A stretch of DNA of 46,179 nt from Coriobacteriia bacterium (GTDB lineage: Bacteria > Actinomycetota > Coriobacteriia > Anaerosomatales > PALSA-660), in NCBI GenBank assembly GCA_030651905.1, contig JAUSBS010000047.1:1-46179 (forward strand), read 5' to 3'. The position numbers and the translations under genes are program-made. A model generated the notes under the pieces. The model worked only from the letters and a program-made list of their open reading frames with translations, searched no databases and was not told where the DNA came from. The stretch's first letter is position 1, and every line of letters starts with the position of its first letter. Below are positions 1-46,179 of this stretch, one piece after another.

Positions 1-162
1 GGGGGCCTTGTCGATCTGGTCGAACGGCGTGAACTCCGCCCAGCCCTTCTCGGCCAGCGTCTTCGTGATCGCCGCGGTCAGCGTGGTCTTGCCATGGTCG
101 ACATGGCCGATGGTGCCGACGTTGACGTGCAGCTTGGTGCGCTCGAACTTCTTCTTCGCCAT
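1..162 (-). CDS. tuf: Elongation factor Tu, N-terminal part (runs off the window edge)
   Basis: Reverse-strand translation from ATG at 162: [54 protein letters not shown], the EF-Tu N-terminus with [10 protein letters not shown]-loop. Confidence 0.97.
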
Positions 163-307
163 CTTGTCTCCTCCTTAGAGAATGACGACGGCACCGCCGT
201 TGCGCGTCATCACGCTGCTGCGGTACCCACGGCCGGACGACGGCCAGTGTGTTCTTCACCTGCATTATGTATCTACGACCGGCCGTCGGCGCGGGCGTGG
301 ATGACCC

Positions 308-383
308 TGGTAGCGGTGACTGGATTCGAACCAGTGACTCCGCGGGTATGAACCGCGTGCTCTAGCCGCTGAGCTACACCGCC
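308..383 (-). tRNA. tRNA-Met (CAU)
   Basis: Cloverleaf read by eye: GGCGGTG...CGCGG-TTCATAC-CCGCG...GGTTCGAATCC...CACCGCTACCA; anticodon CAT; CCA encoded. Confidence 0.93.
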
Positions 384-451
384 GAACAGCCGGCGCCGCC
401 GCGAACGGGCGGGGCCTGATCGCTCGTTCGACCCGGCTGGTGGAACTGCGA

Positions 452-527
452 TGGAGCCCACAATCGGACTTGAACCGATGACCTCTTCCTTACCAAGGAA
501 GTGCTCTGCCGACTGAGCTATGTGGGC
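452..527 (-). tRNA. tRNA-Thr (GGU)
   Basis: GCCCACA...CTTCC-TTGGTAA-GGAAG...GGTTCAAGTCC...TGTGGGCTCCA; anticodon GGT. Confidence 0.94.
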
Positions 528-572
528 ACACGCCCGGGAGCCCTGGAAGGCGACCCACGGGTAGGTGTCGTG

Positions 573-657
573 TGGTGGGGGCGCTAGGATTCGAACCTAG
601 GTAGGCGTAGCCAACGGGTTTACAGCCCGTCCCCTTTAGCCACTCGGGCACACCCCC
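573..657 (-). tRNA. tRNA-Tyr (GUA)
   Basis: GGGGGTG...ACGGG-CTGTAAA-CCCGT plus long variable arm...GGTTCGAATCC...CGCCCCCACCA; anticodon GTA. Confidence 0.94.
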
Positions 658-716
658 AAACAACAAAAAAGCCGTATTCGCTTTGTCAAGTTGCTACCCT
701 GCGAAAAGGCAGACGA

Positions 717-745
717 ATAGTACGTCATGGCCTATGGGGTGTCAA
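717..745 (-). promoter_or_regulatory. Sigma70-type promoter for the tRNA-Tyr/Thr/Met-tuf transcript
   Basis: Reverse strand: TTGACA (745-740), 17-bp spacer, TACTAT (722-717), about 60 bp upstream of tRNA-Tyr. Confidence 0.75.
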
Positions 746-818
746 CGACGACAACGCCGTCGGGCGTGTCTATCCTTGAGTACGGGGACGGAGTCGTCGG
801 GCCGGTATCGGCCGATGA

Positions 819-1466
819 TCACCGATGGCTCAGACGAGCGAAGACCGACCCCCTCTGCGCCACTCCCGGGATAGCTGAATCGATATCGGTGACGGGAATG
901 ATCCGATACCAGCCGGAATGGTCGCCGAGCTTGACCGGCCTGGGGGTATAGCGCTCGTGGTTGGCCTCGAACCACGAGCGAAGAGCGGGCATCGGTAGCA
1001 CATGCAGGTCATCGCGCTCGACCGACAGTTCCGAGAAGAAGACCTCGTCAGGCCCGTCCATCAAGACGGCTATCTCGTCCTCCGTCTGGTCGAGGGCGAG
1101 GAAGTAGTAGTGGAGTTCGTCCGCCATCGAGTTGAACATCCAGCCCGGATCGCGAGTGACGTGGTGCGAGATGGTCTCGAAGGCATAGCAGGACACGGGC
1201 GCGCGGTAGAACGTGAGGTCTTGGTCCGCGATCTTGCGTGGGTCTGTCCCGTAGTACGGGTCGGGCTTCACCTTCACCTTGATGCCCTGGCCGGACCTGG
1301 TGCACACGATGTCCACTCCGGCCAGGCGCCCCGCATCCGCACTGCCATCGACCGACAGCACGCCGGTCGCGCCGCCCTCCCGCAGATGCCGCGCCAGTAT
1401 CCGGTCCGCGACCGACTGCAGCAGCGCTCCCCCTTGAAGCCTCATCGAACCCCCCTCGTGCGACAC
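819..1466 (-). CDS. Hypothetical protein (215 aa)
   Basis: Long ORF; GVDIVCTRSGQGIKVKVKPDPYYGTDPRKIADQ segment weakly recalls a nuclease-like core, but no family confidently recognised; exact start uncertain (MRLQGG possible). Confidence 0.7.
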   Translation of the reverse strand: MSHEGGSMRLQGGALLQSVADRILARHLREGGATGVLSVDGSADAGRLAGVDIVCTRSGQGIKVKVKPDPYYGTDPRKIADQDLTFYRAPVSCYAFETISHHVTRDPGWMFNSMADELHYYFLALDQTEDEIAVLMDGPDEVFFSELSVERDDLHVLPMPALRSWFEANHERYTPRPVKLGDHSGWYRIIPVTDIDSAIPGVAQRGSVFARLSHR

Positions 1467-1502
1467 GGTCTATGCCGCGTCTCGGCGAACCTCGCGCGTC
1501 CC

Positions 1503-1916
1503 CTAGCGTGTCATTCGCTCGTCGGCGACGCGAAGCCGGCGGCTGAGGACCTCGAGCAACTTGATGGCGATCGAGGGATGTCGTTCGATCACGGCCTTGA
1601 AGTCCCAACTCGAGAGCATCAGACACACCGTCGGCTCGATCGCGCGGATCGTGGCGGACCTCGGCGCTTGATCGAGCAGTGACATCTCCCCAAAGAAGTC
1701 ACCAGGGCCGAATGCTCCGAGCGACTGATTGTCGCGCACGATCTCGACGCGCCCGGAAAGCACGGTGTAGAAGGCCTGCCCCGGGGTTCCCTGCGTGACG
1801 ATGATCTGATCCGGTTCGTAGGCGTGCTCTTGTGCGACCGCCTCGATGGCCGCGATCTCGACCGCGGTGCAGTAGGCGAACAGTGGGACTCTGGCCAGGA
1901 ACGCCGCGTTCGACAT
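1503..1916 (-). CDS. Cyclic-nucleotide-binding domain protein (Crp-like sensor domain, no HTH)
   Basis: EPDQIIVTQGTPGQAFYTVLSGRVEIVRDN...LGAFGPGDFFGEMSLLDQAPRSATIRAIEPTVCLML: cNMP-binding fold with GE-x7-PRSAT phosphate-binding cassette. Confidence 0.9.
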   Translation of the reverse strand: MSNAAFLARVPLFAYCTAVEIAAIEAVAQEHAYEPDQIIVTQGTPGQAFYTVLSGRVEIVRDNQSLGAFGPGDFFGEMSLLDQAPRSATIRAIEPTVCLMLSSWDFKAVIERHPSIAIKLLEVLSRRLRVADERMTR

Positions 1917-2050
1917 CGCTCCTCCTCGATTCGGTGCGGGTCAATCATACCGCACCGCTGTGACCTCGCGGCGCGGTCGTCGCCGCAGACGAGCGAACAG
2001 GTTTCATGCACAATGATGGGACTGCGAGCGCAAGGGAGCGAAGACGCCGC

Positions 2051-2791
2051 ATGTCCCTGTTCCTCAACCTGTATCTCGGACACCTGCTGGGCGACTTCCT
2101 GTTCCAGCCGGGTCGCCTTGTGCTGGCCAAGCGCGACGGCGTCGGCGGCCTGCTCCTGCACACGCTTCTCGTCGGATTGGTGACGACGGCCGTGTTCGCC
2201 GCGACACTGCGGGTCGATTGGGCATCCATCGTCCTGGTCACCGGTATGCACCTGTGCATCGAGCGGCTGACGATAATGACCTACGTCAAGACGTCGACAC
2301 GAGGGCTGTTCACACTCCTGTTCGACCAGACGCTCCACCTGCTCTCGATCGCGCTGGTGGTATGGCTCGCAGGGGACTGGAGCCTCGATGCGCACGCGGT
2401 CGCCTTCGGGCTGCGCGTCCCGATCGTCGCGCTCGCTGCGCTGGACGGCCTACTCACGGTGATGCTCCTCGGCTCCATACTCGCGTTCGAGACGGGCAAC
2501 GCGCTCCTTGACGGTGAAGCCGGTAAGGGCCGGGTGCTGCGCTTCGATGCGTCCCGTATCGCGGGCATGCTCGAGCGAGGCATCGGGTTCGCCGCGGCGC
2601 TGGCGATAAGCCCGCTCGCAGCGCCCGTCGCGTTCGCCCCGCGCGTCGTCTGGGCCCTGACCAGAGCAAGGGGCCAGCGCGCCCGTCCCGTGCTCGAGGC
2701 GGTCACCGGCCTCGTCCTGTGCGCCGTCATGTACGCCGCAGTCACGGCGGTCGCGTCCCTGACCGGCCAGACCCTGCTACCGGGATCCTGA
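2051..2791 (+). CDS. DUF3307-like integral membrane protein
   Basis: MSLFLNLYLGHLLGDFLFQP...LLLHTLLVG with multiple hydrophobic segments; internal ATG at 2051 preferred over the ORF-track start at 2006. Confidence 0.75.
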   Translation: MSLFLNLYLGHLLGDFLFQPGRLVLAKRDGVGGLLLHTLLVGLVTTAVFAATLRVDWASIVLVTGMHLCIERLTIMTYVKTSTRGLFTLLFDQTLHLLSIALVVWLAGDWSLDAHAVAFGLRVPIVALAALDGLLTVMLLGSILAFETGNALLDGEAGKGRVLRFDASRIAGMLERGIGFAAALAISPLAAPVAFAPRVVWALTRARGQRARPVLEAVTGLVLCAVMYAAVTAVASLTGQTLLPGS

Positions 2792-2830
2792 TCCACCCGC
2801 ACACCCTCGACTGGGAGGACTGACGAAGAG

Positions 2831-4375
2831 ATGCCGACCACGGCGATCCGACGACGTAACCACGCAGCACTTCCCTGGCTGCGAGCCATCGCTTTTGCGG
2901 GTGTCACGTACCTGGCACTGTTCGTTCTGGCCTTCTACCCGGCCGCGGTCCCCCCGGTCGTCGCGATCGTGACAGGAGTCCTTGGACTCTTCTCGCCGGC
3001 GATCGGCATCCTGGTGTTCCTCGTCGCTGTCGGCCTCCCTCTGCTCGCAGCCGACATCGTGGCCGGCGCGCTCTTCCTCGTGCTGGGATTCGGCATCATC
3101 CAGTACCTGAGCGACTCGGACGGCCGGGTGTTCCTCGTCATCGCCCTCGCCTTCGCTGCTACGCTCATCAAGGCCGAATGGGGCGTGGCGGTGCTTGCGG
3201 GCTACCTCCTCGGCGCCAGCGACGGCGCTGTCGTCGCCTTCGTGGCGTGCCTGCTCATCCAGAGCGCCGGCCTCGTCTCGGGTTCTGCTTCGATCGGCGT
3301 GCTCGCGACGGGTGGCACGACACCCGTCGTCGACCTGAGGGCTCTCGCGCAGATCAAGGACCCGCTCGCGTTCGGCTGGTTCCTCCCGGCGCTGTCCCGG
3401 ATCGACCCTTCCGGCTTCCTCAAGGCCGTGACGCAAGCGAGGGACCTCGCCCTGCTCGCCGTTCAGCCGTTGCTGTGGGCCGGGGCCGCCGCCGCCGCCG
3501 GACTCCTGCGCAAGCCCGTGGGGGACCCCCGTCGGCGCGTGTGGGCCCTCGTCTGCGTCTCGATCGCCGTGACAGGCGTCGCGGTGCTCTCCGCGGTCGC
3601 ATCGGTCGCGTTGGGCGGCCCCGTCCCGCTGCGCGAGTTCGGCCTTGGCGCGGCCGTCGCACTGGCGCTCGCGCTGGCCGTCGCCGCCACTGCCGAGTGG
3701 TTCTTCACGCCTACGTCGGTCGAACCCACCAAGACCGGCACGTCGGCTGAGGACGCCGACGTCGACGAACTGCTCCGCATGATCTCGACCGCGGAGGAGA
3801 AGCTCGCGAGCAAGCACACTGTCAGCAGGACCGTGCTGATCACGGACATGAAGGCGTTCTCGCGCATGACCCAGGAGTTGGGCAGCACGGAGACGGCGAG
3901 ACTGGTGCAGCGGCATCGCGACCTGCTTCTCCCGATCGTCGAGAAGGCGGGTGGGAAGGGCAAGTCTACCGGGGGCGACGGCCTCCTCGCGGCGTTCGAC
4001 ACACCGACGGCGGCGCTCGGAGCGGCGGTGGAGATGCAGCAGGCGCTGGCAGCCTACAACGCGTCGCGCCCGGGTGAGGACGCCGTGCTCATCCGTGCAG
4101 GCATCGCGTCGGGCGAGGTCGTCCTCGACAAGGGCGGCAAACCGTTCCTCGGGGACGCGCTCAACCTGGCCGCACGAGTCATGAGCCTTGCCGACGGCGG
4201 ACAGGTCTTCGCCACGGAGGATGACGCCGCGTCTGCCGGCACACTGCCGTTCGGCACCGTCTCGCACGGCGAGTTCCGGCTCAAGAACATCACGGCACCG
4301 GTCGGTATCGTCGAGGTGCTGTGGTCGAGCGACCAGCAGGGTCGGGCGCCGCACGTCTCCCCGCCCGAGGAATGA
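2831..4375 (+). CDS. Membrane-anchored class III adenylate/guanylate cyclase
   Basis: N-terminal hydrophobic segments followed by class III catalytic domain: TVLITDMKAFSRM, GKSTGGDGLLAAFD, RAGIASGEVV, GDALNLAARV. Confidence 0.88.
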   Translation: MPTTAIRRRNHAALPWLRAIAFAGVTYLALFVLAFYPAAVPPVVAIVTGVLGLFSPAIGILVFLVAVGLPLLAADIVAGALFLVLGFGIIQYLSDSDGRVFLVIALAFAATLIKAEWGVAVLAGYLLGASDGAVVAFVACLLIQSAGLVSGSASIGVLATGGTTPVVDLRALAQIKDPLAFGWFLPALSRIDPSGFLKAVTQARDLALLAVQPLLWAGAAAAAGLLRKPVGDPRRRVWALVCVSIAVTGVAVLSAVASVALGGPVPLREFGLGAAVALALALAVAATAEWFFTPTSVEPTKTGTSAEDADVDELLRMISTAEEKLASKHTVSRTVLITDMKAFSRMTQELGSTETARLVQRHRDLLLPIVEKAGGKGKSTGGDGLLAAFDTPTAALGAAVEMQQALAAYNASRPGEDAVLIRAGIASGEVVLDKGGKPFLGDALNLAARVMSLADGGQVFATEDDAASAGTLPFGTVSHGEFRLKNITAPVGIVEVLWSSDQQGRAPHVSPPEE

Positions 4376-4379
4376 ACGC

Positions 4380-4415
4380 ACGAGGGGCGCGCCCCAACGG
4401 GAACGCGCCCCTCGT
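4380..4415. terminator. Hairpin downstream of the cyclase gene
   Basis: Perfect 12-bp inverted repeat ACGAGGGGCGCG / CGCGCCCCTCGT with 12-nt loop, 4 bp after the cyclase stop; no U-tract. Confidence 0.75.
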
Positions 4416-4426
4416 CTGTACGGTTC

Positions 4427-4502
4427 TGGAGCCGGCGGGGGGACTCGAACCCCCGACCTATCGCTTACAAGGCGATTGCTCTGCCAGCTGAGCTACACCG
4501 GC
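4427..4502 (-). tRNA. tRNA-Thr (UGU)
   Basis: GCCGGTG...ATCGC-CTTGTAA-GCGAT...GGTTCGAGTCC...CGCCGGCTCCA; anticodon TGT. Confidence 0.94.
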
Positions 4503-4547
4503 GGTGCGGACTATCCTACCGCGTGGTGGGCCGGATGTGCCACGGAC

Positions 4548-5195
4548 TCAGCAGGCGCGACAGCGACGGATCTGGATCTCCACTTTGCGCTTGACGCGCT
4601 GGAGGGCGTTGTCGACGGCCTTCGGATGGCGGCCGAGGAACTGCGCGATCTCACTGTAGGACTTACCCTCGACGTAGAGGACGAGCACGTTGGACTCGAA
4701 CGACGACAGCGCCTCGGTGAAGCCCTCCTTGATGCTCGTCGCCTCCCACGCGTTGATGACGATCTCGGCGGGATCGCACACCTCGCGAGCTGCGAGGATG
4801 TCGGAGAGCACGCGATCGCCCTCCTCCTCGGTCGTCGCGGAGCGCTGGAGAGAGACGTACGTGTTGAGGGGGCCGTGCTTCTGGCGGCTGGCCGTCTTGA
4901 TCGCGGTGATCAACTGACGCGTCACGCACAGTTCGGCGAACGACCGGAAACTGGACTGGCGATCGGAACGGTAGTCCCGTATCGCCTTGTACAGGCCGAT
5001 CATGCCTTCCTGGATCACATCGTCCCGGTCGGCGCCGGCTAGGAAGTAGCTGCGAGCCTTGCAGCGGACGAAACTCCGGTACTTCGCGACGAGAGCCGCT
5101 GACGCGACTTCGTCGCCCCCCTGAGCCGCGAGTATCAGGTCGAGTTCGCCCTCGGTACGCGGCCTGCGACGAACCGTTCCCCCACGTGCATCCAT
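4548..5195 (-). CDS. sigH: RNA polymerase sigma factor, SigH (Spo0H) family
   Basis: ALVAKYRSFVRCKARSYFLAGADRDDVIQEGMIGLYKAIRDYRSDRQSSFRSFAELCVTRQLITAIKTASRQKH; SYSEIAQFLGRHPKAVDNALQRVKRKV; start at 5195 has GGAGGTC upstream; conserved neighbourhood yacP-sigH. Confidence 0.92.
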   Translation of the reverse strand: MDARGGTVRRRPRTEGELDLILAAQGGDEVASAALVAKYRSFVRCKARSYFLAGADRDDVIQEGMIGLYKAIRDYRSDRQSSFRSFAELCVTRQLITAIKTASRQKHGPLNTYVSLQRSATTEEEGDRVLSDILAAREVCDPAEIVINAWEATSIKEGFTEALSSFESNVLVLYVEGKSYSEIAQFLGRHPKAVDNALQRVKRKVEIQIRRCRAC

Positions 5196-5279
5196 GTAGC
5201 GACCTCCAGTTTGCGACCCCGGCGCACGAGAAGGAGAATCCGACCTGGGTCCCGGCAGACCTGACTGGTCGATGTTGCG

Positions 5280-5309
5280 ACAGTATTGCGCGGCACATCC
5301 CCGTGTCAA
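5280..5309 (-). promoter_or_regulatory. Sigma70-type promoter candidate upstream of sigH
   Basis: Reverse strand TTGACA (5309-5304), 18-bp spacer, TACTGT (5285-5280). Confidence 0.55.
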
Positions 5310-5352
5310 CGCCATCGACACGATTAATCCAATGTGAATAGCAGGAGGTCGG

Positions 5353-5865
5353 CTATTCGCCTCGACGGTCGCGCAGTCTTAACAGGGCTGAACGCGTAGT
5401 CGCATCGATCCGGCCATCCAGTGCGGAGCCCGGTCTCGCCGCGGGCGCGTGACCGTCCCGGTCCGCCGCCTCTCCCGCAAGTTCAGCTCCGAACTCGCGC
5501 GCCGACATCCTGACGACCTTGCCTCCGAACACGGTCTGCTGCGTGATGGCGTCGGAAGTCACGACCACCGCCTCGCCCCCCCGGTCCCGCACTGCGCGAG
5601 CGAGCTCCTCGACGAGAGTGTCCGCGTCCACACCCTCCGGCGAGTAGAGCACGCGGACTCCGGCCACGTCGGGTCGGGCCGCATCCTCCACGTGCGATGT
5701 CCCGTCGAAGACCACCGCTGCCCGCCATTCGCCCGCCGCGAAAGAGGCGACGTCGTTCACCAGACGGTCACGAGCGGCGGCCAGGTCCCGCTGGACCAGC
5801 GCACGATACCTCGGCACCGCGTGCAGGACGTTGTAGCCATCGACGATGAGCTCACGCGTCGTCAC
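5353..5865 (-). CDS. yacP: NYN-domain ribonuclease, YacP/Rae1 family
   Basis: ELIVDGYNVLHAVPRY...AAVVFDGTSH...VLYSPEGVDADTLVEELARA...VVTSDAITQQTVFG; position between rlmB and sigH. Confidence 0.9.
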   Translation of the reverse strand: MTTRELIVDGYNVLHAVPRYRALVQRDLAAARDRLVNDVASFAAGEWRAAVVFDGTSHVEDAARPDVAGVRVLYSPEGVDADTLVEELARAVRDRGGEAVVVTSDAITQQTVFGGKVVRMSAREFGAELAGEAADRDGHAPAARPGSALDGRIDATTRSALLRLRDRRGE

Positions 5866-5871
5866 GGACCC

Positions 5872-6609
5872 TCAGCTCCGCTGCCGACGCAGCCATTCGA
5901 AGGCGAGCACGGCCGCCGCGTTCGAGACGTTGAGCGATCCCACACTACCGACCGTCGGCAGGCGGACCAGCAGATCACATGTCCGCTCCACCAGACGCGA
6001 CAGCCCCGTGCCCTCGGACCCGAACACCAACACGAGCCGGCCTTCGAGCGGCGCATCCCAGGCGAGCGTGTCGGCATGCTCGCTCGCCCCGGCGACCCAG
6101 AAGCCCGCGTCCTTGCACTGTTCGAGCGCCCGCACGAGATTGGGCTCCCGCGCGACCGCCACGTTCTCCGCCGCCCCTGCGGCCGCCTTGTAGGCGGACG
6201 CGGTCATCTCGGCCGCACGATCCTTGGCGACGATGACCCCTGCCGCGCCGACGACGTCGGCGGTCCGCACGACGGCCCCCAGATTGCCTGGATCGGTCAC
6301 GTGGTCGAGCGCGAGCACCAGACTGGAAGCGTTCCCGGCGGTGTCGCGGAGCATGGCCTCGAGGGGCGTGTACCGGAACGCCTCGACGACGGCGATCACG
6401 CCTTGGTGGGCGCCGCGCTCGGAGTCGCGGTCAAGCTCGCCGCGTCCGACGCGCTCGACCGGAACGCCCGCATCGACGGCGAGTCGCGTGATGCGATCCA
6501 GCGGCGCGCCGTCCTTTCCGGGGGTGTCGAGCACCCGGAGGGAGCGGACTCGCCTGCCGGAGCGGAGGAGTTCCTCGACCGCGTGGCGTCCTTCGACGCG
6601 GTCCGCCAT
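5872..6609 (-). CDS. rlmB: 23S rRNA (guanosine-2'-O-)-methyltransferase RlmB/TrmH family
   Basis: VEGRHAVEELLRSGRRVRSL...LVLALDHVTDPGNLGAVVRTADVVGAAGVIV...LVLVFGSEGTGLSRLVERTCDLLVRLPTVGSVGSLNVSNAAAVLAFE (SpoU motifs). Confidence 0.95.
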   Translation of the reverse strand: MADRVEGRHAVEELLRSGRRVRSLRVLDTPGKDGAPLDRITRLAVDAGVPVERVGRGELDRDSERGAHQGVIAVVEAFRYTPLEAMLRDTAGNASSLVLALDHVTDPGNLGAVVRTADVVGAAGVIVAKDRAAEMTASAYKAAAGAAENVAVAREPNLVRALEQCKDAGFWVAGASEHADTLAWDAPLEGRLVLVFGSEGTGLSRLVERTCDLLVRLPTVGSVGSLNVSNAAAVLAFEWLRRQRS

Positions 6610-6614
6610 CCGGC

Positions 6615-8114
<1,500 letters not shown>

Positions 8115-8137
8115 TTCGCTGGCGTCCTCTCGGGTCC

Positions 8138-8773
8138 CTACGGTTCGCGCGAAAGGCGCGCGTCGATGCGGTCGATGCGGTGCTGCATGCACTTGAACAT
8201 CTCGACGACCGGATCCGGCAGGTCCTCGTGGTGCAGATCGACGACATCGATGCGGGCGCCCTCCCTGACGACGACACGCCCGGGCACGCCGACCACCGTG
8301 CAGTTCGGAGGGACGTCGTTCACGACCACGGCGCCGCCGCCGACCTTGCTCCCGCGACCGACGGTGATGTTGCCCAACACCGTGGCGCCCACACCGATGA
8401 CGACATTGTCCTCGATCGTCGGATGCCGCTTGCCGCGGTCCTTGCCGGTCCCACCGAGGGTCACCCCCTGATAGATCGTCACACACTCCCCGATGACCGC
8501 GGTCTCCCCGATCACGACACCCATGCCGTGGTCGATGAACAGCCTCTCGCCTATGGTGGCTCCGGGGTGGATCTCGATCCCGGTGCGATGGCGGATCCAC
8601 TGGCTTATCGTACGCGCCAGGAACGAGTGACCGTGCTCGTAGAGCCAGTGGGTGCGTCGCTGCCACCGGATGGCCTTCAGGCCCGGATAGTGGAGGTACG
8701 CGGACCACGCGGAGGTGGCCGCGGGATCGCGTTCCATGACTGCTGCTATGTCCTTGCGAAGACGGTCGAACAT
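8138..8773 (-). CDS. cysE: Serine O-acetyltransferase
   Basis: [48 protein letters not shown]...[41 protein letters not shown] (hexapeptide repeats). Confidence 0.95.
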
Positions 8774-8885
8774 CCCTGTGCGTCCGCTTCCTTCCCGGCT
8801 AGTAGGTCGCCTCTTGCGTGCCACTATCCCCAGCGGTCGACGCCGCTGTCAATCGAGTGCGGCGCCACATCGAGGGGTACCCGCG

Positions 8886-9371
8886 TCAGGAGTCCCGCTC
8901 GAGCAGGACGACCGCCTGCGCGGCCACCCCTTCGCCGCGACCGGTCGTACCGAGTCCCTCGGTGGTCGTCGCCTTGACGCCGACTGTGTCCACATCGACA
9001 CCGAGGGCCTGCGCGATGGCCGCACGCATGGCGTCCCGGTGCGGCGAGATCCGCGGCTCCTCGAGAACGAGCACGCAGTCCGCGTCCACCAGCCTCCATC
9101 CCGACTCGCGCATCAACCTGGCCACGCTGCGGAGCAGTTCAAGGCTCGAGACGCCCTCGTACACCGGGTCGGTGTCGGGGAAGTGCCTGCCGATGTCCCC
9201 TGCGCGCATCGCACCGAGCAGCGCGTCCATGAGCGCGTGCGTCAGGACGTCGGCGTCGGAGTGCCCCTCGAGGCCGAGCGGGTGCGGGATCTCGACGCCA
9301 CCGAGCACGAGCCGACGACCTTCGGCGAAAGCGTGCACGTCGTAGCCGAGCCCGATGCGCAGACCCCCCAT
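8886..9371 (-). CDS. ispF: 2-C-methyl-D-erythritol 2,4-cyclodiphosphate synthase
   Basis: MGGLRIGLGYDVHAFAEGRRLVLGGVEIPHPLGLEGHSDADVLTHALMDALLGA...GRHFPDTDP. Confidence 0.96.
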   Translation of the reverse strand: MGGLRIGLGYDVHAFAEGRRLVLGGVEIPHPLGLEGHSDADVLTHALMDALLGAMRAGDIGRHFPDTDPVYEGVSSLELLRSVARLMRESGWRLVDADCVLVLEEPRISPHRDAMRAAIAQALGVDVDTVGVKATTTEGLGTTGRGEGVAAQAVVLLERDS

Positions 9372-10075
9372 CAGATCTCTCCTCTCCGGCGCCGTTCGAG
9401 CAGTGCCTCCGCGACTTCGAGATCCTCGGGCACGGTGACCTTGAGGTTCCACCGTGGACCCTCGACCATCATGACGACTCCACCTGCGTGTTCCACGAAG
9501 GAGGCATCGTCGGTCCCCACCCAGCCTTCCGCTTCGGCCAGCGCGTACGCGCGGCGCAGCGCGTCGGCGCGAAAGACCTGGGGCGTCTGAGCGATCCACA
9601 GGCTCGCGCGGTCAGGCGTCCCCGTGACTCGCTTGCCGTCCGTGATCTTGACGGTGTCATATGCCGGGTGACCGACGCACACGCCGTCGATCCCGGGGGT
9701 GGCCTCGAGCTCGTCGATCGCGCGGTCGATCACTCCGGGCTCGACGAGCGGACGAGCGCCATCGTGCACCGCGATGATCGTCGCGTCCTGGGGCGTCGCG
9801 GCAAGACCGGCAGTGACCGAGAGACGACGCGTCTCACCGCCCGGAACCACCGCGAGCATCGGGGATCCCAGATCGGGTGCGATAGCTCCCCGACGGTACT
9901 CGTCGACCCGCTCCGGGTCACACACGAGCAGCACAGCGTCGATGCGTGTGGCGCGGCTCATCGCTCGCAGGGAGTGCGCCGCGACAGGCAGGCCGACCAG
10001 CGGTGCGAGCTGCTTGCCGCCCTCGCGACCGAAGCGCTCACCCGTGCCGCCGGCGACGACGATGCCGACCCGCAT
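9371..10075 (-). CDS. ispD: 2-C-methyl-D-erythritol 4-phosphate cytidylyltransferase
   Basis: VGIVVAGGTGERFGREGGKQLAPLVGLPVAAHSLRAM...IIAVHDGARPLVEPGVIDRAI...WIAQTPQVFRADALRRAY. Confidence 0.96.
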   Translation of the reverse strand: MRVGIVVAGGTGERFGREGGKQLAPLVGLPVAAHSLRAMSRATRIDAVLLVCDPERVDEYRRGAIAPDLGSPMLAVVPGGETRRLSVTAGLAATPQDATIIAVHDGARPLVEPGVIDRAIDELEATPGIDGVCVGHPAYDTVKITDGKRVTGTPDRASLWIAQTPQVFRADALRRAYALAEAEGWVGTDDASFVEHAGGVVMMVEGPRWNLKVTVPEDLEVAEALLERRRRGEI

Positions 10076-10077
10076 CG

Positions 10078-11127
10078 TCAGCTCCCCACCGGACGCGCGA
10101 AGACCATGCGGCCAGCGGAGGTCTGCAGCACCGAAGTGACGAGAGTGTCGATCTCCGACCCCACATGCGTCCGCCCGTTCTGGACGACGACCATGGTGCC
10201 GTCTTCCAGGTAGCCGACACCCTGATCGGCCTCCTTGCCCTCCCGCATGACGGTGATCCGGATCTGCTCACCGGGAAGGTGGCTGGGCCTCAGGGCCGAT
10301 GCGAGCTCGTTGATGTTGAGGACTCCGATGCCTTGGACGCGCGCCACCTGCGCGAGGTTGTAGTCGACCGTGATGAGATCGGCGCCCAGGTCACGCGCGA
10401 GCCGAACGAGCTTCGCATCCACGTCGGGCAACTCCGGATAGTCCGCCTCGAACACCTGGATTGTCGTGGCCACACCGTTCATGGTGGCGAGCAGATCGAG
10501 TCCGCGACGACCGCGAGCGCGCTTCCCGTCGTCGGCGGAGTCGGCCAGCGTCTGCAACTCGGCGAGGACGAACCCGGGCACGCGCAGTGCGCCGTCGAGG
10601 AATCCCGTCCTGAGAAGCTCGGCGAAACGCCCGTCGATGATCGCGCTGGTGTCGAGGATCCTCGCGGGAGCCGCGACCGGATCTGCGACCGGATCACCGA
10701 GTCGCGGGAGCAGTCGCGCGAAGTCCCGGCGCTTCATCATCGCGATGCGCACGCCGTAGTAGCCCAGCACCACGAACATGGCGACGGTACCGGTGATGGC
10801 GATCCATGACGGCTGGACGGCACGGATGGGCGTCGAGGTGATGAGCGCCACCACGAGCCCGACCATCAGGCCCGCAGTCGCGAGCAGCAGGTCGGACGCC
10901 GACATGCGCCCTGTGTATTCCTCCACGTATTCGTAGGCCCGGGTCAGTTCGCGGCCGAGGATACCGCCGAGGATGAAGCCGATCGAGCATCCCAGGATGA
11001 CGAAGAGGATGATGACGAGGGATTCCGGGAACCCGATCTGGCCTGTCCAGTCGATGGAGTCCTTGACCGCCAGACCCGCCAGAGCCCCGAACGTTGCGAG
11101 GACGAACCGGCTGAGCTGGACGATCAT
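10078..11127 (-). CDS. yacL: PIN/TRAM-domain membrane protein (YacL-like)
   Basis: N-terminal TM region; ILDTSAIIDGRFAELLRTGFLDGALRVPGFVLAELQTLADSADDGKRARGRRGLDLL...LARDLGADLITVDYNLAQVARVQGIGVLNINELA; TRAM-like C-terminus. Confidence 0.92.
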   Translation of the reverse strand: MIVQLSRFVLATFGALAGLAVKDSIDWTGQIGFPESLVIILFVILGCSIGFILGGILGRELTRAYEYVEEYTGRMSASDLLLATAGLMVGLVVALITSTPIRAVQPSWIAITGTVAMFVVLGYYGVRIAMMKRRDFARLLPRLGDPVADPVAAPARILDTSAIIDGRFAELLRTGFLDGALRVPGFVLAELQTLADSADDGKRARGRRGLDLLATMNGVATTIQVFEADYPELPDVDAKLVRLARDLGADLITVDYNLAQVARVQGIGVLNINELASALRPSHLPGEQIRITVMREGKEADQGVGYLEDGTMVVVQNGRTHVGSEIDTLVTSVLQTSAGRMVFARPVGS

Positions 11128-11295
11128 GTGTACGACGCTGTCCCGACGACGGTCTCATGATGCGACCGTCAGCGCCGTCACCTCCCTCCGGGAAGGCGCC
11201 GAAGCGCCATGCGCGCGGACGACCGCGTGTCCCCCGCTACGTGCCCGGATTCTACCACACGGGCCACCGCGGGCCGCCGCTCCCACCGAGTGGCG

Positions 11296-12426
11296 CTACA
11301 GCGTACTGTGCTCGCGGATGCGCCGCATGCGGTCGCGGATCGCGCGCGCGCGGCGGGCGCCGACGCCGTCGACGTCATCGAGCTGAGCTTCCGTCGCCTC
11401 GAGAAGCCCGGCGAGCGATCCGAAACGCTCCACGAGCCGGTTGGCGACCGTCCCGGGCAGCATGGGGATACGCCGTAGCACGCGATAGCCCCGGGGCTGA
11501 AGGTGATACTCGAGAACGTCGGCTGATGGCGCGAAGCCGAGAGTCTGCGCGAGCGCCACTTCGTCCAGGACCTGCTCGCGTGTGCTCTGGGCCAGAACGG
11601 CCCGTACGACCGACGCGCGGCGGGGGCCAGGATCAGCCACGTAGTCCCGCAGCAACATCACATGATCCTCTTCCACTCCCGCCGTGAGCTCGTCCGCCTG
11701 AAGCCCAACAAGACGACCTTCGCTGCCGAGTTCGGTCACATAGCGGCCCACTTCGCGGGCGACGCGATGGACCATGAGCTGGGCCTGCACGACCGCGACC
11801 ACGTCCCCGACGGTCACCGCGTCCTCGAACTCCAGTGCGGTCAGTCGGGCTGAAGCCTCGTCGAAACGGACCCGGAATCGCTGGAGCGTCTGCAGCGCCT
11901 GATTCGCCTTCGCCAAGACGACCTCGATCGCCTCGAGGATCACCTTCGCCCCGTTCGAGTAGAGCGTGACCAGATCCCTGCGCTGTGAGACCGAGATGAC
12001 CAGCGCCGCCGTCTGTCGACTCACGCGCTCCGCCGTGCGATGCCGCATGCCCGTCTCGGACGTCGGCAGCGTCGGGTCCGGCACCAGGTGCACGTTCGCC
12101 TTCACGATGACGGCGCAGTCGTCGTCGAGGATGATGGCTCCGTCCATCTTGGCGAGCTCGAAGAGTCTCTGGGGAGTGAACATGGCGGAGAGTGCGAAGC
12201 CGCCGTTGCTGATCCTGTCGACGGCGGGTTCGTCACCGATCACCAGCAGTGCGCCGGTGTTCGCCGCGATGATGTAGTCGAGCGCCTCGCGTAGCTCGGT
12301 GCCGGGCGCGACGCGTTCGAGCGCCGACAAGACGATGTCATCGGAATGTGGCTCCACGCGTACCCCCTTCGAGCGATCGGCTACGGCAGCCATCCGATTG
12401 TCCCATCCGGCACCGACATCCGCCAC
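11296..12426 (-). CDS. disA: DNA integrity scanning diadenylate cyclase DisA
   Basis: LFELAKMDGAIILDDDCAVIVKANVHLVPDPTLPTSETGMRHRTAERVSRQTAALVISVSQRR (DGA and RHRTAER motifs); C-terminal HhH; exact start uncertain. Confidence 0.95.
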   Translation of the reverse strand: MADVGAGWDNRMAAVADRSKGVRVEPHSDDIVLSALERVAPGTELREALDYIIAANTGALLVIGDEPAVDRISNGGFALSAMFTPQRLFELAKMDGAIILDDDCAVIVKANVHLVPDPTLPTSETGMRHRTAERVSRQTAALVISVSQRRDLVTLYSNGAKVILEAIEVVLAKANQALQTLQRFRVRFDEASARLTALEFEDAVTVGDVVAVVQAQLMVHRVAREVGRYVTELGSEGRLVGLQADELTAGVEEDHVMLLRDYVADPGPRRASVVRAVLAQSTREQVLDEVALAQTLGFAPSADVLEYHLQPRGYRVLRRIPMLPGTVANRLVERFGSLAGLLEATEAQLDDVDGVGARRARAIRDRMRRIREHSTL

Positions 12427-12453
12427 CCGGCTTGGGCACGCGGCGCGGAAGTG

Positions 12454-13797
12454 CTACCCCTTGACCAGGGTCGCGGCAGCCCGGACGCCGTCGAGTACAC
12501 GATGCTCCACGCCCTTCGGCGCCTTGACACCCGTGGACGGACCACTCGCGACGAGCGAGAGCCCCATCGCGGCCGCCTCGGAGAGTCGCGCGCCCACGTG
12601 GGCCACCGGACGGATCTCCCCGCCCAGTCCGATCTCTCCGAACGACGCCAGCCCGTCCGGGAGCGGGACGTCCGCGCGCGCGGACACGAGCGCGAGCGCG
12701 AGCGGAAGATCCACCGCGGGCTCCGTGATCCTCACGCCACCGGCGACCGATACGTACACGTCGTGCTGACCGAACGAGAGCCCGGCTCGGCGCTCAAGTA
12801 CTGCGAGGACCTGCAGAAGGCGCTGGACGTCGATTCCCGTAGCGAGACGTCGCGGCATCTGGAGATACGTCGGACTCACGAGCGCCTGTACCTCGACCAG
12901 CAGGGGGCGCGAGCCCTCGACCGAAGCCATCACGGCGGATCCGGCGACTCCGTGCGGTCGATGTGCCAGCAACGCGGCCGATGGGTTGGCCACGCCGGCC
13001 AGACCCTCTTCGCGCATCTCGAAGACGCCGACCTCGGAGACCGAGCCGAAACGGTTCTTGACCGCCCGGACGACACGGAACGCGTGCTCGCGATCACCTT
13101 CGAAGTACAGCACGGTGTCGACCATGTGCTCGAGTATGCGCGGACCGGCGATCGAGCCTTCCTTCGTGACATGCCCGACGATCAGCGTGGTGACTCCCCG
13201 GTCCTTGGCCAGGCGCATGAGGCGCGCCGTGCATTCGCGGACTTGCGAGACACTGCCGGGGCTGCCGGCCACGTCGGCGTCCGAGATGGTCTGGATCGAA
13301 TCGACGACGAGCACCTCGTAGCCGTCCGAGAGCACCGCCGCCTCGATGGAGGCGAGGTCGGTCACCGGCAGAAGCGCGATGTCGCCGCCGCAGCCCAGGC
13401 GCTCGGCCCGCATCTTCACCTGAGCGGGCGACTCCTCGCCGCACACGAAGATGACCTTCGTGCCGCGTTGCGCCAGGGCGTCGCAGACCTGCAGGATGAG
13501 CGTCGACTTGCCGATACCGGGCTCGCCGCCCAGCAATACGAGCGAACCGCGCACGAGGCCCCCGCCCAGCACACGGTCGAACTCCCCCACTCCCGAAGCG
13601 AGTCTGCGGTCATGCCCGGTCTCCACCTGCGACAGCAGGACCGGACGTGGAGCGACGGCCGGGACGCCGTTTCTCCCGACCGTGGAGGTCTCCTCACTGA
13701 GCGTACCGAACTCGCCGCATCCGGAGCAGCGGCCAGCCCACTTCGGCTCGACGTGCCCGCACTGCGAACAGCGCCAGACCGCGCGGGCCTTGGCCAC
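12454..13797 (-). CDS. radA: DNA repair protein RadA
   Basis: MAKARAVWRCSQCGHVEPKWAGRCSGCGEFGTLSEE zinc finger; LLGGEPGIGKSTLILQV; C-terminal Lon-like domain; GTG start at 13797. Confidence 0.95.
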   Translation of the reverse strand: MAKARAVWRCSQCGHVEPKWAGRCSGCGEFGTLSEETSTVGRNGVPAVAPRPVLLSQVETGHDRRLASGVGEFDRVLGGGLVRGSLVLLGGEPGIGKSTLILQVCDALAQRGTKVIFVCGEESPAQVKMRAERLGCGGDIALLPVTDLASIEAAVLSDGYEVLVVDSIQTISDADVAGSPGSVSQVRECTARLMRLAKDRGVTTLIVGHVTKEGSIAGPRILEHMVDTVLYFEGDREHAFRVVRAVKNRFGSVSEVGVFEMREEGLAGVANPSAALLAHRPHGVAGSAVMASVEGSRPLLVEVQALVSPTYLQMPRRLATGIDVQRLLQVLAVLERRAGLSFGQHDVYVSVAGGVRITEPAVDLPLALALVSARADVPLPDGLASFGEIGLGGEIRPVAHVGARLSEAAAMGLSLVASGPSTGVKAPKGVEHRVLDGVRAAATLVKG

Positions 13798-13804
13798 GGC
13801 CGAC

Positions 13805-16354
<2,550 letters not shown>

Positions 16355-16522
16355 GGCTGATGCTCCCTATGTGACCCGCGATGCGCGGAGACTCGTTCGA
16401 TATGTGCGTAGGACACAGTATACCCGCCTCGACCGACACGTCGTGCCGGGTGCGCAGCGTGAAGCAAGCGAAGTGCCATGATGTGAGTGATGTCGACTCA
16501 TATCCTGGTCCCGCGAGCCGGC

Positions 16523-18022
16523 CTATGACTCCGGGCGTAGGTGCGGGAAGAGAAGCACGTCGCGGATGGACGCGCTGTCGGTCAGCAGCATGACGAGGCG
16601 GTCGATCCCGATGCCCATGCCCCCCGCGGGCGGCATCCCGTATTCCATCGCTCGCAAGTAGTCCTCGTCGTAGCCCATCGCCTCATCGTCGCCGTCGACC
16701 TTCGCGGCCATCTGCGCGGCGAAGCGCTCGCGCTGATCGACGGGGTCGACGAGCTCGGAGAAGGCGTTGGCGAACTCCCTGCCCGTGATGATGAGCTCGA
16801 AGCGATCGGTGAGCTCGGGGTGCCCGGGCTTCTTGCGCGCCAGCGGGGAGGTCTCGAGCGGATAGTCGGTGACGAACGTCGGCTGCACGAGAGTCCGCTC
16901 CACGAGCTTCTCGAACAGCTCGGTGATGAGCTTGCCCTTACCCCAACCGGCCTCGACCGGTGCTTCGTGCTTCGCGCAGAGGGCGCGCAACTCGTCGACG
17001 GAGCGTGCGAACGAGACATCCTCGCCGGCGGCATCGCTGGTCAGTTCGATCATGGTCGCGCGGCGCCACGGTGAACCGAGGTCGATGCTCGCGCCTTGGT
17101 ACGTGACAGAGAGCGTGCCGAGGACCTCGGACGCCGCCGTGCGGACGATGCCCTCGGTCAGGTCCATCATGCCGCGGAGGTCGGTGAACGCGCGGTATGC
17201 CTCGAGCATCGTGAACTCGGGATTGTGCCGGACGGAGATGCCCTCGTTGCGGAACGAGCGATTGATCTCGTAGACGGCCTCGAAGCCGCCGACCAGCAGG
17301 CGCTTGAGATAGAGCTCAGGGGCGATCCGAAGATAGAGCTGCATGTCGAGCGCGTTGTGATGCGTCGCGAACGGGCGCGCCGTGGCGCCGCCGGGTATGG
17401 GGTGCAGCATCGGGGTCTCGACCTCGAGGTAGCCCTGCGACTCCATGTAGCGCCGGATCGAGGCGATGATCGCGAACCGCTTCATGAACGTGTCGCGTAC
17501 TTCGGTGTTCACGATGAGGTCGACGTAGCGCTGGCGATATCGCGTCTCAGTGTCGGTCAGTCCGTGGAACTTCTCGGGAAGTGGCCGAAGGGACTTCGAC
17601 AGGAGTACGACACTCGTGGGGGCCACGGAGAGCTCTCCACGGCGAGTGCGGAGAACGGTGCCGGAGGCGCCGACCCAATCGCCGAGATCGAGTTCCTTGA
17701 CTTCCGCGAAGCCGTCCTCGCCCATGGCGTTGGGGCGGCAGAAGAGCTGGAGGTCACCCGTGGAGTCACGGAGCACGACGAACGCGACCTTGCCCTGGTC
17801 GCGGATGGCCACGACGCGCCCGGCGACCGAGACCGTGTCGGCGGTCTCACTGCCCGGCTCGAGTCCCGCGTGGGTCGCGGCCAGACCGGCCGCCCGTGCG
17901 GTGACGTCGAAGCTGAGCTTGTAGGGCTCCTGGCCCGCGGCCCTGATGGCGTCCAGCCGCGCGCGCCTGACCTCTATCGGGTCATCCACAGGTGCAGCGT
18001 CCCGAGCATCATGGTCGGTCAT
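16523..18022 (-). CDS. lysS: Lysine--tRNA ligase (class II)
   Basis: RRARLDAIRAAGQEPYKLSF...RYRQRYVDLIVN...RIAPELYLKRLLVGGFEAVYEINRSFRNEGISVRHNPEFTMLEAY...GIGIDRLVMLLTDSASIRDVLLFPHLRPE. Confidence 0.97.
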   Translation of the reverse strand: MTDHDARDAAPVDDPIEVRRARLDAIRAAGQEPYKLSFDVTARAAGLAATHAGLEPGSETADTVSVAGRVVAIRDQGKVAFVVLRDSTGDLQLFCRPNAMGEDGFAEVKELDLGDWVGASGTVLRTRRGELSVAPTSVVLLSKSLRPLPEKFHGLTDTETRYRQRYVDLIVNTEVRDTFMKRFAIIASIRRYMESQGYLEVETPMLHPIPGGATARPFATHHNALDMQLYLRIAPELYLKRLLVGGFEAVYEINRSFRNEGISVRHNPEFTMLEAYRAFTDLRGMMDLTEGIVRTAASEVLGTLSVTYQGASIDLGSPWRRATMIELTSDAAGEDVSFARSVDELRALCAKHEAPVEAGWGKGKLITELFEKLVERTLVQPTFVTDYPLETSPLARKKPGHPELTDRFELIITGREFANAFSELVDPVDQRERFAAQMAAKVDGDDEAMGYDEDYLRAMEYGMPPAGGMGIGIDRLVMLLTDSASIRDVLLFPHLRPES

Positions 18023-18030
18023 CGGCCCCC

Positions 18031-18504
18031 CTAGCGGGTGATGGACAGGACCGTGTACTCCAACACTCTGCCAGACGGGACGGTGACGGTCACGGAGTCG
18101 CCCTTGCGCCTGCCGATGATGGCCTGGCCGACCGGCGATTCGTTGCTGATCTTGTCGTTCGAGGGATCGGCCTCGGCCGAGCCTACGATCTGGTAGCGGT
18201 GCACATCGCCCGACTCAGTCATCTGCAGTTCGACCCTGCTGCCGAGCGAGACCTTGTCGTTCTTCTTGGGTGAACTGATGATCGTGGCGTGAGCGAGGAT
18301 CTGGTTGACCTCGATTATGCGACTCTCGACCCACGCCTGCTCGTTCTTGGCGTCGTCGTACTCGGAGTTCTCCGAGATGTCGCCGAACTCCTTCGCCTCC
18401 TTGATCCGCTCCCCGACCTCGCGGCGGCGGGTCGTCTCAAGGTAGTGCAGCTCTTCCTCGAGCTTGGCGTGACCTTCGACGGTGAGTGCGATCTCTTTGT
18501 GCAT
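18031..18504 (-). CDS. greA: Transcription elongation factor GreA
   Basis: MHKEIALTVEGHAKLEEELHYLETTRRREVGERIKEAKEFGDISENSEYDDAKNEQAWVESRI...ISNESPVGQAIIGRRKGDSVTV. Confidence 0.95.
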   Translation of the reverse strand: MHKEIALTVEGHAKLEEELHYLETTRRREVGERIKEAKEFGDISENSEYDDAKNEQAWVESRIIEVNQILAHATIISSPKKNDKVSLGSRVELQMTESGDVHRYQIVGSAEADPSNDKISNESPVGQAIIGRRKGDSVTVTVPSGRVLEYTVLSITR

Positions 18505-18630
18505 GGATTCGGCTCCTGTGACTCTTAGGTCGGCTCCCCCGGACCTCCCGGGCCGCTCGTGATGGCGGCACCGGAGCAACGCGCGGGCCGCCCGTCACGC
18601 GCGGCGGCCCGAAATGGTCTTGGAGAGTAT

Positions 18631-18670
18631 ACAGTCTCGGTCCGCACGCGCAAGTGCGGACCGAGACTGT
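18631..18670. terminator. Perfect 17-bp hairpin between tatA and greA
   Basis: ACAGTCTCGGTCCGCAC-gcgcaa-GTGCGGACCGAGACTGT; no U-tract. Confidence 0.75.
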
Positions 18671-18688
18671 AGCGCTCACATCGAGTGA

Positions 18689-18928
18689 TCAGGCTTCGTC
18701 GCCTGTGTCGTCCTTCTTGGGTACTGCGGCGTCGGCTTTGGCGTCCGTCTTCGGCTTCGGCTCTTCCTCGTCGTCGCCCAGCTTCCCGTCGATGCCCTCC
18801 TTGAGGGTCTTCGCGGACTTGCCGATCATCTTCGCCAGCTTCGGCAGCTGGGTCGGCCCGAACAGCAACAGGATCACGACGAGGATGATCCACCACTCGG
18901 CCCCGCCGGGCATTCCGAAGATAGCCAT
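18689..18928 (-). CDS. tatA: Sec-independent translocase TatA/E family
   Basis: MAIFGMPGGAEWWIILVVILLLFGPTQLPKLAKMIGKSAKTLKEGI (TM helix, FGxxxLPK hinge, amphipathic helix). Confidence 0.93.
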   Translation of the reverse strand: MAIFGMPGGAEWWIILVVILLLFGPTQLPKLAKMIGKSAKTLKEGIDGKLGDDEEEPKPKTDAKADAAVPKKDDTGDEA

Positions 18929-19016
18929 TCGTCCTCCTAGGCGTTCATGCCGGGAACATCGGGTGCGCACCGGTCGAAGGATCGCACGGTGCGCGACGTG
19001 CGAAAGCGTATCACCA

Positions 19017-19673
19017 TCACCCGTCCGATGCCACGCCCTCGCGGCGGGACAGGTAGTACAGCGTGTGCAGCAATTCCTGCACCGGGTCGGTGTTGTGCAA
19101 CGTGACGCTCGCGGGCACGCGCACCACGACCGGGGTGTAGTTGAGGATCACGCGGATGCCTGCGCTGGCGAGCCGGTCGGCCACCCCCTGGGCGGCATCA
19201 GGCGGGACCGCGAGAACGCCGATGCGGATGTCTTGCTCGGTGACGACCCGCTCGAGTTCGGCCACGTCGCGAACGACCATGTCCCCGAGCCTGGTCCCGA
19301 TGCGCGCGGGATCCCGATCGAAGACCGCGCTCACGATGAAGCCATGCTTACGAAGCCCGGTGTAGTCGGCGATCGCCGAACCGAGATTCCCCGCACCGAC
19401 GAGCACGAGCCGGTGGGTGTGGTCCGAGCCCAGGATGCGTTGCACGCGGTCGATCAGGGCAACGACGTCGTAGCCGACACCGCGTCGTCCGAAGGAGCCG
19501 AAGTGGGTCAGATCGCGTCTGATCTGAGCCGGGTTCACGTCCGTGAGCTCGCCGAGTCGGGCGGACGAGACGGTGCCTTGGCCGTCCTGCTTCAGGTGGA
19601 TCAGGACGTTGAGGTACAGCGGAAGCCGCTCGATGACCCCCGCGGGTATCTTCTGATCAGTCCCTCCCGCCAC
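19017..19673 (-). CDS. rex: Redox-sensing transcriptional repressor Rex
   Basis: IPAGVIERLPLYLNVLIHL...SSARLGELTDVNPAQIRRDLTHFGSFGRRGVGYDV...LVLVGAGNLGSAIADYTG...FDRDPARIG. Confidence 0.95.
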   Translation of the reverse strand: MAGGTDQKIPAGVIERLPLYLNVLIHLKQDGQGTVSSARLGELTDVNPAQIRRDLTHFGSFGRRGVGYDVVALIDRVQRILGSDHTHRLVLVGAGNLGSAIADYTGLRKHGFIVSAVFDRDPARIGTRLGDMVVRDVAELERVVTEQDIRIGVLAVPPDAAQGVADRLASAGIRVILNYTPVVVRVPASVTLHNTDPVQELLHTLYYLSRREGVASDG

Positions 19674-19710
19674 CTGGCGCCCCCCTCACAACGGCGATAC
19701 CTTGTGCATC

Positions 19711-19724
19711 GTAACGATTGTTAC
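19711..19724. promoter_or_regulatory. Candidate Rex autoregulatory operator
   Basis: Inverted repeat GTAAC-gatt-GTTAC (flank ...TTGTAACAATCGTTACGA on reverse strand), about 38 bp upstream of rex. Confidence 0.4.
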
Positions 19725-19777
19725 AAAGTCAGACAAGGCCGTTCCCCGACCGGGGCCCGGGCAGGCTTTGGCGTGCT

Positions 19778-20572
19778 CTAGAACGCCGCGCCGGTGAGCG
19801 CGCTAGCGCACTCGCACGCGCGCTGATCCGGCAACGCTGGCACCATCGCGTGGATGAGCGCACGCACCTTCTCGTTGTTCTCGTTGAACACGCGGACGAC
19901 CTCATCGTTCGTGACCGGCTCGGAACCCTCGGCGCCGGCGTCGTGGTCAGTGATGAGGGAGATGTTGCAGTAGCAGATCTCGAGTTCGCGCGCGAGATAG
20001 CACTCGGGGTACTGCGTCATGTTGATGACTTCCCACCCCTGCGAGGCAAACCACTTCGACTCTGAGCGCGTCGAGAAGCGCGGGCCCTGGATGACGACCA
20101 CGGTACCTGTGGGGTGGGCAGTGATGCCGAGCATCGCTGCCGAGTCGATGGCGACCTGCCGCATGACACTGCAGTAGGGATCAGCCGATGACACGTGAGT
20201 GGTCGTCGGCCCATCGTAGAAGGTGTCCTTGCGACCCCACGTGCGATCGACGAACTGGTCGCAGATGACGAAGTCGCCGGGCCTGACGTCCTGCTGCAAC
20301 GATCCGCATGCGTTCGGGCCGATGATGCGGGTGACGCCGAGCTGCTTCATCGCCCACACGTTCGCGCGATAGTTGATCATGTGCGGCGGGAGCTGGTGAT
20401 CCTTGCCGTGCCGGGGCAGGAAGGCGACGGTGCGCCCCCCGAGCTGGCCGATCATGACCGGAGACGACGGCGCGCCGAACGGCGTATCGACGCGGTACTC
20501 CTCTGCCTCTTCGAGCAGCGAGTAGAACCCGCTGCCGCCGAAGACGCCTATCTCAGCGGTGGGAAGCGCCAT
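19778..20572 (-). CDS. mtnP: S-methyl-5'-thioadenosine phosphorylase family
   Basis: MALPTAEIGVFGGSGFYSLLEEAEE...VAFLPRHGKDHQLPPHMINYRANVWAMKQLGVTRIIGPNACGSLQ...INMTQYPECYLARELEICY. Confidence 0.93.
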   Translation of the reverse strand: MALPTAEIGVFGGSGFYSLLEEAEEYRVDTPFGAPSSPVMIGQLGGRTVAFLPRHGKDHQLPPHMINYRANVWAMKQLGVTRIIGPNACGSLQQDVRPGDFVICDQFVDRTWGRKDTFYDGPTTTHVSSADPYCSVMRQVAIDSAAMLGITAHPTGTVVVIQGPRFSTRSESKWFASQGWEVINMTQYPECYLARELEICYCNISLITDHDAGAEGSEPVTNDEVVRVFNENNEKVRALIHAMVPALPDQRACECASALTGAAF

Positions 20573-20642
20573 GTTCCTTCTCCTTCGAGATGCTCTGACC
20601 AGCCTTGACGGGCCCGATGAGGCGGACCCGAAGCGTAGTGTA

Positions 20643-21629
20643 TCAGGCGACAGCAGCCCCCACTGGCGGACCCGGAGCAGGACCGAGGGCCGAGGGGACG
20701 TAGAGCGGTCGACCGAACAGATTCGCTGCGTCACTCCACGGCTCCTCGATGACGCCCGCCGTGGCCACCGCGGCCATGAAGCCCGCCGCCTGGGCGTCGA
20801 GATCGTCGGCGTGATGCAGAATCACTGCTTCGAGGAGGGCGGGCCGCACGGGCGCGCCCGATTCGAACTCACCATGGTGCGAGATGAGCACGTGCAGGAG
20901 CCTCGTTCCGGTACCCGGATCCAGCGACTGTCCGACACGGTCGATCGCCTGCGAGACCAGGCGCCCACCGAGGATGACGTGGCCCAACAGTCGGCCTGCG
21001 TCGGTCCGCTCGATCGTCGTGTCCCAGCGAAGCTCCTCGGTCATGCCGATGTCATGGAGCAGTGCAGCGGCCACCAGAAGATCCACGTCCAGGCCGTCGT
21101 AGCGCGGTGCGAGCGAGCGGCACAGCGAGGCCACACTGACCGTGTGCTCGAGCAGGCCACCCATGTACGCGTGGTGGTGGCTGCCGGATCCGGGACATGC
21201 GCGGAACCGCTCCATGAACGCCTTGTCACCGAACACGCATCGCAGAACGGCGCGCAGTCCGCGGGACTTCACGCCGTTCAGAAGCGTGCGGAGGGCCGAG
21301 TCCAACTCGACCCGTTCGCGCGTTCCGGCCGCGATCATGTCGTCCGTGTCGTAGCTCGAGACGGCGCGCATCGACTCCACGGAGATGCGCCGGACACCCC
21401 GGTAGCTCGTGACGGTCCCCCTGACGCGCGCCACCGAGCCGCACGGGAGCGACCAGTCATCCGGTCCGGGACGGAACATGACTCCGGGGATGACGCCGGT
21501 CCGGTCACCGAACTCCATGGCCAAGTACGCGTCGCCGGTACGAGCAGCGCGCAGGTCACGAGAGCGGATCACGAACACCTCATCGACCCTCGTACCCTCC
21601 GCCAGCGACGCGATGTACTGCCCCTTCAT
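20643..21629 (-). CDS. OB-fold + HD-domain 3'-5' exoribonuclease, YhaM-like
   Basis: MKGQYIASLAEGTRVDEVFVIRSRDLRAARTGDAYLAMEFGDRTG...HHHAYMGGLLEHTVSVASLCRSLA...LVAAALLHDIGM...ISHHGEFESGAPVRPALLEAVILHHADDLDA. Confidence 0.88.
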   Translation of the reverse strand: MKGQYIASLAEGTRVDEVFVIRSRDLRAARTGDAYLAMEFGDRTGVIPGVMFRPGPDDWSLPCGSVARVRGTVTSYRGVRRISVESMRAVSSYDTDDMIAAGTRERVELDSALRTLLNGVKSRGLRAVLRCVFGDKAFMERFRACPGSGSHHHAYMGGLLEHTVSVASLCRSLAPRYDGLDVDLLVAAALLHDIGMTEELRWDTTIERTDAGRLLGHVILGGRLVSQAIDRVGQSLDPGTGTRLLHVLISHHGEFESGAPVRPALLEAVILHHADDLDAQAAGFMAAVATAGVIEEPWSDAANLFGRPLYVPSALGPAPGPPVGAAVA

Positions 21630-21772
21630 GATCTCCTCCGACACTTTCGTGGTCTTCGGTGTCCATAGTGACGACCCGCTCTGACACGCCATGTGGCCCG
21701 TGGGTGCCGCCGGGAGTGTGAAGGGCTACCATGGTGGCGACCGTTGGTTCCATCGCCGGAGGGAGCGACCTC

Positions 21773-22228
21773 GTGAGAGCCATGCGCGCCCTTCCCGCAG
21801 CAGCGATGGGTACCCTCTTCGCCGCCGCCCTGCTGATCGGGGCATGCACCACGACCCCGCGTGTCGCCTTCACGGCGGACGCAGGCGTGATGAGCGCCAC
21901 CGAAATCGACGCGCTCGCCAGCAGCGCGGACCTCGGTCCTGTCGAGGGAGTCGATATCGAGCAGGCTCCGGACGTCAGGACCGATGCACTGGTCTGGTTG
22001 CGCGAGCAGGGAGCGGCTGGTGACCGGGCGGCCACACTGCTCACGATCGGATTCCCGGCGCGCACGGCCGCGGTGCCCTTGATCGTGTCGGTCGCGCGCG
22101 TCGAAGGCGTGCAATCTCTCATCGTCGTCGAGGCTTTCGGCGGCAAGAGCGGACCGCTGTCGTCCCGGCGCTTGTGGGTCTTCGACTACAAGACAGGCGA
22201 CCTTCTGCGCTCCGCCTCGTTCAGGTAG
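21773..22228 (+). CDS. Putative lipoprotein
   Basis: GTG start at 21773 after GGAGGG; MRAMRALPAAAMGTLFAAALLIGAC|TTTPR: signal peptide with lipobox-like IGAC; no family recognised. Confidence 0.65.
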   Translation: MRAMRALPAAAMGTLFAAALLIGACTTTPRVAFTADAGVMSATEIDALASSADLGPVEGVDIEQAPDVRTDALVWLREQGAAGDRAATLLTIGFPARTAAVPLIVSVARVEGVQSLIVVEAFGGKSGPLSSRRLWVFDYKTGDLLRSASFR

Positions 22229-22289
22229 CGCATCACCGTTTCGGGCACCGGGCACCGCTGGGTCGACTCGGCTCCGTCCGCTGAAGGAG

Positions 22290-22589
22290 TCAGGCCGCGT
22301 ATCCCCCCTCGCGCAGGTCGGCAGCTACCGTCGCCGCGACGTAGCGCTCGCGAAGCGCCGCCACATCCGAGCCTGCGGCGAGCGCGCGTCGACGCACGAC
22401 TCCCCAGTAGTAGGCCTGCACCCGACGAGCGGCGTCCGTGTCCCACGCGTCACAGGCAGCGAACTTGCGGAGTGTGATCGAACACGCCGTGCGCGCTACT
22501 GCGTCGGGCACGCCATGCCGACGACTCGCGTCCGCGCCCATCCGGGCGACGAACGAGGTGACGTCTCGAGCTTCTCGTGTAGTAGCCAT
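22290..22589 (-). CDS. Hypothetical protein (99 aa), predicted LexA-controlled
   Basis: MATTREARDVTSFVARMGADASRRHGVPDAVARTACSITLRKFAACDAWDTDAARRVQAYYWGVVRRRALAAG...; ATG at 22589; LexA-type box just upstream. Confidence 0.7.
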   Translation of the reverse strand: MATTREARDVTSFVARMGADASRRHGVPDAVARTACSITLRKFAACDAWDTDAARRVQAYYWGVVRRRALAAGSDVAALRERYVAATVAADLREGGYAA

Positions 22590-22604
22590 CTCCGTCCTTC
22601 CACG

Positions 22605-22618
22605 CGAACCTATGTTCG
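22605..22618. promoter_or_regulatory. LexA/DinR (SOS) box
   Basis: Perfect CGAAC-ctat-GTTCG, matching the Gram-positive/actinobacterial consensus CGAACNNNNGTTCG, 15 bp upstream of the ATG at 22589. Confidence 0.8.
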
Positions 22619-22681
22619 AACGGAAGCCTACAAGACGGCTCTGACACGGTGGATCCCGACGGACGCCGGAATCGCGGCGCG

Positions 22682-22945
22682 CTACTCCAGCGGGAAGATG
22701 CAGGCGATGCTCGCCCGGTTCACGGCGACGTAGGGGGGCGCGTAGAGTTCCGCGCCGCCGTCCATGCCGTAGACCTTGGCGTCGGTGATGGCGAAGTACT
22801 CCTTGGCCTTCGAGTTCAAGGCGTCGGTCAGCCGGCTGCCCGCGAGGACGTGGAAGTCGCCTTCGATCCGGAACCCGTTGGTGACGATCATGACGCGGAC
22901 GCGGTCTTTGTACGTGTACACCGCATACTCCCAACGCCGGATCAC
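22682..22945 (-). CDS. Hypothetical protein (about 87 aa)
   Basis: EYAVYTYKDRVRVMIVTNGFRIEGDFHVLAGSRLTDALNSKAKEYFAITDAKVYGMDGGAELYAPPYVAVNRASIACIFPLE; GTG start inferred; start uncertain. Confidence 0.65.
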   Translation of the reverse strand: MIRRWEYAVYTYKDRVRVMIVTNGFRIEGDFHVLAGSRLTDALNSKAKEYFAITDAKVYGMDGGAELYAPPYVAVNRASIACIFPLE

Positions 22946-22974
22946 CGCGTGGCGCGCGGCTCGTGCGTCTGATT

Positions 22975-23673
22975 CTAGCCCAGACCGACCAACGATTGAA
23001 GCCATGCCCGCACCCATGCGGTGCCACCGACCTCGACGACCGACAGTGCGAGCGAGACGAGCATCGCCGGCCAGGCGTGAAGCAAGCGATCCGCTCGATT
23101 CTCGAATCGTGGAGCCAGCGTCGCCACGATGAGGTTCACGCTGACGAACGTGGTGACGATGCATAGAGCCACCAGCACCGGGTAGGCCACGCCGGTCGCA
23201 GGCAGCCCCCAGCGCACGAGAGCGAAGGCGAGCGGCAGCCCTGCGAGCCACAGCGCGGTCTCACCCCATCCCTCCAGTACCCGCCCCGGCGAACTCCGTC
23301 TCCACAGCTGCGAACTGAGAAGCGGCGCGACGACGAGCGGGAGCGCCCAGCCCGTCATGAGTCCCGTGGCGAGTCGGATGTCGTTCGTGGTCGAGCGCAG
23401 CCCGGCGTAGGAGGTGACACCGTCCCACGCCATGGCCGCGACCATCGCGCCTCCCAGCACCAGCAGGGACCACGCAGGAAGGCCGGAGCGACGTCGACCG
23501 CGGTCCAGAAGAGCGATCAGCGCCAGCGAGAGCACGAATCCGACGTAGATGCCCGTGTCGCGCGCGCAGACGGGTACCTGGAGACCGCCTCCGAAGAAGG
23601 AGCGCTCCGGAAGCTGATGGCATAGGCCGAATCCGAGCCAATGTAGTGCCGTCGCAAGCATGGCCGTCAGCAT
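22975..23673 (-). CDS. DUF2085-like membrane protein
   Basis: MLTAMLATALHWLGFGLCHQLPERSFFGGGLQVPVCARDTGIYVGFVLSL (CHQxPERSF...CARDTGIYxGF signature); start at 23673 preceded by GGAGAGG. Confidence 0.8.
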   Translation of the reverse strand: MLTAMLATALHWLGFGLCHQLPERSFFGGGLQVPVCARDTGIYVGFVLSLALIALLDRGRRRSGLPAWSLLVLGGAMVAAMAWDGVTSYAGLRSTTNDIRLATGLMTGWALPLVVAPLLSSQLWRRSSPGRVLEGWGETALWLAGLPLAFALVRWGLPATGVAYPVLVALCIVTTFVSVNLIVATLAPRFENRADRLLHAWPAMLVSLALSVVEVGGTAWVRAWLQSLVGLG

Positions 23674-23690
23674 ACCTCTCCGGAAACAGC

Positions 23691-23723
23691 ACGGCAGGCC
23701 CGGCATCTCGCCGGACCTGCCGT
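23691..23723 (-). terminator. Hairpin downstream of tRNA-Pro
   Basis: ACGGCAGGcCCGGC-atctc-GCCGGaCCTGCCGT, 13/14 paired. Confidence 0.7.
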
Positions 23724-23735
23724 CGGTTCATCGGT

Positions 23736-23812
<77 letters not shown>

Positions 23813-23923
23813 ACGAGGCGTGATTCTACATGACATCGTGCGCGGCGCAAAGCACGACAAGCCGCCCGCGCTCCCTCGAGTCGCGCATCGAGGCGCAGGA
23901 GTCCCGCCGGATGCACGCAACGC

Positions 23924-23963
23924 CGAGGGGCCCGGTCCCTTTGCTCGCGGACCGGACCCCTCG
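23924..23963 (-). terminator. Hairpin downstream of the multiheme cytochrome gene
   Basis: CGAGGGGcCCGGTCC-(10 nt)-GGACCGGaCCCCTCG, 14/15 paired; no U-tract. Confidence 0.75.
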
Positions 23964-23990
23964 TGGAGCGCTACGTACGTGACGTGGAGG

Positions 23991-25115
23991 CTAGTGGATC
24001 AGCCGCACGTGGCAGTACGAGCAGAACGTCTCCTTGTGGCACTTGAAGCACTTCTGAGGATCGCCTTCCTTCACGACGGTGTCGTGGGCGGTCCGCCAAG
24101 GCTCCGCAGCCGTGTACTCATGGTGGCACTTGTCACAGAACTGCTGGGTGTGACAGTTCACGCACTGGGGCTTCGTGACCTTCTTGGCCTGGAAGTCCGC
24201 CTTGTGCGAGTCCTTGAAGCCACCCGGGTGCGGCATCGGCAACTTGTGGCATGCGACGCAGAACTTCGCAGTCGCTCCGCCGTCTCCGTGGCAGTACGAG
24301 CAGTTCTCCTGGTCCTTGGTGAAGCCGGCCGGATGCAGGGCCTTCGAATCGAGCTTCGCTCTCCTCGTCCAGTCCTTGGCCTTGTGGGACGCGGGAACCA
24401 CCTTGCGACCGGTATGGCATGCCACGCAGAAGTCCTTCTTGTGGCACTTCGCGAAGCAATCGGCCGCGCTGCCGTTCTGAGCGACGACCTTGCCGTGGAG
24501 CGGCATCCAGCTGGTCGTGGTCGACGAACCCTTGTGGTGGCAGTTGCTGCACAGTTCCTTGAACTGGTGGCAGTTCGCGCACACCTTCGTGCTCGTGCGG
24601 CCCGTCTTGGCGTGGAAGCTCTTGAACTCCGCCGGGTGCGGCATGGCCTGCTTGTGGCAGCCCATGCAGAACGCGGATGTCGTGCCACCGGCGCCGTGAC
24701 AGATCTCGCACGCCTTGATGTTCGACGTCGCGTTGGTCGCGTGGATCGCCTTGTCCTTGGCGAACGGATCGCTGTTGGCGCGGTGCAGCCAGGTCGCTGC
24801 CTTGTGAGAACCGGGCAGCGGCTTCGTCTTGGTGTGGCAGTCAAGACAGAACTTCTGGTCGTGGCAGGCGGTGAAGCACTTGTCGATGCCGTTCTTCGTG
24901 ACGGCGGCGGCGTGCTGCGTCTTCCACGGGATCTTGACGTCGAAGGTCCATGCGACCTTCTTGCCGTGATGGCAATCGTCACAGAAGCCGGTCTTCGCGG
25001 GCTCGCCGTGACACATCACGCACTTGGCGGCCGCGGTCTTGACGACCTCGGGGTGCGACTTGGTCTTGAACTCCTCGGGATGCGGGATCTCCATGCCGTG
25101 GCAGCTGTCGCAGAA
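23991..25115 (-). repeat. Three tandem protein-level repeats in the multiheme cytochrome (third truncated)
   Basis: Units start FCDSCHGMEIPHPEEFK (25115), FCMGCHKQAMPHPAEFK (24671) and FCVACHKLPMPHPGGFK (24263); matching heme order within each. Confidence 0.85.
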
Positions 25116-25970
25116 CTTCGTCTTGATATGGCAGGTCCCGCAGTAGGAGACCGGCAGGAGCATGTTCGGGTCGCCATGCTTCGCCTCGACCTTGGCAGCG
25201 AGCTCCTCGTGCTCCTTCTCGCGCTCCTTGTACTGCTCCTCGTCCTGAAGCGCCAACTCCGCGTGGCCCTTGGGGTAGAACTCGGCCACGAGGTGGTTGG
25301 CTGGCTTGAGCGGGAAATCGGGCGTGTGGCATGTCGCGCACGTTCCCGGAGCGGTCTTCTTGCTCTCGAGGTCGTGGCAGCGATAGCACCACATCATCTT
25401 CATGTAGTCAGGGTGCTTCTTGCTCGGCTTGCCCTCGACGGTCTTGAGCGTGAGTTCCCAGCCATCCTCGTTGTGCCCGACGCGGTTGTGGCACGTCGTG
25501 CAGGTGATCTTCTTCTCGCTGTGGATCGCGTGATCGATCAGGATCCCGGGCGAAGGAGTCACCTTGCGGTTCTTGGAGTGGCACTGGGTGCACTGCCCCT
25601 CGGGCATGTACTTGCCCTCGAGCGAGAGCTTGCTGCCCGGGTTGAGGGGCATCTCATACGTGTTGCCAAGAGTGTTGACCGCTCCCGACACGCCCGCCTC
25701 CACCTTGTGGATGAGGAACGTGACCGTGTCGGAGTTCACCGGCATGTGGCAGGCCAGACACGAGATCTCCGAGTGAGAAGACTTCTCGTACGCGATGATC
25801 GCGTCGTCCTGCACCTTGTGGCACACCTGGGCGCAGAACAGCCGGCTCGAGGAGACCGCGAGCGCGACCGCAACGAACGCGATGAGGCCGATGAGCACGA
25901 CCCCCGTCCAGATGATGTACCGCGGCCGCCGGACCGGGTCCTTGAATCCGGCTAGCGAGATCTTCGCCAT
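23991..25970 (-). CDS. Membrane-anchored multiheme c-type cytochrome (NapC/NrfH-like N-terminus)
   Basis: Single N-terminal TM (IIWTGVVLIGLIAFVAVALAV); 21 CXXCH plus 3 CX3CH motifs counted by eye; ATG at 25970 with GGAGAGG upstream. Confidence 0.95.
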   Translation of the reverse strand: MAKISLAGFKDPVRRPRYIIWTGVVLIGLIAFVAVALAVSSSRLFCAQVCHKVQDDAIIAYEKSSHSEISCLACHMPVNSDTVTFLIHKVEAGVSGAVNTLGNTYEMPLNPGSKLSLEGKYMPEGQCTQCHSKNRKVTPSPGILIDHAIHSEKKITCTTCHNRVGHNEDGWELTLKTVEGKPSKKHPDYMKMMWCYRCHDLESKKTAPGTCATCHTPDFPLKPANHLVAEFYPKGHAELALQDEEQYKEREKEHEELAAKVEAKHGDPNMLLPVSYCGTCHIKTKFCDSCHGMEIPHPEEFKTKSHPEVVKTAAAKCVMCHGEPAKTGFCDDCHHGKKVAWTFDVKIPWKTQHAAAVTKNGIDKCFTACHDQKFCLDCHTKTKPLPGSHKAATWLHRANSDPFAKDKAIHATNATSNIKACEICHGAGGTTSAFCMGCHKQAMPHPAEFKSFHAKTGRTSTKVCANCHQFKELCSNCHHKGSSTTTSWMPLHGKVVAQNGSAADCFAKCHKKDFCVACHTGRKVVPASHKAKDWTRRAKLDSKALHPAGFTKDQENCSYCHGDGGATAKFCVACHKLPMPHPGGFKDSHKADFQAKKVTKPQCVNCHTQQFCDKCHHEYTAAEPWRTAHDTVVKEGDPQKCFKCHKETFCSYCHVRLIH

Positions 25971-26172
25971 ACGCACCTCTCCTTGCTCACATCGGGGCTA
26001 CGACGCGCACGGATGGAGCGGATTCCCCTCCCCGCCCCAACCATCACGATATGGGAACCCTCACACGTGCGCAAGCACACCCGTGAGGTCGCGCGTCGGC
26101 CTGATTCGGCCTCTTACAGCAGGGGATTCGGCGCGTCGGTATCGATTCCTGCACGGTGACCGCGAAGCGGTG

Positions 26173-26631
26173 TCAGCGAAGCGCGAGAACGATCTCGATC
26201 TCCACGGGCGCGCCGAGCGGCAGGGCGATCACGCCGACCGCCGCGCGAGCATGGCGCCCGGCCTCGCCGAACGCTGCCAGCATGACGGCGCTGGCCCCGT
26301 CGACCACAGACGGCTGTGCCGTGAAGCCCGCAGTCGACGCCACGTAGCCGGTGAGCTTGACCACACGCTCGACGTCATCGAGGTCGCACACAGTCGAGGC
26401 CGCGGCCAGCGCATTGAGCGCGGCCTGCTCGGCGCACGCCCTGGCCTGCTCGGGATCGATCTCCGCCCCGACGATGCCCGACGCCAGCAGCTGGCCCGCC
26501 CGGAGCGGCAACTGTCCGGCCGTGAACACGAGCCGATCGGTGAGGACTGCGGGAACGTACGAGCCGAGCGCACCCGGTGCGGGCGGAAGCTCGTAGCCCG
26601 CTGCGGCCAGTCTGGCGGCGACCTCGGACAT
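26173..26631 (-). CDS. RidA (YjgF/YER057c/UK114) family protein
   Basis: LVFTAGQLPLRAGQLLASGIVGAEIDPEQARACAEQAALNALAAASTVCDLDDVERVVKLTGYVAS...VGVIALPLGAPVEIEIVLAL. Confidence 0.9.
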   Translation of the reverse strand: MSEVAARLAAAGYELPPAPGALGSYVPAVLTDRLVFTAGQLPLRAGQLLASGIVGAEIDPEQARACAEQAALNALAAASTVCDLDDVERVVKLTGYVASTAGFTAQPSVVDGASAVMLAAFGEAGRHARAAVGVIALPLGAPVEIEIVLALR

Positions 26632-26641
26632 GTGGCCCCGC

Positions 26642-27802
26642 CTACCCGGTGACCAGCGAGTCGGCAAGGCTGTTCATCTCGCCGACGGAGGATGAGACCT
26701 GCCGCGCCGCGGCAGCCTGCTGCTGACTGACCTGCGCGACCTCCCGCATGGAGATCACCACCTGGTCCGAAGCGGTCCGCTGCTGTTGGGTGGCGATGGA
26801 TATCTGCTTCGCGGCATCGGTCGTCTGCTCGACCTCCTGGACGATGCGGTCGAGCGCGTCGGCGGTGCGATGCGCGATGTGCTTGCCCTCGTCCACCTTC
26901 TTGGCAGCGCGCTCGGTCGCCATCACGAGCGCGGAGGTGGATGCCTGGATCTCGCGCACGACGCGCCCGATCTCCTGCGTCGACTCCGTGACGGAGTCGG
27001 CCAGTTTGCGGATCTCCTCGGCGACCACGGCGAATCCCTTGCCGGCCTCGCCGGCGCGGGCGGCCTCGATCGCGGCGTTGAGCGCAAGGATCTTCGTCTG
27101 CTCGGCGATCTCGTCGATGATGGTCAAGACCCGGCCGATCTCCTGGCTGCGCTCGCCAAGCTGCAGGATACGGTCGGAGGACTGCATGGTGGTCGTCCGG
27201 ATCTCCTCGATGCCGTTCGCCGTCTCCGCGACGGCGGTCATGCCCTCCTCGGCGCTCGCCAGCGTGCGTTCCGCCACGCGGACGACGGCTTCGGAGTTCT
27301 CCGCGATCTGCTTGGAGGTCTGCGCCAACTCTTCGAGCGTGGCGGACGTCTGGGTGACCGCCGCTGCCTGCTCGGCCGCGCCGGCGACCTGCTGTTCGCT
27401 GGCCGCCAGGATGTCCGACGCGAGCCCGCGTAGCCTGGAGTTCACCTGACGGGCCTGCCCGAGCAGGGTCGTGACGTTGCCGAACACGCGGATCAGCTCC
27501 GTCCGTGCGCCATCGATACCGGTCGAGTCGTGGACGGTGATGCTGAGGGCTGCTCCCGCATCGCCGAGCACACCTCGCAGGACCGCCTCGGACGTCCTTC
27601 GGGCGACCTGCCAACACACGACACCCATGCCCGCCCCCGCCGCCAGACACAGCGCGACGAACACAACGGTCGGCGCCGCCCCACGGAAGTCGACGAAGAA
27701 GCTGGCGAACACGGGGAAGACGACCCCCGTCGCGATCCCCACCGCAAGCATGGAGACCAGCAGCCGTCGCCCGGTCGCGTCGTGGTTCGTCTTGGGGCTC
27801 AC
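26642..27802 (-). CDS. Methyl-accepting chemotaxis protein without an obvious ligand-binding domain
   Basis: Two close TM segments then MCP signalling domain ([43 protein letters not shown]); GTG at 27802 with GGAGGT preferred over the ORF-track start at 27850. Confidence 0.9.
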
Positions 27803-27898
27803 TTCTACCTCCAGAGGCGGGTCCGGGAACGTCTCGCGACCACGTGTCACTCGGCCGCTGCCATGATAGCACCGGCCGTCGGGCCGCTTGCGGTATCA

Positions 27899-27914
27899 AT
27901 ACCCCTTGGGGTAT
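27899..27914. promoter_or_regulatory. Palindromic operator candidate (CsoR/CstR/RcnR-family type)
   Basis: ATACCCC-TT-GGGGTAT, 7-bp perfect arms, in the intergenic region divergent between the MCP and the putative selenoprotein; covers the expected -35 region of a TATGAT -10 at 27926-27931. Confidence 0.55.
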
Positions 27915-27974
27915 GCTTCCACTGCTATGATCCACGTGGCGGCCTGCGACGGCCGGCCGGTGATGAGGAGAGCC

Positions 27975-28307
27975 ATGGGACCCGTTGTCGTTCAAGTCTT
28001 CGACATGCCCGCTGAGACCGCCTGCTGCAGCGGCGGTTGAGGTCCATCGTGGTCTCCGGAGGAGATCACATCGATCGTGCGGGCCGAGATGGAGCGAAGG
28101 TTCGGTGATCGCGCCCGTATCGACTACCACGACGTGACCAGCGAGGCTACCCGAGCAGAGTACGCCGACACCGTCGAGGCGATCCGGGACGGCGGTCTGC
28201 TCTATCCCGTTACGGTCGTGGACGGCGAACCGCTCTATGACGGCGCAGTCTCATATCCCGCCATCCTGCGCGCGGTGGACTCCCGGCTCGCCGGGCAGGA
28301 GTCGTGA
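27975..28307 (+). CDS. Putative selenoprotein, thioredoxin-fold-like with CC-x3-U motif (UGA at 28038-28040 read as Sec)
   Basis: ATG at 27975 with GAGGAG upstream; one in-frame UGA: MGPVVVQVFDMPAETACCSGG[U]GPSWSPEEITSIVRAEMERRFGDRARIDYHDVTSEATRAEYADTVEAIRDGGLLYPVTVVDGEPLYDGAVSYPAILRAVDSRLAGQES; hairpin at 28049-28069. Confidence 0.75.
28049..28069 (+). promoter_or_regulatory. Bacterial SECIS-like hairpin
   Basis: GTGGTCTCC-GGA-GGAGATCAC: 9 bp (one G-U), apical loop GGA starting 17 nt after the UGA. Confidence 0.7.
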
Positions 28308-29479
28308 CCGTCCAGCGCCCGCGTGTGAGCGTCGCGGCGTGCGCCTCATACGACCTCGATACCGTCTCGACCGCGCTCCAGCGCGCGCTCGATCCACTCG
28401 GCGGGATGGGCTCGTTCGTCTCGCCCGGACAACGCGTCTTCCTCAAGGTGAACCTGCTCATGAAGGCGGCGCCCGAGCGCGCGGTCACCACGCATCCCGA
28501 GTTCGTGCGCGCCGTCATCCGGGCGGCGTTCGCAGCCGGGGCGGCCGACGTGGCGGTAGGCGACAGCCCCGGCGGCCGCAACAGCGCAGCGTCGACACGC
28601 GCGCTGTTCGAGACGTCCGGCATCGCGGCGGTGTGCCAGCAGGAAGGCGCGCGCGTCTCGCTCCTCGACGACGCGGTCAGCCGCGTGTCGTTTCAGGGTG
28701 GGTCGCTCTACTCCTCGTTCAACCTCGGCAGCGAGGCGGTCGGCGCGGACGTCCTCATCTCCCTGCCGAAGCTCAAGACCCACGGGTTCATGATGTTCAC
28801 CGGGGGCGTGAAGAACCTCTTCGGGTGCATACCGGGCCTCGAGAAGGCGCAGTTCCACCTGAAGGTCCCGGACCGCCAAGACTTCGCCGAGATGCTTGTC
28901 GATCTGATGCTGGCGTGCGCGCCGGAGCTCACGATCATGGACGCGGTGATCGGGATGGAGGGCGACGGTCCCGCGGGCGGTCCGCCCCGGCAGATCGGCG
29001 CGCTCCTCGCCTCGCCGGACCCCGCAGCGCTGGACGTGATCGCCTCCGCGATCGCAGGGTTCGACCCGATGGATGTCTACACGGTGCGTGCCGCGGCACG
29101 ACGCGGTCTGGCTCCCGCCTCGCCCGCCGGCGTCTCGGTCGTCGGGGACGACTGGGAGCGGTTCGTGATGCGCGACTTCGCACACCCAGCCCGCGATATG
29201 TCACGAAGGCTGCCGCCGCGCGTGGCGCGATGGGTGCGCAAGCGCATCGTCTCCCGCCCCGTCCTGAGCGATCCGGCGGGCTGTACCGCCTGCCGCACCT
29301 GCGAGCAGAACTGTCCCGTGAGCGCGATCACGATGGCGGAGAAGCGCCCCGCGTTCGACTACGACACGTGCATCCGGTGTTACTGCTGCCAGGAGCTGTG
29401 CCCGCAGCAGGTCATCGGACTGCGTCGGCCATGGGCGGTGCGGAAGTTCTTCGTCCCGGACGCCGCCCGCAAGGCGTAG
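28304..29479 (+). CDS. DUF362-domain protein with C-terminal 2x[4Fe-4S] ferredoxin
   Basis: DVAVGDSPGG...VLISLPKLKTHGFMMFTGGVKNLFGCIPG; CTACRTCEQNCP and CIRCYCCQELCP; GTG start overlaps the upstream TGA. Confidence 0.9.
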   Translation: MTVQRPRVSVAACASYDLDTVSTALQRALDPLGGMGSFVSPGQRVFLKVNLLMKAAPERAVTTHPEFVRAVIRAAFAAGAADVAVGDSPGGRNSAASTRALFETSGIAAVCQQEGARVSLLDDAVSRVSFQGGSLYSSFNLGSEAVGADVLISLPKLKTHGFMMFTGGVKNLFGCIPGLEKAQFHLKVPDRQDFAEMLVDLMLACAPELTIMDAVIGMEGDGPAGGPPRQIGALLASPDPAALDVIASAIAGFDPMDVYTVRAAARRGLAPASPAGVSVVGDDWERFVMRDFAHPARDMSRRLPPRVARWVRKRIVSRPVLSDPAGCTACRTCEQNCPVSAITMAEKRPAFDYDTCIRCYCCQELCPQQVIGLRRPWAVRKFFVPDAARKA

Positions 29480-29503
29480 CCGCTCCCGCTGGGGCCGGCA
29501 GGA

Positions 29504-31519
29504 TCAGTGCTTCGAGCAGGTCTGCGCCGGCACGAGCGATGGCTCGAGCTCCACCTGGAAGACGTCCGGGCAGCGCGGGTTGGCGAGCAGGAACGTGTCG
29601 CGACAGATGCGCACGCCCACGAGGTCGGACGCCGGCGCTGCCTCATCTGCGGCGACCGCTCCGGTCGCGGGGCGCGACGGTTCCGCGAGCAGCGGCAGAG
29701 CAGCCGTGGCGAAGCGGCCCCACACCATCGCGGGGAAGCTGCCGCCTGTGACCTTGATCCCGTGCACGTTGAGCATCTCGACCTGCGCTTGGCGATAGCC
29801 GACCCACACAGCGGCGACCATGTCGCCGGTGTACCCGACGAACCATGCGTCACGGTACGACTGCGTCGTGCCCGTCTTTCCGGCGACGGCGCGCCCGATG
29901 CGCGCGTTCGTCCCCGTGCCGCGCTCCACGACGTCGCGGAGCATACCGGAGGCCTGGGCGGCCACGGCCTGCGCCACCGCGCGCTTCGGCTTCGTCGTGG
30001 ATGCGAACAGGACCGCGCCGCGGTCGTCGGTCACCTTCAGGACGGCGACCGGTGGGCTGTGCATCCCGCCGGACGCCAGCGTCCCGAATGCGGATGCCAT
30101 CTCGAGCGGCGAGACGCCTTTAGACAGCCCGCCGAGCGCGATGGCCGGATTCGGCTCCAGAGGCGAGGTGATGCCCATCCGCTTCGCGGCGTCGACGACC
30201 TTCTCGGGTCCGACCTCCATGATGAGCCGCGCGTACACGGCGTTGACGGACCAGTCCGTCGCGGCCCGGAGCGTGAGCCGGCCGGTGGTGAAGCCGTTCT
30301 CGTAGTTCTCAACCCGCCAGTAGCCGTCCTTCACGCGCACGGTGTAGGGCGACGTGTCGAAGGTGCGATCGGGGCTCACGCCGTTCTCGAGCGCGGCCAC
30401 GAGGACGAACGGCTTGAACGCCGATCCCGGCTGCCGTCGGCCCTGCGCAGCGAGGTTGTACTGCGCGGCCGCGAAGTCGCGCCCACCCACCATCGCGAGC
30501 ACCCGCCCATCGCGGGGATCCAAGGCGACCAGAGCACATTCGGGGTCGGCCGGTGCCGGCAGGACGGATGCGACAGCCGTCTCGGCTGCCCGCTGGGCCG
30601 CAGGCTCCAGTGTGGTGTAGACGCGCAGCCCCCCGGTAAAGACCGCCTTGCTACCCATCTTCGCGATGAGCTGCTGCTTCACGTACTCCACGAAGTACGG
30701 CGCGACCTTACTCGCCTCCGCCTTCGCCGCGGTCAGCTTAACCGGCGTCGCCCGGGCCTCGACCTCCTGCTCCGACGTGATCAGCCCGAGGTCGCGCATA
30801 CGGGCGAGCACCTCGTCGCGACGAGTCTTCGCGGCCGCCGGATCGACGGTCGGCGAATAGCGGGAGGGCGAACGGATCGCGCCCGCGAGAAGAGCCGACT
30901 CGGCAAGCGTCAGACTGGAGGCGGGCTTGCCGAAGTATCCGCGGGCCGCGCTCTCCACGCCGTAGCGGCCGTTCCCGAAGTACACCATGTTCAAGTAGCC
31001 CTGGAGGACCCGCTCCTTCGAGGTCTTCGCCTCGAGTTGATACGCCATGAGAGCCTGGCGCACCTTGCTGGTGACCCCACCGGAGCGACCCTCGTCGAAG
31101 AGCAACCGGACCAGTTGGAGCGTGATGCTGCTTGCTCCCCTGCCGCTCGTGCCCTGCAACGCTCCCATGACCGCGCCGGCATCGACCCCGTCGTGTTCGA
31201 AGAACCGCTCGTCCTCCGCCGCGACCACCGAGTCTTGAAGGACCTTCGGCACCGCCGAGATGTCGACGACCTTGCGATCCTGCTCGCCATGCCATTCGGT
31301 GAGCACCGAGCCGTCGGCGGCGTAGACGACCGAGGTCCGAGCCGCCTGGAGCGCGCCGGGGGCCGACTCGAGGTCCGGGAGCGTCCGGGAGAGTTCGAAG
31401 AGATAGAGGCCGGCGACCAGCACGACGACGAAAGCCACGCCGAGGGCGCCTGCGAGCATCTTCAGTATTCGGATCCAGCGACCGGAGCCTGCCACGGACA
31501 GCCCTTCGAGCCGCATGCC
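29504..31519 (-). CDS. Class A penicillin-binding protein (PBP1A-like)
   Basis: VVAAEDERFFEHDGVD...SSITLQLVRLL (glycosyltransferase; RNLA-type motif diverged), PGSAFKPFV, GKTGTTQSYRDAWFVGYTGDMVAAVWVGY; start at MRLEGLS approximate. Confidence 0.93.
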   Translation of the reverse strand, partial: GMRLEGLSVAGSGRWIRILKMLAGALGVAFVVVLVAGLYLFELSRTLPDLESAPGALQAARTSVVYAADGSVLTEWHGEQDRKVVDISAVPKVLQDSVVAAEDERFFEHDGVDAGAVMGALQGTSGRGASSITLQLVRLLFDEGRSGGVTSKVRQALMAYQLEAKTSKERVLQGYLNMVYFGNGRYGVESAARGYFGKPASSLTLAESALLAGAIRSPSRYSPTVDPAAAKTRRDEVLARMRDLGLITSEQEVEARATPVKLTAAKAEASKVAPYFVEYVKQQLIAKMGSKAVFTGGLRVYTTLEPAAQRAAETAVASVLPAPADPECALVALDPRDGRVLAMVGGRDFAAAQYNLAAQGRRQPGSAFKPFVLVAALENGVSPDRTFDTSPYTVRVKDGYWRVENYENGFTTGRLTLRAATDWSVNAVYARLIMEVGPEKVVDAAKRMGITSPLEPNPAIALGGLSKGVSPLEMASAFGTLASGGMHSPPVAVLKVTDDRGAVLFASTTKPKRAVAQAVAAQASGMLRDVVERGTGTNARIGRAVAGKTGTTQSYRDAWFVGYTGDMVAAVWVGYRQAQVEMLNVHGIKVTGGSFPAMVWGRFATAALPLLAEPSRPATGAVAADEAAPASDLVGVRICRDTFLLANPRCPDVFQVELEPSLVPAQTCSKH

Positions 31520-31643
31520 GGCATGGGAAACCACGCACTTCGCAGCGAAACACGTACCGACTCGCGCCGCGGGCCGACGGGCATCGCGCGCCCGTGCGCT
31601 ATCCTTGCACTATCGCCCCCGGAGCAAGGAGCGGCGCGCCCAC

Positions 31644-32312
31644 ATGGTAGCACTTCCCACACGCCGCGCCCCGGCGCCTGAGCCGTCCCAACGCAGCGCC
31701 GACGGTCCGGTCGCCGCCCTCTTCCTGGCGTGGCGTCGGCTGCTCACTGCGGGTATTCGCGGAGCCTGTCGCGGAGGTCGCGCCCTCGCAGCATCGCGGC
31801 CGGTGCGCGGCGCCGCCCTGGCGATACGCTACCTGCGCGATCCCGCCGGCACGCTGCGCGCCTCGGACGCGGACGATCGCACGCTGCTCAAGAGCGCGGG
31901 CGCCGTGGCACTCACTGCAGGCGTGGTGCTGTCCTTCGCGGTGCCGGGCGCGCTCGGAACCCCGCTCGTGCGCCGATTCCTCGCTGCTGGATGGATGGCG
32001 GCCTGGGCACTCGCGAGGTTGTTCATCATGCGCACCGCTGCCAGAGGCGCGCTGGCTCGCACTCCGTCCTCCATCGACGACGCATGGGGACCCGCGCTGC
32101 TGCCGTTCGCCGTCGCGGTGATCGACCCTCTGCCGCTTCTGGCGCTGGCCGCTTCAGCGCTGTTGACGTTGCGGGGCTTCGAGGGGCTCGGAGTCGAGGC
32201 GCGCGAGGCCCGGCGTGTGGTCTTCATCGCTTTCGGCGGCCAGGTCGCAGCCGAGATCGTCGCCTGGCTCGCACGAGGGGGGCTTGTGTTCCTGCTCTCC
32301 CTGCGCGGCTAG
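31644..32312 (+). CDS. Membrane protein, possibly Yip1-like
   Basis: ORF with several hydrophobic segments, ATG at 31644; family assignment tentative. Confidence 0.6.
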   Translation: MVALPTRRAPAPEPSQRSADGPVAALFLAWRRLLTAGIRGACRGGRALAASRPVRGAALAIRYLRDPAGTLRASDADDRTLLKSAGAVALTAGVVLSFAVPGALGTPLVRRFLAAGWMAAWALARLFIMRTAARGALARTPSSIDDAWGPALLPFAVAVIDPLPLLALAASALLTLRGFEGLGVEAREARRVVFIAFGGQVAAEIVAWLARGGLVFLLSLRG

Positions 32313-33256
32313 ACCGCCGCGGCCCCGTCCACCTCGACGCCGCCGCTCCCCCACTCCGCGAGCACGACGCCTGCCAGTACGACCGCGGCCCCCGCCAACT
32401 GGATGGGGCTCAACGCCTCCGTCGAGGTCAGCCCGACCGTCAGCCGCAGCGGCTCGTACAGGGAAAGCGCCGCCGCCAACATCACCGCAAAGGGCAGCTC
32501 GAGGGTCGATACGACCGCCGCCTGCGGAGCGCCCATCCCACGCATCCCGCCGAGATAGAGCATCACCGCCGCGAATGTCGGCACCGCGACGATGGCGGCG
32601 AGCGCCATCCACGCCTGCGGCTGCCAGCGCGCGACCGCCGTCCCGCTCCCGGTGAAGGCCGCGATACCCGCCATCCCGATCGCCGAGATGCCGAAGGTGT
32701 AGGCCATCAGCACCAGTCTGGGCGTCGTGCCCAGCGTGCGGAACGACAGCACGTTGAAGATCGCGTAGCCGAGACCCGCCCCGAGACCGAGCAGCACGCC
32801 TTGCGCATTCAGCGCGACGCCGCTCGAGAAGACCCCTGCCACGAGCGCGCAGCCCGCGAACGTCATGATGACCGCGGCGATCCGTCTGGGGGGGAAGTGT
32901 TCCTTCAGGAACAGCCACCCGATGATCGAGACCATCGCCGGATACGTGTAGAGAAGCACCGTCGTGACCGACACGCCGACCTCACGCAGCGCGAACGAGT
33001 AGCACAGCGAGCCCGCGCCATAGCCGGTCACGGACAGCCCGAGGAACCGCAGCAGGTCGGTCCGACCGACCTTGAGCGCCGACGGATCCCGCATCGCCTG
33101 GGCCGCGGCCATCACGACCGCCGCGATGGCGAAGCGGACCGCGAGCAGCGAGAGCGACTCCGCGCCCTGGGCGAACGCCCACGTCTGCAGCGGCCCGAGC
33201 GTGGCGAAGCACGCCGCCGAGACGATGACCGCGACCAGAGAGGACTTGCGCGTCAC
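32309..33256 (-). CDS. DMT-superfamily transporter (EamA)
   Basis: Two EamA-like halves with about 10 hydrophobic segments; VTTVLLYTYPAMVSIIGWLFLKE and AAVVSTLELPFAVMLAAALSLYEPL. Confidence 0.88.
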   Translation of the reverse strand: MTRKSSLVAVIVSAACFATLGPLQTWAFAQGAESLSLLAVRFAIAAVVMAAAQAMRDPSALKVGRTDLLRFLGLSVTGYGAGSLCYSFALREVGVSVTTVLLYTYPAMVSIIGWLFLKEHFPPRRIAAVIMTFAGCALVAGVFSSGVALNAQGVLLGLGAGLGYAIFNVLSFRTLGTTPRLVLMAYTFGISAIGMAGIAAFTGSGTAVARWQPQAWMALAAIVAVPTFAAVMLYLGGMRGMGAPQAAVVSTLELPFAVMLAAALSLYEPLRLTVGLTSTEALSPIQLAGAAVVLAGVVLAEWGSGGVEVDGAAAV

Positions 33257-33362
33257 GTGGGATGCCCTTCACGGGAAAAGGTGGATCGTACCTTCGCATC
33301 CTGCCACACAAACGCGCGGACGACGAAGGGCGGCGCATGCACACGGATGCTAGACTCGCCGC

Positions 33363-33770
33363 ATGCCTGATGCCGCTCACATCGGATCGACGCGCGATCG
33401 CGCACTGCGCTGGGTGCCCGTGCTCGCGTGGACGGGGGTCATCTTCGCGATGAGTTCGATCCCCGGCTCGAACCTGCCTGGCGGGTACTCGTTCCAGGGA
33501 CATCTCGCCGAGTACACCGTGCTCGGCGCGCTCGTCATGCTGGCCCTGCGCCACCGGCCGAGGCGGGTCGCACTCGCGCTCATCGCCCTCGCGGCGTGCT
33601 CGCTCTATGGCGTCAGCGACGAGCTGCACCAGGCGTTCGTCCCCGGACGCACGCCCGACGTGCTCGACTGGGCGACGGACACGGTCGGCGCGGCGCTCGG
33701 CGTCAGCGCGACGATAGCGTGGCTGACCTGGCGCGGGAGTCGGCGCGCCGGTGAAGAGGTCGACGGCTAG
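33363..33770 (+). CDS. VanZ family protein
   Basis: WVPVLAWTGVIFAMSSIPGSNLPG...HLAEYTVLGALVMLAL...YGVSDELHQAFVPGRTPDVLDWATDTVGAALG. Confidence 0.9.
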   Translation: MPDAAHIGSTRDRALRWVPVLAWTGVIFAMSSIPGSNLPGGYSFQGHLAEYTVLGALVMLALRHRPRRVALALIALAACSLYGVSDELHQAFVPGRTPDVLDWATDTVGAALGVSATIAWLTWRGSRRAGEEVDG

Positions 33771-33789
33771 AAGCCCTGCGGAGTACGCC

Positions 33790-35247
33790 TCAGACCGGCC
33801 CCATCTTCATGCCGGGCGGCATCTCCTCGCGAAGGAAGTCGAACCGGTCGCCGTAGTCCTTCATCATCTGCTCGAAGGCGCTCATCATGTACCGGCGCTT
33901 GAAGCCGTCCGGCAACGCGGCGACTTCCTTCATCTTCTGTCCGTAGAAGGTCATGTAGCACTTCGCGAGCGCCCGGTACACATCGTCGAGCGACATCTCG
34001 TACGGCTCGATGATCGGCGTCATCAGGTTGTACTTGGAGTAGTCGAACACGCGGATGCGGTCCTTCATCTCCTCGTGGAGCGGGGTGAACGGCATGGGCG
34101 TGATGACCGGGAAGACGGCGATGTCGGGGTTGAGTCGCACGGCCTCGGCAGCGGTCTTGGCGATGGTCTCCCACGTCTCGTTCGGGAATCCGATCATGAA
34201 CGACGCCTCGGTCATGATGTCATGCTCGCGCAGCAGGTCGATGGCGCGCTTGTTCATATCGACGTCGGTGCCCTTGTTGAGGCTCGAGAGCATCTCGTCG
34301 GAGCTGCTCTCGGCGCCCAGATACATGTGGATGATGCCCGCCGCCTTGTACTTCGGCAGCAGGTCCTCGTCGCGGATAATGTCCTCGACGCGCGTCTCCA
34401 TCAGCAGATGCACGTCGAGGTCCGCCTCTATCAGCAAGTCGAGCTGCTGCTCCCAGCGGTCCCGGTCGTTGGTCGGGTACGGATCGATCAGGGTTATGAA
34501 CTCGACCTCGTACTTCTCGACGAGAAGGCGGACCTCGTCGACGACCTTGCGGGGATCACGCGCTCGCCAGTCGCCGCGCCAGAACTTCCGGTGCGAACAG
34601 AACGAGCATCCCATCATGCAGCCACGGGTCGTCAGTATCGACGCCATCCGGCCCCAGGGCTCGATGTTGTAGTGGTACAGGCTCCAGTCGAGAAGGTGCC
34701 ATGCCGGCGACACGGTATCGAGGTCGGCGATGTGCGGGCGCATCGGGGTCGTGACGAGCGTCTCTCCGTCCCAGTAGGCGATGCCAGCCACATCGGCGAC
34801 ACGGCCCGACGCGACGGCGGCGAGCAGCTCGGGCAGCGTCTCTTCCATCTCGCCCCGCAACACGTAATCGACCCGGCACTCGGGCTCACCGAGGATCTCG
34901 TCGTACAGGAAGGTCGGGTGCGGTCCGCCGATGATGGTGACGATGCCGGGCGAGACCTCCTTGGCGATAGCGAGCGTCTTGAGCGCGGCCGGCACGGTAG
35001 CGGTACTGATCGCTCCCGACACCGGCAGATAGTCCAGCGAGACCACGAAGTCCGGCTTGTACGCCTCGATCTCGGCGCGCACGTCGTCGAACGTGAAACC
35101 GTTGTTCATCGCGTCGCAGAGCTTCGCCTCATGCCCCGCGTCGAGCGCGGCCCCGGCGAGGTAGGCGAGCTGGAGTGGAGGCCACGTACCGATGACCTGG
35201 ACGCCCCAGCAGCGATAGGGAGGAGCGATGAAGAGCACCTTCGCCAT
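33790..35247 (-). CDS. B12-binding domain radical SAM protein
   Basis: MAKVLFIAPPYRCWGVQVIGTWPPLQLAYLAGAALDAGHEAKLCDA; TRGCMMGCSFCSHRKFW (CX3CX2C). Confidence 0.9.
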   Translation of the reverse strand: MAKVLFIAPPYRCWGVQVIGTWPPLQLAYLAGAALDAGHEAKLCDAMNNGFTFDDVRAEIEAYKPDFVVSLDYLPVSGAISTATVPAALKTLAIAKEVSPGIVTIIGGPHPTFLYDEILGEPECRVDYVLRGEMEETLPELLAAVASGRVADVAGIAYWDGETLVTTPMRPHIADLDTVSPAWHLLDWSLYHYNIEPWGRMASILTTRGCMMGCSFCSHRKFWRGDWRARDPRKVVDEVRLLVEKYEVEFITLIDPYPTNDRDRWEQQLDLLIEADLDVHLLMETRVEDIIRDEDLLPKYKAAGIIHMYLGAESSSDEMLSSLNKGTDVDMNKRAIDLLREHDIMTEASFMIGFPNETWETIAKTAAEAVRLNPDIAVFPVITPMPFTPLHEEMKDRIRVFDYSKYNLMTPIIEPYEMSLDDVYRALAKCYMTFYGQKMKEVAALPDGFKRRYMMSAFEQMMKDYGDRFDFLREEMPPGMKMGPV

Positions 35248-35332
35248 GGATGTGTCGACTCTCACTCTCGTTCGTGGACATGAACACGTACGTTACGACG
35301 CAGCCGTGCGCGACCTGCGGGTCTGCGCGGCC

Positions 35333-36436
35333 CTAGTAGATGCCTGACTCGGCGGCTTTCTGCGTCGAGATCCCCAGCTGACGCAACTTGATCTTGAAGT
35401 CGTGGGCGTTCGCGGCCATCGACATGGCGTCGTCCATCGTGATCGCCCCGGCTTGGTAGAGCGTCAACAGAGACTGGTCGAACGTCTGCATGCCGTAGTA
35501 GTCGCCCTCGTTCATGGCGTCGCGGATCTTGTAGGTCTGCTCCGGGTCGAGGATGTATTCGCGGATCGTCCCGGTCATCACGAGCACTTCGACCGCCGGT
35601 ACGAGACCACCGTTGATCGAGGGGATGAGGCGCATCGAGATGATGCCCTTGAGTGTCGAGGCGAGCATGAGACGGATCTGCTTCTGCTGGTATGGCGGGA
35701 AGAAGTCGATGATGCGGTTGACCGTCTCCGTCGCATCGATCGTGTGCAGCGTCGAGAAGACCAGGTTCCCGATCTCCGCGGCCGTGAGCGCGGCCGACAC
35801 CGTCTCATGGTCGCGCATCTCGCCGATGAGGATGACGTCGGGGTCCTGGCGAACGACGTGGCGCAAGGCGTCGGCGTAGCTCTCGGTGTCGATCCCGATC
35901 TCACGCTGGTTGACGATGCACTTCTTGTCCTGGTGCAGGACCTCGATGGGGTCCTCGATCGTGACGATGTGTCCGTCACGGGTGTCGTTGATGTGGTCGA
36001 TCATGGCTGCGAGCGTGGTGGTCTTGCCCGACCCGGCGGTCCCGGTGACGAGCACGAGGCCGCGAGGCTCATCGGCCAGTGTCCGCACGACCTGGGGCAG
36101 ACCGAGGGACTCTATCGACGAACGGTCCGTGGTGACGCGCCGCAGCGTCATCGCGACGCTGCCACGCTGATGGAAGACGTTGACGCGGAACCGCCCGACG
36201 CCCGGAAGCGAGTACGCGAAGTCGGTCTCGCAGTGGCTCTCGAAGCTGGTCCTCTGCCGCTCGTCCATCATGCCGGCTGCGAGGCGATTCGTGACCTCGG
36301 GGCTGAGCGGCTGTACGTCGCGCAGTACGACGAGTCGGCCGTTGAGGCGGACCGCGGGCGGACTGCCTGCCTTGATATGCAGGTCGGAACTGCCCTGATC
36401 CGTCATGAGCTTGAGGAGTCCGTCGATCTCAGCCAT
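35333..36436 (-). CDS. pilT: Type IV pilus twitching/retraction ATPase PilT
   Basis: MAEIDGLLKLMTDQGSSDLHIKAGSPPAVRLNGRL...LVTGTAGSGKTTTLAAMIDHIND...ITIEDPIE-type motif...LIGEMRDHETVSAALTAAEIGNLVFSTLHT. Confidence 0.93.
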   Translation of the reverse strand: MAEIDGLLKLMTDQGSSDLHIKAGSPPAVRLNGRLVVLRDVQPLSPEVTNRLAAGMMDERQRTSFESHCETDFAYSLPGVGRFRVNVFHQRGSVAMTLRRVTTDRSSIESLGLPQVVRTLADEPRGLVLVTGTAGSGKTTTLAAMIDHINDTRDGHIVTIEDPIEVLHQDKKCIVNQREIGIDTESYADALRHVVRQDPDVILIGEMRDHETVSAALTAAEIGNLVFSTLHTIDATETVNRIIDFFPPYQQKQIRLMLASTLKGIISMRLIPSINGGLVPAVEVLVMTGTIREYILDPEQTYKIRDAMNEGDYYGMQTFDQSLLTLYQAGAITMDDAMSMAANAHDFKIKLRQLGISTQKAAESGIY

Positions 36437-36543
36437 GTCCCCGCCCTCGGGTGTCGCTGGTCGCGTGCACGCTAATCCTACCAGCATCGCGCGACACATG
36501 GTTCGCGCAAGGTCAGCCGGGGCCGGCGCCGGCGATGGAGTCC

Positions 36544-37560
36544 CTAGGGCCGACACGCCCCCGAGAAGTCACGGAGCAGGGGGTCCACGCTCACGACATC
36601 GCCGGTCCTCGGTGAGTGGATGAACATGCCGCCACCCACGTAGATGCCGACGTGGTGGATGGGTCGGCCGAAGAAGACGAGGTCGCCTGCCTGCAGGTTG
36701 GCACGTGACACGCGCGCGCCCGCCGAAAGCTGCGCGCGCGAACTATGCGGAAGCCGAACCCCCACCTGCGCATACACGAACATCGTGAACCCGCTGCAGT
36801 CGAAGGAGCCTGGGCCGGTGGCGGCCCAGTGATACGGCCTCCCGAGGTAGCGCCTCGCGATCGTCACGACACCGGAGCGCGGGGACTTCGAAGGGCTCCC
36901 CCAGTCCCAGCCTCCACTGCGGGAGGGTCTGGTGCGCCGCGCCGCGGCCATCGCGCGGGCGCGCTCCTGCGCACGAAGTGCCGCGATCTCGCTCTCGAGA
37001 CCGGCGAGCATCGCAGCCCGCTTCGCCAAGTCGACGGTGATGGTCCGCTTCCGATCCGTGACGACCTTGAGGTGCCCGCGTGCCTGGGACTGCGACGCTT
37101 CAAGGTCGGACTCCACGCGCAGGCTCTCCTTCCGGGAGGCCCGCAACTCGGCAAGGGCCGCCGACTCCTCCTCGTTCCACCTCGTGAGAAGGTCCCACGT
37201 CTGCGTGAAGTCCTCGAAGGTCGTGGTCCCGAACAGGACGTCGACCGTTCCAAGAGGTCCGTTGCGGTACATGCTCTGGGCGCGCGCGTCCAGAGAGCTC
37301 TGCAGGACGCCGATCCGCCCGTTCAGTCGCCGAAGTGTGGACTTGTTCTCGGCGACCTTGCGCGTGGCCTCGAGGTAGCCGACGCGCGCCTCGTCGTAGT
37401 CCTCGACGGCGATCTCCATCCTGGAGTCGAGAGCGTCCAGTTGCTTCTTGACGCGCACGGCCTCTGCCCGCTTGTCCGCGACAGGAGTCGCGGCTGCGGG
37501 AGAGGCGAAGAGGAGGAGCGCGACCGCGAGGGGGGCCGCGATGAAGGCGGAGACTCGGAT
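36544..37560 (-). CDS. Secreted NlpC/P60 endopeptidase with N-terminal coiled coil
   Basis: Signal peptide (M)RVSAFIAAPLAVALLLFASPAAATP; coiled coil; AATGPGSFDCSGFTMFVYAQVGVRLPHSSRAQ...GDLVFFGRPIHHVGIYVGGGMFIHSPRTGDVV; apparent start codon AUC at 37560-37558. Confidence 0.88.
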   Translation of the reverse strand: MRVSAFIAAPLAVALLLFASPAAATPVADKRAEAVRVKKQLDALDSRMEIAVEDYDEARVGYLEATRKVAENKSTLRRLNGRIGVLQSSLDARAQSMYRNGPLGTVDVLFGTTTFEDFTQTWDLLTRWNEEESAALAELRASRKESLRVESDLEASQSQARGHLKVVTDRKRTITVDLAKRAAMLAGLESEIAALRAQERARAMAAARRTRPSRSGGWDWGSPSKSPRSGVVTIARRYLGRPYHWAATGPGSFDCSGFTMFVYAQVGVRLPHSSRAQLSAGARVSRANLQAGDLVFFGRPIHHVGIYVGGGMFIHSPRTGDVVSVDPLLRDFSGACRP

Positions 37561-37607
37561 GGTCCTCTCCTCCCTGTTCGGGGTCGGAGGGGGCGGGTCA
37601 AACCGTG

Positions 37608-38546
37608 TCAGGGTAGCACAGGGGCCGAAACGGCAGCCAGTCCGAGGCACAGTCCGTCGAGCAGGCCGACTGCGATGCGCTGAGCCGCCCGCTCGTCGGC
37701 CGCGCCACCCGCGAGCACCACGTCCACAGTGCATGGCGTGCTCGGAGAGGAGAGCAGCGCCACCTCCAGACGCGTCGCCAGCGCGTCCCCGCCGTCGCCG
37801 GCGACGACCCGCGGACGGTCCTGCGCCGCGCCGTGACTGTCGATCACTCCCAGCGCGAAGATGAGGCTGCACGGGGGTTCGCACCCGTCGGCCACGATCC
37901 GGACGCGCGCCGCGGGATTGCTCGCCAGCGCCAGGTTCTGCAAACGGTCCGCGATCGCGATCGCATGACTGTCGAGCGCGACCACTCCGACCTCGACCCG
38001 GGACAGCACATCGGCGCTGCGCGCCGGCGAACGGTGGAGCTGATCGAGGGCCTGCGCGGGCTTGTCGGCCCACACGTGACGGAGGTTCCCGAGGGAGCGC
38101 ACGGTATCCGGGCCGACGATCCCGTCCGCCGGCAGGCCCGAGTTCGACTGGAACTCACGTGCCGCGCGTTCGGTGAATGCCCCGAAGATGCCGTCGAGGT
38201 CACCCGCCGCGAACCCCAGCACGTTGAGGGCGCCTTGGAGCGCCAGGACATCGGCGCCGTGGAAGTGCGGGAAATGCAGGTAGAGGAGACGGTCTCCGAG
38301 TCTGAAGGTGGCGTCGACGAGTGCGGCCCAGGTGCGCTCTCCGACGTCTCCGTCCTCTTCCAGATCGCGCTCCTTCTGGAAAGCACGGACAGCGGCGAGT
38401 GTGGCACCGAGGAAGACACCGTCTATGCCGGTGGGCCCGAGGTCCGCTCCGAGGACACGCAGTCGCCGCTGGACGTCCTCGACGGCCGGCCCACGGTCAC
38501 CCTTGCGGATCGGTCTCACGTGACGCAGCCTCTCGTCGCCATCCAT
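37608..38546 (-). CDS. Protein with two peptidoglycan-binding (PG_binding_1) domains
   Basis: IRKGDRGPAVEDVQRRLRVLGADLG...GIDGVFLGATLAAVRAFQKERDL and GADVLALQGALNVLGFAAGDLDGIFGAFTERAAREFQSNSGLPADGIVGPDT; C-terminal domain not confidently assigned. Confidence 0.85.
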   Translation of the reverse strand: MDGDERLRHVRPIRKGDRGPAVEDVQRRLRVLGADLGPTGIDGVFLGATLAAVRAFQKERDLEEDGDVGERTWAALVDATFRLGDRLLYLHFPHFHGADVLALQGALNVLGFAAGDLDGIFGAFTERAAREFQSNSGLPADGIVGPDTVRSLGNLRHVWADKPAQALDQLHRSPARSADVLSRVEVGVVALDSHAIAIADRLQNLALASNPAARVRIVADGCEPPCSLIFALGVIDSHGAAQDRPRVVAGDGGDALATRLEVALLSSPSTPCTVDVVLAGGAADERAAQRIAVGLLDGLCLGLAAVSAPVLP

Positions 38547-38576
38547 CCGTCAGCGCGCGCCGCGCGCCGGGGAGGA

Positions 38577-38936
38577 TCACCGGTAGCCGTACCGGTCCCG
38601 GAACTTCGCGACGTTCGTCTGCACGAAGGCGCTGTGGGTCTCGGCCCGCGCCATGAAGCGGTCGATATCGAGTTCGACGACGGGGTCACTGTCGTACGAG
38701 TAGCACAGCCCGTCTCGGCACAGGACGAACGCGTCAGCGAGTTCCAATAGTACCACCGCGACGCTGCTGTCCGGACGCTCCAGGATGCGTGCGACTTCAG
38801 CAACAGAGAGGGATTGCCCGGCGCGGATGCGTAGCAGGTGGACGACCTCGCGGACCAGGTGCTCGGTCGCACGGTCCCCCGGTAGATGTTCCAGCGCCTT
38901 GCGCAGGCTCACCAGCACCACGCCTCTCGCGGGCAC
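38577..38936 (-). CDS. Small winged-helix-like hypothetical protein
   Basis: LVREVVHLLRIRAGQSLSVAEVARILERPDSSVAVVLLELADAFVLCRDGLCYSYDSDPVVELD. Confidence 0.65.
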   Translation of the reverse strand: MPARGVVLVSLRKALEHLPGDRATEHLVREVVHLLRIRAGQSLSVAEVARILERPDSSVAVVLLELADAFVLCRDGLCYSYDSDPVVELDIDRFMARAETHSAFVQTNVAKFRDRYGYR

Positions 38937-39030
38937 GCATCTCGGTCCACTCCGAGCCCATCCTCGGCCATCTCCATCGTAATGCCCGCTTCAGAAAGCG
39001 TAAACGGCCTTCATCAAGGTTGTTCGACCG

Positions 39031-40536
39031 TCAGGGGGCGACCATCACCTTGTTCTTGCCGGCGTGCTTGGCCGCGTACATGGCCTTGTCGGCGGCCTCG
39101 ACGAACCGGTTCTGAGCGGTGGCATGCTGCGGGTACGTCGCCACCCCCACCGACACGGTCTTGTGGACCGGAGCTGCCCCCTCGGCCGTTGCGAAAGGAA
39201 GCGCCTCGACGCCCGCGCGGATGCGTTCCGCGACCGCAGCGGCCCCCTCCGTGTCCGTCTCGGGAAGCACCACGACGAACTCCTCGCCGCCGTAGCGTGC
39301 CGCCACGTCCATCTCCCGCAGGTTCGCCTTTATGGTGTCGCTCACCATGTGCAGGACCTTGTCGCCCCGCGGGTGACCGTAGGTGTCGTTGAACTCCTTG
39401 AAGTCGTCGATGTCGATCATGATCAGCGACAGCGTGTGGTTGAAGCGCCCTGCGCGACCGAGCTCCTCCTCCAACCTCTGCTGGAAGTAGCCATGGTTGT
39501 ACAGCTCGGTGAGCCGGTCGGTGACGGAGAGACGCTCAAGCTCCTCGTGCAACAGCGCGTTCTGCAGGGCGAGTGACGCTTGGTTGCTGATGACGGTGAG
39601 CCGCTCGAGCTCCGGCGGCGTGAATTCACGCGGTATCGCGGACCCGATCGCGAGCACCCCGAAGATGGAGTCGCCGGTCCGCAGTGAGATGCCCGCATGC
39701 GACGCGAGATCATCGGGATCCCGGACCCACAGCGCGGAGGTGGCGCCTCTCGGGATCGCGGCCTCCTGGACGAGTCCGCCGCCGAACGCGACGCCGAGCA
39801 TCGTCTCCGAGACCGGGATCCGGGGCACGAAGTAGTCCTCCGGTCGGCCCTGGCTGGCGCGCAGGTTGAGCGTCCAACTCTCGTTCTCGAGCAGGTACAC
39901 GCAACTGATCTCGGCACCCAGTATCCCGTTGGCCCCGTCCACGATCAGGCTTGTGACGTCATCGACCGACGTGAACGAGGTGAGCGCCTTGAAGAACTCG
40001 TGTGTGAAGAAGATCTCGGCCAGGCGGCTCTCGAGCTCCTCGTTCGCGCGCTCGAGCGCCTCCTTGCCGGATTGGAGCTTGCGCTCGTGGCTCCGGATCT
40101 TGTCGTACGCGACCTGGAGTTCCACGAAGAGCTTCTCCTGCTCCTCGCCTCGTTTCTTCGCGATGAGGAGGTCCCAGACCATCTCCGACCCGCGCGCACC
40201 GATCAGCTCGACATCGGCGGGCTTCTGCTGCGTCAGCGTGCGTCGCATCTGCTCGTCGTCGGTGAGGTCGACGATCAGGTCCAGACCCGGCATCTGATAG
40301 AGCTCGGTGATGTCCGACGTCGTGAACACCCCGAGGTCCTCGGCCAGCCGAATGCCCGGCGCCCCGCGGTTGGGGTCCGCCACGGCGACCACTGAGATGT
40401 TCTCGACCTCGTTGAGCAGGCGAAGGATCGACGCAGAGCGCAGAGACGCTCCGACGATGGCGACGTTGAGCTTCCCGGGGCGGAGCCCCGGGAACACGCC
40501 GTCATGTGTCGCGTCGGTCAACGATGAGCCTTCCAT
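39031..40536 (-). CDS. Diguanylate cyclase: N-terminal Rossmann-like domain, coiled coil, GAF, GGDEF
   Basis: LNVAIVGASLRSASILRLLNEVENISVVAVADPN; GAF-like VDDVTSLIVDGANGILGAEISCVYLLE; RYGGEEFVVVLPETD. Confidence 0.9.
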   Translation of the reverse strand: MEGSSLTDATHDGVFPGLRPGKLNVAIVGASLRSASILRLLNEVENISVVAVADPNRGAPGIRLAEDLGVFTTSDITELYQMPGLDLIVDLTDDEQMRRTLTQQKPADVELIGARGSEMVWDLLIAKKRGEEQEKLFVELQVAYDKIRSHERKLQSGKEALERANEELESRLAEIFFTHEFFKALTSFTSVDDVTSLIVDGANGILGAEISCVYLLENESWTLNLRASQGRPEDYFVPRIPVSETMLGVAFGGGLVQEAAIPRGATSALWVRDPDDLASHAGISLRTGDSIFGVLAIGSAIPREFTPPELERLTVISNQASLALQNALLHEELERLSVTDRLTELYNHGYFQQRLEEELGRAGRFNHTLSLIMIDIDDFKEFNDTYGHPRGDKVLHMVSDTIKANLREMDVAARYGGEEFVVVLPETDTEGAAAVAERIRAGVEALPFATAEGAAPVHKTVSVGVATYPQHATAQNRFVEAADKAMYAAKHAGKNKVMVAP

Positions 40537-40551
40537 GCGTCGGTCGGTGGG

Positions 40552-41043
40552 TCAGATCTCGCGCAGTCCGAACACGTAGCTCCGCACCAGAAGGATACCT
40601 GTGTCCATGTGGAGTTCGATAGTGCGCGCGTGCCCGCCGCCCGTGTCCTCTGCGCGCAGCGGTATACCGAGGTCGTGCAGCTCCAGTCTCGTCTGAGCGG
40701 CGTTGCGCGCTCCGATGCTCGCGCTGCCCGCATCAGCACCGAACATCGCCGCGCCGCCCGCGATCTTGGCGACGAGCCTGCGCTTCGGACTGCCCGCGTC
40801 GGCCAGCATGTCGACCAGGGCGGGCACCGCGCTCGTGGCGAACCTGAAACGATGCCCGACCATGGCCGTGTCGGCGTGTGCAGGCAGCATGATATGTGCC
40901 ATGCCACCGGCCCGCCTGATCGGGTCCCACAAGACGAGGCCCACGCACGAACCGAGCGCCTGTGTCACAAGGACCTGCGGGTGCTCGGCGACAGCGATCT
41001 CGCCCACGCCGACGAGGACCGTGCCCTCGCCCATATGCGGCAT
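40552..41043 (-). CDS. cheD: Chemoreceptor glutamine deamidase CheD
   Basis: VLVTQALGSCVGLVLWDPIRRAGGMAHIMLP...RLVAKIAGGAAMFG...IGARNAAQTRLELHDLGIPLRAEDTGGGHARTIELHMDTG. Confidence 0.95.
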   Translation of the reverse strand: MPHMGEGTVLVGVGEIAVAEHPQVLVTQALGSCVGLVLWDPIRRAGGMAHIMLPAHADTAMVGHRFRFATSAVPALVDMLADAGSPKRRLVAKIAGGAAMFGADAGSASIGARNAAQTRLELHDLGIPLRAEDTGGGHARTIELHMDTGILLVRSYVFGLREI

Positions 41044-41065
41044 CCCGACCGCCACAGCCGCGGCT

Positions 41066-41677
41066 CTACACGACCCCGAGGCGCCCAAGAAGCACCTCGA
41101 GGCTGTCGGGGTCCGGCAGGAAGAAGAGGTAGGCGTCCACGGACGTCTCGTCATCGAAGAAGCGTGTTCGCTGGAGTACCGCGGTCTCTGCGAGCATGCC
41201 GATCTCGGTGGTGACCGCCTCGAGGATGGCGCCTGCCATGTCCAATGCGAAGGAGGGCTTCGACGGCAGGATGTTGAGATCGGCGAGACGACCGACCGCC
41301 GCGAGATACGCCGACACGAGGATCTGCGCGACGTGCGTCACGAGAGCTTCCTCGTCGGCACCGAACGACTTGGCGGTGCCGACCGGGCGGTTGCGCATCA
41401 GATCGACCAGCGCGAGCGACGAACTCCTCGGCGCGACGAAGAGCATGCTGCCGCCCAGATCCCCCAGCAGGCGCAGATACACGGCGCCCACGAGCGTCTC
41501 AGGGCCGCCGAAGACCAATGGCACCTGCCCGATCTCGACGACGTCGAGCGTCGGCACCTCGATCTCGATGCCGTGTCCGACGAGTTGCGACAAGGCGGTC
41601 GCGGCGTGGCCCGCCCCGATGCTTCCCGTCTCTCGCAAGGCATCGAGTTGGATCTCTGACAGGTTGCCCAGGATCAT
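41066..41677 (-). CDS. cheC: CheC-family chemotaxis protein with altered active sites
   Basis: MILGNLSEIQLDALRETGSIGAGHAATALSQLVGHGIEIEVPTLDVVEI...LNILPSKPSFALDMAGAILEAV. Confidence 0.92.
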   Translation of the reverse strand: MILGNLSEIQLDALRETGSIGAGHAATALSQLVGHGIEIEVPTLDVVEIGQVPLVFGGPETLVGAVYLRLLGDLGGSMLFVAPRSSSLALVDLMRNRPVGTAKSFGADEEALVTHVAQILVSAYLAAVGRLADLNILPSKPSFALDMAGAILEAVTTEIGMLAETAVLQRTRFFDDETSVDAYLFFLPDPDSLEVLLGRLGVV

Positions 41678-43650
41678 CGGTGCTCCCACTCTCCCATCGA
41701 GAACAGCATCCTCGGATCGAGGATCAGTGCCACGGAGCCGTCCCCCAGCACCGTCGCGCCGCCGAGGCCCCTGATCTGTTTCAGCATCTTCGCGAGGGGC
41801 TTGATGACGACCTCCTGACGCCCGACGAGCCGGCTCACGGTCAGCCCGCGCGCCTGGTCGGCGATCTCCACCAACACCACGTGCTCCCCGGGCTCGGGGG
41901 GGCGAGTGTGGTCGTCGTGCGAACCGATGAGGACGTCGAGGCGGTAGAGCGGGATCACCCTGCCGTCCCGCAGCGTCATCACCGGCCCACTGTCTATCGT
42001 GTCCACCTTCACGTCCTCGGCCGCGTAGACCTCGTTCACGAACGAAAGGGGCAGCGCGAAGGTCTGCCCTCCCGCGTCGAGCAGGAGAGCCTGGATGATC
42101 GCCAGCGTCAGCGGGAGGCTCAAGACGAACTCGGTACCCACGCCCGGCTTCGATCGGATGGTCAGTGAGCCGCCGAGATACTCGATCTTCCCACGGACGA
42201 CGTCCATGCCGACGCCGCGCCCCGACACCTTGGTCGCCTGGTCTGCGGTCGAGAAGCCGGGCACGCACGTCAGCATCAGCACGTCCTCGGTGCTGCAGGT
42301 CTCGCGAGCGTCGGCGGTGACGATGCCGCGCTCGACCGCCTTCGCCCAGATGTGGTCGGGGTCCATACCGCCCCCGTCGTCCGAGACGACGAGCTGCACC
42401 TGGTCCCGCTCGCGCATCGCGGAGAGCCTGACGGTGCCGCGAGCGGGCTTTCCCGCCGCGGCCCGCTGCTCAGCACTCTCGACGCCGTGGTCGACCGCGT
42501 TGCGGAGCAGATGGACGAGCGGGTCACCGATCTCATCGAGCACGGTCCGATCGAGCTCGATGTCGAGCCCCTCCATCTCGAAGGCGACATCCTTGCCGAG
42601 ATCGCGCGCCAGGTCTCTCACCATGCGCGGGAACCGGTTGAAGATGTTGCCAACGGGGACCATGCGTGTCTGCATCACTTCGTGTTGGAGCTCCGACGAT
42701 ATGCGATGAAGGTCCTCGAGCGTCTCGAGGATGCCCGTGTGGCCCAGTGGGCGTGCCAGGTTCTCAAGACGTGAGCGTACGATGACGAGCTCTCCGACCA
42801 GGTTGACCATGCTGTCGAGGTGCCCGATCGCGATCCTCACGGTCTGCGTCTCGGACAGTTTCGGGATGGACTTCTTCAGACGCCCGAGGGCCGCGTCACG
42901 ATCGGCGACAGGCGCCGCAACGCTCGGCGCGGGCGCAGCCTCGGTGATCTCCACCCCCGACACCTCGCTGACCGCGGAGACCGCCCTGCTGACGTCCGCC
43001 GACAGCTCCGTCGTATGGAGGACCACGTCGAAGGTGTGCTCGAAGTTCTCGTCCTCGATGTCGCGGGCCGAGGGGTGCGTCTCGACGACGGTGCCCATGT
43101 GCGAGAGCCGCTTGATGACCAGGTACGCGCGCACGGACTTGAGGACGCATGCGTCCTCGAGCGAGACGCGCACGACCATCGTCGTGCCGCCCTCCTCGCC
43201 TTCGACGTGCTGCTCGGCCCCCATCGGCACGGCGCCCGGTGCTTCGACCGGCGCCGGAGCGGGACCGCCGCCCGCGGCGCGTGCGGCAAGTTCGGCTGCG
43301 ATCGCCGACGTGTCTGTGACCGTGCGACCGTTCATCTCGTCATCGATGAGCAGCTTGACGATATCGACCGCACGGAGCACGAGGTCGACCAGGCTCGCGT
43401 CGACCGCCTGTTCGCGCTTCCGCACGGTGTCCATCAGACCTTCCATCTTGTGCGTCAGGTCGGCCGTGCGCTCGTAGCCCATCGCTGCGGACATCCCCTT
43501 GAGGCTGTGCGCCCCCCGGAACACGACCTCCACCGGCTCGAGGTCGTTCGGGTTCGACTCGAGTTGCAGCATGCCGTCCACGATGCTCTGGACGTACTCG
43601 GCACTCTCGGAGACGAAGATGTCCTTGTAGGCCTGCATGTCGTCGCCCAT
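41674..43650 (-). CDS. cheA: Chemotaxis histidine kinase CheA
   Basis: VVFRGAHSLKGMSAAMGYERTADLTHKME (HPt); LDSMVNLVGELVIVRSRL; LLRNAVDHGVES; GRGVGMDVVRGKIEYLGGSLTIRSKPGVGTEFVLSLPLTLAII; CheW-like C-terminus. Confidence 0.96.
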   Translation of the reverse strand: MGDDMQAYKDIFVSESAEYVQSIVDGMLQLESNPNDLEPVEVVFRGAHSLKGMSAAMGYERTADLTHKMEGLMDTVRKREQAVDASLVDLVLRAVDIVKLLIDDEMNGRTVTDTSAIAAELAARAAGGGPAPAPVEAPGAVPMGAEQHVEGEEGGTTMVVRVSLEDACVLKSVRAYLVIKRLSHMGTVVETHPSARDIEDENFEHTFDVVLHTTELSADVSRAVSAVSEVSGVEITEAAPAPSVAAPVADRDAALGRLKKSIPKLSETQTVRIAIGHLDSMVNLVGELVIVRSRLENLARPLGHTGILETLEDLHRISSELQHEVMQTRMVPVGNIFNRFPRMVRDLARDLGKDVAFEMEGLDIELDRTVLDEIGDPLVHLLRNAVDHGVESAEQRAAAGKPARGTVRLSAMRERDQVQLVVSDDGGGMDPDHIWAKAVERGIVTADARETCSTEDVLMLTCVPGFSTADQATKVSGRGVGMDVVRGKIEYLGGSLTIRSKPGVGTEFVLSLPLTLAIIQALLLDAGGQTFALPLSFVNEVYAAEDVKVDTIDSGPVMTLRDGRVIPLYRLDVLIGSHDDHTRPPEPGEHVVLVEIADQARGLTVSRLVGRQEVVIKPLAKMLKQIRGLGGATVLGDGSVALILDPRMLFSMGEWEHR

Positions 43651-43658
43651 GCGACCGA

Positions 43659-44732
43659 TCAGCTCCCCTCGCGAACGGTCCTGCGGATCTCCACGGCAAC
43701 GCGGTCGAGCGGCACCACGGTCTGCGCGGCCCCCTGGCGAACGGCGGCTCCGGGCATTCCCCAGACCACCGACGACGCCTCATCCTGAACGATCGTCCTA
43801 CCGCCGGCGTCGCGGATCGCCCGCATCCCGGCCGCACCGTCCTGGCCCATCCCGGTCAGCACGACGCCCGTCACGCTGGCGCCGTAGGCCGCCGCGGCGC
43901 TCTCGAACATCGGATCGGCGGACGGCCGGACCCCATGCAGCGCGGGCGCATCCGAGAGAGCCAGCGTGGGCATCTTCCGCGCGCTCGTGTGCACGAGCAT
44001 ATGGGTCCCGTGCGGTGCCAGGTAGCCTACGCCCGGTTCGATCATGAGCCCCTGCCGGCCCTCCAGGATGGGGAATCCGGCGATGCGGGAGAGCCGTTTG
44101 GCGAACGACGCCGTGAAGCCGGCGGGGAGGTGCTGGACGACGAGGTAGGCAGCAGATGCCTCGGACGACAGCCCCGAGAACACGCGCTCGAGTGCCGGCG
44201 GTCCCCCTGTGGAGGCGGCGAGCACCACGAGCCGCGACGCGGCCGCGCGATCCCCCGCGGAGACCGGTCGAGAGCGCCCTGCCTCCGCATCGCCGTCCGA
44301 CCCGATCCCGGGAACAGAGAGGCGCTTCTCTGGATCGATCCGATACGCGATCTTGATCTTCTTGATGAGCAGGTCGGCAAGGTCAGAGAGCGAGGAGGCG
44401 AAGCCGCCCTTCGGCTTGGCGATGAAGTCGACGGCGCCTGCGGACAGCGCCGCGTACGTCGTTTCCGGATCGTCGAGCGAGGAGAGCATCAGAACTCGAG
44501 CGCGCGTGTCCCGGATGATGAACGGGAGCGCCTCCAGCCCCGTGAGCTCGGGCATCTCGATATCGAGGGTGATGACGTCGGGCTCGAGTCGTACCGCCTT
44601 CTCGATCGCCTCGACTCCGGTCCGTGCGATGCCCGCGATCTCGATACGGGGATCGAGCGACAGGGCGTGCGTCAGCATCTGGCGGATGAGGGCCGAGTCG
44701 TCTACGACGAGGACGCGGATCGGCGAGAGCAT
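43659..44732 (-). CDS. cheB: Protein-glutamate methylesterase CheB
   Basis: MLSPIRVLVVDDSALIRQMLTHALSLDPRIEIAG...ITLDIEMPELTGLEAL; LAASTGGPPALERV; VVQHLPAGFTASFAKRL; GVVLTGMGQDGAAGMRAIRDAGG. Confidence 0.96.
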   Translation of the reverse strand: MLSPIRVLVVDDSALIRQMLTHALSLDPRIEIAGIARTGVEAIEKAVRLEPDVITLDIEMPELTGLEALPFIIRDTRARVLMLSSLDDPETTYAALSAGAVDFIAKPKGGFASSLSDLADLLIKKIKIAYRIDPEKRLSVPGIGSDGDAEAGRSRPVSAGDRAAASRLVVLAASTGGPPALERVFSGLSSEASAAYLVVQHLPAGFTASFAKRLSRIAGFPILEGRQGLMIEPGVGYLAPHGTHMLVHTSARKMPTLALSDAPALHGVRPSADPMFESAAAAYGASVTGVVLTGMGQDGAAGMRAIRDAGGRTIVQDEASSVVWGMPGAAVRQGAAQTVVPLDRVAVEIRRTVREGS

Positions 44733-44746
44733 CTAAGCGCTCCGCC

Positions 44747-45118
44747 CTACCTTGGGACCGACTGCAGGCACTTCTTTACGGTCTCCAGCACCTTGGTCGG
44801 CTGGAACGGCTTGACCAGGAAGTCCATCGCGCCGGCTTCGAGGGCCGCGACGATCATCTTCTGCTGGCCCATCGCAGAGACCATGAGGACCCGGGCATCC
44901 TTGTCGGACGCCTTGATGGCCCGGAGCGCGTCCAGACCGTTCATCTCGGGCATCGTGATGTCGAGGGTCACGAGGTCGGGGCGGATCTCGGCGTACTTGT
45001 CGACCGCGTCGCGGCCGTTGACGGCCTCTTGGATGATGTAGCCCTCCTTGGACAGGATGTCCCGGATCATCATCCGCATGAACGCGGCGTCGTCGACCAC
45101 GAGGATCGTGCTAGACAT
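44747..45118 (-). CDS. cheY: Chemotaxis response regulator CheY
   Basis: MSSTILVVDDAAFMRMMIRDILSKEGYIIQEAVNGRDAVDKYAEIRPDLVTLDITMPEMNGLDALRAIKA...VLMVSAMGQQ...FLVKPFQP. Confidence 0.95.
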   Translation of the reverse strand: MSSTILVVDDAAFMRMMIRDILSKEGYIIQEAVNGRDAVDKYAEIRPDLVTLDITMPEMNGLDALRAIKASDKDARVLMVSAMGQQKMIVAALEAGAMDFLVKPFQPTKVLETVKKCLQSVPR

Positions 45119-45602
45119 CTTCGTCACCCTCCGTGATTTCCCCTGAGGCCGAGGAATCGTAGTCGCCTCGCGGCAACGCCTTGTCGAGGTCGAGCAGGAT
45201 GATCAGCCGATCCTCGCAGCGGGCCACGCCCTCGAACACCTCGGCGGTCTCCGCAGTCAGCGCCGTCTCGGGCGGATCGAGTATGTCGGCCACCGCGATC
45301 GAGACGACCTCGCTGGCCGCATCGACCGCGAGCCCCACCAGTCCGGCCTCGCCTTCCGCGACGATGATGCGTGACGAGGACGAGGGATGGAAGTCGGTGT
45401 CGAAGAGCTTCTTCGCGAGGTTGACGACCGGGATCACGCGTCCGCGCAGGTTGATGACCCCGTCGACGATCTCGGGAGAGCGCGGCACCGGTGTCGCCGG
45501 CTCGTAGCGGATGATGCTGCTGACTTTGGCGATGGGCAGCCCGTACTCCTCCGGGCCCAGCCGGAAGATCACGTACTGTCGGACGTCCTCGGTACCGGCC
45601 AC
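45111..45602 (-). CDS. cheW: Chemotaxis coupling protein CheW
   Basis: VRQYVIFRLGPEEYGLPIAKVSSIIRYEPATPVPRSPEIVDGVINLRGRVIPVVNLAKKLF; GTG start at 45602. Confidence 0.94.
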   Translation of the reverse strand: MAGTEDVRQYVIFRLGPEEYGLPIAKVSSIIRYEPATPVPRSPEIVDGVINLRGRVIPVVNLAKKLFDTDFHPSSSSRIIVAEGEAGLVGLAVDAASEVVSIAVADILDPPETALTAETAEVFEGVARCEDRLIILLDLDKALPRGDYDSSASGEITEGDEDV

Positions 45603-45603
45603 G

Positions 45604-46179
45604 TCAGTCGCTCTCCAAGCGGAAGATACGAACGGACTCCTCGAGCCGGTGCGCCATGTCCGCAAGGTCCTGCGCCGAGGAAGATACCTCCTCCATGCAG
45701 GCCGTCTGCTCCTGAGCGGCTGCCGCCGTCTCCTCCGCGGATGCCGCGTTCTGCTCGACCACGGCCGCGATATCGTGCATCGCCCGGTCCACGGACGAGG
45801 TCCGGTCGCGCTGCGTGGTCATGGCCTTGGCGATCTCGTCCGCGAGGACGGCCGTGCGGGACACGGCGTCGTTGATCTCGCGCAGGACCTCCCCGGTCCT
45901 GCCCACGACCTCGGTGCCGATGGCCACCTCGCTCGTACCGATCTCCATGTACTTGACGGCCTTCGCGGTCTCGGACTGGACCTCCTTGATGAGTTCGCCG
46001 ATCTGCTCCGCGGCTTTGCCGGAGCCTTCAGCCAGCTTCCTGACCTCCTCGGCGACCACGGAGAAGCCTCGCCCGGACTCGCCGGCGCGAGCGGCCTCGA
46101 TCGCAGCGTTGAGGGAGAGCAGGTTGGTCTGGTCAGCGATCGATGTGATGACGTCGACGATCTTGCCGATCTCCTCGCT
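45604..46179 (-). CDS. Methyl-accepting chemotaxis protein, C-terminal part (runs off the window edge)
   Basis: [67 protein letters not shown]. Confidence 0.95.

Follow-up and report, generated by a model that had tools for sequence, protein, structure and literature searches.

A predicted selenoprotein family with a YuzD/ArsD-like thioredoxin fold in Coriobacteriia, probably under the control of a CsoR/CstR-type repressor

The stretch of DNA analyzed here, a 46,179-nucleotide contig of a Coriobacteriia bacterium (referred to as the window), carries a small gene whose frame opens with an ATG at 27975, downstream of the Shine-Dalgarno sequence GAGGAGAG, passes through a single in-frame UGA and ends at a true stop, the TGA at 28305-28307 (Table 1). 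An earlier note, made from the sequence alone, had described this start with its good Shine-Dalgarno sequence, the sole internal UGA, the stop and the resulting translation, all of which we recovered as given. It had further expected that standard callers would miss the gene; indeed, standard annotation cuts it in two, and ORF calling truncates it, an alternative GTG start (28077) being available in frame after the UGA. The protein of the window reads C17-x-S-G-G-U22-G-P-S-W-S around the UGA-encoded position, and its relatives, 100 to 110 amino acids in length, share the motif C-x-[SG]-G-G-U-G-P. From the CC-SGG-U-GP motif proposed previously, the near-invariant C17 was retained, while the pair C17-C18 turned out to be no family feature and was rejected as a functional element, because most members have F, W or Y at residue 18. 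A genome-wide reassignment of UGA was also considered and rejected, because the selenoprotein gene itself and other ORFs terminate at this codon.

Table 1. Features of the locus, with positions in the window and the basis of each assignment
Feature	Position	Strand	Basis
Methyl-accepting chemotaxis-type protein, divergent, bordering the promoter region	26642..27850	-	Adjoins the gene in 59/75 loci
Putative palindromic CsoR/CstR-type operator ATACCCCTTGGGGTAT	27899..27914		0 expected by chance in the window; conserved upstream
Shine-Dalgarno sequence GAGGAGAG	27965..27972	+	Sequence
Predicted selenoprotein gene, 110 aa, Sec at residue 22	27975..28307	+	Frame, profile and fold matches, homologues
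In-frame UGA, predicted to be decoded as selenocysteine (Sec22)	28038..28040	+	Same-site UGA in 45/45 homologues and 65/65 class genome hits
Candidate bacterial SECIS hairpin	28049..28069	+	Synonymous freeze, two-sided pair changes, agreement with bSECIS constraints
Protein with DUF362 and two 4Fe-4S motifs	28304..29479	+	Start overlaps the selenoprotein stop (GTGA)

The search of GTDB species genomes returned 45 homologues (54-70% identity), almost all of them from Coriobacteriia/Actinomycetota MAGs. The homologues extend across the UGA, as the earlier note had anticipated for a true selenoprotein, and each carries the UGA at the Sec site, displaced in one of them by one codon owing to a one-residue insertion. 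A profile search of 401 Coriobacteriia genomes gave 65 hits, the window genome included, each with exactly one UGA; 63 belong to the same order and 2 to another family of Coriobacteriia. Three divergent subfamilies, f46 (CGxGUG), f48 (CSGGUGPSWS) and f54 (CRGGGUAPP), were added by a scan of 398 Actinomycetota genomes, and the loci read in these subfamilies have a UGA at the equivalent site. Within one order of Coriobacteriia, nearly all members carry the gene, which also occurs in several other actinomycetotal families. Neither Cys nor any other sense codon was ever seen at the Sec site within the family (45 homologues, 65 class hits and the subfamily loci read), and no close Cys homologue was found; Cys aligns with this site in distant relatives only, namely SA0798 (Cys22), ArsD (Cys18) and a Cys-type protein of genome G625, which has CxxC at the Cys/Sec site. 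A search of plasmids for Cys homologues yielded ArsD, YuzD and one unrelated protein only, at weak E-values. Among 42 non-redundant sequences, pS is ~0.62 both upstream and downstream of the UGA, with pN/pS of 0.36 and 0.45, respectively, which indicates protein-coding sequence under purifying selection on either side. Gly21, immediately before the UGA (28035-28037), is encoded by GGT or GGA in 45 of 46 sequences, whereas all four codons occur for Gly20, a bias that we interpret as a preferred 5' context of the Sec codon.

The hairpin downstream of the UGA consists of two arms (28049-28057 and 28061-28069) and a GGA loop (28058-28060) that starts 17 nt past the UGA. The nine base pairs reported for it previously are present in the window, and the family keeps eight of them: the conserved stem comprises 28050-28057/28061-28068, to which the window adds one outer pair (28049:28069) that is standard in just 23% of the homologues. 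According to the published bSECIS model, the loop is 3-9 nt in length with G in its first two positions, the stem contains 4-16 bp, the spacing is 16-37 nt and the MFE is <= -7.5 (PMC13188914). The GGA loop, the 8-9 bp stem, the 17-nt spacing and the energy of -16.9 kcal/mol (RNAfold, 43-nt fold) all agree with this model, so the earlier placement of the hairpin within bacterial SECIS geometry was correct. Since the energy alone is not decisive (z = -1.95 versus shuffles, and weaker in two relatives), the case for a SECIS element rests on conservation. The synonymous sites of codons 27-31 (TCT CCG GAG GAG ATC) are almost frozen, with a pS of 0.014 against ~0.62 on either side, and Ser27 is encoded by TCT in 44 of 44 serines, Ser93 using five codons. 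Across 62 distinct sequences, seven of the eight pairs of the conserved stem are standard in every sequence (100%) and the eighth in 95%. At three of them (T-A/C-G, G-C/T-G and C-G/T-A), both partners have changed, so that pairing persists in distant subfamilies. The stem of subfamily f46 differs, with a one-codon shift. Judging from this conservation, Sec insertion is likely to take place under the hairpin.

The machinery whose presence had been proposed as a check is encoded in the window genome, where selA, selB, the gene for tRNA-Sec (68 bits) and selD all lie on one contig (C83), selD carrying an in-frame UGA of its own. In a panel of 31 genomes, selA was found in 20 of the 22 carriers tested; the two carriers with no selA match (G077 and G488) are both draft genomes, in which its absence possibly reflects gaps, and a 99%-complete genome of the same order that lacks selA also lacks the selenoprotein gene. 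The way in which standard callers split the gene, together with the GTG start in frame after the UGA, could be taken to mean that the UGA is a real stop and that the locus holds a pseudogene or two separate small ORFs. We regard this as highly improbable, given that the UGA is kept in every homologue, that purifying selection acts on both halves as on a single protein, that the SECIS region is synonymously frozen and that the genome possesses the Sec machinery; a pseudogene was rejected on the pN/pS and synonymous-freeze evidence. On the same comparative evidence, the gene almost certainly encodes a genuine selenoprotein with Sec at UGA 28038, as the earlier note had suggested.

With regard to the fold, the window protein matches Pfam DUF1462 (PF07315, YuzD) with 36.4 bits (gathering score, 25; E = 6.8e-9) over residues 13-101, spanning the UGA, and all 26 aligned members match the same model at E <= 0.1; Pfam ArsD is a weaker second match (E = 0.0023). 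The family profile finds the solved YuzD structure 1xg8, placing its Cys22 on U22, and the same structure is ranked first by Foldseek (prob, 1.00; TM, 0.61), followed by thioredoxins and ArsD, for an AlphaFold model with a mean pLDDT of 86, in which residues 18-21 of the active-site loop fall below 50. Thus, both the YuzD/thioredoxin-type fold guessed at previously and the resemblance of the N terminus to ArsD were supported, the latter weakly. YuzD of Staphylococcus aureus (1xg8, SA0789/SA0798) is a member of the same Pfam family, is the best PDB match by profile as well as by fold and has its redox residue at the same place; it differs in having CxxC and no Sec, whereas the selenoprotein has C-x4-U, a conserved segment, GPSWSPEE, in which the SECIS element lies, and a different operon context. 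ArsD (PF06953, NF033727; 3kgk, 3ktb and 3mwh) has in common with the selenoprotein the thioredoxin-type fold, the C-x4-C/U spacing and a G-P after the second of these residues. With the motif residues of ArsD numbered, as we assume, Cys12, Cys13 and Cys18, C17 and U22 align with Cys13 and Cys18, in line with the earlier suggestion that Sec takes the place of the third Cys; the row of locus L144, being in the wrong frame, was disregarded in this alignment. However, Cys12, the first arsenic ligand, has no counterpart (the position is occupied by A, S, T, D or N), the NCBIfam ArsD score is 16.1 bits against a cutoff of 90 and no arsA was seen among the neighbors read. Because its motif lacks the three-Cys arsenic site, we conclude that the protein is not an ArsD.

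When 26 members were compared with the NCBIfam models (June 2026), the only hits were the sub-cutoff ArsD match and two isolated weak hits to single members, and none of the NCBIfam selenoprotein models, including those for SaoT and the CC/Se family, matched any of the 26. No DUF1462 or ArsD entry is present in the table of 119 selenoprotein families in a 2026 review (PMC13188914), and the open-access literature searched gave only unrelated hits for SaoT, YuzD or ArsD in combination with selenoprotein and nothing relevant on the selenoproteins of Coriobacteriia. Known thioredoxin-fold selenoproteins (Trx, Grx, SaoT, Sec.1/Sec.2 and others; PMC13188914) are likewise small proteins with a Cys/Sec pair and a SECIS element just after the UGA, but no DUF1462/ArsD-like family is among the 119 listed. 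The family is therefore a selenoprotein family of YuzD (DUF1462)/ArsD-like thioredoxin fold not described in the sources searched, which extends the current inventory beyond 119 families; it is a variant within the thioredoxin-fold selenoproteins and not a categorically new system.

The palindrome upstream of the gene conforms to a consensus, ATACCC-N4-GGGTAT, that precedes the gene in nearly all relatives of the same order; TACCC-N4-GGGTA occurs in 49 of 52 distinct upstream regions from this order. The operator is also found upstream of the gene in subfamilies f46 and f54, which belong to other classes, and is missing from f48. The pattern has 6 sites in the window genome versus 3 for a reversed-pattern control, and some of these may be chance occurrences; in five relatives, there are 4 to 7 exact sites per genome versus 0 for the reversed control. 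The window genome has only one CsoR-family gene, and an operator site adjoins it. Aligned to a solved CsoR and to 7mq1, the encoded repressor keeps both Cys positions and has Ser in place of the copper-ligand His, the position at which the solved 7mq1 chain, presumably that of a CstR-type persulfide sensor, has Asn. These features suggest that a CsoR/CstR-type repressor probably controls the selenoprotein gene through the palindrome, and that it may be CstR-like in sensing, as judged by the one missing ligand. A two-Cys CsoR-family repressor, a palindromic operator with G/C tracts and rhodanese among the likely targets are shared with CstR/CsoR regulons, which respond to sulfide/persulfide or copper; what differs is the coupling to a selenoprotein, and the pairing of repressor and operator here is putative.

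In the window genome or its relatives, the operator fronts genes for thioredoxin, rhodanese-thioredoxin, CcdA, glutaredoxin and cysteine synthase. The sites in relatives are flanked by a CsoR-family gene together with genes for thioredoxin, DsbD_TM/CcdA, rhodanese, a cysteine-synthase-type PALP enzyme, an SBF transporter and others. These regulon data speak for reactive-sulfur/thiol redox no less than for arsenic. In the window genome, a double operator (sites 4242 and 4276 of G000:C51, locus L123) lies between the genes for a glutaredoxin and a large FAD/4Fe-4S dehydrogenase-like protein. In relatives (L150, ~3495; L154, ~3218; L167, ~3273), the same operator accompanies a gene composed of a rhodanese domain, an in-frame UGA and a thioredoxin domain, with the motif FYTDW-U-P-[ST]-C. 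As the rhodanese gene reads through the UGA into the thioredoxin domain, it looks like a second selenoprotein, probably under the same operator.

The DUF362/4Fe-4S gene is likely to be in the same operon as the selenoprotein gene, and its product is a possible electron-transfer partner; a similar gene is present in 13 of the 75 loci searched. Of 59 distinct upstream regions, 45 have a small 4Fe-4S ferredoxin-like ORF located between the operator and the gene, whereas the window itself lacks this ORF and has the DUF362/4Fe-4S gene overlapping the stop instead. In f54, a thioredoxin gene occupies the interval between operator and selenoprotein gene. In f46, the interval is occupied by the gene for a small conserved protein with no NCBIfam family (L147:3238-3534 and L143:2856-3167), and in f48, where there is no operator, a ThiI/MnmA-like sulfurtransferase-type gene adjoins the selenoprotein gene (L144:1174-2268 and L107:297-1349). 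The block at 23991-33770 of the window (multihaem cytochrome, RidA, chemotaxis-type protein, selenoprotein, [DUF362], PBP, EamA and VanZ) is largely kept across the order. The chemotaxis-type protein is a conserved neighbor that we do not consider part of the mechanism.

The explanation that we favor for these observations as a whole, with a probability of roughly 0.65, is that of a selenoprotein family in which a Cys/Sec oxidoreductase is controlled by a CsoR/CstR-type repressor; its functional part, namely, that the protein acts as a selenol/thiol oxidoreductase in reactive-sulfur or thiophile stress, has in our estimation an even chance of being right. The proposed sequence of events is as follows: (i) the CsoR/CstR-type regulon would be derepressed and the selenoprotein expressed along with genes of sulfur/thiol redox; (ii) SelA, SelB and tRNA-Sec would insert Sec at UGA 28038 under the SECIS hairpin, creating an active site in which the loop that follows the first strand holds the Cys/Sec pair, C-x4-U; (iii) the selenolate would attack a disulfide, a persulfide or another thiophile-bound sulfur, and C17 would resolve the Se-S bond; (iv) electrons for re-reduction may come from the 4Fe-4S protein or the thioredoxin of the same operon, as the gene context suggests; and (v) the outcome would be the clearing of reactive sulfur species or of thiophilic metal(loid)/electrophile damage in anaerobes. 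A broader idea, which we put forward tentatively, is that of a CsoR/CstR-family sensor regulon in anaerobic Actinomycetota, in which the two selenoproteins form a selenium-based system of persulfide/perselenide handling with the C-x4-U protein as reductase or carrier. The association of selenocysteine use with a CsoR-family regulon makes the substrate of the selenoprotein and the ligand of the repressor directly testable.

The same operator data can also be read to mean that the selenoprotein has a housekeeping redox role unrelated to the CsoR/CstR stress regulon, the operator being bound by something else or shared by the neighborhood. The location of the operator between divergent genes in the order and the operator-free f48 subfamily are compatible with such a role; nonetheless, we think it unlikely, as the gene has the operator upstream of it in three different genomic contexts and classes, and the operator is found again at the CsoR gene. 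Two further roles are less likely than that of an oxidoreductase. The protein could serve as a dedicated carrier of chalcogen, accepting selenide or the sulfur of a persulfide/perselenide and passing it on (e.g., to SelD or a sulfurtransferase) without acting as a reductase. The rhodanese-thioredoxin selenoprotein of the same putative regulon and the ThiI/MnmA-like neighbor in one subfamily would fit this role, and so would the reported modification of CstR by selenite and tellurite, in addition to sulfite (PMC5016687), and the description of the Se donor to SelD as incompletely elucidated (PMC13188914). Yet, there is no synteny with selD, which is on another contig, and reductases are the better fit for a thioredoxin fold that bears a Cys/Sec pair, which leaves the carrier role rather doubtful.

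The other role is that of an ArsD-like metallochaperone, in which C17 and Sec22, the latter replacing ArsD Cys18, would bind As(III) or another soft metalloid and hand it to an efflux pump. The similarity to ArsD is weak but recurs, both residues align with ArsD cysteines and, in two relatives, an SBF transporter with sub-cutoff similarity to ACR3 is under the same operator. We consider this role improbable: the replacement of ArsD Cys12 leaves the motif unable to form a three-thiol site, no arsA was found among the neighbors read and DUF1462 matches better than ArsD, which stays far below its NCBIfam cutoff. With this selenoprotein family, the uncharacterized YuzD/DUF1462 fold gains a likely redox-active site. 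In another genome, the frame of a PF07315 paralogue (G446:C25:11282-11542, minus strand) can be followed upstream across a UGA that lies in a UxxC context (PSG-U-RSC), possibly representing a further Sec variant of DUF1462.
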